Shown here: positions 1-64,000 of the stretch, piece by piece
Numbering within the stretch: position 1 is the stretch's first letter
Layout of the letters: each line of letters opens with the position of its first letter
Assembly (NCBI GenBank): GCA_030833445.1
Contig: JAURHD010000002.1
Coordinates: 124,001 to 188,000 of the forward strand
DNA from: Cephaloticoccus sp.
GTDB lineage: Bacteria; Verrucomicrobiota; Verrucomicrobiia; Opitutales; Opitutaceae
DNA length: 64,000 nucleotides
Direction of reading: 5' to 3'
The notes under the pieces: model-generated
Database searches by the model: none
What the model saw: the letters and a program-made list of their open reading frames with translations, nothing else
What the model was told of the DNA's origin: nothing
Made by a program: the position numbers and the translations under genes

Positions 1-343
1 TCACCGCCTGACGGGCGGTTTGAGCGGCGATACGTCCCAGCGTGGAGGGGTCGATTTCCTTCTCGATCATCTCACCCAGCTGCGCACCCGGCTTGATCAC
101 TTGGGCGCGTTCGACGTGGATCTCAGTGCGTGGATCACTAACGGAATCAACGACTTTCAACAAAGCCCAGGCGTGCATCTGCCCGTTTTTCTCGTTGATC
201 TCAATCTTAAGCTCTTGACCGGAGTTAACCCCTTTTTGAGCAGCCGTCTTCAAGGCATTGGTAATCGTGGCGATCATGTCGGCACGGCCAATCCCCTTTT
301 CCTTCTCCATGTATTCTAGAACGGATAGTATTTCGCTGCTCAT
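1..343 (-). CDS. nusA: Transcription termination/antitermination factor NusA, N-terminal part (runs off left edge)
   Basis: Minus-strand reading from ATG at 343: [38 protein letters not shown]... typical NusA N-terminus; no stop before window edge. Confidence 0.9.
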
Positions 344-358
344 ATGCTTGTTTAAATG

Positions 359-388
359 GGAAAAAAAAAGCGGGCCGGAAGGCCCACT
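359..388 (-). terminator. Rho-independent terminator
   Basis: Minus strand AGTGGGCC-TTCC-GGCCCGCT followed by a T run; lies between the DUF2851 gene and nusA. Confidence 0.7.
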
Positions 389-443
389 TTCATAAAAGTG
401 AGTGTGAGTAAGAAGGGAAAAACTATTTCTACTTCAATCCATG

Positions 444-1669
444 TCAAGAGCCCACGGAGCGGCCTGTAGCCTCTCTCGCAAGTAACCAACCAATGAGACC
501 TTGCACAACTCCATGACAAAATGTCGCTCGTTCCGAGCCGGAACAATCAGTTTGCCTCAAGACCAAATTCAGACTCTGCGGCATATCCCCCGGATACCAA
601 TGATACCAAAATCCCTGCAAATCCGCTCCAATTTGGGCCGATAATAGAGGCAAAATCCATCACAGATCATCGTATCCAGCCGGGTCCCACCAACGGACTC
701 TGCACATAATTGGGCCCCAAAACGCATTCGCCATCCCCGCAGACCCAAATCACGCCGCACTTGTCTGGTCGATCCTGCGGATGAAGCCACCGGGATGTCG
801 GTTCCCAAGTTCAAAAGTCTTTGGGGCCAATCCGGCACGTTGGACACCCAATCCAAGTATTGTTGCAGACGTCGCTTTGGCGCGTTGGCCGGTCGGACCC
901 CAGATCGTGCCCAATGACCACCTTCCTCCCGCATCAATCCATCGGCAGTGAGTCGCCCGTCTGCTCGCCACTCTTTCAACGAATGACGGCCCGCCAGATT
1001 CAACATCGGAACTCGATTATAACGGTAGCCCAGTATCTCCATTGCCGTCTGGTGACATGCCTCGACCCAACCCAATTTGCCGATCCGAATTTCAGCAAAG
1101 CGTCTCTTTTGATGCCAGCGATGAACTGCCGCGGCCAACCATTGCCCGCTCAACTCCTCGGGATCAGTGCCCTGCACCAATTCCAACAGACGTATCTCGG
1201 AATAATTCGCCAAATTCGCCACCGCTTCATCAGCCGCGTATTCCTCCAAATCATGGCGCAGATATGGCAACAACGCCAGAATCGGGATGGGTTGTCCATT
1301 ACTGCCGATCGTAACCGTGCCTGGTTTCGGCGGAAACAATACGACATGCAGTTTTACTCCGTCGTAAGTGCGATCATTCACATGTCCATGGGCATGCCAG
1401 TCTTCCGCCCGCAAATGCAGTTCCACATCGCCGGTCACCACTGGGCCATCGCCCCATCGCCAGCGGGCGTGTCGAAAATCCGGTCCAGCCAGCAGATTCC
1501 ATTTTCCGGGACTGAGTAATTCTATCCTGCCACCCGATTCCGTCCGGATCGCAGCTTGATCAAAGCCACCCAGGGCCCAGATTTTCTGCAGTAATTTTTC
1601 CGAAAAGGTGAATGGCCCATACAACCCTTGAATTTCCGCAACAGCCGGATTGGGTTCAGGCGCACTCAT
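444..1669 (-). pseudogene. DUF2851 family protein, frameshifted near 653 (ORFs 569..1669 and 444..653 together)
   Basis: N-terminal ORF matches DUF2851 style; the out-of-frame ORF continues the expected C-terminus (LPLLSAQIGADLQGFWYHWYPGDMPQ...) if one T is added to a T4 run. Confidence 0.7.
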
Positions 1670-1741
1670 GCTGGGAGCATGGAGCGACTAAGAAAGCTGG
1701 ACAAGTGCGGGTTTTCGCAAAACTTCTCCCTCTACGAGAAC

Positions 1742-1829
1742 GGAGAGGTGGCAGAGTGGTCTATCGCGATGGTCTTGAAAACCATTGAGCCGCAAGGTTC
1801 CGGGGGTTCGAATCCCTCCCTCTCCGCCA
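1742..1829 (+). tRNA. tRNA-Ser (anticodon UGA)
   Basis: GGAGAGG...CCTCTCC acceptor stem, G discriminator + encoded CCA, loop CTTGAAA, long variable arm, GGTTCGAATCC T-loop. Confidence 0.95.
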
Positions 1830-1859
1830 CTTACCCCAACCCCAGAACCCCACTCCCCC

Positions 1860-3527
1860 ATGACTGGACTAGATTGGCTGATCATTGCCGGCTATTTCGC
1901 CTTGCTCGTTGTCATTGTCTGGTGGTCTTCCCGCAAGACCGACACCACGGCGGATTATTTTCTCGCCGGTCGCAACCTGAGCTGGTTCGTCGTCGGCTGT
2001 TCGTTACTTGCCTCGAATATCGGCTCGGAACACATCGTCGGCCTCGCGGGCAATGGAGCCACCAGCGGCATGGCCATGGCGCATTGGGAATTACATGCGT
2101 GGATCATGCTCATGCTCGGCTGGGTCTTTGTGCCCTTCTACTATCGCTCCGGCGTTTTCACCATGCCGGAATTTCTCGAGCTCCGTTTCGATGGTCGCAC
2201 CCGCTGGGTGCTCTCCATCGTCAGTCTGGTCGCCTATGTGTTCACTAAAGTCTCTGTGACCGTCTATGCCGGCGCGATTGTATTTCAGGCCCTGCTGCCC
2301 GATACCTTCGGTTCTCCTGAAAACGCATTCTGGATTGGAGCCCTCACCACCGTAATCCTGACGGGTATCTACACCATTCTAGGCGGTCTGCGCGCGGTGG
2401 TTTACACGGAAGTAGCCCAAACCGCCCTGCTGTTGGCTGGCTCTGTCTTCATCACCCTGTTCGGCCTGAGCCAGCTCGGGGGGTGGGACGAATTGAAGTC
2501 CACCCTCGCAGCCGAATCCACCCGGGTCGCATTGTGGCGACCGCTGTCGGATCCGGATTTTCCGTGGCTTGGTGTCATGATCGCCTCACCCATCATCGGC
2601 ATCTGGTATTGGTGCACTGACCAATACATCGTGCAGCGCACCCTCGCCGCCAAATCCCTGCGCGATGCGCGGCGCGGCGCCATCTTCGGCGGATTCCTCA
2701 AGGTGCTTCCTGTTTTCGTTTTTCTGATCCCCGGCATGATTGGTTTCGCCCTGCACCAAAAAGGACTGCTGCATATTCCCTTGCGCACGGATGGCTCCCT
2801 CAATGGTGACGCGGTCTTCCCCACCATGGTCACCACCTTGCTGCCTTCGGGTCTGCGTGGCATCGTGGTCGCCGGATTATTGTCCGCGCTGATGAGTTCT
2901 CTCGCCTCCTTGTTCAACTCCTGCGCCACCCTCTTCACCGTCGATATCTACAAGCGACTTAAACCAGGACTCACGGAAAGTGCCCTCGTCCGCGTTGGAC
3001 GCTTGGCCACCGGAGTCGTCGTCGTGCTGGGCATCGTCTGGATTCCGGTCATGAAATATATCTCGGGAGGCGGCCTGTATCAATATCTGCAAAGTGTGCA
3101 GGGTTATCTGGCGCCACCCATCACGGCCGTGTTCCTCCTTGGTTTGTTTGTGCCCCGCATCAACGCACGGGGCGCGTTTACCGGTCTGGTGGTCGGCTTT
3201 GTTCTCGGTCTGCTAAAGATCGCCCTGCAGGCCATGGCCGGCGGTGGCGCACTCGATTCCGCGGGAGTGTTGTATGCCTTCGGCCAAATCAATTTTCTGT
3301 ATTACTCCGGTTGGCTCTTCCTCGCCAGCGTGATCATCGTGGTCGTGGCCTCACTCACGGCCCCGGCGCCGACGGCCGCCCAAATCAGCGGTCTGACTTT
3401 TTCATCCATCACGCCGGAGCAAGCGGCCGAGAACCGTGCCAGCTGGGGTGCGGCGGAAGTGCTGGCTTCCGCCGGGGTGCTCGCCCTGGTAATTGGCATC
3501 TACCTCTACTTCAGCTTCTGGCTGTAG
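1860..3527 (+). CDS. Sodium:solute symporter family (SSS/SGLT-like) transporter
   Basis: MTGLDWLIIAGYFALLVVIVWWSSRKTDTTADYFLAGRNLSWFVVG... multi-TM; SSS signature region. Confidence 0.9.
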   Translation: MTGLDWLIIAGYFALLVVIVWWSSRKTDTTADYFLAGRNLSWFVVGCSLLASNIGSEHIVGLAGNGATSGMAMAHWELHAWIMLMLGWVFVPFYYRSGVFTMPEFLELRFDGRTRWVLSIVSLVAYVFTKVSVTVYAGAIVFQALLPDTFGSPENAFWIGALTTVILTGIYTILGGLRAVVYTEVAQTALLLAGSVFITLFGLSQLGGWDELKSTLAAESTRVALWRPLSDPDFPWLGVMIASPIIGIWYWCTDQYIVQRTLAAKSLRDARRGAIFGGFLKVLPVFVFLIPGMIGFALHQKGLLHIPLRTDGSLNGDAVFPTMVTTLLPSGLRGIVVAGLLSALMSSLASLFNSCATLFTVDIYKRLKPGLTESALVRVGRLATGVVVVLGIVWIPVMKYISGGGLYQYLQSVQGYLAPPITAVFLLGLFVPRINARGAFTGLVVGFVLGLLKIALQAMAGGGALDSAGVLYAFGQINFLYYSGWLFLASVIIVVVASLTAPAPTAAQISGLTFSSITPEQAAENRASWGAAEVLASAGVLALVIGIYLYFSFWL

Positions 3528-3543
3528 ATCCGCACGGTTAATC

Positions 3544-4431
3544 CTACGAGGCCTGCAGGAAATCACGCGCCGCCTTAAAACCACGCCGCTCACCTTCGAG
3601 GGTGCCATTATAATCGGCATCCTCGAGCTCGATGGAGACATAGCCGCGATAATCGACCGCCACCAATTCCTGCAGCAATTCTGTCCAGGAAGAGCGACCC
3701 TTTCCCGGGATCGTATAACGCCAGGTTGCCCCACCCCAGGCAAAATGCTCCGCAAATACCGCCGCTTGCTCGTGCCCAATTTCGTATAACCGGTCGACGT
3801 CGATATACGTATCCTTGCCGTGCACATGCACCACGAGTGGGGCAAATTCCTTCAAGAACTTCAGCGGGGTAATCCCCATGCGAATGAGATGTGACGGATC
3901 AAAGTTGATGCCGAAATGCGGCGAATTCATCTCCTTCAGGAAGGCGCGATAGGACTCCGGATTGCAGCAGTGGGCATTGCAACCGGGCCACCCTTCGATC
4001 GCCAAACGGACACCCGTTTCCGCCAGCACGGGTCGCAACTGACCGTAGCTTTCCACCATGTAACCAAACGTCTCCTTGCGTGACAGTGAAGTATCCTCGG
4101 CCAACATCACGCCAAAGGCGATTTTGACCCCGGCCGAAGCCATGACGCGCAGCGCATCGATCGCCAATTTCACGGTCTGCTTTCGGGTGTCAGTATTGGC
4201 TGAAAGCATTCCAGTCCATTCGCTGCCAAACAAATCCATCGTCCCAACCGACAGTCCCGTAGCCGCCCACTTGGCGGCATCTTCCGCTGGCGCCGCGGGA
4301 ATATCCACACATCCGAAACCTTGTTCCAAGGCCCACTGCGCGGTTTCCGCCAGGGGCTGCTTCATCAGCGTTCCAGTCAGGCGCAATCCGATGGGGTATT
4401 TTCCGGTCAAGGTCTTGGCTGGGGTAGTCAT
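3544..4431 (-). CDS. Sugar phosphate isomerase/epimerase (xylose isomerase-like TIM barrel)
   Basis: Motifs NFDPSHL, VHVHGKD, SIELED typical of the AP endonuclease 2-like TIM family. Confidence 0.8.
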   Translation of the reverse strand: MTTPAKTLTGKYPIGLRLTGTLMKQPLAETAQWALEQGFGCVDIPAAPAEDAAKWAATGLSVGTMDLFGSEWTGMLSANTDTRKQTVKLAIDALRVMASAGVKIAFGVMLAEDTSLSRKETFGYMVESYGQLRPVLAETGVRLAIEGWPGCNAHCCNPESYRAFLKEMNSPHFGINFDPSHLIRMGITPLKFLKEFAPLVVHVHGKDTYIDVDRLYEIGHEQAAVFAEHFAWGGATWRYTIPGKGRSSWTELLQELVAVDYRGYVSIELEDADYNGTLEGERRGFKAARDFLQAS

Positions 4432-4495
4432 GGGGATAATTGAAGGATAAGAGTGCGAGGCAGGAATCCATCCACAGGCCGGTTTGCCTTAAACT

Positions 4496-5284
4496 TCAAG
4501 CGCGTTTCGGCGGCACCTTCCTTGGAGTTGGCTTACGGCTGCGGTTTGAGCGGGTGCGCATTTCCCGCGGCGACAATCGGAAGTGGCGCCGAAACAATTT
4601 CGACAACTGATATTCATCGCTGAGCCCCACCGCGGCGGCGATCGCTTTTACCGGCAGACTGGATGACAACATCATGGTGCGCGCCTGATTCAGGCGCATC
4701 CGTTGCAACTCCTGCATCGGAGTGCGGCCACTGAGGCGTTTGAATTTCCGCACAAAGGCAAATTTGCTCATCCGCACCACACGGGCAAGATCGTCCAAGT
4801 AAACCGTCTGAGCCATGCGCTGCTGCATGTGCTCGCGCAATTGCAACAACCAGGGATCCGTGGGGGTGGCCGACAAGCGGATGGCCTCGTTCAAAATCGC
4901 CCTTAACAGGGGAACCTGGGTGGAAAGACGCACCCCCGCTTGGTGATCCCGCATCAACCACGATATCATCTGGCGAACCCGGGCATCCGCATCGCGGATC
5001 CTGAGTGGAAGTCCCTCCAGCACGGCGTCATCCGCCTTAAAGGAGATGAAATAGGTGTTCACAGGATCTCGATATTCTGAAGTCTCCCGATGCGCCACCC
5101 CAGCCCGGTAAAGGAGCAAATCTCCCGGACCGGCCCGCACGGTCTGCCGTTCAGTTTCCAATAACATGCGCCCACTCAATACCACGATGAGTTCGTGCAC
5201 CGGATGGTGATGCATGGGCATGTGCCAATCGCGCTGCGGGGTGACTTCACCCACACTCAGGAATTCAATGACCGGTGCAGACAT
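4496..5284 (-). CDS. AraC family transcriptional regulator with cupin-like sensor domain
   Basis: N-terminal cupin (HHHPVHELIVVLSGRMLLETE), C-terminal HTH pair ending LSKLFRRHFRLSPREMR; ORF extends to 5320 but MSAPVIEF start preferred. Confidence 0.85.
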   Translation of the reverse strand: MSAPVIEFLSVGEVTPQRDWHMPMHHHPVHELIVVLSGRMLLETERQTVRAGPGDLLLYRAGVAHRETSEYRDPVNTYFISFKADDAVLEGLPLRIRDADARVRQMISWLMRDHQAGVRLSTQVPLLRAILNEAIRLSATPTDPWLLQLREHMQQRMAQTVYLDDLARVVRMSKFAFVRKFKRLSGRTPMQELQRMRLNQARTMMLSSSLPVKAIAAAVGLSDEYQLSKLFRRHFRLSPREMRTRSNRSRKPTPRKVPPKRA

Positions 5285-5355
5285 GGGCAATTTCTGACAA
5301 GTCTTGGCAATGGTCACCATTCCCGCCAGCCCGGATTCATGCTATCTTAAATTCT

Positions 5356-6417
5356 ATGTCCCAAAAGAAAGTCCGTCTTGCTTTCGCTGGCGTTGGTGGA
5401 ATGGGCCAAGCGGCCCATCTCCGCAATTACGCTACCCTCCCCGACGACTGTGAAGTTGTCGCCCTGGCCGAGCTAAAGCCCAAACTGGCCCAAGCCGTCG
5501 CCCAACGCTACAATATCCCCAAAGTCTATGCCACGATCGAGGAGATGCTGGCCGTGGAAAAGGTCGATGGCATCGTCGCTTCTCAGCCATTCTGGCGGCA
5601 CGGGATCTTGGTGCCCGCGATTGTAAAATCCGGTGTGCCCGTCTTCACGGAAAAACCCATCGCCGCTTCCCTCGCAGTGGGTGAACGCATTGTCGAATCC
5701 GTCGCCAAAAGCGGCACCTGGCACATGGTCGGTTATCACAAGCGCAGCGACCCGGCCTCGGAGTTTGCCAAGAAAACAGTCAATGAACTCAAGGCGTCCG
5801 GCGAACTGGGCAAACTGAAATACATCCGCATCTCCATGCCTCCGGGTGACTGGGTGGCCAATGGGTGGACCCAGAACATCGGTTCGGATGATCCGACGCC
5901 CAATCTCGAGATTGATCCCAAACCGGCGGACATGGACGAGGCCACCGCTAAGGAATACGAAGCCTTTGTGAACTACTACATTCACCAAGTGAACCTCATG
6001 CGGTTTCTCCTCGGCGAATCCTACAAGGTCACGTATGCCGATCCGGCCCAAGTGTTGTTCGTGGCCCACAGTGAAAGCGGTGTGCCCTGCACGTTGGAGA
6101 TGGCCGCCTACTCCACCACCTTGGACTGGCAGGAAACCGCCTTGATCGCCTTCGAACGCGGTTATGTTAAGTTGTCCCTTCCCGCCCCCCTGGCCTTCAA
6201 TCGGGCCGGCACGGTCGAAATCATGAAGGATCCGGGCAATGGCGTAACGCCCGTAATTTCCCAGCCGCAACTGCCGTGGGTGCACGCCATGCGCAATCAA
6301 GCCTTGAACTTCATCAAGGCGATTCGCGGCGAAGCCCCGCCTCCCTGTGTCGCTGCCGAAGCCCTCGAAGATCTGCGCGTCGCCCGCGAATATATCCGCC
6401 TGTTGAAAGGAGTCTGA
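5356..6417 (+). CDS. Gfo/Idh/MocA family oxidoreductase
   Basis: MSQKKVRLAFAGVGGMGQAAHLRNY Rossmann motif, EKPIA motif. Confidence 0.88.
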   Translation: MSQKKVRLAFAGVGGMGQAAHLRNYATLPDDCEVVALAELKPKLAQAVAQRYNIPKVYATIEEMLAVEKVDGIVASQPFWRHGILVPAIVKSGVPVFTEKPIAASLAVGERIVESVAKSGTWHMVGYHKRSDPASEFAKKTVNELKASGELGKLKYIRISMPPGDWVANGWTQNIGSDDPTPNLEIDPKPADMDEATAKEYEAFVNYYIHQVNLMRFLLGESYKVTYADPAQVLFVAHSESGVPCTLEMAAYSTTLDWQETALIAFERGYVKLSLPAPLAFNRAGTVEIMKDPGNGVTPVISQPQLPWVHAMRNQALNFIKAIRGEAPPPCVAAEALEDLRVAREYIRLLKGV

Positions 6418-6419
6418 CC

Positions 6420-7523
6420 ATGCCTGTCCAATTTCGCAAAATCACTCTCTCAGCCGAGCGCTACGAATCCGCCGGCGTATTTGACGTCAATGGTGACGGC
6501 GTCCCTGACATCGTCAGCGGCGCTTACTGGTATGAAGGCCCCGACTTCGTAAAGCAGCACAAGATCGGCAGCGTCACGGCGCACGACGAATACTACGACG
6601 ATTTCTCCACCATCCCGATGGATATTAATGGGGACGGTCGCCTGGATTTCGTCACCGGTGGTTGGTGGGGCGAGACCCTGCGCTGGCGCGAAAACACCGG
6701 AAAGGCCGAACAGGATTGGCCAATCCATGACATCGCCAAATGCGGGAGCATAGAATCCACCCGCGCTTGGGATGTGGACGGTGATGGTGAATTGGAAATC
6801 GTGCCCAACACCCCCGGAGCCCCCCTAGTAGTCTATAAGCTGATTCGCAACGCTCAGGGTAAAGGCACCGGAAAATTTGCGGCGCACAAACTGAAATTCT
6901 CAGGCCGCGCCAACGACCATCAGGGTCACGGCCTGGGCTATGGCGACATCACTGGCAATGGCCGTGGCGACTTCATCCTGACCAACGGCTGGCTCGAAGC
7001 GCCGGCTAATCCTTACGAGGACGAATGGATCTGGCATCCAGATTTCAATCTCGGCCGAGCCCCCAGTGTGCCAATCCTCGTTGTCGATCTGAACGGTGAC
7101 GGCGTCAACGAACTCATCCTCGGCGAGGGCCACGGTTACGGCCTGAGTTGGTGGCAACAGTCCATAGATGCCGCCGGCAAGCGCAGTTGGAAGCGCCATG
7201 AGATCGACCCTTACAGCAGTCAGTATCACGACCTGCAGTGGGTGGACATTGATGGCGATGGCCAAAATGAACTCATCACCGGCAAACGCTTTCGCGCCCA
7301 CCCCGTAGGCGACGGCGGGGACAAGGACGCCTACGGCTGGTCCATCTTCAAATGGACCGGTGAATCATTCGTGAAGCACCCCGTCGATTTCGGTCCGCTC
7401 GGTGTAGGCAAGGGCTTGGGTATTCATTTTGCGGTCGCCGATCTGACCGGAAATGGCACCCTCGACGTAGTGGCTCCCGGCAAGGACGGCCTTGCAATTT
7501 ACCTCAATCAAAGGACCCCATGA
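6420..7523 (+). CDS. VCBS/FG-GAP repeat beta-propeller protein without obvious signal peptide
   Basis: Seven D-x-[NDT]-G-[DN]-G motifs (DVNGDG, DINGDG, DVDGDG, DITGNG, DLNGDG, DIDGDG, DLTGNG). Confidence 0.85.
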   Translation: MPVQFRKITLSAERYESAGVFDVNGDGVPDIVSGAYWYEGPDFVKQHKIGSVTAHDEYYDDFSTIPMDINGDGRLDFVTGGWWGETLRWRENTGKAEQDWPIHDIAKCGSIESTRAWDVDGDGELEIVPNTPGAPLVVYKLIRNAQGKGTGKFAAHKLKFSGRANDHQGHGLGYGDITGNGRGDFILTNGWLEAPANPYEDEWIWHPDFNLGRAPSVPILVVDLNGDGVNELILGEGHGYGLSWWQQSIDAAGKRSWKRHEIDPYSSQYHDLQWVDIDGDGQNELITGKRFRAHPVGDGGDKDAYGWSIFKWTGESFVKHPVDFGPLGVGKGLGIHFAVADLTGNGTLDVVAPGKDGLAIYLNQRTP

Positions 7524-8362
7524 AATTCGGCATGAATCTCCTGCTTTGGACCGCCAAGGTAGATGACAGTCACGATCCTCTGCTTTCAGCTCTCAAAACC
7601 ACCGGCTACGACGGCGTCGAAATACCCGTATTTGAAGGCACGTCCAAGGAATACAAAACTCTCGGCACGAAACTGAGCGACCTCGGCCTTGGCTCGACTG
7701 CCGTCACCGTCATGTCACCCGAGACCAGTCCAATCAGTCCCGACGCGATCATTCGCCAAGCGGCTGTCGACCGACTCAAATGGGTGCTCGATCGCAGTGC
7801 GGAATTTGGGGCGGAAGTGCTCTGCGGTCCGTTGCACTCTCCGCTAGGAGTCTTCAGTGGCACAGCCCCTACTCGGGACGAACGGCTACGAGGCATTGAA
7901 ACCTTTCAGCAGGTAGCCGATCACGCCAAGTCCGCCGGAATCACTCTCGCCATCGAATACCTCAATCGCTTCGAAAGTTATTTCCTCACGACTGCCGCCG
8001 ACACGAAAGCATGGGTGGATGAAATCAACCATCCTGCCTGCGGAATGATGTGGGACACGTTCCATGCCCACATCGAAGAGAAGAATTCACCCGTCGCATT
8101 GGCGTCCGTGAGCGACCGTCTCGTGCACGTGCACTTGAGTGAAAATGACCGCGGCACTCCCGGCACTGGTCAGGTGAATTGGGCCGAGACTTTCGCCACC
8201 CTCAAAAAGATCCAATACAACCGTTGGATCGTGATCGAAGCCTTCGGACGCGCCTTGCCCGATCTTGCCGCCGCTACGCGCGTATGGCGCGACCTGTTTG
8301 CCGATCCCAAGGATGTTTACACCCATGGCCTCAAGTTCATCCGTGCGGGCCTCGAAGCCTGA
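7520..8362 (+). CDS. Sugar phosphate isomerase/epimerase / hydroxypyruvate isomerase-like TIM barrel
   Basis: MKFGMNLLLWTAKVDDSHDPLL..., MWDTFHAHIEE, HVHLSENDRGTPGTGQVNW. Confidence 0.85.
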   Translation: MKFGMNLLLWTAKVDDSHDPLLSALKTTGYDGVEIPVFEGTSKEYKTLGTKLSDLGLGSTAVTVMSPETSPISPDAIIRQAAVDRLKWVLDRSAEFGAEVLCGPLHSPLGVFSGTAPTRDERLRGIETFQQVADHAKSAGITLAIEYLNRFESYFLTTAADTKAWVDEINHPACGMMWDTFHAHIEEKNSPVALASVSDRLVHVHLSENDRGTPGTGQVNWAETFATLKKIQYNRWIVIEAFGRALPDLAAATRVWRDLFADPKDVYTHGLKFIRAGLEA

Positions 8363-8369
8363 ACAAATA

Positions 8370-8399
8370 AAAAGCCGACCCCAGTGGGTCGGCTTTTTG
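8370..8399 (+). terminator. Rho-independent terminator
   Basis: AAAAGCCGACCC-CAGT-GGGTCGGCTTTTT after the 7520..8362 stop. Confidence 0.85.
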
Positions 8400-8417
8400 T
8401 TGAAGCAATCTCGATGC

Positions 8418-9116
8418 TCAGTCCCGGCGAGCGGCGATCAACCAGAGGAGATTGAGCAATGAGCTGAGGAAGGCCGCGACATAAGTCAGGGCAGCTGCAT
8501 TCAGTGTCTGGGCCACACCGGGCATTTCGTCCCGATCGATGATACCCAAACCAACCAGTTCCTTCTTGGCCCGGCTGCTCGCGTCAAATTCCACCGGCAA
8601 TGTAACGAGGTGGAAAATGGTCAGCACAGCGTAAACCGCGATACCCAGATTGATCATACCGGTCATCCGAAAGAAGAAGCCGCCGATAATGACCAGAGGC
8701 AGAAGCTTGGCACTGATCGTCGTGATCGGCACCAGAGCCATGCGGGTCTTCAGCATCGCATAACCCACCTTGTGCTGAATGGCGTGCCCAGCCTCGTGGG
8801 CGGCCACACCCAGTGCCGCCAGACTCGTGCCGCGATAATTTTCGGAAGAGAGCACCAAGCGTTTGTTCGTAGGATCGTAGTGATCGGTCAAGTGTCCGCC
8901 GATTTCCGTGATCTCGACGTCGCTAATGCCAGCGCGAGACATGACCGCCTCGGCGGCTTCGCGTCCGGTGATCCGGCCGCGCGATGGGATCCGCACATTC
9001 TTTTTATAGGCACTCGAGACCTTGTATTGCGCATACATCGCAAAAATCATCGAGAGGATTAACAGCCCCATGATTAAGGGCTGCGAAAGAAGTCCGACTG
9101 CTAGGATGGATGTCAT
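8418..9116 (-). CDS. Membrane zinc metallopeptidase (YugP-like)
   Basis: AAHEAGHAIQH HExxH motif plus TM segments. Confidence 0.88.
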   Translation of the reverse strand: MTSILAVGLLSQPLIMGLLILSMIFAMYAQYKVSSAYKKNVRIPSRGRITGREAAEAVMSRAGISDVEITEIGGHLTDHYDPTNKRLVLSSENYRGTSLAALGVAAHEAGHAIQHKVGYAMLKTRMALVPITTISAKLLPLVIIGGFFFRMTGMINLGIAVYAVLTIFHLVTLPVEFDASSRAKKELVGLGIIDRDEMPGVAQTLNAAALTYVAAFLSSLLNLLWLIAARRD

Positions 9117-9165
9117 ATCAGGAGGGTTGAATTAAATTGGGAGTTCCGAGTGATTAACTTAAACA

Positions 9166-9199
9166 AAAAGCGCGATTTGCCAGTGCAAATCGCGCTTTT
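9166..9199 (-). terminator. Rho-independent terminator (symmetrical)
   Basis: AAAAGCGCGATTTG-CCAGTG-CAAATCGCGCTTTT between 9116 and 9228; orientation ambiguous. Confidence 0.65.
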
Positions 9200-9227
9200 G
9201 GAAACGACTCCAATTATTCCAGAAGGC

Positions 9228-10376
9228 TCAGCCGAGCTTCGGGACGTCGACCCACTTGCGCTCAGCCCACGACTGTAGTCCGAGTTCGGCGAGCTGCACG
9301 CCTTTGGCCCCTTCGAAGAGGTTCCACTGGAAAGGCTCGTCCTTCACCACGTGACGGAGGAAGAGCTCCCACTCGATCTTGAATGCATTGTCGTAGATCC
9401 CTTGGTCTGGCACCCGCACCCAGCCATCCTTGTATTTGATCGGGCTGTCGACATCGGGATTCCAAACGCAACGCGGGGTGGCGGCCATGGATTGCGCTTT
9501 GCAGTCGCGCAGACCGGCCACGGCGGTGCCGTGGGTGCCGTCAACGTGGAGCGTAAGCAGATCATCGCGATCAACGCGGGTTGCCCATGAGGAATTGAAA
9601 TGACAGATGACACCATTGGTCAGTTCAAACGTGGCATAGGCTGCATCGTCGGCCGTGCACTTGTATGGCTTGGCGGCTTCGTCCCAACGTTGGGGAATAT
9701 GAGTCGCCCCCAAGCAGGTCAGGCTCTTGATGTCGCCGAAGAGGTTTTGGATGACATACTGCCAGTGGCAGATCATGTCCACGATGATGCCGCCGTCTTC
9801 TTCTTTGCGATAGTTCCACGATGGGCGCTGAAGCTTCTCGTGCTCACCGGTAAATACCCAGTAGCCGAACTCGCCGCGCACGGAGAGCACCTTGCCGAAG
9901 AAACCCTGGTCCATGAGCCACTTGAGCTTCACCAGACCGGGGAGCCAAAGTTTGTCCTGAACGACGCCGTGCTTGAGCCCGGCCGCCTCGACTTCCTTCG
10001 CAAGAGCCAGTGCCTCGGCCGAAGTGGTAGCAGTGGGTTTTTCGCAATAGATGTGCTTGCCGGCGGCAATCGCCTTGCGCACACCGATCGGACGCTGACC
10101 AGTCAATGTCGCATCAAAATAGACGGTGTTGCCCTTGTCCGCGAGCGCGGCATCGAGATCCGTGGTGTAGCGCTTGACCCCGGCGCGAGCCGCCAACGCG
10201 GCGAGCTTGGTCTCGCTGCGACCGACCAAAATAGGATCAGGCATGATGACTTCCGAGTCACTCAGCTTGATACCGCCTTGGTCGATGATCGCCTTGATGG
10301 AACGCAGCAAATGCTGGTTGGTGCCCATGCGTCCGGTGACGCCGTTCATGATAATACCTACTTTATGTGTGGTCAT
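9228..10376 (-). CDS. Gfo/Idh/MocA family oxidoreductase
   Basis: MTTHKVGIIMNGVTGRMG..., YCEKPTATT motif; ORF extends upstream to 10499. Confidence 0.85.
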   Translation of the reverse strand: MTTHKVGIIMNGVTGRMGTNQHLLRSIKAIIDQGGIKLSDSEVIMPDPILVGRSETKLAALAARAGVKRYTTDLDAALADKGNTVYFDATLTGQRPIGVRKAIAAGKHIYCEKPTATTSAEALALAKEVEAAGLKHGVVQDKLWLPGLVKLKWLMDQGFFGKVLSVRGEFGYWVFTGEHEKLQRPSWNYRKEEDGGIIVDMICHWQYVIQNLFGDIKSLTCLGATHIPQRWDEAAKPYKCTADDAAYATFELTNGVICHFNSSWATRVDRDDLLTLHVDGTHGTAVAGLRDCKAQSMAATPRCVWNPDVDSPIKYKDGWVRVPDQGIYDNAFKIEWELFLRHVVKDEPFQWNLFEGAKGVQLAELGLQSWAERKWVDVPKLG

Positions 10377-10473
10377 TGGGAAATGATTGGGGGTTGGGAA
10401 AGAGGTTGAGTGTAAGCTGGACGCCCAAGCTTGCGTTAGAACAAATCCGACTTTTGATAGCACATTCCCGACC

Positions 10474-11244
10474 ATGCCTGCCTGGAGTCCCATCCTCATC
10501 CAGAAGATCGAAATTCACGCCCTCGGATTCGTGCTACGCAAATTGCAGCTCAACCGCCATCGTGAAGCTGAGGTCGACTCCCATCGGCACAGCTATGCGC
10601 AGCTCATTCTCTATTTGGCGGGTGAAGGGGCGCAGACGGTCAACCGGCGCAAACGGCACGCGGGAGCCGGGGATTTGTTCATCATTCCGGCCGGGGTCGA
10701 ACACGGTTTCTCGGTGCTGCATGCCAGCCGGCCGGTCTGTCTGGTTCTCGATTATGAAGTGAAGGATTCGCCGCGCATGCGACCGGCCTACCGCCACTTG
10801 CCCACCGAAACCTTGAACGAGCTGCACCGACTCCTCGCCCAAGTGCCGGCCAAGGGACGACTCACTTTGGCGGACTATTCACCTATTCTCGCCGTGGTTG
10901 CCCGACTACTGGGGCAGTCACCGGCAATAGTAGATACGAATGCGACCCCCACCCTCTATAGCAAGGTCCATCCTTTGCTGACGAATCCGGGGTCACTATC
11001 CAATGTCGCTCGTCAGTCTGGTTATCATCCGGATCATCTGACCCGGCGCCTGAAAAAGGAAACCGGTCTGGGGATGCGGGCCATGCGCACGCAGTTGCGT
11101 TTGGCGGCTGCCCAGAAGGCATTACGCGAAAAACCGACCATTGCGGAAGCTGCCGCGTTGGCCGGTTTTGATGACCCTAATTATTTTTCGCGCTGGTTTC
11201 GCCGCCAAAGCGGGCGCAGTCCCAGCGCGTTTCGCGCGAGTTGA
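10474..11244 (+). CDS. AraC family transcriptional regulator with cupin-like sensor domain
   Basis: EVDSHRHSYAQLILYLAGEG cupin, C-terminal ALAGFDDPNYFSRWFRRQSGRSPSAFR. Confidence 0.85.
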   Translation: MPAWSPILIQKIEIHALGFVLRKLQLNRHREAEVDSHRHSYAQLILYLAGEGAQTVNRRKRHAGAGDLFIIPAGVEHGFSVLHASRPVCLVLDYEVKDSPRMRPAYRHLPTETLNELHRLLAQVPAKGRLTLADYSPILAVVARLLGQSPAIVDTNATPTLYSKVHPLLTNPGSLSNVARQSGYHPDHLTRRLKKETGLGMRAMRTQLRLAAAQKALREKPTIAEAAALAGFDDPNYFSRWFRRQSGRSPSAFRAS

Positions 11245-11251
11245 AGCGGAT

Positions 11252-11713
11252 TTACTCTGCCTTTTTTTCGGGCTCGGTACACTGGGGTTGGGCCCCGGCA
11301 GGTAACGGCGGAATGTCGCCCTCGCCCGCTCGCGGCAGAGTGCCATCCAATTCCTGACGCCAGTGAGCCACATCACCACCCGGCACATAGCAATACATCA
11401 TGTGCAATGGGGTGTCGCCGGTATTGGTAAGCTGGTGAAATTTCGTCGGCGGCATATAGACCATCTGGCCGGCGCTGATTTCGCGACGTTCATTATCCAC
11501 GCACATTTCTCCTCGCCCCTGCAGGATCATGTAAACCTCTTCCTGTTCCTGATTGTGCCAAGGCACTTGGCCGCCATTGGGCTCCAAGACCACATAGCCC
11601 ATGGAGAAGTTTTGCGATTGAATCGGCTGGGGACCAGAACCGACCAAGCCGCGACCAAATCGACGCGCCGGAAAGGTGCGCCCGGGGATGTTTGCAATGT
11701 CTGCGATGATCAT
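11252..11713 (-). CDS. Cupin domain-containing protein
   Basis: PWHNQEQEEVYMILQGRGEMCVDNERREISAGQMVYMPPTKFHQLTNTGDTPLHMMYCY. Confidence 0.85.
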   Translation of the reverse strand: MIIADIANIPGRTFPARRFGRGLVGSGPQPIQSQNFSMGYVVLEPNGGQVPWHNQEQEEVYMILQGRGEMCVDNERREISAGQMVYMPPTKFHQLTNTGDTPLHMMYCYVPGGDVAHWRQELDGTLPRAGEGDIPPLPAGAQPQCTEPEKKAE

Positions 11714-11761
11714 AAATTGGAATGGAAAGGTTCTAAATGCGTCCCCATGGTGGCCGTGTAA

Positions 11762-12232
11762 ATGGCAAATCCCGATTTAAGTTCCGACCTGCACAATTCC
11801 CCGGAGGCTGAGGCAAAGCAATTGCTTGCAGTGCAAGGTGAAGGCGCGCTGAAGGGCGCCACCGCCATCCTGATGCAGCAATTCACCGTCCTGCAAACCC
11901 GGGCGCAGATGATGCTCACGATCACGACGCTGACGCTGACGATTACGGGATTCTCCGGGCCAAAAATTGCCGCATCAGGACTGTTCGCCCAAGGGGCCAT
12001 GGTCGCAGGCATCCTCGCCACTCTCGCCTCCACCCTGTTGATTCTGGGCGGGAGTCTCCGCATCCGCTGGGTCACCCAGTTCAAAGGGACCGACGATTTG
12101 GATTTGGTCACACGCGTGGTGCATTACCGCAATAAGAAGACCAAGCTGTTCTTCGCGGAGATCTGTTTGTTGGTGGCCGGTCTTTCCAGCTACGTCGCCA
12201 GTGTAGTCGCCTACTTTTTATACGGCCAATAA
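11762..12232 (+). CDS. Hypothetical small membrane protein
   Basis: ORF with 2-3 predicted hydrophobic segments; family not recognised. Confidence 0.6.
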   Translation: MANPDLSSDLHNSPEAEAKQLLAVQGEGALKGATAILMQQFTVLQTRAQMMLTITTLTLTITGFSGPKIAASGLFAQGAMVAGILATLASTLLILGGSLRIRWVTQFKGTDDLDLVTRVVHYRNKKTKLFFAEICLLVAGLSSYVASVVAYFLYGQ

Positions 12233-12240
12233 CTCTGGAC

Positions 12241-12474
12241 TCAGAAGGGAAAGCCCACGGAGAAATGTAGGGTCCCTGCCGGATCATTGATCCGCGGATT
12301 TAGATTGCGGCCATACTCCAGACGCACCGGGCCAATCAACGTTTGGTAACGCAGCCCAAGTCCGGCGCGGGGTCCGCCGAAACGCAACGCCGCCCCCCAC
12401 CACCAAGGCAAGCTCACCCCGGCCACCGCAATAATTGCGATGACGATCAACAGGCTGATGATTATGCGGCGCAT
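12241..12474 (-). pseudogene. Probable TamB N-terminus / TamA (Omp85) C-terminus deletion remnant
   Basis: MRRIIISLLIVIAIIAVAGVSLPWWWGAAL (TamB-like anchor) joined to GLGLRYQTLIGPVRLEYGRNLNPRINDPAGTLHFSVGFPF (Omp85 C-terminal strands, terminal Phe). Confidence 0.55.
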
Positions 12475-12510
12475 GGGTGAGTCCAACGCCGGGCCTAATT
12501 CGCCGACACC

Positions 12511-14583
12511 TTAGGCTGCCGGTTGCAGCCCGCAGCGGCGTAGCAAGGCATCCGGGTCAGGATCACGACCCATAAAACCACGGAACAGTTCCGCCGGATC
12601 GGCGGAATTCCCTCGGCTGAGGATTTTATCCACAAAATCCCGGCCGGTTTCACGGTTGAAGATGCCTTCCTGCTTGAACCGCGTGAAAGCATCGGCGTCC
12701 AGGACCTCAGCCCATTTATATGAATAGTAACCGGCGGCATAACCCACGGGATCAGAGAAGATGTGGTTGAAGCGTCGCATGATGGTCGGAGCCGGCGGCT
12801 CCGTCGGCGTAATGCAGGCATCCAGTTCAGCCCGCATTAACTTCTCAATTTCTGGCGCGGAAATAAATTTCTCAGTTTCGAGGTGAAAAAGCAGATCCAT
12901 CTTGGCGAATGCAACCTGCCTCATGGTCGCAGTGGCGGATCGGTAATTTTTGGCCGCGATCAATTTCGCGAACAAATCATCTGGAATCACCGCCCCAGTT
13001 TCATGGTGGCGCGCAAACAGATCCAAGCTTTCACGCTCCCAGCACCAGTTCTCCATGATCTGCGAAGGTAACTCGACGAAGTCCCAAGCCACATTGGTGC
13101 CGTTGAGCGATTTGATTTTCACCTCACCCAGCAGGTGGTGCAACAAATGTCCGAATTCATGGAAAACCGTTTCAACCTCGCGATGGGTGAGCAAGGCGGG
13201 CCGATCGTCGGCCGGGGGTGTCATGTTGCCACAAATCAAGCCCAAATGCGGTTCGCGGGTGCCATCAGCCTGCGGTCCTCCCGTATGCAGGGAGTTCATC
13301 CAAGCTCCGCCTCGTTTTGACTCGCGCGGATACCAGTCGGAATAAAACGAACCCAAGTGAACCCCGGCGGCATCTTTCAGGTCGTAGAATAGGACATCCG
13401 GATTCCATACTTCGGCTGAACCATCGGTCCGTGGCACCACCGTCAAACCGAATACCCGGTTCGCGACTTCAAACATGCCACCGATCACCCGGTTCATCGG
13501 GAAATACGGCCGCAGCTCCTCTTCATCGAACGCGTATTTGGACTGCCGGAGTTTTTCCGACCAATAGCCCATTTCCCAAGGCGCCAAGTGCGCAACCGGC
13601 TGTCCGGTGTGGGACGCCTTGAATTCCTCCAACTCGCGAGCGTCCTCTGCAAACGCGGGAGCCGCGCGCTTTTCCAAATCCTCGATAAACGCCAAGGCAC
13701 GCGCCCCGGTCCTGGCCATACGCCGGTCGAGTTCGATGTCTGCGAAATTGGCCTTGCCGAGCAAGGCTGCCTTCTCGGCCCGTAGGATCAGAATCTTCCG
13801 TATCAAGTCGGTGTTATCGTGGGGCACCTTCGAACCGATGGTTGATGACGCCTCCCACATCTGGCGGCGCAGTTCCGCGTCCTCCAGATATACCATGAAA
13901 GGTTCCTGCGATGGCATATGCAGGGTAAAGCGCCATGCGGGTTGGTCAGCGGTTGCCTTGCCTTTGGCGATGGCACCTTTGAGTGCGGCCGCCTTGGCAT
14001 GGGCCGGGAGCCCCTTCAACTTTGCCTCCTCAGTCACGATCAATTCCCACGCATTGGTCGCATCCAGCACGTTTTCCGAATACTTCTGGGTGATCTCGGC
14101 CAGTTCACCTTGCAGTGTTTCCAACCGCAGTCGTTTTTTCGCCGGTAGATCAGCACCCGCTTTGGTGAAATCCGCCATGGTCTCGGTCATGAAGCGACGC
14201 TCGACCCCTACTATGGCAGTGGCCGCAGGGCTCTCCGCAAATGCCTTCAAGCGACTCCACAGTTCCACGTTGAGCGGAATGCCGGCAAAAAAGGAAGTGA
14301 CCTTGGGCAGCATCTTATTGTGGGCTTCACGCAAGGCGGGTGCATCGGCCACGGATTGCAAGTGGGTCACCCGCCCCCAAGTCGTGCCCACTTCCTCAGT
14401 GGCAGCTTCCAAGGCATGGAACGTGTTCTCAAAAGTAACTTTCGTCGCGTCCTGTTGCGCAATGGCCTGCACCCTCGCTGCCGCTTTGGCCAAGGCGGAT
14501 TCAATAGCCGGTTCAATATGCTCCGGCGTAAGTTGTGACCACTTGATTTCGAAACTCTTTTCGAGAAACGGGTTGTTTTGCAT
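12511..14583 (-). CDS. M3 family oligopeptidase (thimet oligopeptidase/PrlC-like)
   Basis: VFHEFGHLLHHLL HExxH motif; full-length M3 architecture starting MQNNPFLEKSFEIKW. Confidence 0.92.
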   Translation of the reverse strand: MQNNPFLEKSFEIKWSQLTPEHIEPAIESALAKAAARVQAIAQQDATKVTFENTFHALEAATEEVGTTWGRVTHLQSVADAPALREAHNKMLPKVTSFFAGIPLNVELWSRLKAFAESPAATAIVGVERRFMTETMADFTKAGADLPAKKRLRLETLQGELAEITQKYSENVLDATNAWELIVTEEAKLKGLPAHAKAAALKGAIAKGKATADQPAWRFTLHMPSQEPFMVYLEDAELRRQMWEASSTIGSKVPHDNTDLIRKILILRAEKAALLGKANFADIELDRRMARTGARALAFIEDLEKRAAPAFAEDARELEEFKASHTGQPVAHLAPWEMGYWSEKLRQSKYAFDEEELRPYFPMNRVIGGMFEVANRVFGLTVVPRTDGSAEVWNPDVLFYDLKDAAGVHLGSFYSDWYPRESKRGGAWMNSLHTGGPQADGTREPHLGLICGNMTPPADDRPALLTHREVETVFHEFGHLLHHLLGEVKIKSLNGTNVAWDFVELPSQIMENWCWERESLDLFARHHETGAVIPDDLFAKLIAAKNYRSATATMRQVAFAKMDLLFHLETEKFISAPEIEKLMRAELDACITPTEPPAPTIMRRFNHIFSDPVGYAAGYYSYKWAEVLDADAFTRFKQEGIFNRETGRDFVDKILSRGNSADPAELFRGFMGRDPDPDALLRRCGLQPAA

Positions 14584-14628
14584 GCCAGCAAAAACCCGCG
14601 CCCGAGCTGACTTGTCAAACCGCAAGCA

Positions 14629-16455
14629 TCACCAGCGGTAAGCGACACTGGCCGCCAATTGCCGACGCGCCGCTGGGACCGCCGGAACCTCCTGGTAATC
14701 AGAATCCCACAGATTGTCCGCTTCCACGGCAAATTCCAAACCGCGCCACACCTTCGGCCGCCATAGTATCGCCAATGAGCTGAGCAAGGCTTGATCCCCA
14801 CCCGATGTGCGCAAGGCGTTCTCGCACTGCAGTCTGGCTTCATTATCCATACGTAATTCCCAATCCGCCGATAGCTTCACTGTCACCGCGGCCGTCAAAC
14901 GGTGTCGGGCATAATTGAGTGCATAGAAACTGGCATCCACGGTTGCGGCCCCGTAATCCGCCTCTTTCGTCAGGTAGGTGTAGCCCAGTGTGAGGCTTCC
15001 CCAGGCAAAATCACGCCGCCCGACGATCTCGAGACCAGTCGTCGCGATATCCACGGCATTCGCGCTGCGAGCGGTCACACCATTGCGATAGGTCCAATCG
15101 ACCAAGTCGTCATCTTGACGGTGGAAGATTCCCACCACGGTTCGCCAATTTGCAAAATCACCCGCGACCGAGAGATCAAGATTTCGGCTGGTCTCGCGAC
15201 CAAGATTCGCATTCCCCCGAAACAAACCGGAACCCGGCGAGGAGTTTAGAGCGGTGTAGCTCGGAACCTGGGTCGTTTCCGCATAGCCAAGGGTCACTTG
15301 GTTTACCGCACCACCCGCCGCAAATTCACGTGAGAGTTCGGCAACTGGGGATAGTGCGCCTCCATCCCGATTCGTATCGTCGTAGGTAAGTCCGGCGAGT
15401 GCATGCCATTTTCCATCCGTCGCCCCCGACCATGAATGCTCGCCTGCCAGTGAGAGTTTCGTGAATTGCCGAGACTGATAAGTTCCGGATGTAAGCGAGG
15501 TGGACTCGATTTTATCTCCCGCGATTTCCGCGCGATAGCGCAGTGCCCAGTCCCCCATGATTTCCCGGCCGTCAATCGCCACACCTGTCATCCAAGTGGT
15601 GTGTTGATAGGGATTAAACTGACCCGGAATCAGCCGGTTATATTCATAATCATCCTTGTTGCGGCGATGATAAGCTCCGGCCTCGATGTAACCTCCTTCG
15701 GGTCGATTCTGGCGGTGATTGAGCGCGATTAACATCGTCTGAAGATTTTCGGTCTCGTTGACGCCATAGGGGGTGTAAAGATTGGGCCACCCAAAAAACT
15801 TGGCCTGATAGCCGGTGAACAAATCGGTCTGTGCAGACGCCGTCCGCACCTGGACCCGACCACCTACGCGTTGGAAACGATGATCACCGTAGTTGATCGA
15901 CCCATCGCCCGAGGAATGCGCATAATCCACATCCGCACCCACTACCGCGCCACTATCCAAATTCGTGGCCAAACCCTGATAGATCTCCTGGCGGTTGAGA
16001 TCGTATTGTCCATAACCCACCGCCAACCTCCCTGCAGTCCACACCGGTTGCCAGTCATAGGCAATCGAACCCACGTTGACATTCGTGCTCCCCAGCGCGT
16101 TGGTGACACCTGTTTGGATTTCGGGCGCACCCAACATAGTGGGCGGAACCGGTATCTCTGCGAAATAATGCCCGGTTTGTGGATCGAGCAGTGTAACCGC
16201 CCCAATGCGAAATCCGGTGTTTTCAAACGTGCTGCCTCGAATCGTAACGTCCGCCTGACTTTCCGCCATGTTGCGACCCTGCACATCGACCAGAGGCTCA
16301 TAGCGCAACGCCGATACGGGCATGGCAAAGGTCGCCACCGGTGCCTGATTCGCAATCCGAGGCGAATTTACCACCAGTTCAGGCAAATCCACCATGGATT
16401 GGGCGGTTAATCCGCTGGTTAGCAGCACGAAAATTATGGGGGTCGCACGTAACAT
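14629..16455 (-). CDS. TonB-dependent receptor
   Basis: Signal peptide, plug (ADVTIRGSTFENTGFRIGAVTLLDPQTGHY), beta-barrel ending in aromatic YRW. Confidence 0.85.
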   Translation of the reverse strand: MLRATPIIFVLLTSGLTAQSMVDLPELVVNSPRIANQAPVATFAMPVSALRYEPLVDVQGRNMAESQADVTIRGSTFENTGFRIGAVTLLDPQTGHYFAEIPVPPTMLGAPEIQTGVTNALGSTNVNVGSIAYDWQPVWTAGRLAVGYGQYDLNRQEIYQGLATNLDSGAVVGADVDYAHSSGDGSINYGDHRFQRVGGRVQVRTASAQTDLFTGYQAKFFGWPNLYTPYGVNETENLQTMLIALNHRQNRPEGGYIEAGAYHRRNKDDYEYNRLIPGQFNPYQHTTWMTGVAIDGREIMGDWALRYRAEIAGDKIESTSLTSGTYQSRQFTKLSLAGEHSWSGATDGKWHALAGLTYDDTNRDGGALSPVAELSREFAAGGAVNQVTLGYAETTQVPSYTALNSSPGSGLFRGNANLGRETSRNLDLSVAGDFANWRTVVGIFHRQDDDLVDWTYRNGVTARSANAVDIATTGLEIVGRRDFAWGSLTLGYTYLTKEADYGAATVDASFYALNYARHRLTAAVTVKLSADWELRMDNEARLQCENALRTSGGDQALLSSLAILWRPKVWRGLEFAVEADNLWDSDYQEVPAVPAARRQLAASVAYRW

Positions 16456-16544
16456 CTTACCTAATGCGTAGCACTGCCGATCGGGAAAACAAGGTCAGTT
16501 ATCTAGTTTTTACAAATAGGTTAACCAAGGGCCAAATCGGACCA

Positions 16545-16576
16545 CAAAAAAGCCCGCCATCTAGGATGCCGGGCCT
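16545..16576 (-). terminator. Intrinsic terminator downstream of ferredoxin
   Basis: Minus strand GCCCGGCATCCTAGATGGCGGGC followed by TTTTTT. Confidence 0.6.
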
Positions 16577-16596
16577 GGGGAAAGAATCTGCTAAGA

Positions 16597-16833
16597 TCAG
16601 GCTTCGCCGTCGTTGCCGATTGCCTCAACAGGGCAACCTTCAAGGGCTTCCATGCACAAACCGATGTCTTCTTCCGTAGTCGGCTGTTTATGCACAAACG
16701 AATAACCGCCTTCATCGTGACGGGTGAAGAAAGATGGAGCTGTTTCACGGCAAAGGTCGCAATCGATACATTGCTGATCGACGTAGAACTTACCTGCTAC
16801 GTTTTCCTCCCATTTGTCTGTTTTGTTGGCCAT
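16597..16833 (-). CDS. 4Fe-4S ferredoxin
   Basis: CIDCDLCRETAP ... CMEALEGCPVEAIG. Confidence 0.9.
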   Translation of the reverse strand: MANKTDKWEENVAGKFYVDQQCIDCDLCRETAPSFFTRHDEGGYSFVHKQPTTEEDIGLCMEALEGCPVEAIGNDGEA

Positions 16834-17006
16834 AAGTTGCGCGATTGAGAAAGGGAACGGTCCACTCTGTCAAGCGGTGTTCTCCCTAATTTACGACATA
16901 TTGCTCAAGGGGCTATAAATCGCAACCCCAAGAATCCATGGAGCTGACTTGTATTCACCTCTACGGAGCATTTACTGAAACCCACATGCTATGTGATCGA
17001 GCTTAC

Positions 17007-17873
17007 ATGCGGGATGACTACCACCAGCCCAAAACGTCGGTGCTGGTGTGGCTAATGGTCGCTATTGGAGCGGGCTTTATTCTGCAGACCATCTTCCTGC
17101 GCTGGTTCGGGGTCGGAGGCGAATTCGCCAATCTGTTTGCCCTCAGTATCAGCGGATTGCAGTCGGGCAAAGTCTGGACGCTGGTCACCTACTCATTCCT
17201 GCATAGTCCGGCGAACCTGATGCACATTGTCGGCAACCTGCTTGGCTTGTATTTTCTGGGCCGGGAATTGCTGCCTGTCATGGGTGAAAGGCGATTCCTC
17301 GGATTTTATACCACCGCAGTCGTTACCGGAGGGTTGCTCTGGGCCGCGACCAACTGGCACTCGGGCGGCATGGTGCTAGGCGCCTCCGCGGGAGTTTCCG
17401 GACTCCTGATAATCTTCGCCTGTTTTTATCCGAATCGCCAGGTCACCTTCCTGCTGTTCTTCATCCTGCCGGTTACCCTGAAGCCCAAATACGTGGCATG
17501 GGCCCTGCTCGGATTGGATCTTTGTGGCTACATGTTTTATGAAGTGATGGGCGCCGTATCGCCCTTTGGATTTGCCCATTCCGCCCACTTGGGGGGGATG
17601 TTTGCCGGCTGGATCTATTTTCGCTACGTCCACGAGGGTCAGTGGCGACTGCTCCCCAGCCATGCAAGTTTTGAGCTGCCGAAATGGGCCCGGCGCAAGT
17701 CGAAACAGTCGCTGGAATCTCCACGCTATCAGGTCAACATCGGCAATCGGAGTGATCTGAAAGCTGAAGTCGACCGCATCCTCGACAAGATCAACAGTCA
17801 GGGATTCGGTTCATTGACCGACGAGGAAAAACGCGTGCTGGATAGCGCCAAGGACATGTTAAGCCGTCGGTAA
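17007..17873 (+). CDS. Rhomboid family intramembrane serine protease
   Basis: GASAGVSGLL (GxSxG) and HSAHLGGMFAGW; start could be 16938. Confidence 0.88.
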   Translation: MRDDYHQPKTSVLVWLMVAIGAGFILQTIFLRWFGVGGEFANLFALSISGLQSGKVWTLVTYSFLHSPANLMHIVGNLLGLYFLGRELLPVMGERRFLGFYTTAVVTGGLLWAATNWHSGGMVLGASAGVSGLLIIFACFYPNRQVTFLLFFILPVTLKPKYVAWALLGLDLCGYMFYEVMGAVSPFGFAHSAHLGGMFAGWIYFRYVHEGQWRLLPSHASFELPKWARRKSKQSLESPRYQVNIGNRSDLKAEVDRILDKINSQGFGSLTDEEKRVLDSAKDMLSRR

Positions 17874-17947
17874 TCCAATCCCCCAACCTGCGAACTATTT
17901 AGAGCCGGTCCGAAACAATTCTCCATCAAACCAATCTAAGTTTGCTC

Positions 17948-20161
17948 ATGATATCACCTTCCCGACTGGCCCGGCAAAGTATCCTCCTGCTACTCTTAGC
18001 CCTCGTTGCCGGACCGGCCTTTGCGATCACCGACCGCAAATTCTCGACCTCCCCCACCCTGGCCGCGGAAGCCCGCACCATGGTGCAGCTGCTGTCGCAG
18101 GCGCATTACAACCGGGATGCCGTGCGCAGCAGCAACTATGCGGAAGTGGTTGCTGACTACATGGGGTTTCTCGATGGCCAGCGGATGTTCTTCCTCAAAA
18201 GCGATCGGGAAGAATTCGAAAAGCGCTACAGCAACAGCCTCTACTGGAACATCCTGCGATTGGGCAACATCGACGCCGCTTATGAAATATTTGACGTTTA
18301 TGAACAGCACGTCGAATCCCGGGTGAATTGGATTTTCGATAATCTCGATACCGTCAGCCAAGACCTTGAAACCGAGGATCTCTATCGGATCGACCGGAGC
18401 AAAGTGCAATGGCCCATCAACGCCCTCGAGTCGGATGATCTGTGGCGTAATCGGTTGAAATACGAGCTGATCGGCGAACTCTTGAACAAGAAAACACCTG
18501 AGGAAGCCAAGCAGGCGGTCCACAAGCGTTACGAGCGACTCCTCAAAAATATCGGTGATATGGAGGGATCAGATCTGGCCGAATATTTCCTTTCGTCTGT
18601 CGCTCACCTGTATGATCCGCACTCCACCTATTTCTCCGCGGAGACTTTCGAGGACTTCGGCATCCAAATGAAACTCGAACTGGTGGGCATTGGGGCAATG
18701 CTCGGCTTGGAAGACGATTATTGCGTGGTGCGGGAAATCGTGCCCGGCGGTCCCGCTGATCTAAGCAAGCAGCTCAAACCGAATGACAAGATCATTTCGG
18801 TTTCACAGGACAGTGGTGAGCCCACCGAGATTATCGGAATGAAATTGCGCAAAATAGTGGACATGATCCGCGGCGAGAAGGGCACGAACGTGCATCTGCT
18901 GGTGCAACCCGGCGATGCCCTCGATCCAGCCACACGCAAGGAAATCGTGATCACGCGGGATGTGGTCAAATTAAACTCCGCCCGGGCCCACGCAGGAATT
19001 TTCCAAGTGCCAGGCAAAGACGGCACTACGGTGCCCATTGGCGTGATTGCCCTGCCTTCATTTTACGGACCCGCTGACGACGGAGATACTGACGCGGAAA
19101 AATCCAGCGCTTCAAACGACGTCGCTACTTTGATTGATCAACTCAAGGAAGCCGGGGTGTCTGGTCTGGTGCTTGATCTGCGCCGCAATGGCGGCGGCTT
19201 CTTGTCGGAGGCCATCGATCTAACGGGTCTGTTCATCAAGCAAGGGCCGGTCGTGCAGGTCAAAAATTACGCCGGGGAAATCCAAGTCGATGCTGATGAA
19301 TCCAACAAAATCGCCTACGACGGACCCCTGGCGGTATTGGTTGATCGTTTCAGTGCCTCCGCCTCCGAGATCGTCACTGGTGCACTGCAAAACTATGGTC
19401 GCGCCATCGTGGTAGGCGACAGTTCCACCCACGGCAAAGGTTCGGTGCAAACCATCTTGGAGATGAAGAACTTTGTCCCGCAACTGGCTCGCTCCCCGCT
19501 CAAAACCGGTGCGACCAAGCTGACCATTCAGAAATACTATTTGCCCAACGGAAATTCCACCCAGCTCAAGGGAGTGGTGCCCGATATTGTGCTCCCCTCA
19601 CGCGAGGACTATCTGCCCATCGGCGAGAGTGATCTGCCACATGCCTTGGTCTGGGACGAAGTCCCAACTACGTTTTTCGAAGGCAAGCCCCTGAATGCGG
19701 ATTTGGTCGGTTTTCTTAAAACCGCGAGTTTGTTGCGCCAGGAAGAATTACCCGAATTCGCTTACCTGCGCAAAGGGGTCAATTGGTTCAAGGAGCGCCA
19801 ACAGGATAAATTGGTTTCCCTGAATCTGGATCGGCGGCGCGAACAACAAACCGAAGACAAAGCCTTCCTCAAGGAACTGAAGCAGGAAAAGAAACAACTG
19901 GCTGACCTGGATTTCCCTTATCAGGAATTCCGCCTCGGTCCTCCGCCGCCTCCCCCAATCAAAGCCGAACCCAAGGCTGATGACCTTGACGACGAGGATG
20001 AGGACTTGGCGGATGCCGACGAGAACGCAGCATTCTCTAAAGTAGATGTGCACTTAAAGGAATGTCTGCGCGTGGTCGGTGACGCGATCGCCTTGGCCCA
20101 AAACAAACAATATTGGGTCAGCAATCGACCGCCATTGACCGCACCCGCGGACAAAGGTTAG
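17948..20161 (+). CDS. Carboxy-terminal processing / tail-specific protease (S41, Prc-like)
   Basis: PDZ region, GLVLDLRRNGGGFLSEAIDLTGLF, DRFSASASEIVTGALQNYGRA. Confidence 0.92.
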   Translation: MISPSRLARQSILLLLLALVAGPAFAITDRKFSTSPTLAAEARTMVQLLSQAHYNRDAVRSSNYAEVVADYMGFLDGQRMFFLKSDREEFEKRYSNSLYWNILRLGNIDAAYEIFDVYEQHVESRVNWIFDNLDTVSQDLETEDLYRIDRSKVQWPINALESDDLWRNRLKYELIGELLNKKTPEEAKQAVHKRYERLLKNIGDMEGSDLAEYFLSSVAHLYDPHSTYFSAETFEDFGIQMKLELVGIGAMLGLEDDYCVVREIVPGGPADLSKQLKPNDKIISVSQDSGEPTEIIGMKLRKIVDMIRGEKGTNVHLLVQPGDALDPATRKEIVITRDVVKLNSARAHAGIFQVPGKDGTTVPIGVIALPSFYGPADDGDTDAEKSSASNDVATLIDQLKEAGVSGLVLDLRRNGGGFLSEAIDLTGLFIKQGPVVQVKNYAGEIQVDADESNKIAYDGPLAVLVDRFSASASEIVTGALQNYGRAIVVGDSSTHGKGSVQTILEMKNFVPQLARSPLKTGATKLTIQKYYLPNGNSTQLKGVVPDIVLPSREDYLPIGESDLPHALVWDEVPTTFFEGKPLNADLVGFLKTASLLRQEELPEFAYLRKGVNWFKERQQDKLVSLNLDRRREQQTEDKAFLKELKQEKKQLADLDFPYQEFRLGPPPPPPIKAEPKADDLDDEDEDLADADENAAFSKVDVHLKECLRVVGDAIALAQNKQYWVSNRPPLTAPADKG

Positions 20162-21006
20162 TCCACCCAGGCGAAGGCATAGCGCGGCCGGCCCGTCAAA
20201 TCGGCCGCGAACTCGAAACGCGCATAACCTGCCGTGGTGAACAAACGCGCAAGTTCCTCGTGCTGGGCAATTCCGGTTTCCATGGCAATCAATCCACTAT
20301 GTTCCAGATGGGCCAAGGCATGGCCAATAATGTGACGATAGGCCTCCAAACCGGTTATGCCCGGGGTTAGGGCTACTCGGGGTTCATAATTGCGGACTTC
20401 GGCCAATGAATCCGCGGTTTCCTCGGCCGACAAATATGGAGGATTCGCCACTATCAGCTGAAATTTCGCGTCGCCAGAAAGCTGCCCAAACCAATCGGAC
20501 TGTAGAACCGAGACGCGATCACCCAAAGACAGAGATTTAGTATTTTCCGTGGCCAGCGCTATGGCTTCAGAACTGATATCAAGGGCCGCTACCTGCGTTT
20601 TGGGATAATGGGCAGCCAAGGCCAGAGCGATTGCTCCACTACCCGTGCCCAGATCCAGAATCGTCGTCGGCGGCTGGGGCAATTTCGCCACCACTAGCGA
20701 CAGCAAGTATTCGGTCTCCGGTCGCGGAATCAGCGCCCGTCGGTCAACCTTCAGTGTTATCCCAAAGAAATCCGTTTCACCGACAATATATTGCAGAGGT
20801 TCGCGTTGCCCGCGACGACGGACCATACCCCGAATCTGCTCTAATTCGGATTCAATCAGCGGCCGTTCAAACTGCAGATAGAGCTGCATCCGCGGCAGAC
20901 CCATGGCATGGCCAACCAAGTGCTCGGCATTCAGTCGGGCATTCTCAACGCCTTTGCCGGTCAGATATTCCGTCGTCTTCTTGATGATATCGAGAACCGT
21001 ATGCAT
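20158..21006 (-). CDS. prmC: Release factor glutamine methyltransferase
   Basis: NPPY motif (IVANPPYLS), next to prfA. Confidence 0.92.
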   Translation of the reverse strand: MHTVLDIIKKTTEYLTGKGVENARLNAEHLVGHAMGLPRMQLYLQFERPLIESELEQIRGMVRRRGQREPLQYIVGETDFFGITLKVDRRALIPRPETEYLLSLVVAKLPQPPTTILDLGTGSGAIALALAAHYPKTQVAALDISSEAIALATENTKSLSLGDRVSVLQSDWFGQLSGDAKFQLIVANPPYLSAEETADSLAEVRNYEPRVALTPGITGLEAYRHIIGHALAHLEHSGLIAMETGIAQHEELARLFTTAGYARFEFAADLTGRPRYAFAWVD

Positions 21007-21014
21007 GAGCCAAC

Positions 21015-22112
21015 TTAGTATCCGGTGCCGATTCCACGGTTAAGGGCCGCAAGTTTCTCCGCATGGACCGCGCGTTGCAGTGCGGTCAGGAGGGTGCCAA
21101 TATCGCCTTCCATCACCTCGGGTAGATTTTGCAAGGTGAGGCCGATGCGGTGATCAGTCACCCGGTTCTGGGGGAAATTATAAGTCCGAATACGTTCGCT
21201 GCGATCACCCGAGCCAACCTGACTTTTCCGTTCGCTGGCATACTTGGCCTTTTCCTCATCCTCACGCAATTTGAGCAGACGTGAACGCAGCACCGTCATG
21301 GCCTTCGCTTTGTTCTTCAGTTGCGAACGCTCATCCGCGCACTGCACGATCAACCCGCTGGGCTTGTGTTGGATTTGAACGGCGGAGTCGGTGGTATTTA
21401 CGCCCTGCCCACCCGGACCACTCGCCCGGCAAACGGAAATCTCCAGATCCTGCGGGTCTATTTGGATATCCACTTCCTGCGCTTCCGGCAGCACGGCCAC
21501 AGTCACAGTTGAGGTATGAATGCGGCCATTGGCTTCGGTCACGGGCACGCGTTGCACGCGCTGCACACCACTTTCGTATTTCAGTTGTTTGTAAACATCG
21601 GTGCCGACGATCAGGAATATTACCTCTTTGAGACCGCCACGCTCCGAAGGACTGCTGCTCATGGGTTGAATCTTCCAACCCTGATCCTCGGCGTAACGGG
21701 TGTAGAGCCGGTAAAGTTCTGCCGCGAAGAGACTGGCTTCATCCCCACCAGTGCCCGCGCGGATTTCAAACACCGTGTTCCGCGAATCGGTGGGATCGGG
21801 AGGAATCATCGCCAACAGGATCGTGGCATACAAATCCGACAATTCCTGTTGCATGGCTGGCACTTCTGACTGGGCCAACTCACGCAATTCGGCGTCTGCC
21901 GCCGTATCCTTGCCGAGTGCCACCGCCTCCACCAGGTTGACCTCCAACTTGGCATATTTGGTGTGATCCGCGATCAGTTCACCCAAGCGCTGATGTTCAC
22001 GGGTCACATCGGCCGCGCGGCGCGAATTATTATAAAAGGTCGGATCCGCCATCTGGGCGGCCAGTTCTTCAAAGCGTTGTCTAAAGGGAGTTATGTCGGG
22101 CAGGGCATCCAT
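21015..22112 (-). CDS. prfA: Peptide chain release factor 1
   Basis: GGQ motif in RASGPGGQGVNTTDSAVQIQHKPSG. Confidence 0.95.
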   Translation of the reverse strand: MDALPDITPFRQRFEELAAQMADPTFYNNSRRAADVTREHQRLGELIADHTKYAKLEVNLVEAVALGKDTAADAELRELAQSEVPAMQQELSDLYATILLAMIPPDPTDSRNTVFEIRAGTGGDEASLFAAELYRLYTRYAEDQGWKIQPMSSSPSERGGLKEVIFLIVGTDVYKQLKYESGVQRVQRVPVTEANGRIHTSTVTVAVLPEAQEVDIQIDPQDLEISVCRASGPGGQGVNTTDSAVQIQHKPSGLIVQCADERSQLKNKAKAMTVLRSRLLKLREDEEKAKYASERKSQVGSGDRSERIRTYNFPQNRVTDHRIGLTLQNLPEVMEGDIGTLLTALQRAVHAEKLAALNRGIGTGY

Positions 22113-22215
22113 AGCAGGAATGGGAAGGAGATTTGCGAATTGCGTGAACCGCTACTTTGCGGCTTCTAACTAGGCACAGGTATCCGGTGGATTTCCCTAC
22201 CGGTGCTGATTCGCA

Positions 22216-23241
22216 ATGCCGACTACACTTTTCACACAGAACACCATCGCCTGTATTTGGGATTTCGACAAGACCCTAATACCGGGTTACATGCAGGCTC
22301 CCCTCTTTCGTCGGCACGGCGTGGATGAGAGCGTCTTTTGGGCCGAGACCAATGCCATGCTTGAGCAATATCGCAAGCGCGGCTACCACCTCTCGGGCGA
22401 AATCAGCTATCTGAATCATATTCTGACCTACGTTCTGGCGGGTAAGTTTGGCCGTCTCAACAATCAGTTGCTGCGGGAATACGGCGCGGACATCGAATTC
22501 TATCCGGGTCTACCGGGCTTTTTCGATCTTTCCAAATCCTACGCGGAGGAGAAACCCGAATATCGCAAACACGAGATTCAACTGGAGCATTATATCGTCA
22601 GCACTGGCTTGGCTGAAATGATCCGGGGTAGTGCCATCGCGCCGCATGTCGATGGTATCTGGGGTTGCGAGTTCATTGAGAGCCCCCTGCAACCCGGCTT
22701 CCTGAAGCAGCGGGAAATGGAGCTGTCAGCCGATGCGGTGATCGCCCAGATCGGCATGGTCATCGACAACACCACCAAGACCAAGGCGCTCTTTGAAATC
22801 AACAAAGGCACCAACAAGAATCCGGCCATCGACGTAAACTCCAATGTGAAACCGGAGGACCGGCGCATCCCGTTTCAGAACATGATCTATATCGCCGATG
22901 GTCCAAGCGACATCCCCAGTTTCTCCGTTGTCAAAGGTGGCGGTGGCCGCACCTACGGCGTCTACAATCCCGACCACGGCGGTGAATTTGAACAAAATGA
23001 CCGCCTGCTCCAGGCCGGGCGTATCCACGGTTATGGCCCGGCCGATTACACCAAGGGCAGCAGCACGTCTCGCTGGTTGCGGATGCATGTGCACGCGATC
23101 TGTGACCGCATTGTCTCAGACCGCGAACAAGCGGTGACCAAACAAACCAGCAAACCTCCGCGCCATCTCAATCTGACACCTGAGGAAGAAGAAGCTTTGC
23201 GGGTAGCCAAGCAACCCAAGCAAAGTTCCTTTCTCGAGTAA
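22216..23241 (+). CDS. HAD family hydrolase
   Basis: WDFDKTLIPGYM (DxDxT) and IADGPSDIPSF. Confidence 0.8.
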   Translation: MPTTLFTQNTIACIWDFDKTLIPGYMQAPLFRRHGVDESVFWAETNAMLEQYRKRGYHLSGEISYLNHILTYVLAGKFGRLNNQLLREYGADIEFYPGLPGFFDLSKSYAEEKPEYRKHEIQLEHYIVSTGLAEMIRGSAIAPHVDGIWGCEFIESPLQPGFLKQREMELSADAVIAQIGMVIDNTTKTKALFEINKGTNKNPAIDVNSNVKPEDRRIPFQNMIYIADGPSDIPSFSVVKGGGGRTYGVYNPDHGGEFEQNDRLLQAGRIHGYGPADYTKGSSTSRWLRMHVHAICDRIVSDREQAVTKQTSKPPRHLNLTPEEEEALRVAKQPKQSSFLE

Positions 23242-23261
23242 GGTCCCGCGTTTCTCCCAAC

Positions 23262-23292
23262 AAAAAAGGCGCACCCTAAGGTGCGCCTTTTG
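23262..23292 (+). terminator. Rho-independent terminator (usable both ways)
   Basis: AAAAAAGGCGCACC-CTAA-GGTGCGCCTTTT. Confidence 0.85.
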
Positions 23293-23311
23293 AATTTATT
23301 GGCCGACCAAC

Positions 23312-23880
23312 TTAACGACCACCCGATGGACTCACAGGAGTTACCACACTCGGATCAACCGGAGTGATTGGCGTCGTGATGGTCGGAGTCGCTGTGGTAT
23401 TTGTAGTAGTCGTGGTGGTCGTTGTTTGACCAGCGGCATTGGTAGTCGTCGTGCTGGTTGTCTGCTGGACCGTAGGGGCCGTAGCTGTCACTCCGGAAGT
23501 ATTTGCCGCATTACCTTGAGTGGTCCCGGTGGTTGCACCGGCGGCAGCTGCACTGGAAATACTAGTGGCAGAGGCCGTGGCCCCACCCCGTGCCGCCGAG
23601 GTCGCGGCCGCATTACTGGCCGCGTTGGTAATCGCTTGAGCGACCGTTGCCGCATTGCTCGTGGCAGTTCCGCTCGAAGTGGCGGTGGCCACGGTTGTTT
23701 TAACCGCACCTTGCACGGCTGCTTCAGTAACGGCAGCGGCAGCAGTCGAAGCTGCTGCGGAGGCATTCGTTGCTGCACAAGGTCCCCCGCATCGGCCTGA
23801 TTACGGGCCAAACTGAGGGCAAATCGGTAGAGCGGCGCGTAATGCACATCCACCAATTGGGTAAAAGCCTTGTTGCTCAT
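23312..23880 (-). pseudogene. ECF sigma factor N-terminal fragment joined to Ala/Thr-rich low-complexity frame
   Basis: MSNKAFTQLVDVHYAPLYRFALSLARNQADAGDLVQQ (sigma region 2 start) then shift into TNASAAASTAAAAVTEAAVQGAVKTTV... frame (23312..23716 ORF). Confidence 0.6.
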
Positions 23881-23937
23881 CGTAGATCTGAGATACTCGA
23901 AGGTTCTTTATTCCCGGAAACTCGATTAACTGCAACT

Positions 23938-26304
23938 ATGCTTCTGTTTCACCTGCCACCCAATTTGCCCGCCGCCATTGCACGCGGCGCGATTCCGCTT
24001 AGGGTGGAGCTTGAACTCGATACCGCCCTTGATCCGGCACTTTTGCCTCCGTTGGCCCTGCTCCAACGTTGGTGCGGCGCGGCGGAGCCCCCCAAATTCA
24101 TCCAACTTTCGCGCCAGCAACTCACCGAACTCGTTCACGCTGCATCCGATCTGCCCATCTTCTGTGATAAGGGCCGGGATACCAGCTGGCCCTACCCTGA
24201 CCTCTTGACCGCCAAAGCCATCCAACCTGAAGCGCCTGACGCCGCCCCCACTGAAATCCAACGCCGGCCACGCGAACGGGACATCACACCTGCAGTTATC
24301 GACGGCAGTGAGCATTACCTTGCGATCACGCTGCCGTCACGCGAACACCACGGTTATCGTTCGATGTTGGAGTTCTTGAAATCCAACGGCTTCACCCTTG
24401 AACCATCAAATCGCAAGTGGTGGCTGCGTGACCGCCACAAGGTGCTCAACTTGCTCGCGGAACATGGGCATCGCCTCCGTGAGAATTTCGATGCCGATTT
24501 CACGGACAATTTCCTCGAGCGCACGGCCAATTTGCACGACGCCAATATCACCGCGGATGTAGCGGAAAACGGGGACGAGTTCGTTTTGAATCTCGACTTG
24601 CATGCGGGTAACGCCCCGGAAGCGGAAGTGCGCGCGGCCCTTGCCACGGGGCGTAACTATATCGAGCACGACGGACGGATTTACCTGCTCGACCAGGCCC
24701 GCTTGGAAAAACTGGGCGCGGCCCAGAAGGCCCTGAACAGTTCAGCTCAGAGCACGGCCGCCGCTCATACATCACTCCGCATCACCCGCGCCCGGGTGCC
24801 GGAGGCCCAGTCCATTATCGACGAACTCTCGCCCAACTTCCAGCCCTCCACGGCTTGGAGTGAACGCAGTCGGGCCTTGCGCGAACTCACCGCTCTCCCC
24901 CGGGCTCCGATCCCGACGGAATATGAGACCTTGTTGCGTCCCTATCAGCGGCTCGGCGCAGCCTGGCTCTGGTATCTGCACAATCAAGGCCTGGGCGGAG
25001 TGCTCGCCGACGAAATGGGTCTCGGCAAAACCCTGCAGGCGCTCGCCCTTTTGGTCGCATTGCCGATCGACGCCAACACCACCCGCCTGGTCGTCGCCCC
25101 CGCTTCCCTGCTGGAAAACTGGCGCCGCGAAACTGCCAAGTTCACCCCGCAACTCCGCGTTTTTGTCCATCACGGCAACCAGCGGTTGAAGAGCGCCACC
25201 CAATTCGCGGGACACGATTTGGTCATCACCAGTTACGGCACGCTCACCCGCGATAAAAAGGTTTTCGCGAGCGTCGAGTTCGCCTGTGCCATGGCCGACG
25301 AAGCCCAGCACATCAAGAACCGGCACTCACAGAACGCCACCGCCCTACGCGCCCTACGCGCCAAGACCCGCTTCGTGCTGACCGGCACCCCGCTCGAAAA
25401 CTCATTCGATGATCTGCGTTCATTGTTCACCTTCTTGATGCCGGGTCTGCTTGAGATCATGCCGACCGGCACTCGTGGTGACGAACGTGCCTGGCACGAT
25501 GAACGCCTGCGCCAACGCACCGCTCCCTATATTCTCCGTCGCACCAAATTGGCCGTGGCCCCGGAACTGCCCGAGAAGATCGAGCAAATCCTTTGGTGCG
25601 AACCAACACCGGCGCAGCAGACTCTCTACCGCCAATTCCAAGAGAAGTCAGAACGCGAAATGCTCGATCTGGCCGCCGGTGGCGCCACCGAAGGCCGCTT
25701 GCGCATGGCCACACTCACGCAACTCCTGCGCTTGCGTCAAATTTGCTGCGACCCCCGCTTGGTCGACCCTGATTCCGTCGCCAAACACTCCTCAAAACTG
25801 GAGGCACTCCGCGAGTTATTGGCCGAAGCCATCGATGATGGTCACCGGGTGCTGGTGTTTTCGCAATTCACCTCCCTGCTCGCCCTCCTGCGCCCTGATC
25901 TTGAATCTCAGGATATCGATTATTGTTATCTCGACGGATCGATGTCGGCGAAGCAGCGGCAGACCGAGGTCGACCGCTTCCAGAATAATTCCGACATCCC
26001 GCTGTTCCTGCTTTCACTCAAGGCCGGCGGCACGGGTCTCAATTTGACCGGCGCAGATATTGTGGTGCATCTCGATCCGTGGTGGAATCCGGCGGTCGAA
26101 GCCCAGGCCACCGACCGGGCGCACCGCATCGGCCAAACTCGCACCGTCACCAGCTACAAGTTGATTTGCAGCGGCACGGTGGAGGAAAAGGTGCTCGCTT
26201 TGCAGGACGAAAAACGCGCGCTTCTCGCCGGCGTCTTCGAAGCCAGCGACGCAACTACGGCCAAACTCTCCCTCAACGATCTGCAATCCTTGTTGAAAGA
26301 TTAA
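23938..26304 (+). CDS. SNF2-family DEAD/DEAH box helicase
   Basis: DEMGLGKTLQALALL (Walker A), MADEAQHIKN (Walker B), LSLKAGGTGLNLTGADIVVHLDPWWNPAVEAQATDRAHRIGQ. Confidence 0.95.
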   Translation: MLLFHLPPNLPAAIARGAIPLRVELELDTALDPALLPPLALLQRWCGAAEPPKFIQLSRQQLTELVHAASDLPIFCDKGRDTSWPYPDLLTAKAIQPEAPDAAPTEIQRRPRERDITPAVIDGSEHYLAITLPSREHHGYRSMLEFLKSNGFTLEPSNRKWWLRDRHKVLNLLAEHGHRLRENFDADFTDNFLERTANLHDANITADVAENGDEFVLNLDLHAGNAPEAEVRAALATGRNYIEHDGRIYLLDQARLEKLGAAQKALNSSAQSTAAAHTSLRITRARVPEAQSIIDELSPNFQPSTAWSERSRALRELTALPRAPIPTEYETLLRPYQRLGAAWLWYLHNQGLGGVLADEMGLGKTLQALALLVALPIDANTTRLVVAPASLLENWRRETAKFTPQLRVFVHHGNQRLKSATQFAGHDLVITSYGTLTRDKKVFASVEFACAMADEAQHIKNRHSQNATALRALRAKTRFVLTGTPLENSFDDLRSLFTFLMPGLLEIMPTGTRGDERAWHDERLRQRTAPYILRRTKLAVAPELPEKIEQILWCEPTPAQQTLYRQFQEKSEREMLDLAAGGATEGRLRMATLTQLLRLRQICCDPRLVDPDSVAKHSSKLEALRELLAEAIDDGHRVLVFSQFTSLLALLRPDLESQDIDYCYLDGSMSAKQRQTEVDRFQNNSDIPLFLLSLKAGGTGLNLTGADIVVHLDPWWNPAVEAQATDRAHRIGQTRTVTSYKLICSGTVEEKVLALQDEKRALLAGVFEASDATTAKLSLNDLQSLLKD

Positions 26305-26363
26305 AGTCTTAACGCCGGAACAACCTCGCCACAAGAGTGGGTGGTGTTTTCACATTCTATCCC

Positions 26364-27179
26364 ATGCGCCCTTCCCTCATTCGCTCCCGCCTCAAACAAA
26401 ACCAGGCCGTTCGCATTGCCTGCATGTATTATCCGGTCGCGATGATGCCGGCCCATGCCGCCCAAGCTGGCTTCGACGCCATCTGGCTGGATGCAGAGCA
26501 CAACACTTGGGATCGACGCGAGCTGCAGCGCATGATTGGGCTGCACCATCTGGCCAACATTGATTGCATCGTTCGCACCGGCAGTCGCAATGCGACCGAT
26601 CTGTATCATCTGCTCGAGGATGGTGCTACCGGCCTGATGATCCCGCTGGTCAATACCGCCACCGATGCCAAGGCCCTCGCGCAGGCCGTCAAATTCTTCC
26701 CCCTCGGCGAACGCGGTCTCGATGGCGCCAGTCTCGACAACAATTATTATCTGCAAGGCACAACGACCTACACAGCGGACGCCAACCGGGAAACCTTTCT
26801 CATCTTGCAGATCGAAACCCCCGAAGCCTTGTCCAATGTCGAGGCCATTGCCGCGACTCCCGGCGTCGACGGTCTCTTTATCGGACCTGGTGATCTCTCA
26901 CTCCGTCTGGGTTGTCCCCTCGATTGGAGTCATCCCAAGATGGCCGCGGCTCAGGATGCGGTGGCCGCGGCTGCCGCCAAAAACAAGCTGGCATGGGGCC
27001 ACCCCGCCGGGACCGTTGAGCAAATGCAATCCATGATGGCCAAAGGCGCCCGACTGATCGCGCACGGCAGTGACTTTGGCGCGGTAATGGTGGGATTGGC
27101 GAATGCCGGTAAAACCTTGGCCGCAGCCATGGAAAACAAACCGACCGACGCCTCAGCGGGTGCCGCTTTCAATCCCTGA
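26364..27179 (+). CDS. HpcH/HpaI aldolase family protein (2-keto-3-deoxy-sugar acid aldolase-like)
   Basis: WLDAEHNTWDRRELQRMI, LQIETPEALSNVEAIAATPGVDGLFIGPGDLSLRLG. Confidence 0.88.
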   Translation: MRPSLIRSRLKQNQAVRIACMYYPVAMMPAHAAQAGFDAIWLDAEHNTWDRRELQRMIGLHHLANIDCIVRTGSRNATDLYHLLEDGATGLMIPLVNTATDAKALAQAVKFFPLGERGLDGASLDNNYYLQGTTTYTADANRETFLILQIETPEALSNVEAIAATPGVDGLFIGPGDLSLRLGCPLDWSHPKMAAAQDAVAAAAAKNKLAWGHPAGTVEQMQSMMAKGARLIAHGSDFGAVMVGLANAGKTLAAAMENKPTDASAGAAFNP

Positions 27180-27188
27180 CCGGATGCT

Positions 27189-28712
27189 TTATTTGGCGGC
27201 GATCTTGAGTTCCAGCCGGACGACGGTGGGTTTACCGCTACACTCGAATTCAATCACCTGCGCCTCATCTTCCAACAGTTTCGCCGGGACCGTGTAAGTC
27301 CAGACCGCCTCAGCAGCAGAAAACCGGCTAAGAGCATGGCCATTGAGATATGCGCGAACCGTATCAGCAGACGGCTCTGACTTGCCCCATTCGACGATCA
27401 GTTGCACCGCCCGGTTAGTCTCCGGTTTTGGCCCGGTCTGGATGCGAAAGGCAAATCCACCTGGTGAAGGCTGATCCCATTTGTCATCAGTGGCTGGCAA
27501 CGCATTGCCCATCGGTTCACCGGGCGCCCGGACATCATGATAGGTGATCGCATGCACGCGTTCCCGGGCGGCGACATCCGGCAGGGCACTCAATGAGCGC
27601 AGCACTGCATTGAAATTCTCGGCCCCCCAAAGTTTATCCAAACCATGTCCGGTGGGAAAAATGTTAAACAGATAAACCGAATCGGCTCCGCCATGCAGAA
27701 TCGTCGCACCCAATCCTGACAGAAGCGCCGTCGATAGCATTTGAGCCGGACCTTCCGGCGCCGGTTGATAGCGCACTTCCACACTGACGGAAAAGTGCAC
27801 CTTCGTGCCTGCCAGCAGCCGCATCCATTCATCAACCGGAACGTCGAAATCCGCCGTCGCCCAGAATGGCGTGGCGACCAACAGATCAATCAATCCGGAG
27901 CGGGCCCACGCCACGCCATCCAACCCGATCCGCCGCGCAGATTCCGGACGGGTCGGCACCCGGGCGCCAAGCAATACGGGATGCCCCAATCTCTTCGCGG
28001 CCCGATCACACTCGGCACGCACCCGATGCATCCAGGCGGTAATGACTTTCCCGCCCACAAGTTCGCGCCCCGGTCGGAAATGCACCACAAACCGCATCCA
28101 ATCCAGCTCGATGCCATCCAGATCATATCGAGACAGCACTTCGCAGATGTATTTTAAATAGTGCTCCTGCACTTCGGGCAGTTCCCAATCCAGTGCCCGG
28201 TCCATCCAAAAACGGTCGCGATGCATCGCCCGCAGCTTTCTGGCTGCGCGTTGCTCCTTGAAGAACGCACTCAGCAAGGGACTGTCGGGATCCATGCACC
28301 CATGCACGTCATTCATGCGAATCGTCATCCACGCTCCCATGCCGTGATGACGACACCGGGCCAACGCTTCGGCATGAAAATTTATGCCTTGGTCAGCCAA
28401 TCGTTTCGCTGCGTCCAACCGGTTGCGCGTGCCCGGAATCGAAGACGAAGGGAGATGACGCAACGCCGGTTGATCATCCGGACCGGCCGGATCATAGCCG
28501 GACCATTCGGGCTCCCAGACCTCGGTGGCAACATTTGCCTTCATTGCATTGCCACAGGAAATAAATGTGCCCACTCCCGCCCCGGCCAGCCGGTCGATGT
28601 AGTCGTGAATCGATTGCACCGTCATGTCCGCGGGGGTGCGGGCATAGAAAAAATCCGTGCTATCTTGGTTAAATAATGGACCTCTGAGTTTGGTCTGATG
28701 AATAGTGCTCAT
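27189..28712 (-). CDS. Uncharacterised TIM-barrel glycoside hydrolase-like protein
   Basis: RYDLDGIELDWMRFVVHFRPGRE catalytic-barrel-like motif; FYARTPADMTVQSIHDYIDRL N-terminus. Confidence 0.65.
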   Translation of the reverse strand: MSTIHQTKLRGPLFNQDSTDFFYARTPADMTVQSIHDYIDRLAGAGVGTFISCGNAMKANVATEVWEPEWSGYDPAGPDDQPALRHLPSSSIPGTRNRLDAAKRLADQGINFHAEALARCRHHGMGAWMTIRMNDVHGCMDPDSPLLSAFFKEQRAARKLRAMHRDRFWMDRALDWELPEVQEHYLKYICEVLSRYDLDGIELDWMRFVVHFRPGRELVGGKVITAWMHRVRAECDRAAKRLGHPVLLGARVPTRPESARRIGLDGVAWARSGLIDLLVATPFWATADFDVPVDEWMRLLAGTKVHFSVSVEVRYQPAPEGPAQMLSTALLSGLGATILHGGADSVYLFNIFPTGHGLDKLWGAENFNAVLRSLSALPDVAARERVHAITYHDVRAPGEPMGNALPATDDKWDQPSPGGFAFRIQTGPKPETNRAVQLIVEWGKSEPSADTVRAYLNGHALSRFSAAEAVWTYTVPAKLLEDEAQVIEFECSGKPTVVRLELKIAAK

Positions 28713-29281
28713 GTCGGGGAAATTGTTGTTTTATCGTCGGGATCGTTGGCTTTCTCGTAACGGTCCAATTTGGAAAAATCGTCAGGCCAGTCGGGCCGCA
28801 AGCGCACATCCTTGTCGCCCGCAACCGAACCGGGTGCCGCATGACCGCCTTGGGCAGTCGCAGGGCGCATCTCCCACCAGCACTGGCCCTGGTGATTGTG
28901 CTCATGGTCGATCACATACCCCGCTTCCTGCAGCATGGGTCCGGTCCATCCCATGCAGTGATCGCAATAGTCGCGGTAGTTGTTTAGACCGTTGCGCAGT
29001 AAAAAACCGCGGGACGGACAGGCATGGAAATCGATGCGAAACACCTCCGCGCGATGCGTGATGTTGAAACCCAGATCCGGCGATTCCTCCAGCAACGTGT
29101 GCCCCCAATATTTCAACATGCCGGGAATTCCCTCGTTGCGGATCAGGTCCCGCGCGTGGCGCTGGCTGTCGTGGTTGATCGCCTCGTTCCAGTATTCACG
29201 CACCAGGTCATGGCCCCCGGCCCGCTCCAGCCAACCGAAGGTCCACTCGTAGTGCCCGCAAAAATCGTAACAACCAATCAT
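28709..29281 (-). CDS. Hypothetical Cys-motif protein, paralogue of 29278..29790
   Basis: Start chosen at MIGCYDFCGHYEW; ATGA overlap with both neighbours; YRDYCDHCMGW...GQCWWEMR. Confidence 0.7.
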   Translation of the reverse strand: MIGCYDFCGHYEWTFGWLERAGGHDLVREYWNEAINHDSQRHARDLIRNEGIPGMLKYWGHTLLEESPDLGFNITHRAEVFRIDFHACPSRGFLLRNGLNNYRDYCDHCMGWTGPMLQEAGYVIDHEHNHQGQCWWEMRPATAQGGHAAPGSVAGDKDVRLRPDWPDDFSKLDRYEKANDPDDKTTISPT

Positions 29282-29790
29282 GACCGCGCCTCCTTGATCT
29301 GGCCCAAGTCCTGGGCGGGCAGTTTCACCTCCGCGCTGCGGTAGATGTGTCGGCAGCACCCGTTGCCCCCCTCCAATCGCATGGTCATCCCGGCTGCTTC
29401 CGCCCGAGCTGATCCGAGGAAATAGCAATGCTGACAATACTCCTTTACCAATTCCCGCCCACCTGCCCGCAAATGTTTGATGGCCGGGCATTCCTGCACG
29501 TTGAGCACAATCTGATCAGGGGCTTCCTCAATCTTCACCCGGGCACCCGGTTCAGCCGCAAAAAAGGCCCGCCAATACCCGGCCACCGCGGGCATGCCAC
29601 CGGTGCGCCATCGCTCATTCACCGGCGCAAAATAACCCCGCCCAAGCTCCCCCAGATAGCTGATCCATGCCGCCCGACCCAACCGGTTGAGCATGAAACG
29701 AAAGGTGGCATTGACCGCATAGTAGAAATCCGGCGACCCCTGAGGTTTCGTGTCCGTATAAGTAAGCTCGCTGCCCGCTGGAGTGCTCAT
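29278..29790 (-). CDS. Hypothetical Cys-motif protein, paralogue of 28709..29281
   Basis: VQECPAIKHLRAGGRELVKEYCQHCYFLGSARAEAAGMTMRLEGGNGCCRHIY; ATGA overlap with downstream gene. Confidence 0.7.
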   Translation of the reverse strand: MSTPAGSELTYTDTKPQGSPDFYYAVNATFRFMLNRLGRAAWISYLGELGRGYFAPVNERWRTGGMPAVAGYWRAFFAAEPGARVKIEEAPDQIVLNVQECPAIKHLRAGGRELVKEYCQHCYFLGSARAEAAGMTMRLEGGNGCCRHIYRSAEVKLPAQDLGQIKEARS

Positions 29791-29843
29791 TCCGCTGATG
29801 GGTTTTTACCCGTATGTTGCCTCTGCCCTGCCGGTTGTGAAGG

Positions 29844-29919
29844 TGGTGGCGAGTCCCGGAATCGAACCGGGGACACAAAGATTTTCAGTCTTCTGCTCTA
29901 CCAACTGAGCTAACTCGCC
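29844..29919 (-). tRNA. tRNA-Phe (anticodon GAA)
   Basis: GGCGAGTTAGCTCAGTTGGTAGAGCAGAAGACTGAAAATCTTTGTGTCCCCGGTTCGATTCCGGGACTCGCCACCA. Confidence 0.96.
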
Positions 29920-29988
29920 GTGCCTAAGGAGGCGGAGATAAAGGGAGCGATTACGGTGGCGTCAACGGGATTTTCGCCAAAACACCGC

Positions 29989-31041
29989 TCACAGCACTTC
30001 CGGCGGCAATTGTGGCATCAGTTTCTTAATGTTCTGCACCGCATCGCGATGGCAAACCAACACGGCATCAGGAGTTTCCACTACCACCAAGTCCTGCACC
30101 CCGCACAAGGCAATCAGCCGCCCACTTCCAAACGCGATGTTGTTTTTTGAATCGAGGGACACGACTGATCCCTTGATCGTGTTGCCCGCCGTATCATTCG
30201 GCAAATGCGCTGGCAGGGCCGTCCAAGTGCCGACATCGTCCCAGTCAAATTCAGCCAGTTGAGTCGCGACGGCGGATGCCTTCTCCATGATGGCATAGTC
30301 CACCGAGATTTTGGGCAGAGTTGCGAAGTTCTCAGCGAGATAGTTCGTGGGATCACCCGTCGGAAATTCACGCACAAATTTGGCCAGTTCTGGCGCACTC
30401 TTTTCCGCTTCTGCCAGAAATGCTGAGGCCCGCCAGATGAACATCCCCGCATTCCAGGCATGGTTGCCACCCGCCAGATAGGATTCCGCTGTCGGCAGAT
30501 CCGGCTTTTCCACGAATTGGGCCACGCGGCGATAGCCACCGGTCAATTCCTCAGCCATCTCTAAATAACCAAACCCAATGGACGGATAGGTCGGTTTGAT
30601 CGCAAAGGTCAGCAGAGTATCATCACCGGAGGCGCGGGTCAGGCCCGCCGCCAACTGCCGCGCAAAACTGGCCGTATCCTTGATCAAGGCATCGGCCGGT
30701 AAAAGCGCCAGCACCCCATCGGGGTCGCGCGCGCGCGCCAAGCCCGTGGCCAAAGCCGCCGCCGGTGCCGTGTCCCGTTTGGCCGGTTCAGCAATGATTT
30801 GCTCCGCGGGTAGAAACGAGAGGGCGGCCCGGGTGCCGGCCAACTGGGCTTCATTGGTCAGAACATAAATATTCCCCAAGGGCACCACCCCATCCAAACG
30901 ACGCACCGTTTCCTCAACCAAGGTGCGGTCGGAAAATAATTTCAAAAGGTGCTTGGGTGTCGCCTGACGGCTCATGGGCCAAAAACGTTCACCGCTGCCA
31001 CCCGCCATAATGCACACGTATGCTTTGCTGTTTTCTGCCAT
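29989..31041 (-). CDS. Mannose-1-phosphate guanylyltransferase
   Basis: CIMAGGSGERFWPMSRQATPKHLLKL; VEKPDLPTAESYLAGGNHAWNAGMFIWRA. Confidence 0.92.
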   Translation of the reverse strand: MAENSKAYVCIMAGGSGERFWPMSRQATPKHLLKLFSDRTLVEETVRRLDGVVPLGNIYVLTNEAQLAGTRAALSFLPAEQIIAEPAKRDTAPAAALATGLARARDPDGVLALLPADALIKDTASFARQLAAGLTRASGDDTLLTFAIKPTYPSIGFGYLEMAEELTGGYRRVAQFVEKPDLPTAESYLAGGNHAWNAGMFIWRASAFLAEAEKSAPELAKFVREFPTGDPTNYLAENFATLPKISVDYAIMEKASAVATQLAEFDWDDVGTWTALPAHLPNDTAGNTIKGSVVSLDSKNNIAFGSGRLIALCGVQDLVVVETPDAVLVCHRDAVQNIKKLMPQLPPEVL

Positions 31042-31083
31042 GCCTTACCTTCCCATTTGAGTGGAGTCAGGCCAAGAGGAAAC

Positions 31084-32016
31084 TCAACCCAACCGGATCA
31101 ACTCGCCCAAAGCGTCCACCACTGAGACCTTTGCCTCAAAGCCCAATTCCTTTCGGGCGCGTTCTGGCCGACCGAGTGAATGCACAATATCACCTTTGCG
31201 CGCTTCGCCCATGGTGGGTGCGGCTACGGCGGGATAATGTTGAGCAAAGATTCCAACCACATCCAACAACGAGGTTGCCCGGCCCGTGCAGATGTTTGCG
31301 GCCCCAGATGGCAAACCCGAGACGGTTGCGGCGATCAGGTTCGCTCGGGCCACATCATGCACCGAAATGAAATCGCGCGTCTGTGAACCGTCGCCGTAGA
31401 TCGTAACCGATTTCCCCTCCCGGTAACGTCGGTCGAAAATAGAAATCACACCGGAATAAGGTGACGCCGGATCTTGGCGGGGACCGAAGACATTGAAATA
31501 ACGGTGGCAACGAACCGACGTTTCCGGTCCGGCGCAGGCCAACAAGATCCCTTCCGAGGCCAATTTCGCCTCACCATAGGGACTGATTGGCTGCTTAGCA
31601 GTCTCCTCTTTGATCGGCAGGTCCGTCGTGTCGCCGTAAATGGCCGCCGAGGAGGCAAACACCAGTCGTTTGACCCCATGGGTCTTAGCCGCCGCGGCCA
31701 CTTGCTCCGTGGCAGTTACGTTAAGCCGATAATTCAACGCCGGATCTTGAATACTTTCCTGCACACTGACGAGGGCGGCCAAGTGGATGATCCCATCGGG
31801 AGAAAACTCTGCTGCGAGTCGTTCCATAACGCCGTGATCTGACACATCCGCCTCCACCAAACGAAAACGGTCATTTTCCAAGGCCGTGGTCAAATTATGG
31901 CGGTGCCCGGTGCGAAAATTATCCACGCCGAGGACTGTGTGTCCTTCCGCCAGCAACCGGTCGGTCGTATGACTGCCGATAAAGCCCGCCGCGCCTGTTA
32001 CGATAATCTTCGCCAT
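31084..32016 (-). CDS. NAD-dependent epimerase/dehydratase (UDP-glucose 4-epimerase-like)
   Basis: VTGAAGFIGSHTTDRLLAEGHTV; PYGEAKLASE (YxxxK). Confidence 0.9.
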   Translation of the reverse strand: MAKIIVTGAAGFIGSHTTDRLLAEGHTVLGVDNFRTGHRHNLTTALENDRFRLVEADVSDHGVMERLAAEFSPDGIIHLAALVSVQESIQDPALNYRLNVTATEQVAAAAKTHGVKRLVFASSAAIYGDTTDLPIKEETAKQPISPYGEAKLASEGILLACAGPETSVRCHRYFNVFGPRQDPASPYSGVISIFDRRYREGKSVTIYGDGSQTRDFISVHDVARANLIAATVSGLPSGAANICTGRATSLLDVVGIFAQHYPAVAAPTMGEARKGDIVHSLGRPERARKELGFEAKVSVVDALGELIRLG

Positions 32017-32124
32017 GCCGGCAAGTTAGGGTCACTCGAACCGATGACAAGCGCGCGCATGAATGTTCGCTCAGCGAAACCTTGCCTTCACGACCCTGCC
32101 TCCATTTGGCTCCCTCTTCCTTTC

Positions 32125-34815
32125 ATGGCCTCCTCTAGCCGCCCCGTCCAGTTGCGTTGCAACCACCTGACCAACCCCTTGGGTCAGCACGATTCCGCCC
32201 CGCGTCTCAGTTGGCGACTCGCCAGTGATGGCCGGCGTGGCGCGCGTCAGATCGCCTATCGCATCCTCGTGTCGACCAAGCGCAATGGATCGGCCGATCT
32301 TTGGGATTCGGGGCGGGTCAATTCCGACGCGACCACGGAAATCATTTACGGCGGCAAGCCGCTCGTTTCACGCCAACGCGCCTGGTGGCGCGTCGAGATT
32401 TGGGACGAGCGCAAACAATCAGCGACCAGTGCCCCGTCGTTTTGGGAAATGGGCTTATTGCAGACCGCGGAATGGACCGGATCGTGGATTGGTTCTGATT
32501 TGGTTGGGGGACCCGAATCGACCGTCCCGAGCCCGTATCTGCGCACCATATTCAATGTGGGTAAACCCATCGCGCAGGCCCGCTTGTTTGTGACCGCCTT
32601 GGGTCTCTACGAATTCCAGATCAACGGCCAACGTGTCAGCACGGATCAGTTCGCTCCCGGTTGGACCGACTACGCCAAGCGCGTGCAATATCAGGCCCAT
32701 GATGTCACCACCCTACTCGCCGCTGGAGCCAATGCGGCCGGGGCCATTCTCGGGGATGGTTGGTATTGCGGCCGGATCGGCTGGCGTTCCCGGGGTTATT
32801 ATGGCGAACGTCCAAAACTGCTCGCCCAGATCGTGGTTACCTATCGGGATGGCACCGAGGAGATCATCGCCACCGACGGTTCGTGGAAGACCGAGCACGG
32901 CGCCATCCTCGAAAACGATATCATGCATGGCGAAGCGTATGATGCCCGGCGCGAGCTGATCGGTTGGAGCGAACCCAAATACGACGATCGCACCTGGCCG
33001 CCCGTCACGACTTTCACCGCCCCCGCGATCGAAATCTCACCGACCATTGGGCCGATGGTTCAGGCCACCCAGGAAATCAAACCCATCGCGGCACCGGTCA
33101 AAAAAGACGGCTGGCCCGAGCCAACCTGGATTTTCGATTTGGGCCAGAACATCGCCGGGCGGATTCGCCTCAAGATTACCGGTAAAGCCGGCCAGACCAT
33201 CAAGCTGCGCTATGCCGAGGTATTGAATACCGATGGGTCCATTTACACTGACAATCTGCGCGCCGCCCGCGTCACCGACTTCTATATCCTGCGCGGTGAC
33301 TCCGGGGGCGAAGTCTGGGAGCCCAAGTTCACCTTTCATGGTTTTCGTTACGTCGAAATCGGCGGATATCTTGGCGATCTGACGGCGGATGCCGTTACCG
33401 GGATCGTCTTGCACAATGATACCCCGCGCACGGGTGATTTCACCTGCAGCGACCCCCTCATCAATCAACTGCAACGCAACATCGATTGGGGTCAACGCGG
33501 CAACTTCCTCGAAGTGCCGACCGATTGCCCGCAACGCAACGAACGACTGGGTTGGATGGGCGACGCGCAAGTGTTCGCGCGCACCGCGGCGTGGAATCGC
33601 GACGTGCAGGGCTTTTTCAACAAATGGCAACGCGACATCAGTGATGCCCAGCAACCCGATGGGGCCATGCCCGCCGTGGTGCCACACGTTGAGGGCGTCC
33701 CCCCCGACGGTGGACCAGCTTGGGCGGATGCCGCGGTGATCTGTCCATGGACAATTTATCAATGCTATGGCGACAAGGCCCTGCTCGCTCAACATTTCGC
33801 TTCGTTGGAAAAGTTCATCGGCTACATGGAAACGCACGCCAAGGAACTGATTCGCGCCCATCCCGACACCAAGGTCTGGCACGGCTTCGGTGATTGGCTG
33901 GCCTTGGATGGCAGCGGTAATGTCTTCGGCAACACGCCCAAGGATCTTATCGGCACGGCGTTGTTCTGCTATAGCACAGATCTGGTGGCCAAGATGGCCC
34001 GTGCGCTCGGACGTGATCCGGCGGCTGTTCGCTATGAAAAATTAGCCACCCGAATCCGGCGCGCTTATCAGAAACGCTACGTCACGGCCGATGGGGTCGT
34101 CAGCGGACTCACGCAGACCAGCTACGTGCTGACATTGCAATTCGATCTCGCGCCGGAAGCATTGCGGCCGAAATTGCTGAATGAGCTTGTGCGCGATATC
34201 GAGGCCCGCGGCAACAAACTGACCACAGGTTTTGTTGGGGCCTCTTACCTCCCGCATGTGCTAACCCGTTTTGGTCGCATGGATGTCGCCTACAAATTGC
34301 TCCACCAAAAGGCTTGGCCTTCATGGCTCTACGCCGTGACCCAAGGCGCCACCACCATCTGGGAACGCTGGGATGGCTGGACCAAGGAAAACGGTTTTCA
34401 GGACAAAGGCATGAACTCGTTCAACCATTATGCCTATGGGGCGATCGGTTGCTGGCTCTACCAAGTTGTGGCGGGCATCGAAATCGATCCGGAACAACCG
34501 GCCTACAAGCACATCCTGCTGTCACCCCAACCCGGCGGCGAACTCACTTCCGCCAAAGGCAGCCTGCAATCCATTCACGGCGAAATCCTCAGTTCATGGA
34601 AACTCGGGACCAATCGCTTCGATTGGGAAGTGGTCGTGCCGCCGAACACCACCGCGACCGCATCCTTTCCGGTGCCGTCATCCGCCAAAATCTCCGAAGG
34701 CGGCAAATCACTCGCCAAAACCTCCGGTGTCACCAAGACCAAATCGTCGGGGACTGCCCCCCGCTACACCCTCGCCGCCGGTCGCTACAAATTCAGCGCC
34801 AGCTGGACCAAATAA
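32125..34815 (+). CDS. Alpha-L-rhamnosidase (GH78-like)
   Basis: DCPQRNERLGWMGDAQVFARTAAWN, TTIWERWDGWTKENGFQDKGMNSFNHYAYGAIGCWLYQ; start chosen at MASSSRPVQLRCNHL. Confidence 0.92.
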   Translation: MASSSRPVQLRCNHLTNPLGQHDSAPRLSWRLASDGRRGARQIAYRILVSTKRNGSADLWDSGRVNSDATTEIIYGGKPLVSRQRAWWRVEIWDERKQSATSAPSFWEMGLLQTAEWTGSWIGSDLVGGPESTVPSPYLRTIFNVGKPIAQARLFVTALGLYEFQINGQRVSTDQFAPGWTDYAKRVQYQAHDVTTLLAAGANAAGAILGDGWYCGRIGWRSRGYYGERPKLLAQIVVTYRDGTEEIIATDGSWKTEHGAILENDIMHGEAYDARRELIGWSEPKYDDRTWPPVTTFTAPAIEISPTIGPMVQATQEIKPIAAPVKKDGWPEPTWIFDLGQNIAGRIRLKITGKAGQTIKLRYAEVLNTDGSIYTDNLRAARVTDFYILRGDSGGEVWEPKFTFHGFRYVEIGGYLGDLTADAVTGIVLHNDTPRTGDFTCSDPLINQLQRNIDWGQRGNFLEVPTDCPQRNERLGWMGDAQVFARTAAWNRDVQGFFNKWQRDISDAQQPDGAMPAVVPHVEGVPPDGGPAWADAAVICPWTIYQCYGDKALLAQHFASLEKFIGYMETHAKELIRAHPDTKVWHGFGDWLALDGSGNVFGNTPKDLIGTALFCYSTDLVAKMARALGRDPAAVRYEKLATRIRRAYQKRYVTADGVVSGLTQTSYVLTLQFDLAPEALRPKLLNELVRDIEARGNKLTTGFVGASYLPHVLTRFGRMDVAYKLLHQKAWPSWLYAVTQGATTIWERWDGWTKENGFQDKGMNSFNHYAYGAIGCWLYQVVAGIEIDPEQPAYKHILLSPQPGGELTSAKGSLQSIHGEILSSWKLGTNRFDWEVVVPPNTTATASFPVPSSAKISEGGKSLAKTSGVTKTKSSGTAPRYTLAAGRYKFSASWTK

Positions 34816-34818
34816 ATT

Positions 34819-35895
34819 ATGCCTGTTCGCAAAAAATGGCGCGTGGCCGGAATCAACTTTGATTTCCGCCACATGGATCATCTGCTCAGTTATGTGCACG
34901 GTCACCCCGGAGCCGAGATTGTTGGCATCAGCCACACCGATTTGGTCGAGATGCAGACCTCGATTCGGGAATACAAGCTGCCCCCGGAAAAAGTCTTTAC
35001 GGATTGGCAGGCTTGTATTGAGCAAACCAAACCCGACCTGGTGATTCTCTGCCCCGCCAGCGGCGCCCATGCCGATTGGGTTGAACGGGTGGCCCCTTAT
35101 GGTGTGCATGTGCTGATCGAAAAGCCCTTTGCGGCCAATCTCGCCCAGGCCGACCGCATGATCGCGGCGATGAAAAAATCCCGTCGGCGCCTCGCCATCA
35201 ATTGGCCGCTCGCGTGGTATCCGCCGCACCTCACCGCCTACCGCCTCCTGCACGAAGGCAAGATCGGTGACCTGCAGGAAGTGCACTTTTACGATGGCAA
35301 CCGCGGCCCCATCCAGGACCACGGCAATCTCGCCGCCCCTGAACCTTCCCTCGTCACGAAAAAGGCCAGTTGGTTCTACGAGGCCAATGGTGGCGGCTCT
35401 CTGATCGATTATCTGGGTTACGGTGTCACCCTCGCCACGTGGTTTTTTGATGGTCGCAAACCAACCGAGATCACAGCGGTAACGGGCGGGGCCAAGGGTG
35501 TCCCGGTCGATGAACAAAGTGTCACCATCGCGCGCTACGGCGAATGGTTGTCCACTTTCCATACTCGCTGGAGCACCTTCACCAGTCCGTGGCTCAATCA
35601 ACCGCAACCGAAATGTGGTTTCATACTCAAGGGCACTGACGGAACGATAGCCAATTACGATTACGAAACCACCATCCGGCTACAGACCCGTAACCATCCC
35701 GAAGGTAAAATCATTCCGGTGGACAAACTGAAGAAACCCCTCTGCAACCCCGTGCAGTATTTCCTGCATTGCTTGGAAACCGGTGCACCCATCGAAGGTC
35801 CCATCTCCGTCAAAACCGGACGCATCGGCCAGCAGATCGTCGATACCGCCGCCCTCAGCGCCAAAACCAAGCGCCCGCAAAAGCTCCTGAAATAA
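34819..35895 (+). CDS. Gfo/Idh/MocA family oxidoreductase
   Basis: LIEKPFAANLAQADRMIAA; Rossmann-type N-terminus. Confidence 0.88.
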   Translation: MPVRKKWRVAGINFDFRHMDHLLSYVHGHPGAEIVGISHTDLVEMQTSIREYKLPPEKVFTDWQACIEQTKPDLVILCPASGAHADWVERVAPYGVHVLIEKPFAANLAQADRMIAAMKKSRRRLAINWPLAWYPPHLTAYRLLHEGKIGDLQEVHFYDGNRGPIQDHGNLAAPEPSLVTKKASWFYEANGGGSLIDYLGYGVTLATWFFDGRKPTEITAVTGGAKGVPVDEQSVTIARYGEWLSTFHTRWSTFTSPWLNQPQPKCGFILKGTDGTIANYDYETTIRLQTRNHPEGKIIPVDKLKKPLCNPVQYFLHCLETGAPIEGPISVKTGRIGQQIVDTAALSAKTKRPQKLLK

Positions 35896-35912
35896 TTGCA
35901 AAACCTAGCAGC

Positions 35913-36974
35913 ATGCGTCCCCCAAAACTAGATTATCAGCCGCGTGGTCCCCGCCGCCCCAAAGCCCACAAGCTCGCGCTGATCGGTTGCGGCGGTATCT
36001 CGCAATATCATCTGCAGGCAGCCAAGCATTGGAATGTGGAGGTTGTCGCTCTCGCGGACATCAATCTCAAGGCAGCCCAGAGTCGGCGCGATGAATTTTA
36101 TCCTCAGGCCGAGGTCTATGCCGACCATCGAGAGCTACTGGCTCGCTCCGACATTACCGCGGTAGAGATCGCCACCCATACTGCTATCCGCCCGGCTCAG
36201 ATTCGCGATGCTCTCCTCGCCGGCAAACACGTGCTCAGTCAAAAGCCATTCGTCGCCGATATTCGCGAAGGTCGCAAACTCATCGCCTTGGCGAAGCGCA
36301 AAAAACTCGTGCTTGCCGTCAACCAGAACGGCCGTTGGGCACCCCAGTTTGCCAGTTTACTCGCGGCCCAACGCCAAGGCTTCCTCGGCGATATCCACTC
36401 GCTCGATATGGTGATGGCGTGGGATCATACGTGGTGCCGTGGCATGCCCTACGCAGAGCAACGCCATCTTATCCTCTTCGACTTCGCGATTCATTGGTTT
36501 GATATTGCCGCAACCGTATTTGGCGAACGCCGGGCAAGCAGTGTATTCGCCAACGCAGTAAAGGCACCCAAGCAGGACATGAAAATTCCCATGCTGGCCA
36601 ATACCATCGTCAATTATGGTGACGGCCTCGCCACGCTGGGTTTCAGCGCCTATGAATCGATCGAGCCGCGCGAATACATTTGTTGCGTCGGTTCGAAAGG
36701 CACCTTCCGCGGGACGGGTAATGTAAATAAGATCACGGCAGTGGAACTGAGCACTCGGAAAGGCACCGCCAAATACGATTTGCAGGGCAATTGGTTTCCC
36801 GACGGTTTTTACGGCACGCTCGGCGAATTCCTGCGGGCCATTGAAGCAGGCCGCGAAGCGAGCATCAATGCGACCAACAACCTGCGCAGTCTCGAACTCT
36901 GTTATGCCGCCCTCGCCAGCGCCGATTCCGGTCAACCCGTGAAACCCGGGAAAGTGCTTAACTGTCGAAACTAG
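35913..36974 (+). CDS. Gfo/Idh/MocA family oxidoreductase
   Basis: KLALIGCGGISQYHLQAAKHWNVEVVALADIN; LSQKPFVADIREG. Confidence 0.9.
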   Translation: MRPPKLDYQPRGPRRPKAHKLALIGCGGISQYHLQAAKHWNVEVVALADINLKAAQSRRDEFYPQAEVYADHRELLARSDITAVEIATHTAIRPAQIRDALLAGKHVLSQKPFVADIREGRKLIALAKRKKLVLAVNQNGRWAPQFASLLAAQRQGFLGDIHSLDMVMAWDHTWCRGMPYAEQRHLILFDFAIHWFDIAATVFGERRASSVFANAVKAPKQDMKIPMLANTIVNYGDGLATLGFSAYESIEPREYICCVGSKGTFRGTGNVNKITAVELSTRKGTAKYDLQGNWFPDGFYGTLGEFLRAIEAGREASINATNNLRSLELCYAALASADSGQPVKPGKVLNCRN

Positions 36975-37957
36975 TCGGAGATTCGCAGCACGATCTTTCC
37001 GAACTGGCCGCCACGTTCCATCAGATCAAATGCGGCCCCAGCCTCTACCAGTGGGAAAACATCACTCACCACCGGCTTGATTTTGTGCTCGGCTACAAAG
37101 GTGATCATGGCGGACCAGTCTTGTGGACTGCCCATGGTCGTGCCCAATAAACTGAGCTGCCGCCAAAACACTTTCCTCATGGCCAATCCACTGGGATTCC
37201 CCCGGGTTGCACCATAAAACACAATTCGTCCACCCGGCGCGGCGACGTTGAGGAGATGGTCGAATCCATCGCCACCGGCGCTGTCGACAATTACATCGAA
37301 CAGGCCGGCGGATTTCGTCCAATCGCCACTCGTATAATCAAAGCCCCCCTTGGCCCCGAGCTGCCCGGACCGGGCAATCTTTTCGGCCGAACTCGACGTC
37401 ACCCAGACTTCGGCGCCGGCGGCCACGGCGTATTGCAGCGCAAACAACGCCACGCCCCCGCCGATGCCATTGACCAGCACTCGCTCCCCCGATTGCAGCC
37501 CGGCCCGCGCAAACAACGCGCGGTAGGCGGTCAGGCCGGCCAACGGCAGTGCAGCTGCTTCCTCCCAGCTCAGGTGTGACGGTTTGGCGGACACCTGCGT
37601 GACCGGCACGGCAATCTGTTCCGCCAACGTGCCCTCGCGTGGCAGCCCCAGAATTGAGAAGTCACGCCCCTGCGAGTGCTCATGGTCGCCCCAATGGAAA
37701 CTCGGATTGATGATCACCTCACGCCCGACCCACTCAGCCGAGACGCCTTCGCCGACAACGGTCACGATTCCAGCCCCATCGGAACCAGGAATACAGGGCC
37801 ACTTGAGACCGGCGTATTGCCCGAGCTTGATCCAGACATCCCGGTGATTGAGCGCCGAGGTTTTGATTTCAATCAACAGCTCGCCCGGTGAAGGCGCGGG
37901 GTTGGATACCTCGGCGACGCCGAGTTCGTTGATTCCGGTCAATTGTAAAGCACGCAT
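36971..37957 (-). CDS. Zinc-type alcohol dehydrogenase / quinone oxidoreductase family
   Basis: MRALQLTGINELGVAEVSNPAPSPGELLIEIKTSALNHRDVWI; VNGIGGGVALFALQ. Confidence 0.88.
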   Translation of the reverse strand: MRALQLTGINELGVAEVSNPAPSPGELLIEIKTSALNHRDVWIKLGQYAGLKWPCIPGSDGAGIVTVVGEGVSAEWVGREVIINPSFHWGDHEHSQGRDFSILGLPREGTLAEQIAVPVTQVSAKPSHLSWEEAAALPLAGLTAYRALFARAGLQSGERVLVNGIGGGVALFALQYAVAAGAEVWVTSSSAEKIARSGQLGAKGGFDYTSGDWTKSAGLFDVIVDSAGGDGFDHLLNVAAPGGRIVFYGATRGNPSGLAMRKVFWRQLSLLGTTMGSPQDWSAMITFVAEHKIKPVVSDVFPLVEAGAAFDLMERGGQFGKIVLRISD

Positions 37958-38010
37958 TATGCCGGCAACGTATCAGCGGCCGCTCTGTTGGCAAACCACG
38001 CGTTAACTAT

Positions 38011-39396
38011 TCACGCGTGGAGGCGACGCTCCCAAGGTCCGGTCATCGCCACCGTGTAGCCCGGGTTCTGCACATTGAAAAACAGGGTCGAAGCATCGGG
38101 CGAAAAACAAACGCCAGCCAGTTCGCGCTTGGGGATCGGATTTTCCGCGATGTGATAAAACTCGCCCTGCGGCGTCACACCGACCAGGCGGCAATTTTCC
38201 GCACTGTCCTCGCAAATGAGCAGATCGCCCCAAGGCGTCATCGCGAGATTGTCGCAGTTGCGCAGCAACGCGGAATCGTTCGGTTCGGCAAACAACTCCA
38301 GTTTCCCCGGCTGCTCCAGCTCGCGTGGCGTGCCTTCGTAAGGGCTGGGCACATAACGGAATATCTGCCCCAAAGCCTTGGGTCCACCGATCGTCATCGC
38401 GAAATAAATGCCATCTTCCGCCGTCCAAGCGCCTTCGCCCCGGGCAAACGGCACCGCCCCGGCGGCCGCACCTCGGAGACGGAGATCGTCGTTCGGGCTT
38501 TCCGGCTCATCGAGATCAATCCAACGCACCGCGAGCGGACGCCCCACCGGGAATTGGGCTCCCGTCAAGTTTCGCGTGTCGGTGATTACTGCATCGACCA
38601 AACCCAAGGCCTGCAGTTTTCCTCCCGCGGCCAGATCGCCCTTTACTGTCGGCAGAAAACGATAGAGCAGTCCGTCGGCGAGATCCTCGGTTTCATAAAC
38701 CGCACCCGAAACGGGGTCGACCGCGATCGCCTCATGTCGGAAGCGGCCCATTGCCTTCAAAGGCACGGGGTCTACCAGCCCAGGCTCCACCGCAGGTCTG
38801 ACCTCAAAATTGTAGCCATGCGGTTGCTCGGCGTTAGGTTCAGGCACCGCATTTACTTCCTCACAGGTCACCCATGTGCCCCAAGGCGTAGGACCACCTG
38901 CGCAATTACGCACCGTGCCGGCCAGACTGAGATAATGCGTTTGGAGTTGTTGGGTGCGGGTATCGAAAACCAAAGTCGTGGTCCCGCCAATGTTCGGCAG
39001 GATGCCATGGCCACGATCGTAGATTTTTTCGCGGGGCATCAAATCAAGCCGTTCGTTCATTGCGCCAAAGGGTCCTCGCGCGGTGAGGTGGCTTTCATTT
39101 TCGTGATTACGCACCAATAGAGTCAGGCCATCGGGTCCGGCAAATGCGCCCATGCCATCATGCATCGCTGGCACCTTGAATCCATCGGGCATCTCTTCGC
39201 CGGTCCGGGAAAATACGGTGTAGCTAAACCCTTGCGGCAACTTGAGCAGCCCTTGGGCATCGTCGATCAAGGGACCGTAACCCGCCTTGTTTGAAACCGA
39301 ATTTGCAAAGACGGGTTGGTTTACGAGCGTCCGTAAGCCGGCAAAGCCAAACGCCGTCAGGCCGGCATTACGGATAAAGGTGCGCCTTGTGAGCAT
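38011..39396 (-). CDS. PhoX/DUF839 family protein, Tat-type signal
   Basis: MLTRRTFIRNAGLTAFGFAG Tat-like leader; NHENES, WVTCEEV, ICEDSAENCRLVGVTPQGEFYHIAEN. Confidence 0.85.
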   Translation of the reverse strand: MLTRRTFIRNAGLTAFGFAGLRTLVNQPVFANSVSNKAGYGPLIDDAQGLLKLPQGFSYTVFSRTGEEMPDGFKVPAMHDGMGAFAGPDGLTLLVRNHENESHLTARGPFGAMNERLDLMPREKIYDRGHGILPNIGGTTTLVFDTRTQQLQTHYLSLAGTVRNCAGGPTPWGTWVTCEEVNAVPEPNAEQPHGYNFEVRPAVEPGLVDPVPLKAMGRFRHEAIAVDPVSGAVYETEDLADGLLYRFLPTVKGDLAAGGKLQALGLVDAVITDTRNLTGAQFPVGRPLAVRWIDLDEPESPNDDLRLRGAAAGAVPFARGEGAWTAEDGIYFAMTIGGPKALGQIFRYVPSPYEGTPRELEQPGKLELFAEPNDSALLRNCDNLAMTPWGDLLICEDSAENCRLVGVTPQGEFYHIAENPIPKRELAGVCFSPDASTLFFNVQNPGYTVAMTGPWERRLHA

Positions 39397-39465
39397 GCTG
39401 CTATCACGGTCAATTATCCCTTACTGTCAAAACCACACCACACCGTAACCGAATAGTCACGCAGC

Positions 39466-40116
39466 TTAAATATGTGTGACAAGCGCAGCCTTGGGAAAGC
39501 GCACTTTGGGCGTGGTGGCATACTTGTCATCAACCGCGCGGTAACCGGCGGCACAACAGACCACCGCGCCATAAGAAGTGCCGGTCAGTTCAAGAATCTC
39601 ATCAAACTTGGTTGGTTGAAATCCTTCCATCGGGCACGTGTCCACCCCGAGCAACGCAGCGGCAGTCATGAAGTTGCCCAGAGCGATGTAAATTTGATGC
39701 GTTTGCCAAGTATCGAGACGTTGTTCCGCACGTGCCCGGTCCAAGTTTCCGGTGATCATCGCGCGAAATTTGGCCAAGGACTCGACCGGAATGCCGCGCA
39801 CTTCACTAATCCGGGCGATGTGCTGGTCCACGTGATCCTCTCCCAGATCGCGGCGCACTGCCATGATCAGAAAATGGGAACAGTTCGTTACCTGCGGTTG
39901 ATTCCAAGCCGCCGGTTGCAACTTCGCTTTCATGGCTGGATCGGTCACCACGATGAATCGCCATGGCTGCAGCCCGGTTGAGGAAGGCGTCAGCACCAAG
40001 GCATCTTCCAGTGCCGTCCACGTTTCATCCGGAATCTTGCGGGTGGGATCGAAATGTTTTACGGCATAGCGCCAATTGAGCGCCGTGAGCAGAGTCTCGG
40101 TTGAAATTGTGGCCAT
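39466..40116 (-). CDS. NAD(P)H-dependent oxidoreductase (nitroreductase family)
   Basis: RYAVKHFDPTRKIPDETWTALEDALVLTPSSTGLQPWRFIVV; start at MATISTETL. Confidence 0.9.
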   Translation of the reverse strand: MATISTETLLTALNWRYAVKHFDPTRKIPDETWTALEDALVLTPSSTGLQPWRFIVVTDPAMKAKLQPAAWNQPQVTNCSHFLIMAVRRDLGEDHVDQHIARISEVRGIPVESLAKFRAMITGNLDRARAEQRLDTWQTHQIYIALGNFMTAAALLGVDTCPMEGFQPTKFDEILELTGTSYGAVVCCAAGYRAVDDKYATTPKVRFPKAALVTHI

Positions 40117-40261
40117 GGATGGGAAAAACAGCAACCAAGCACCGCAATTGGCAAGGCCGGGTTGAATTTTCGGCCAATGTCACACTTCCGGCTTGGCATG
40201 CCGGACGCCTTCGCCTCACTGATAAAGCGCACTACCCCTGCGTGCTTAGTAGTTACACAAA

Positions 40262-41209
40262 ATGGCATCCACTTTATCCCGGCAAAAAGTCCTCCGCGAA
40301 TGGAAACTCTATCTGTTCGTGGTTCCGTCGCTGGTCATGGTGCTGATTTTTTCGTATTTTCCGGCCGGCAGTGCGATCTATCACAGTTTTTTCGATTGGT
40401 CGGGCGGTGAAGCCAAACAGTTCATCAATTGGGATAACTACATCCGGGCGTTTCACGACAGCACATTGCTCAGTTCGTTTGTTACCGTCGGTGCCTTGCT
40501 GATTTTCAATCTGTTCAAGATGATTCCCTCGATCCTGATCGCGGTCTTGATTCACCGGGTGACGAGTGACAAGTGGCAATACGCCTACCGAGCCCTGCTG
40601 GTGGTGCCCATGATTGTGCCGCACTTGGTGACCTTGTTCATTTGGAAATTCATCCTCGATCCAAACCTCGGTGCACTGAATCGCGTCATCGAGGCCACGG
40701 GATTCAAGAGTATCCTAGTTTGGATCAATGACTTCTTTGGCTGGAGTGTATTCTTCAAGGACGTTCCTATTGGCTGGCTATCCCAACCCGAACTGATTCT
40801 CCCGGCCCTTTTCATCTGGGGCTTTCCGTGGATCGGCACGGTCGGCGTGCTCATCTACCTCGCCGGCCTGCAATCCATCGGTCAGGAAGTTTACGAGGCC
40901 GCCGAACTCGACGGCATCGGTCCTTTCAAGAAGTTTCTCTACATCGAATTGCCGCTGATCCTGACACAGGTTCGCTTGAGCCTCGTGCTCCTCATCGTCG
41001 GCACGCTCGGTCAATACGGCCTGCAACTCCTGTTGCTCAACGAATACGGTGGTCCCGGTGGCCGGGGCATGGTGCCCGGACTGTGGATGTATAATCGCGC
41101 CTTCGTTGCCGGTGAATTTGGTTATGCCTGCGCCATCGGTGTGATCCTAGCTTTCGTGATTCTCGGTCTGACCATCATTAACAACCGTTACGTGAGGGTG
41201 GACAAATGA
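40262..41209 (+). CDS. Carbohydrate ABC transporter permease (MalF/UgpA-like)
   Basis: EVYEAAELDGIGPFKKFLYIELPLI EAA loop; 6-TM pattern. Confidence 0.92.
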   Translation: MASTLSRQKVLREWKLYLFVVPSLVMVLIFSYFPAGSAIYHSFFDWSGGEAKQFINWDNYIRAFHDSTLLSSFVTVGALLIFNLFKMIPSILIAVLIHRVTSDKWQYAYRALLVVPMIVPHLVTLFIWKFILDPNLGALNRVIEATGFKSILVWINDFFGWSVFFKDVPIGWLSQPELILPALFIWGFPWIGTVGVLIYLAGLQSIGQEVYEAAELDGIGPFKKFLYIELPLILTQVRLSLVLLIVGTLGQYGLQLLLLNEYGGPGGRGMVPGLWMYNRAFVAGEFGYACAIGVILAFVILGLTIINNRYVRVDK

Positions 41210-42057
41210 GCGCAGCCGAAAACACCATCGCCAAACTTCACCGCAAGGTCGACTGGCCGAAGCATCTGATCATCTGGTTCTTCATCCTGATTGAGCTTTT
41301 CCCGCTCTACATGATGTTTCAGGTCAGCTTCAAGGACAACGCGTCCTTCATCCAGCAACCTTGGCTGCCGTTGCCTCCCACTGAATGGCAATGGGGCAAC
41401 TGGCTCTTCGCCATCAAGCTCGTCGGGCCCTACCTCGCCAACACCCTCTTCGTCGCCGTCACCGCCACGATCTCATCGCTCTTCCTCGCAATTCTCGGCG
41501 CCTATTTCTTTTCCCGGCATAAAATGCCTTTCAGTGGTCTGCTCTGGGCGCTCTTCCTGTTCCTGATGCTGCTGCCCACGGTGACCAATATCGTGCCGCT
41601 CTTCATGCTGCTGAAGTCGATGAGCCTCTTGAACACGCTGCTCGCGCTGATTCTCGTCGGGGTCGCCGGTGGGCAAGTCTTCAATATCTTCGTGCTGCGC
41701 CACTTCTTGGAAGATTTGCCCAAGGATTTGTTCGAGGCCGCCGAAATGGATGGCGCGTCCCACTTTCAGCAGATCATCAACATCGTGATTCCGATGTCCG
41801 GTCCGATCATCGGCACGCTCGCGATTCTTTCCTTCCTGAATGCTTGGAATGACTTCCTGCTGCCACTGATCATCCTGCGCGACAAGGAGCTGTTCACCCT
41901 CGGCGTCGGCCTGATCTATCTCGATGGCGAATACGTCAAGCCATGGGGCAAGATCATGGCCTCCTACTTCCTCGCGGCCATTCCGCTGATCCTCATCTTC
42001 CTGTTTACGATGCGTCTGTTCGTCCGCGGTCTTTCCGCCGGCGCCATCAAGGGTTGA
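41206..42057 (+). CDS. Carbohydrate ABC transporter permease (MalG/UgpE-like)
   Basis: DLFEAAEMDGASHFQQIINIVIPMSGP EAA loop; ATGA-type overlap with upstream permease. Confidence 0.92.
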   Translation: MSAAENTIAKLHRKVDWPKHLIIWFFILIELFPLYMMFQVSFKDNASFIQQPWLPLPPTEWQWGNWLFAIKLVGPYLANTLFVAVTATISSLFLAILGAYFFSRHKMPFSGLLWALFLFLMLLPTVTNIVPLFMLLKSMSLLNTLLALILVGVAGGQVFNIFVLRHFLEDLPKDLFEAAEMDGASHFQQIINIVIPMSGPIIGTLAILSFLNAWNDFLLPLIILRDKELFTLGVGLIYLDGEYVKPWGKIMASYFLAAIPLILIFLFTMRLFVRGLSAGAIKG

Positions 42058-42065
42058 TCGTCGGT

Positions 42066-44153
<2,088 letters not shown>

Positions 44154-44157
<4 letters not shown>

Positions 44158-45761
44158 GTTGTGCGGGATCCCGAGGTCAATTTGGCGCGCAGCTTTCCGA
44201 GCATCTCACCAAGTTCGGCCCGGCCTTCAATTTTCAACATCCAGATCAACCCGGCGTAAACGCCGATACCCAGGCCAATCATGAGGGTGAGACCTACGGC
44301 ATCCCAGATGTGCGAAACCCGCACCGTCAGATTCCAGGCAGCCAAGCCGATCGATACCATCACACCCATGACCAAACTCGCACCCACTACTTTAATCAGG
44401 TCACGCCAGAGGTGCTTGAAATGCAGACCCTCATGGCCGCGGGAGAGCATGCGTTGCAGATACCATGCTTGCACGACTATCGCCACATTACCGGCCACCG
44501 CCAAGCCCACGGTCCCCAAGAAACGCATCAGGACGAGGCTCAACACCAAGTTGACCACAAAACTGATCAAGGCAGCCCGCACCGGGGTCTTGGTATCCTT
44601 CTGCGCATAAAATGCCCGCAGGATCATACTGACAAAGGACAAAAACGGCAGGCCCAGCGCATAGGTGGCGACCACTGGCTCCATCAAGGCGGTATCGGCT
44701 GCAGAAAATTCACCACGTTGGAAAAGCAGTTTGATGATTGGCGTGGCCAGGACGACCAAGCCGACCGCAGCCGGTATATTGACCACCAAGATGAGTCGCA
44801 TGCCCTTGCGATAGGCAGAGGACAAATTGTGGTAGTCACCCGCCGCGGCATATTTAGAGATCAGCGGAAACACGACGGTTGAGACCGCCACCGCAAATAC
44901 ACCGATCGGCAATTCCATCAGCCGGGTGGCCAGGTTGAGCACCGTAACTGCTGAGTCGTTGAGCGAAAGTCCCACAATTCGCGCCACCGCCATGTTGATC
45001 AGATAAATTGCGGACCCAAATACCGTCGGTCCCATCAGTTTTACGATCTGGCGCACGGCCGGACTTGCAGCCGGGTCGAATTGAGGACGCCAACCTTCTC
45101 GCATCAACGCGAGCGCCGGCACCACCATTTGCAGAAAACCACCCAACAGTGCACCGGCACACAGCCACAACATCCGTCCGTCCAATGTGGTAGCCCAGCC
45201 GCCATAGACCGCCCCGCCAAGCAGACCAATCATCGCCAGGTTCAGCCAGATGGGTGACAGCGCCGGTTCGACAAAACGATGAAGGGTCTGCAAGGCCGCA
45301 CTGAATGCAGCGGCCATACACACGAGCACGAGATAGGGAAACAGCACGATGGCCAAACGCGCGGCTTCATTGAGCCGTCCAATCGTATCCGCATCAGCCC
45401 CCAAGTGTTCGAATAATCCGGCCAGATGCTCCACCTGCCACAGCATGCCAATCGCCAGCAGCACCAACCCACTCGTAATCATGAGTAGCCAGCTCGCCAC
45501 TTGGTTTACCAAGGCAAAGGCCCGTGCGCGCTCTCCAGCACGTAGTTCTTCACTGAGGATCGGCACCAAGGCCGACGTCAATGCACCTTCACCCAACAAA
45601 CGACGAAACAAGTTAGGCAGGGTAAACGCAGTGTAGAATGAAGAGGCTAGGGCCGACGTGCCAAACACCGCAGTGACCAACATGTCGCGTCCCAGCCCGA
45701 GCACGCGCGATACCATCGTCAATCCCGCGACAACTCCGATATTTTTCAGGTTCTTCGACAC
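44154..45761 (-). CDS. murJ: Lipid II flippase MurJ
   Basis: MVSRVLGLGRDMLVTAVFGTSALASSFYTAFTLPNLFRRLLGEGALTSALVPI. Confidence 0.95.
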
Positions 45762-45819
45762 GCGCGCAGTTCTCGTGGCCGCAGGAGGGCTGGCATGAGC
45801 GCAGTCCTACCGATGCCGT

Positions 45820-46500
45820 TTAAGGCATCACCAACTGCAGTTGTGAACCCTCGATGGTAACATCAGACAATTTGCCCCATGCCGTGGTAAATTCCTCCGG
45901 CAGGGCCGCGGCGGCCAATAGCTTGCTCAGGATCAAACCACCAATGATCGGCAATTTGTCCACCCGGCAGGAGCCGACATAAAATTTGGATGGGGTGAAG
46001 GCGAATTTATCACCGGAACGCTCGAAGGTGCCTTGGGCAACCACCTGGACTTTGGCTTGAATCAGTCCATAAACATTTAAATCCACGGGTGCGGCCATCT
46101 GTAGTTCGCTTTCATCGATCCGAAAGTTCAAAGCGCCAGGTGTGATCATACCCGGGGAGGCCGCCTCGGCCTTGTTGTCCTTCGCCGCTTTGGCGGTCTC
46201 GGCCGCCAGCGTCTTTACCACAGTATTCAATTCCTGCTCGTTCACCGTCACGGTTTCACCTGCAATGAACGATTGCTGCTTACGTGGCCCCAATCGCCCT
46301 TGGGTGCTATTGGTCGAACCTTCAATGTAATAGACCGTGCCTTTGACCGGCTCTTTGGGCAACTCGCGCACTGTCTCAACGGGTTTCACAACCAGCCAGG
46401 CGGCAGCAAGCACCGCCCCCAGAATTACACTGAAAAGTGCACCGAGGGTGACTTCCAACCAACTGGGTCCCTGTAAGGCACGATCAATTTTAGAGCTCAT
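45820..46500 (-). CDS. Hypothetical membrane-anchored protein
   Basis: MSSKIDRALQGPSWLEVTLGALFSVILGAVLAAAWLVVKPVE single TM plus soluble domain. Confidence 0.7.
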   Translation of the reverse strand: MSSKIDRALQGPSWLEVTLGALFSVILGAVLAAAWLVVKPVETVRELPKEPVKGTVYYIEGSTNSTQGRLGPRKQQSFIAGETVTVNEQELNTVVKTLAAETAKAAKDNKAEAASPGMITPGALNFRIDESELQMAAPVDLNVYGLIQAKVQVVAQGTFERSGDKFAFTPSKFYVGSCRVDKLPIIGGLILSKLLAAAALPEEFTTAWGKLSDVTIEGSQLQLVMP

Positions 46501-46507
46501 AATGAAG

Positions 46508-46780
46508 TTATTTGGCGGCCACCTTGGCCTTGGTTTCGGTTTTGGATTCAGAGCTGGAGGATTTCTCCCCGCCTCCGCTGTCCGGGGTGCCTGATTTCTT
46601 TTTGTAGTCGGTGATATAGAATCCCGTGCCTTTGAAAATAAGTCCGGCCCCACCACCCATCAGACGATTCAGGCCAAGCTTTTTACACTTTGGACATTTC
46701 TTCAGCCGGGAGTCGTTCATTGACTGAAAGACCTCCATTTCATGGCCGCATTTGGTGCAAACGTAGTCGTAAGTAGGCAT
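46508..46780 (-). CDS. FmdB family zinc-ribbon protein
   Basis: MPTYDYVCTKCGHEMEVFQSMNDSRLKKCPKCKK. Confidence 0.93.
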   Translation of the reverse strand: MPTYDYVCTKCGHEMEVFQSMNDSRLKKCPKCKKLGLNRLMGGGAGLIFKGTGFYITDYKKKSGTPDSGGGEKSSSSESKTETKAKVAAK

Positions 46781-46889
46781 AAACTTTCGAGTTCATTTCT
46801 GGCCGATGGCCGCGGAGATGGCGAGATTGTTCTCAACCGGGTCACGCAGGGTTGCGCCGGGGACATTTTTAACCCACTTGCTAGGCGGT

Positions 46890-47774
46890 ATGACCTTTAT
46901 CGAGCAATTTGCGGATTACGTCAGTCGGGTTGAAAAAGGGATCGATCGATTTCTACAGCCAGCAGATGAACACCCCCCGCGCCTGCACGAGGCCATGCGC
47001 TATGCGATCCAAGGAGGTGGGAAGCGGTTGCGACCGGTCCTTGCCCTCGCGACCGCCGAAAGCTTTGGCGCCTCAGAAGAGTCCGCCTTGTCTGCGGCCG
47101 TGGCGCTGGAATGCGTCCACACCTACTCGCTCGTGCACGATGACCTGCCGTGCATGGACAACGATGACCTCCGACGCGGCCGCCCCACAACCCACAAGGC
47201 TTTTGACGAGGCCACCGCTTTGCTAGCAGGAGATGCCCTGCTGACCCACAGTTTTGTCATTCTGACGATCAACTATGCCACGCAACCCGCCCTTGCTCAC
47301 GCGCTCTGTCTTGAATTGGCCGCCGCCGCCGGCAGTCGCCGTTTGATAGGGGGCCAAATGTCAGACCTCTTGGCCGAGCATCGGTCCAATGTCACCGCGG
47401 CCGAGTTGGATTTGATTCACTTCAACAAAACCGCGGCCATGATCGAATCCTCGCTGGTCATGGGCGCGCTCGTAGGCGGTGCCAGCGTGAGTGATATCGA
47501 CCTCCTGCGTCGCGTTGGCCGGCACATCGGACTAACCTTTCAGATCGTCGATGACATCCTCGATGCCACGGCAGACACCGCCACGCTCGGCAAGACCGCG
47601 GGCAAGGATGCCAAGGCGGACAAGACCACCTACGTCAAATTGCACGGCATCGACAAGGCTCGTCAAATCGCGGCAAAAAACACCGCCAAAGCCGTAGCCG
47701 CGATCGCCACCCTACCCGGTGATACCACTTTTCTGCAGACCTTGATCTCCGAAATGGGCAGCCGGGCAAAGTAA
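46890..47774 (+). CDS. Polyprenyl synthetase (farnesyl/geranylgeranyl diphosphate synthase)
   Basis: DDLPCMDNDDLRRGRPTTH (FARM) and DDILDATADTATLGKTAGKDAKADKTTY (SARM). Confidence 0.93.
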   Translation: MTFIEQFADYVSRVEKGIDRFLQPADEHPPRLHEAMRYAIQGGGKRLRPVLALATAESFGASEESALSAAVALECVHTYSLVHDDLPCMDNDDLRRGRPTTHKAFDEATALLAGDALLTHSFVILTINYATQPALAHALCLELAAAAGSRRLIGGQMSDLLAEHRSNVTAAELDLIHFNKTAAMIESSLVMGALVGGASVSDIDLLRRVGRHIGLTFQIVDDILDATADTATLGKTAGKDAKADKTTYVKLHGIDKARQIAAKNTAKAVAAIATLPGDTTFLQTLISEMGSRAK

Positions 47775-47777
47775 CAT

Positions 47778-48548
47778 TTACTTTGCTTCGGCCGCGGCCT
47801 TGACGAGATCGACAAAGCTGCGGCTTTCGAGGCTAGCGCCCCCAATGAGGCCTCCGTCGATGTCCTTTTGCGCCAGCAGTTCAGGCGCATTGGAAGGCTT
47901 CATGGAGCCACCGTATAGGATCCGGACTTTTTGCGCGATGGTTTCGCCGAAGAGTTTGGTTAATAGTCCACGGATGTAAGCGTGCACTTCCTGGGCCTGG
48001 TCAGAAGTCGCCACCTTGCCGGTGCCGATCGCCCAGACCGGTTCATAAGCAATAATCACGCTGGGGGCATGTTCCTTGCCGACACCTTCGAGACCGGCCT
48101 CGAGTTGAGTCTGCACGACCTTGAGGGTATCCCCCGCTTCGCGCTCAGCCAGGGTTTCACCCACACAGAGGATCGGCCTCAACTGGTTCTTGATCGCGGT
48201 CAGCACCTTTTGATTGATGAAGCCATCGTTATCGCCAAAGAGGGCCCGCCGCTCGCTGTGACCGAGAATGACGTGGGTCACGAACAAATCCCGCAGCATC
48301 GGCGCGGACACTTCTCCGGTGAAGGCACCGTTGGTCTCAAAGTGCATGTTTTGGGCCCCAATCTTGATATTGGATCCCTCCAATTTGCGTCCGACCGATT
48401 CCAAGGCGGTGAAAGGCGGGCAAACCAGCACGTCCACCTCGGTTTGCCGGCCGATCTCGATGATAATTTCACCGACCAGAGCCTCCGCGTCCGCAGGGGT
48501 CTTGTTCATTTTCCAGTTACCAGCGATAAATTTTTTACGTAGGATCAT
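47778..48548 (-). CDS. tpiA: Triosephosphate isomerase
   Basis: RKKFIAGNWKMNKT; AYEPVWAIGTGKVAT; ILYGGSMKPSN. Confidence 0.97.
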   Translation of the reverse strand: MILRKKFIAGNWKMNKTPADAEALVGEIIIEIGRQTEVDVLVCPPFTALESVGRKLEGSNIKIGAQNMHFETNGAFTGEVSAPMLRDLFVTHVILGHSERRALFGDNDGFINQKVLTAIKNQLRPILCVGETLAEREAGDTLKVVQTQLEAGLEGVGKEHAPSVIIAYEPVWAIGTGKVATSDQAQEVHAYIRGLLTKLFGETIAQKVRILYGGSMKPSNAPELLAQKDIDGGLIGGASLESRSFVDLVKAAAEAK

Positions 48549-48634
48549 GTTAGAAATTCAAATCTACCGGGAGAAAACCACGAATCTCCCGATGGGTCGA
48601 TGCTTGGTTTCCCGGATTCAGACAATTTTGTAAT

Positions 48635-49879
48635 TTAGCTCTCGAGAAAAACGACTCCGGGCAAGGCCTTGCCTTCAAGAAACTCGAGGCTGGCACCGCC
48701 CCCGGTGGAACAGTGCGTCACCTTGTCGGCGACGCCGAATTTCTTGGCCGCGGTGGCCGTGTCGCCGCCGCCCACCACCGTGATGGCACCACCCGTAGTC
48801 GCTTCGGCCACAGCCGCAGCCATGGCCTTGGTGGCCCCGGCAAATTTATCGAATTCAAACACTCCGGCCGGACCGTTCCAGATAATGGTCTTCGCACCAA
48901 GTATGGCTTCGCGGTAAAGCGCGATCGATTTCTCACCCGCATCGAGGCCCTGCCAACCGGCCGGAATCCCCGTGCTATCATCAGCGGGTTGCGTGTTGGC
49001 CGCGGGGTCGAATTTGTCGGCGCAGACATAATCGACCGGGAATATCAGCTTCACGCCCTTCGCCGCCGCTTGTGCGGATAATTCAGCAACGATCTTGGCG
49101 CCCTCGGCATCAAAAAGACTGTCACCGATTTCCATGCCGTTGATGACCTTTTTGAAAGTATAGGCCATGCCACCACCGATGATGATCGCATCAGCCTTCT
49201 CCAACAGGTTTTTGATCAGGGGAATCTTATCCGCTATTTTGGCCCCACCGAGGATGGCGAGCAAGGGACGTTGGGGATGATCTAGCACGGCCGCAAACGC
49301 CTTGAGCTCAGCGGCCATCAGGAAACCAGCCGCTTTGATCGGCAAATTAACCCCGACCATCGATGAGTGAGCGCGATGGGCGGTCCCAAAGGCATCGTTC
49401 ACGAACACATCACCCAGTTTGGACAGGCTGGCCCGGAAAGCCGCGACCGCCGCTTTATCGGCCTTGGTGGAGGTGCCGTCTTCGTTCTTCGACTTGCCTT
49501 CCTCCTCAATATGGAAGCGCAGATTCTCCAACAGGAGGACCTGGCCTGGTTGCAAGGCACTGGAGGCGGCCTCCGCCATCGGTCCCACGCAATCACTGAC
49601 AAAATGCATGTCACGCCCCAACAGTTTCTGTAGCTCTGTCGCCACCGGTTGGAGGGAATACTTGGCCAGGACCTGACCATTGGGTCGGCCCAGATGACTC
49701 ATCAGGATCACCGCGGCACCCTGTTCGAGTGCATGTTTGATGGTCGGCAGCGCCGCTACGATCCGCTGGTTGTTGGTGATGGCGCCGGTCTGCTTGTCTT
49801 GGGGCACATTGAAATCAACGCGCATAAGCACGCGTTTACCCCCCAAGTTCAGGTCGCTGATGGATTTGAATTTTGCCAT
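48635..49879 (-). CDS. pgk: Phosphoglycerate kinase
   Basis: [37 protein letters not shown]. Confidence 0.97.
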
Positions 49880-49888
49880 AAAATGAAA

Positions 49889-49963
49889 TCACCACGAAGA
49901 GCACCAAGGACACGAAGGGGAAACCATCGTTCCGACTTCGCTGATTGGGGCCCTTCGTGGTGA
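49889..49963. repeat. Inverted-repeat intergenic element (ACCACGAAG... type)
   Basis: TCACCACGAAG (49889-49899) and its exact complement CTTCGTGGTGA (49953-49963), with internal CACCAAGGACACGAAGG. Confidence 0.7.
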
Positions 49964-49982
49964 AGGTTTTTAAATTATCCTT

Positions 49983-51044
<1,062 letters not shown>

Positions 51045-51152
51045 TTATATGGGTTGTTTACTAGTTTAGTGAAAAGGGACCACGCGGGCGCGGAAAGGGG
51101 ATGAATGAACATCAGGTCTTGGCGGTGGCAAGGGTTTTGCTGAAAAGTAGTG

Positions 51153-53579
51153 TCATGTCTCCCCCACCCAGAGCCCGCAGCCAAGGGCAGGCAGGAATAA
51201 TTCTGACTCAACTGGTTGGCGCACACCATGTCCGCTAAAGAACCGCTCATGGTCTGCAATTTGTCGCCAATCCGCCGTAGTCGGGATGGTTTCACCCAAT
51301 GGAATGGTAAGATCAGCCAAGGTCGGATTGACGGCAAACAGTAGCCGCTCTCGCCCCTGTGACCCATCGAAATTGTAAATTACGGCACTGGCCGTGCTCC
51401 CTGGAGCGTTTACGATCTTGAAATATCCTTCGCTGGGCCGTTGCCACAGTCGGAGCAATCGACCGGCATCGCTGCGGCGAAACGCAATCCAATCGGCAAA
51501 ATAGGCGTGAGTGCCGGGAAACCGGAATAAACGGCGGTAATCGAGCGCGTTGAGGTCGCCACGTTGATAGGTGTTGTTCACCCCACCCTTGGAATGCAGG
51601 AAATCCTGTCCGGCCGCGATCATGGGAATGCCGATTGAGGCAAATAGCACTGCCGCCATCAACTGAGTGCGTCGCCGGTCGTTGGCGGTGGGCGACATGC
51701 CATTGTTGTGTGGATTTTCTGTGATTACGTCGATCCACGCACGATCGTCGTGGGATTCGGTGTAATTTACCGTCTGCGCCGGCCATTTGGCCCAATACCA
51801 CGGCGAACCCTTGATGTAATACTCAAAGGTCTCGGCGGTGCCGCCCCCGCGGACGAAATCGCGCACAAAATCGCGGTAGCCATCATTCCACGAGGACCAG
51901 CCGGTATCACGCAAGGCCCCGGCAATGTGTCCGCGATAGCTCCACGGCTCCGCGATCAAGATCACATCGCGTTTCACCTTCTTCAAGGCTACTTCAATCT
52001 CACAAAGCACGTCTGATCCGAGCAGCTCGGCCAGGTCGAATCGGAATCCATCCACTCCGAAGGTCTCAATCAGATGTTTGCATGAATCAATGATCAGGCG
52101 CTTGGCCATGGCGGCATGCGCCCGTAGATCATTGCCGCAACCGCTCCAGTTGGAAAGTTGTCCGTCGGCGTCCTGTTCAAAATAGTAGAGCTTGTCGATG
52201 AAGAGCAGATGCCCGGGTTCGCCCTGGTGATTGTAAACCACATCCAGCACCACTGCCATACCGCGACGGTGAAACGCAGCCACCAAGGCCTGTAACTCCC
52301 CAATCCCCGAGGCTTTGGCCGGATCCATCGCATAACCACTGGCCGGGGCAAACCAGTTCACCGTCATGTAACCCCAATGATATTCCTCTCGGACGCGATT
52401 ATCGAATTCCTGCACCGGCTGCAGTTCCACGCAGTTGATGCCGAGGTCATGCAAATAAAAGTCCGGGCTCTCCACCCATTTGCGCAGGCCGGTGAAGCCC
52501 AAGCGTTCCTGCGGGGTGGCATCGACGGGCGCGTGCGCGGCCAAATCGCGCACATGCACCTCGGCCATGACCAAGTCCTGCCATTGAGGGGTGACAAATC
52601 CACGATCGGCGGGATCCAGTCCAGCGCGTTCGATGACAATGCCCGGACCCGTGTGGTTTACGGTGGCAAGGGCATAGGGATCCAAAACCTTGACGTCCGG
52701 ATCAAATCGCCCCGTGGCATCCCGCACCCCGTCGAGTTGATACCAGTAATACGAGCCATGCCGGTTACCTTTCAGTGTCGTTTCCCACACATAAGGTTCG
52801 TCCGCATTGCGTTCGAGTTCCACGATCTCCACCGGCGCCGTGTCTCCGAGTTGGGCGGTGATAAACAATTTCACTTCATTGGCCCTGGGGGCGAACAAAC
52901 GGAATTGGGTGTTACCGCGGCGCACCACCGCCCCCATCGGCAGGTCGGTGCGAAGTGAAAAGAAAAATTCTCCCGGTTGCAGCACCACCCCATCCACCCC
53001 TTTAGCCACCGGAGTGATCCGCCATGCGTGGGACAGATCCAACGGCTTCTTCAGCTTGAAGTGGAAAAACTGCCGACCGGTGCGTTCGGGATCCAACTCA
53101 TGGTTTACGTTGCCAGCCGCACCACGAACCGCATTGGGGGCGTTTTCCGGCACAATCAACCATTGGTGTTCGGCCGTCACAAATTTGAATCGCAGGTGCG
53201 GCTCAGCCCAAAACTGCTCGGCCGATCCCGTCCATAGGAGCATCGGTTCACCATCGAGCTCACCGGGCTGCATCTGCCAGTCGGGGTTGCCGACGGCCTG
53301 CTCCCATCCATTAAAATCACCCGCGACATAGACGATCTCCTCCGCCGTGGCCTCGCGGGGCAGGGCAAATACCATCTGACCGTCTTCCTGCACAAAATAA
53401 CGGTATCGCCGGGCCGCTGCATGTCGTGGCGACCGTTCAAAGTCGGTAAACACCCGTTTTACGCCGGAACCCATTAAGCGCACTGCAGGCACCTCGGTAT
53501 CGCGCCAATCATGGGTGTATTCAATACACCCCGCGGTCAGCGATTCGAGCCAGGCTCTGATGAGTGGATTAGCCTTCAT
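51153..53579 (-). CDS. Glycoside hydrolase family 13 (pullulanase/debranching-like alpha-amylase)
   Basis: [37 protein letters not shown]-terminal CBM48-like [11 protein letters not shown]. Confidence 0.9.
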
Positions 53580-53706
53580 TGTTAGGAAAAATGCGCGGGA
53601 GGTCAGTCACCTGCAAGCGTGCAACCGCGCCTCTTTGTGCAGATTCCATGCCGACATCATGCGACGTTCGTTTGACAAAATCGTGCCACCCCGCGTCGTT
53701 TTGCGC

Positions 53707-54789
53707 ATGGCCTCCCGCGAAAAAATCCTCGTCGCCCTGTCCGGCGGCGTGGACAGCTCTGTCGCCGCCCTGCTGCTGAAGCAACAGGGCCACGACATCG
53801 TGGGTGCCTACATGAAAAATTGGATCAACGAAGACAACATTATCGGCGATTGCCCATGGATGCAGGACATTGAGGACGCGCGGGCCGTCGCCGATAAACT
53901 CGGCATCGAGTTTCGGGTCGTCAACTTGATGCAGGATTATCGCCGGCTGGTGGTTGACTACCTGCTCGATGGCTATCAACGCGGCCTGACGCCCAATCCG
54001 GATGTCATGTGTAACCGAGAAATGAAATTTGGCGTGTTCCTAAAATACGCCCAGACAGAAGGATTTGCAGCCGTAGCGACCGGTCACTACGCACAACGTC
54101 GCGCCATAGCTCCAAACCAATTCGGCCTCTTTGAAGGCGCCGATAAAAACAAGGATCAGAGTTACTTTCTCGCCCTGCTTTCGCAGGAACAGTTGCAAGC
54201 CGCGCGCTTCCCCATCGGCCATCTGCCCAAGCCCGAGCTGCGCCGGCTCGCCGCAGAGGCCGGCCTTCCCACCGCGCAGAAAAAAGACAGCCAAGGCATC
54301 TGCTTCATCGGTGAAGTAAAAATGCAGGACTTTTTAAGAGCCTACGTGCCGGAACATCCCGGCCCGATCGTTCGTGCCGCAGACAATCAAATCATCGGAG
54401 AGCATCGCGGCTTGCATTACTACACCATCGGGCAGCGCAAAGGCATCGGCATTCCTTCCAACACGGACAACAAGGCCTATTGTGTCGTGGGCAAACGCAC
54501 CGAAGACCATGCCTTGCTGGTGGCCTTCGATGAACCCACTGCCCCGGGTCTATGGACCAGCGAGTGCCGGGTGCACAGCTTGAGCTTTGTCAACGCGCCG
54601 ATCATCGAAGCGACCACCCTTGAGTGCCGCGTGCGCTATCGTGATCCGCGCGTGGCCATCGACTTCATCCCGACCGGTAACGGCACGGCGGAAATTAAGT
54701 TTTGCACCCCGCAACGTGCACTGGCCGCCGGACAAATTATGGCCCTGTATCGAGGTGAACAACTCATCGGCGGCGGCGTGTTTGCGTAA
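53707..54789 (+). CDS. mnmA: tRNA-specific 2-thiouridylase
   Basis: [57 protein letters not shown]. Confidence 0.97.
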
Positions 54790-54814
54790 CGCAACCGATC
54801 ATTCCAATCCATCC

Positions 54815-55261
54815 ATGGCCCAAAAACCTCCTACACGAAGCGATTGGGAAAGATTGATCGTGAAAATAGCCGGTGCCTTCGATGAGGCATCCATCCCCTA
54901 TCATCTGGACGCGTCGACCGCTCTCTATGTGCAAGGGATCGATTTCGAAATGGACGATCTGGACATCACCGTAAAGTGGGGCTGCCTTGACTGCGCTCGA
55001 AAGCTTTTCATCAAGCGGGCGCCCTCTCCGATTTCATCAACCCCCTCACCTTCTTTTCACTTCGACGTCGACGGCTTGAAAGTCGACGTGCTGGCCTATG
55101 AAAGTCCGACGGGACTGGGAGATCCCGCGGATCGCGTGCAAATATCGGTAGCAGGTGTTCGGGTTTGGACCAAGACGGTCGATTTCTACCGACGACACAT
55201 GCGTGCGGACCATCCCTTGGCCAACTTGGTTTCCGAACATTTCAGGAATCAGCAATCCTGA
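54815..55261 (+). CDS. Nucleotidyltransferase-fold hypothetical protein
   Basis: IPYHLDASTALYVQGIDFEMDDLDITVKWG; FHFDVDGLKVDVLAYESP. Confidence 0.65.
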   Translation: MAQKPPTRSDWERLIVKIAGAFDEASIPYHLDASTALYVQGIDFEMDDLDITVKWGCLDCARKLFIKRAPSPISSTPSPSFHFDVDGLKVDVLAYESPTGLGDPADRVQISVAGVRVWTKTVDFYRRHMRADHPLANLVSEHFRNQQS

Positions 55262-55344
55262 ACCAACGAGGTTTATGGTCACAGCACGGCCTGCAGACCA
55301 AGCGAGGTTTGCTTAAACCTGAGATTCCTGCGCTAATTAGGTTC

Positions 55345-55767
55345 ATGGCCAAAGCCACCTCACATACACTAACTCTGCTCGCCTTGGGCGGATTGGTCCT
55401 ACTGCTCCTCATACCAAGTTACGCGCTTTACCGGTTCGACACTTGGATCGATTGGCGGATATCCGCGTGTGGTGCATTGCTCATCTCACTTTGCACCTTT
55501 TACATTTATCGGCGTGACAAACGTCGGGCTGAACTCGGCGCCCAACGCACCCCAGAATCGACTTTGCATCTGCTCGAGCTGTTCGGTGGTTGGCCTGGCG
55601 CTTTTCTTGCGCAGCGGGTGTATCACCACAAGTCGTCCAAGGTATCCTACCAGATGGTGTTTTGGCTGATTGTCACCCTGCACGAGTTGGTTACGTTGGA
55701 CTACCTGATCAGCTGGAAGATCAGTCATGCCGCCATACGGCTGATGAGCGATGCGATCATTCCATGA
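55345..55767 (+). CDS. DUF1294-like membrane protein
   Basis: FYIYRRDKRRAELGAQRTPESTLHLLELFGGWPGAFLAQRVYHHKSSKVSYQMVFWLIVTLH. Confidence 0.8.
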   Translation: MAKATSHTLTLLALGGLVLLLLIPSYALYRFDTWIDWRISACGALLISLCTFYIYRRDKRRAELGAQRTPESTLHLLELFGGWPGAFLAQRVYHHKSSKVSYQMVFWLIVTLHELVTLDYLISWKISHAAIRLMSDAIIP

Positions 55768-56324
55768 GCCAATCCCGGTTTATTATTTTGACCACGCCTC
55801 GCCTGCAACTGCGACGTTTGGAAGCAACGGATGTTGCGGCGCTGTGTGCATATCGTGAACGACCCGAAGTAGCCCGCTATCAAAGCTGGGAATCATTTTC
55901 TTCCGGTGATGCCATAGGGCTGATAAATACCTCTACCAACGGCGAACCCGGCCAGCCCCGTTCGTGGTTTCAGGTAGGGATTGTAGATTCCGCCACTGGC
56001 AAATTGGTGGGTGATTGCGGCTTACATTGTCCGGGCGATGACACCCGGTTGATGGAACTCGGCATTACCCTTTCACCCACAGCACAGGGCAAGGGCTACG
56101 CCGCCGAGGCGCTTGGTGCGGTGATCACGTATTGTTTCCGCACTCTAAGGACGCATCGCATCACTGCGGTCACGGACGCGGAAAATACTCGTGCCAAAGC
56201 TTTGTTTTTGCGGCTGGGTTTTCGGCAAGAAGCCCGGTTTATCGAAAACATTTTCTTCAAGGGCGCATGGGGCAGTGAATGCTTGTTTGCCTTGCTGCAA
56301 CGGGAATCGCAGTCGAATAACTGA
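55764..56324 (+). CDS. GNAT family N-acetyltransferase (RimJ/RimL type)
   Basis: LTTPRLQLRRLEATDVAALCAYRERPEVARYQSWE; ATGA overlap with upstream gene. Confidence 0.92.
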   Translation: MSQSRFIILTTPRLQLRRLEATDVAALCAYRERPEVARYQSWESFSSGDAIGLINTSTNGEPGQPRSWFQVGIVDSATGKLVGDCGLHCPGDDTRLMELGITLSPTAQGKGYAAEALGAVITYCFRTLRTHRITAVTDAENTRAKALFLRLGFRQEARFIENIFFKGAWGSECLFALLQRESQSNN

Positions 56325-56341
56325 AGGCCGCCGACTGTGTT

Positions 56342-56977
56342 TCAGCCGAGTGAAAGCATAACGAGCCGGACGGCAAAAAGCAAAAAAAGCACACCGGTTA
56401 CCCGGTCAAACCAGTGCCCGCTGCGCAGGAATGCATGGCGCACCTTGGGTTGAGTGAATGCCACCGCCACGAGCGAAAACCAAGCCATCGTGGCGAATGC
56501 CATCCACAATCCATAGCTGGTCTTGACCAAAAGCGGCGTGGCCGGACTTACCACGACAGAAAACAAGGCGATAAAAAGTAACATGGCTTTGGGATTAAGC
56601 ATGTTGACCAACCAGCCCGTCAGAAACGCCCCACGTCGGGCCGGGGGTGCAGCCGTCAAGTCGATGCCCATGACCTTTCGAGGAGGCGTTCGCAGCGCGT
56701 TGAGTCCAACCCAAGTCAAATAGATCGCTCCGGCATATTTCACCGCGTCGAACCAGAATCCGGACCCTCTGATCAACAAGGCCAAACCAAGCAGCGAATA
56801 GGTCACGTGAAACAATATTCCCGTCCCGATTCCCAAGCTGGTCCAGATCGCCGTCGCCCGGCCGTGGTTGATACTCTGGCGCAGCACCAAGGCAAAATCC
56901 GGTCCGGGACTCACCACTGCCACCAAGTGTGCCGCGGCTACCAATAGGAACTCGGACCAGTAGTCCGCGATCATCAC
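56342..56977 (-). CDS. LysE family translocator
   Basis: VVSPGPDFALVLRQSINHGRATAIWTSLGIGTGILFHVTYSLLGLA. Confidence 0.92.
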   Translation of the reverse strand: MMIADYWSEFLLVAAAHLVAVVSPGPDFALVLRQSINHGRATAIWTSLGIGTGILFHVTYSLLGLALLIRGSGFWFDAVKYAGAIYLTWVGLNALRTPPRKVMGIDLTAAPPARRGAFLTGWLVNMLNPKAMLLFIALFSVVVSPATPLLVKTSYGLWMAFATMAWFSLVAVAFTQPKVRHAFLRSGHWFDRVTGVLFLLFAVRLVMLSLG

Positions 56978-57478
56978 TCAGAGGGCCATTGCCTTGAAAC
57001 CGGGATCCGCGAGCATTTGCTCGAGCGCGTTTTCACTAAAACCACTCACCTCTGAATTTTTGGGATGTTTGTCCTTGGCTTTGCGGAGCAATTTGCGTGC
57101 TTCATCCCCTTGACCCAACAGGGCCTGGACATACATCTGCCGCATCAACAAGGAACCATCGGTCGGGTCCGCCTTGTAGGCGGCTTGGTAGGCCTGCAAC
57201 GCAGAGCTGAAGACCTTTTTCGCCTCGGGCTTTTTCCCGGTCTTGACCAAAATATTGCCCAAGCTGAGGGCATAACTGCCATTGTCCGGACAAAGTTTGA
57301 CCGCCTGCTGCATCAAGGTTTCCGCCCGGGGGAAATCCCGAATGGTGATGGCAAACTCGGCTTCACTGACCAACGCGGCGGCTTCCTTGCGCTGCAATGA
57401 TGTGACCTCTATTTTTTTGGTGCAGCCAGATACCAGCACCAGCAGGAAAGACAAATGAAAGAGGACGGCACGTTTCAT
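56978..57478 (-). CDS. Lipoprotein with tetratricopeptide repeats
   Basis: MKRAVLFHLSFLLVLVSGCTKK lipobox; ETLMQQAVKLCPDNGSYALSLGNILVKTGKKPEAKKVFSSAL. Confidence 0.75.
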   Translation of the reverse strand: MKRAVLFHLSFLLVLVSGCTKKIEVTSLQRKEAAALVSEAEFAITIRDFPRAETLMQQAVKLCPDNGSYALSLGNILVKTGKKPEAKKVFSSALQAYQAAYKADPTDGSLLMRQMYVQALLGQGDEARKLLRKAKDKHPKNSEVSGFSENALEQMLADPGFKAMAL

Positions 57479-57549
57479 GAAGGCGTAGACCCTAGCAGAC
57501 CGTGACCGGTAATCAATCCCACAGGAAAAGATCCGCTCAACCGTGGTAA

Positions 57550-59259
57550 TCACATATCTGGCGGCACGTTGGCAATGGCTTCCTCCAACGTGGTCAGACC
57601 TTCCTTGACCTTCAGCACGCTGTCTTGGTGCAGGGTTTTCATCCCGCCACGCATGGCGATTTTCTTCAATTCGGCCGACTCCAATTCCTTGTTGATACCA
57701 TCAATCAACTCATCGTTGGTGATCATCAATTCATGAATGCCGACGCGGCCCTTGTAGCCACTGCCGCCGCATTTGGGACATCCCTTCGGGTTGGCTTTGA
57801 AAATTTGGCCACTCCACCCGATCGCTTTCTCCAACACCGCCTTTTCCCGACCCTCGGGCTCGTAGGCCACGCGACAGGTCTTGCAAACCCGGCGCATCAA
57901 ACGTTGGGCGCAAACGCAGAGCAGCGAGGAGGAAATCATGAAAGGCTCGACGCCCATATCACACAGACGAGCAACCGTGCCCGGAGCATCGTTGGTGTGT
58001 AGCGTAGAGATCAGCAAGTGACCCGTGAGCGCCGCCTCAACCGCGATATTCGCGGTTTCCTTGTCGCGGATTTCACCCACCAGAATGATATCCGGATCCT
58101 GACGAAGAAAGGCCCGCAGGGCGGAAGCAAAGGTCAGTCCGATCTGCCGGTGCATCTGCATCTGGTTCAGTCCGGGCAAAGTGTATTCAATGGGGTCTTC
58201 CGCGGTGCGCACCACTATGTCCGGGGTATTGATTTCGTTGAGCGCCGAATAGAGCGTCATCGACTTGCCGGAGCCAGTCGGTCCGCAGTGCAGGATCATG
58301 CCATAGGGTTGGCGGATCACCTCGCGGTAACGGGCCAGATTTTCCTCACTGAATCCAAGCGCGGGCAAAGGCAGGGTGGTCTTTTGCTTGTCCAGAATAC
58401 GCATCACCACCCCTTCCCCGTAATTCAAAGGCGCGGTGGATACGCGAAGGTCGAGGTCGATGTTTTTCTTGGTATACTGCTTGAAAACAATGCGACCGTC
58501 CTGCGGCAAACGCCGCTCGGCGATGTCGAGGTTGCACATGATTTTCAAGCGGGCGACCAAGGCCGGCCCGACTTTGGTCGGCAGGCGCAATTTTTCATGG
58601 CACACGCCGTCGATCCGGTAACGAATCACCATGTCGTGTTCCTGCGGTTCGATGTGGATGTCACTCGTCCCGGAAAAATAAGCTTCCTCGATCACGCGAT
58701 TTGCGAGTTCGATGATCGGACCCGACTCCTCATCAGATTCTTCCTCATCAATCGCCTCCACGATGGCGCCGAATTGCATGCCGATCTGGTCCACGACATC
58801 CCCAAACCCCTCTCCCTGCGTTTGCTGCGGCTTGGAGAACTTCGCCTGTAGATCCGCCGCCGGAGCGAGCAGCCGGATAATTTTTCGACCGGTAATTTCA
58901 TGAATCTTTCCCGAGAGGGATTCATCAAAAGGATTGGCAAAGGCGACCAAGGTCAGCTCGCCAATGTCACCCACCGGCAGCACCTTATTCTGTTCACAAA
59001 AATCCTGAGGCAGTCGCTCAAAAGACGCCGGCGTCACCTTGCAGCGTGCAACATTGCAGGGGGCGAAACCGAGCACCCGGCTCTTGGCCACGAGCAACGC
59101 GAAAGGCGCCACGCCGTGATCATCCCGCAGGTGTTTGTCGAGCGTATCACCGGTGGGTTCCTCAGTAATGTTGGCGATGGCCGTGTGTTGTTCCGCCGTC
59201 AGGCGACCCATGGCCGCCAACTCCTCTACAATCTGAGTCTGAACTTTTCCAAGTGGCAT
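57550..59259 (-). CDS. GspE/PulE/PilB family ATPase
   Basis: [16 protein letters not shown] Walker [56 protein letters not shown]. Confidence 0.94.
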
Positions 59260-59261
59260 GT

Positions 59262-59759
59262 TCAGGTCTTTGCCGGGGCGGCGGTTTCAATTTTTTCGAG
59301 GAAATCAGCGATTCCCTCAAGGGTTGATCCGAACCATAGGATGGGGCCGATGAGTTGCTTTTCCCAGTGGCTGCGAACCGCGGCACTCAGGTAGTAGGCC
59401 GAGGCCACAAAATGAAAACCATCCACCTCATCAAACGGCACCGACCAGGTCGCCCAACAGGAACCAATATCCAGACTCTTGCTGACGGACTCGGGCACAT
59501 CGTAGAAATTCAAGTCTATGGCCCCGGTGTGTTCGTTTTCCACGAGAAATTGAACGATCTCCTCCTCCTTAACCACCTTCAATTCGTAGGCCAGAATACC
59601 GAGGATCGTGCACTGCCGCAATGGACTGGTGGTCACCATCTGTAACAGACGTTCATTGGCCTGCTCCAGGTCTTCAATTTTAACTAGATTGCGCTCCACC
59701 AACGCGGCACCCATCAGGCGATTGGCGCGCATCAGAAGCGAACGTTGCTGCTGGGACAT
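59262..59759 (-). CDS. GspE N-terminal (MshEN)-like hypothetical protein
   Basis: [26 protein letters not shown]; directly upstream of the GspE ATPase. Confidence 0.6.
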
Positions 59760-59772
59760 GGCGGAAAACTAT

Positions 59773-60810
59773 TCAGGCTGCCGTCACGGGCGACCTTTTT
59801 TCGCTCCGGCGCAGGGATCCAACCCGTTTTAACAACTCTTTCTTAAGTTCTTCAAGGCCATCACCGTTCAGGCACGAAACCTCGACAAAATCGACTTTGT
59901 GCCGGCGCTTGAACTTTGTGAGCTCCGCCTTGGCTTCCGGCAGGTCCATTTTGTTTGCCGCCACTAGACGTGGCTTCTTCAGCAGTGCCTTGTCGTAGAG
60001 TTTCAACTCATCGAGCAGATGTTTGTAATCCTCCCGGGGATCGCGCCCGTCTGTCCCGGCCATATCGACCATAAACACCAAGAGGGCACAGCGCTCAATG
60101 TGGCGCAAAAACCGATGCCCCAACCCACGGTTTTCATTGGCACCTTCAATCAAACCAGGCACGTCGGCCAGCAGCAGACGTCGGGTTCCCTTGGCATCAT
60201 CGGGATATTCAATCACCCCAATTTGCGGATGGAGCGTGGTAAATGGATACGCGGCGGTCTTGGGCCTTGCCCGGGTAATGCGATTGGTCAGCGAGGACTT
60301 GCCGGCATTGGGGAAGCCAACGAGGCCCACATCGGCAATACTCTTGAGCACCAGCCGATAGACCCCGGTTTCACCCTGCTGACCGGGATTGGCGCGCTTG
60401 GGCGCCCGGTTGACGGATGTTTTGAAGTGGGTGTTACCCCACCCGCCATTGCCGCCCTTACAAAGAATCACCTGCTGACCGTCCTCAATGATCTCAGCCA
60501 CGACCTTGCCGGTATTTTCATCGGTTACCACGGTGCCCAAGGGCATGCGCAGCACGCAGGCTTTGCCGTCGCGCCCATGCTGATCGGAACCAAGGCCATG
60601 TTCACCGCGTTCACCTTTGCGGTGCGGCGTGTATTTATAATCGACGAGATTGTTGGTATCGTCATCCCCCACGAGCATGACATCACCGCCGGCGCCACCA
60701 TCGCCGCCATTGGGTCCGCCCCACGGCTCATATTTTTCACGACGGAAGCTGATACAGCCCCGCCCGCCGTCGCCGGCCGCCACCTTGATTACACACTCGT
60801 CGATAAACAT
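59773..60810 (-). CDS. obgE: GTPase Obg/CgtA
   Basis: MFIDECVIKVAAGDGGRGCISFRREKYEPWGGPNGGDGGAGGDV; GFPNAGKSSLTNRITRARPKTAAYPFTTL. Confidence 0.97.
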   Translation of the reverse strand: MFIDECVIKVAAGDGGRGCISFRREKYEPWGGPNGGDGGAGGDVMLVGDDDTNNLVDYKYTPHRKGERGEHGLGSDQHGRDGKACVLRMPLGTVVTDENTGKVVAEIIEDGQQVILCKGGNGGWGNTHFKTSVNRAPKRANPGQQGETGVYRLVLKSIADVGLVGFPNAGKSSLTNRITRARPKTAAYPFTTLHPQIGVIEYPDDAKGTRRLLLADVPGLIEGANENRGLGHRFLRHIERCALLVFMVDMAGTDGRDPREDYKHLLDELKLYDKALLKKPRLVAANKMDLPEAKAELTKFKRRHKVDFVEVSCLNGDGLEELKKELLKRVGSLRRSEKRSPVTAA

Positions 60811-60884
60811 GGGAGCAAGGATGCAGAACGCCTTCGGTTTGCCAAGGGGGGTGTTTTAAGCCGCCCCAGGCAGGGAACATTCGC

Positions 60885-62171
60885 TCAGATTGCGATTTTG
60901 ATCCCTTTGCGCAGATAGGTCGGCACATCGAGGTCCTGCCCATCAAAGAGATTGCGATCGGTTTTCTCAAAGTGACCACGGCTTTCCAATTCACCGAAGC
61001 CAAATTCGTCCTGATCGATCTTGAGCTGGTCACGCCGCATCTGGGCAGTGACGGCCGCCCGGATGGTGGGTTCCGTCACTGGCGCCGCTGAAGGTAGTTC
61101 TTCACCGATGGGGGCTTGGTCTCCCACATCATTTGGCAATGGCGATCGGCTGCGCATCGGGGGCAAAGGCCGGCGCACGCTCACACCCCGGCCCCCCATA
61201 TCGCTGGTGCCGATCACGCAAATTTCCACCCGGTCCCGCAAATCCTCGTCAATGACCGCCCCCATGATGACGTGTGAGTTGCGACCGAACTGTTCGGTGA
61301 TGTCGCCCATCAACTCGTTCACCTTGGGCAAAGTCAGGTCCGCTCCACCGGTAATATTGACCAGCAGGCGATCGGCCTTGCGGGCAAACTCCGGGGTATG
61401 CAACAAGGGGCACATCTTGAGGCTGGCAATGGCATCCGCCACCGCGTTCTCACCGGCACCCTCGCCAAGTCCGAAAAGTGTCTTGCAGCCCCGGTTTTGA
61501 AAGGCCTGCCGGAGGGCGGAAAAGTCGAGATTGATGAGGCCGGTTTTGAACAACATCATCCAAATGGACTTCACACCCCGGCCAATCCAGGCATCTGCCT
61601 GCGCGAAAGCATCCAACACGGTCGCATCGTCTGCTCCTTCTTGGAGCAAAATGTCATTGGGCAGTGGAATCACTGCGTCACAAACCCGGCGCAGGGCCTG
61701 CAACCCCTCTTCGGCCTGTTTAAGACGACGCCCCCCCTCAAAGCTGAACGGCATGGTAACGAATGCGATGACCAGCGCGCCGGATTCCGTGGCAATCTCC
61801 GCGACGGTTGGCATGGCCCCACTCCCTGTGCCGCCACCCATCCCACCAATCAAAAACACCAGATCACAATCGGCGACCACCTTGGCAATTTTATCGCGGT
61901 CGGCCTCGGCCGCTTCACGGCCCAATTCGGGATCACCTCCGGCGCCCAAGCCCCGGGTCACACTCATGCCCAACAACACTTTGTCCTGCACCGGTGAGCT
62001 GGCGAGGGCTTGGGCATCGGTGTTGAGCACGGTCATTTGCAACCGCTCCAGATTTTCCATCTTCAGCCGGTCGACGGCATTCGAGCCCGCTCCACCCACC
62101 CCGATCAGTTTGATGGTGATGTTGGGATCACCCGGGTTGACGGTTTCCAAGGGAAGTTCGTTGAGATTCAT
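60885..62171 (-). CDS. ftsZ: Cell division protein FtsZ (divergent T7 loop)
   Basis: IKLIGVGGAGSNAVDRL; GGMGGGTGSGAMPTVAEIA; C-terminal DLDVPTYLRKG; start at MNLNELPLETVNPGDPN. Confidence 0.96.
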   Translation of the reverse strand: MNLNELPLETVNPGDPNITIKLIGVGGAGSNAVDRLKMENLERLQMTVLNTDAQALASSPVQDKVLLGMSVTRGLGAGGDPELGREAAEADRDKIAKVVADCDLVFLIGGMGGGTGSGAMPTVAEIATESGALVIAFVTMPFSFEGGRRLKQAEEGLQALRRVCDAVIPLPNDILLQEGADDATVLDAFAQADAWIGRGVKSIWMMLFKTGLINLDFSALRQAFQNRGCKTLFGLGEGAGENAVADAIASLKMCPLLHTPEFARKADRLLVNITGGADLTLPKVNELMGDITEQFGRNSHVIMGAVIDEDLRDRVEICVIGTSDMGGRGVSVRRPLPPMRSRSPLPNDVGDQAPIGEELPSAAPVTEPTIRAAVTAQMRRDQLKIDQDEFGFGELESRGHFEKTDRNLFDGQDLDVPTYLRKGIKIAI

Positions 62172-62176
62172 GGCGC

Positions 62177-63391
62177 TCAGGAATTGGCGAACAGTTTGGT
62201 AATGCCGCGGAGGAATCCGGTTCGGCGACGACTCGATCCGAGGCGTTGCGTATGGGATTGCACCCCGTAGTAGAGTAAGCCCAAGGCGGTGTTGTAACCC
62301 GGGTCCCGGAGGTTCTCGGCCACCCACGCGGGGGTTTCGCCCAGATGAACCGGCACGTTGTAGATCTTGGCGGCGGCTTCGGCGATTCCGGTCAACTTGG
62401 CGGTTCCGCCCGTCAACACGACCCCGCCGCTGCAATTGTCCACCGTGAAGGCGCCGCCTAATTTCTTCTTCACTACCTCAAGGATTTCCCAAGCCCGGGC
62501 CGAGGTGATTTGCTCGATCGCATGCCGGGAGAATTGCCGGTCACCAATGGCGAAATTGCCATCCAGCCAGACTTTTTCCGTCTTGTCGCGAGTTTGCACA
62601 ATCGCCCGTCCGTAACGCAATTTGAGTTTCTCCGCCTGCCCTTCCGTCAAACGCAGTCCGATACTCAAGTCATTAGTCAAATGGGTTCCGCCTACGGGTA
62701 GCACCCCGGTGGTGTGCGGCACGCCATCGCGATAGAGGACGTAATCGGTCGTGCCGGCCCCGATATCAATGGCCAGCACGCCATGCTGACGCTCTTCCGG
62801 CGTGGTCACCATGTGGCCGGAAGCCAGGCTGGAAAGGACGAGTTCGCTGACTTCCAGGTTGAATCCGCGGATCACGTGGATCGTATCGGCCAAGCGCTGT
62901 TCCTGGCCATGCACCGTCCAATACCCGACATCTAAACGCTGCCCCACCAAGTGTTCGGGCGAGGTTGGCACCAACCGGCCATCCACCCGGAACGGGCGCC
63001 GGATGTGATGCACCACCATGCGACCTTTCGGCAATTCCTTGGCTCGGGCCAGTTCACAGACGGTGCGGATATCCTCGGACCCAATCATGTTGTCCGCCGC
63101 TTTCACACTGACGGAGGATTCATTGTAGAAGCCCTCCAAGTGGCCACCAGTCTGGGCGAGAAATACCGTATCCGTGCGTTCACCCGCCTCGCGTTCCGCC
63201 TGCTCGAGCGCGCTGTGGGTGCATTCGCTGGCGGCCTTGTAGTCGACGACCGTGCCCTTGATCACGCCGCGCGACTGACACTCACCCCGGCCGATGATGG
63301 CGAGTTCGCGACCGGTGTATTCACCGATCAGCACTGTTACTTTGGAGGTGCCGATTTCGACGGCACCGATAAAATGGGGACTAGAGCTCAA
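62177..63391 (-). CDS. ftsA: Cell division protein FtsA
   Basis: VEIGTSKVTVLIGEYTGRELAIIGRGECQSRGVIKGTVVD; AIDIGAGTTDYVLYRDG; VVLTGGTAKLTGI. Confidence 0.95.
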   Translation of the reverse strand: MSSSPHFIGAVEIGTSKVTVLIGEYTGRELAIIGRGECQSRGVIKGTVVDYKAASECTHSALEQAEREAGERTDTVFLAQTGGHLEGFYNESSVSVKAADNMIGSEDIRTVCELARAKELPKGRMVVHHIRRPFRVDGRLVPTSPEHLVGQRLDVGYWTVHGQEQRLADTIHVIRGFNLEVSELVLSSLASGHMVTTPEERQHGVLAIDIGAGTTDYVLYRDGVPHTTGVLPVGGTHLTNDLSIGLRLTEGQAEKLKLRYGRAIVQTRDKTEKVWLDGNFAIGDRQFSRHAIEQITSARAWEILEVVKKKLGGAFTVDNCSGGVVLTGGTAKLTGIAEAAAKIYNVPVHLGETPAWVAENLRDPGYNTALGLLYYGVQSHTQRLGSSRRRTGFLRGITKLFANS

Positions 63392-64000
63392 TGGTCTTGG
63401 GACGGGTTGGCTTGAATAGTGATTTTGCGGGAGCGTTCTGCTTTGGCGCCAGATTCTGCCCGGGCCGCGGTTCGCTGAAGGTTACCGGCACTTGGATACG
63501 TCCGTCGGTCATGCGTCCCACCGCGAGATTGATCTCGGTTACGGGTTGGTCGGCCTGAGCCCGCACGGAATCGATCAATACGTCCAGTTGAGCAATCTGG
63601 CGCAGAAAATCCGCGGAATTATTGGCGAGGAAAATGATGCGTTCGATGTTGGACGCGCGCACCTCAATTACTCGGTCGGCTTCGAGCCGGGCCAATGAGA
63701 CAACCTTCCATGTTTGATAGAGGTGGGGTGCTTCATTGCGAGCCGTAGCCAGCAGATCAGCCACCACGCTCATGTCGGCAATCGGCTGCAATTTGTCACC
63801 TACCTTGGCCAGCCGGATACCGTCCAAAAAGGGCAACGTGCCCATGAGCGATCGATCGTAACCACGGCCATCATAAACCACGCCGTCCCGCGCCACCAGT
63901 AACGGCCGCGGAGCGCCTCCGCCCAATTGGGCATTCACGAGGGCGACAGGGGAACGTTCGGCCAAGGTGATTTCCAAAGTGCTGGGGAATTTACGAGCCA
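63381..64000 (-). CDS. ftsQ: FtsQ-type cell division protein, C-terminal part (runs off right edge)
   Basis: Frame stays open to the window end (ARKFPSTLEITLAERSPVALV...); position before ftsA. Confidence 0.75.
   Translation of the reverse strand, partial: ARKFPSTLEITLAERSPVALVNAQLGGGAPRPLLVARDGVVYDGRGYDRSLMGTLPFLDGIRLAKVGDKLQPIADMSVVADLLATARNEAPHLYQTWKVVSLARLEADRVIEVRASNIERIIFLANNSADFLRQIAQLDVLIDSVRAQADQPVTEINLAVGRMTDGRIQVPVTFSEPRPGQNLAPKQNAPAKSLFKPTRPKTIEL

Follow-up and report, generated by a model that had tools for sequence, protein, structure and literature searches.

EnvSia156 is a GH156 exo-sialidase of solved structure (PDB 6rzd; PMC6254351, PMC6811678), in which the base was assigned to D14, the acid to H134, the carboxylate triad to R129, R202, and N346, and the aglycone platform to W164, F203, F278, and W279 (PMC6811678). 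A methanogen domain has been described as similar to the HNOB, V4R, and L-2-amino-thiazoline-4-carboxylate (ATC) hydrolase (PF14196) domains, with a conserved Cys cluster common to the methanogen domain, V4R, and ATC hydrolase, and a related fold lineage has been proposed for PF14196 (PMC5847659). The V4R/XylR_N sensors MopR, PoxR, and DmpR, as well as Bet3, consist of helices followed by a beta-beta-helix-helix-beta-beta unit, and Bet3 pairs with partners of like fold. In E. coli-type sialic acid catabolism, the relevant proteins are NanA, NanM, and NanQ. Here we describe a pair of paralogous genes in Verrucomicrobiota, A and B.

Operon layout and the GH156-family gene

On the minus strand of the window (the whole 64,000-nucleotide stretch of Cephaloticoccus sp. 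DNA that was analysed), the genes run in the order A (29278-29790; 170 aa), B (28709-29281; 190 aa), and gene 3 (27189-28712; 507 aa). All three ORFs are open and adjacent genes overlap by ATGA at each junction, as an earlier note on this DNA had reported. Its view that translation is probably coupled is supported by these overlaps and by gene 3, ahead of whose start no Shine-Dalgarno sequence is visible, which fits translational coupling and makes it plausible at that junction. B has a strong Shine-Dalgarno sequence, AAGGAGG, inside the end of A with 7 nt spacing to its ATG. The region ahead of A showed no sigma-70-like promoter. A tRNA-Phe(GAA) gene (29844-29919, minus strand) lies 53 bases upstream of A on the same strand; it marks a conserved module site and is outside the mechanism itself. 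At 31897-36974, also outside the finding, an alpha-L-rhamnosidase-like gene followed by two Gfo/Idh-like genes was recognised by eye.

Gene 3 had been noted for a DGIELDWMRF barrel motif and treated as part of a combination that could not be named; it is instead a GH156 relative that keeps all catalytic residues. The phmmer match to 6rzd (E 6.4e-107) spans residues 10-460, nearly full length, and the equivalents of the EnvSia156 residues are D17 (base), H137 (acid), R132, R207, and N350 (triad), and W169, F208, F283, and W284 (platform). Gene 3 differs from EnvSia156 in its coupling to A/B and at the glycerol-chain residues N15, C53, and Y135, which become S, A, and G (N15S, C53A, Y135G), and at the C5-contacting Q351, which becomes G (Q351G), the same changes being mostly present in close orthologues. 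Hence, gene 3 may prefer an ulosonic acid other than Neu5Ac, and it would be expected from its sequence to cleave an ulosonic acid glycoside, not necessarily one of Neu5Ac. No signal peptide was apparent by eye, so the protein is probably cytoplasmic.

Conservation and predicted fold of the A/B pair

A and B are diverged paralogues (BLASTP E 6e-7; profile-profile probability 98.7%, E 1.6e-16), as had been proposed from sequence motifs that are all present in the proteins. B was detected in 61 of the 380 genomes sampled from the phylum; in the best 30 loci an A-like frame lies just upstream of nearly every B. For the neighbourhoods, genes were called with a simple script at 80 named loci, mostly from Opitutaceae and Verrucomicrobiaceae MAGs, whose counts are not independent of descent. 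In 77 of these, A immediately preceded B (76 by profile plus one contig-end fragment), overlapping it by 1-7 nt in 73 of 76 relatives and by exactly 4 nt in 58, while the other three loci (L093, L123, and L152) carried B without A. A tree built from both proteins together placed A and B on opposite sides of one branch with 100/100 support, and they had three subclades in common, which points to one old duplication followed by joint inheritance; the pair is present in three deep subclades. Variant arrangements were also observed: at L093 a lyase gene is followed after ~100 bases by B, the same MAG having A and B on another contig (L108); a single A lies between two B genes at L059:1366-2934; and tandem B copies occur in several deep genomes (e.g., G305, G258, and G275).

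The earlier note had made its reading depend on the two Cys proteins occurring elsewhere with each other and with the hydrolase. The former is borne out by the 77 loci, whereas the latter holds for some loci and not for most, GH156 being the next gene after B in ~7 of 80 (6 by script and L086 as the seventh). The conserved unit is thus A plus B rather than A, B, and GH156, and the idea of three genes forming one fixed system is not upheld. At the level of whole genomes, GH156 occurred in about 40 of the 61 B-positive genomes compared with 48 of 319 others (odds ratio 10.8, uncorrected for relatedness). Two proteins encoded beside A/B at L074 that cluster with GH156 were not counted; they lack D14, H134, and N346.

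Ten residues of B (Y11, Y58, W59, E66, C88, Y105, C106, H108, C109, and C134) are invariant across all 24 phylum-wide sequences, and E66, C88, C106, H108, C109, and C134 are also invariant in 75 close sequences. In A, four Cys are invariant in the close set only (72/72); of the 24 phylum-wide sequences, 10 retain C122 and 16 retain C119 and C146. The CP...YCxHC...C pattern, previously put forward as common to both proteins, is therefore universal in B and lost from deep relatives of A; similarly, the proposed metal or thiol site survives as a conserved property of B, with A keeping its Cys only in the clade of the window. Given these invariant residues and the Cys loss in deep A, B is the likely bearer of a Cys4/His/Glu active or metal site.

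AlphaFold2 models of A and B (mean pLDDT 92.5 and 87.0) have one predicted fold, the second point on which the earlier reading had been made to depend, with predicted helices followed by a beta-beta-helix-helix-beta-beta unit that resembles the V4R/XylR_N sensors and Bet3. Foldseek placed Bet3/TRAPP subunits and the MopR/PoxR/DmpR sensor domains nearest to both models, with top matches at E 0.0027 for A and 0.035 for B, none at E <0.001, TM-scores of ~0.45-0.55, and 9-15% identity. No V4R/XylR_N Pfam sequence match was obtained for A, B, or the relatives searched, nor did A or B match Pfam, NCBIfam, or PDB sequences significantly or reach any curated cut-off; PDB sequence searches with A, B, and the B profile returned chance matches only. 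The previously suggested lead to ATC hydrolase was useful, since PF14196 was matched by more relatives than any other family (7 of 24 A and 4 of 24 B; best E 0.00095), though always below the curated cut-off. In the window's own genome PF14196 had no match, A and B themselves included. Against four true PF14196 members, profile-profile comparison gave E 4.6e-4 and 33% probability for A and E 0.34 for B. Alongside this weak profile similarity, A/B and PF14196 have in common a CP...C...C pattern and a final Gly/Cys hairpin. Unlike ATC hydrolase, however, A/B consists of two paralogous subunits in a sugar-acid gene context, and no relative reaches the gathering score; judged by these comparisons, the relationship is one of remote kinship, not membership.

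Genomic neighbours and probable exchange of aldolases

Convergent with gene 3, and adjoining the operon from outside it, is a gene for an HpaI/HpcH-type 2-keto-3-deoxy-acid aldolase (26364-27179, plus strand; PF03328, E 1.3e-28; TIGR02311, E 5.8e-37, below the equivalog cut-off). Across the 80 loci, a gene of the DHDPS/N-acetylneuraminate-lyase (NAL) type was the immediate upstream neighbour of A or B in 13, using a NAL profile built from five lyases beside A/B, and a gene for an HpaI-type aldolase immediately preceded A in 9. The DHDPS/NAL type also immediately precedes A in the deep loci L072, L074, and L075. The two types, one present in 22 and the other in 14 loci, never occurred in one locus (3.85 overlaps expected; P 0.007 without relatedness correction), and 44 of 80 loci had neither type within the stretch examined. 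In such loci a putative ulosonate-type lyase or aldolase, typed by sequence, adjoins A/B, as would mark an ulosonate catabolic cluster.

L081, L083, L086, L092, L104, and L110 have the same tRNA-Phe ahead of the module. At the site formed by tRNA-Phe and an SNF2 gene, L083 and L092 carry NAL-A-B together with GH156, and L081, L086, L104, L110, and the window carry A-B-GH156 together with HpaI. Our interpretation is that the aldolase was replaced while A/B stayed constant. Consistent with this swap and with the mutual exclusivity of the two aldolase types, the HpaI gene of the window probably belongs to the module as a functional partner of A/B. We set aside the idea of a mobile island at this tRNA, as the same tRNA-Phe precedes the module in related genomes and the flanking genes are conserved.

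Just downstream of B, a NanM-type Kelch gene was present in 22 loci (PF24996 NANM above cut-off for the tested member of the cluster). Further neighbours encoded SSS symporters, SDR and Gfo/Idh dehydrogenases, amidohydrolases, and BNR proteins. L088 had a D-xylonate dehydratase of the YjhG/YagF type downstream (TIGR03432, 1017.8 bits vs cut-off 808), and L095 had genes for a FAH-type hydrolase, a GSAM-like aminotransferase, and M81 and hisD-like proteins. Counterparts of E. coli-type sialic acid catabolism, a NanA-superfamily lyase and a NanM-type mutarotase, adjoin A/B in many loci; unlike in E. coli, the lyase is replaceable by an HpaI-type aldolase. To our knowledge, E. coli encodes nothing like A/B.

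Elsewhere in the window's own genome, contig C11 (L171:3206-11725) carries a second, diverged GH156 gene with the catalytic D, H, R, R, and N kept, adjoining several Gfo/Idh/MocA genes and a second HpaI-type aldolase gene; such a set (GH156, Gfo/Idh/MocA, HpaI) is joined to A/B in L148 and L160. Contig C22 encodes a YhcH protein like N-acetylneuraminate anomerase (TIGR00022 above cut-off) and a NANM match, and contig C72 a DHDPS-like protein with AGE-like and NagA-like proteins. On C22 (L169:863-10263), genes for a class III aminotransferase, M81 (MlrC-like), RidA-like, and SSS proteins lie near those for BNR and YhcH/NanQ-like proteins, and the aminotransferase-M81 set also adjoins NAL-A-B in L088/L095. 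An apparent amidohydrolase/class III aminotransferase fusion of ~794 aa lies near A/B in a Prosthecobacter-like MAG (L117:3524-5908).

Candidate functions of A/B

We found no paper on the A/B pair. Our preferred reading, to which we give a probability of roughly 45%, is that A/B is a two-subunit V4R/ATC-hydrolase-like enzyme, with B as the catalytic subunit, that performs a hydrolytic or ring-opening step in cytoplasmic ulosonate catabolism. A and B would together form one enzyme, B providing a Cys4/His/Glu metal or thiol site and A serving as its diverged partner. Binding of the two as subunits, which we hold no more firmly than the reading it belongs to, accords with the heteromer already thought probable in the earlier note and with their co-occurrence and common predicted fold. 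In the pathway proposed here, whose substrates would be sugar acids of the sialic acid type (ulosonic, 2-keto-3-deoxy), GH156 would free the ulosonate from its glycoside, A/B would make a hydrolytic or ring-opening change to the free ulosonate or to the sugar that remains after cleavage, and the HpaI aldolase encoded nearby would split off pyruvate. A constant pair beside a variable aldolase suggests an action of A/B on something that both aldolases have in common, either the ulosonate or the sugar formed from it, and not at the aldol step; the kinship to ATC hydrolase favours a hydrolytic or ring-opening reaction. The reading draws on the GH156 identity and catalytic residues of gene 3, the joint inheritance of A and B, the aldolases beside them and their swap at the tRNA-Phe site, the NanM-type, symporter, and dehydrogenase neighbours, the second GH156, second HpaI-type, and anomerase-like genes of the window's own genome, and the predicted fold. 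Against it stand the lack of any match of A or B above a curated cut-off, the 44 loci with neither aldolase type, the altered glycerol-chain and C5 residues of gene 3, and the three loci that have B without A.

A further argument against this enzyme is that members of the V4R/Bet3 superfamily mostly bind ligands, and A/B could accordingly be a ligand-binding sensor, or a substrate carrier or allosteric partner of the aldolase, in the manner of the MopR/PoxR or Bet3 domains. The nearest solved folds are indeed phenol sensors and Bet3, which heterodimerises with partners of like fold, and the likeness drawn between V4R, HNOB, and ATC hydrolase domains, with a Cys cluster shared by V4R and ATC hydrolase (PMC5847659), suits such a role. 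We nevertheless consider it rather unlikely, given that A and B have no DNA-binding or signalling domain and thus lack the regulator domains of MopR, PoxR, and DmpR, that they overlap tightly in an operon-like order with catabolic genes, and that residues of B are as invariant across the phylum as those of an active site.

If A/B is an enzyme, its substrate may be a different 2-keto-3-deoxy acid, as the xylonate dehydratase and FAH hydrolase beside some Opitutaceae copies would allow. A/B could then serve a general 2-keto-3-deoxy sugar-acid route of the pentonate or rhamnonate type, with a dehydratase and an aldolase, into which GH156 and NanM were locally recruited. The dehydratase of L088, the four types of gene listed for L095, and the adjacency of GH156 in a minority of loci agree with this route, yet a NanM-type Kelch gene is the commonest gene downstream and B-positive genomes are strongly enriched in GH156 before any correction for relatedness; we regard it as unlikely. 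That A/B is a true ATC hydrolase of cysteine/thiazoline metabolism, with coincidental sugar neighbours, seems very improbable: PF14196 is the family most often matched and the A profile resembles it weakly, but every match is below the curated cut-off, the B profile has none, and no cysteine or thiazoline genes were seen among the conserved neighbours.

Returning to the two-subunit enzyme of ulosonate catabolism, A/B might represent an undescribed heterodimeric enzyme class of the V4R/ATC-hydrolase fold that performs a new ulosonate step and is kept across Verrucomicrobiota while two unrelated aldolase types are exchanged beside it, a claim we advance tentatively and at somewhat less than even odds. 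A widespread orphan pair thereby gains a testable home, which points to a new step in the digestion of sialic-acid-type sugars by environmental Verrucomicrobiota, where an N-acetylneuraminate-lyase-superfamily lyase and an HpaI-type aldolase appear interchangeable. If true, a fold familiar chiefly from sensors and vesicle-tethering proteins would also serve an enzyme of a sugar pathway.
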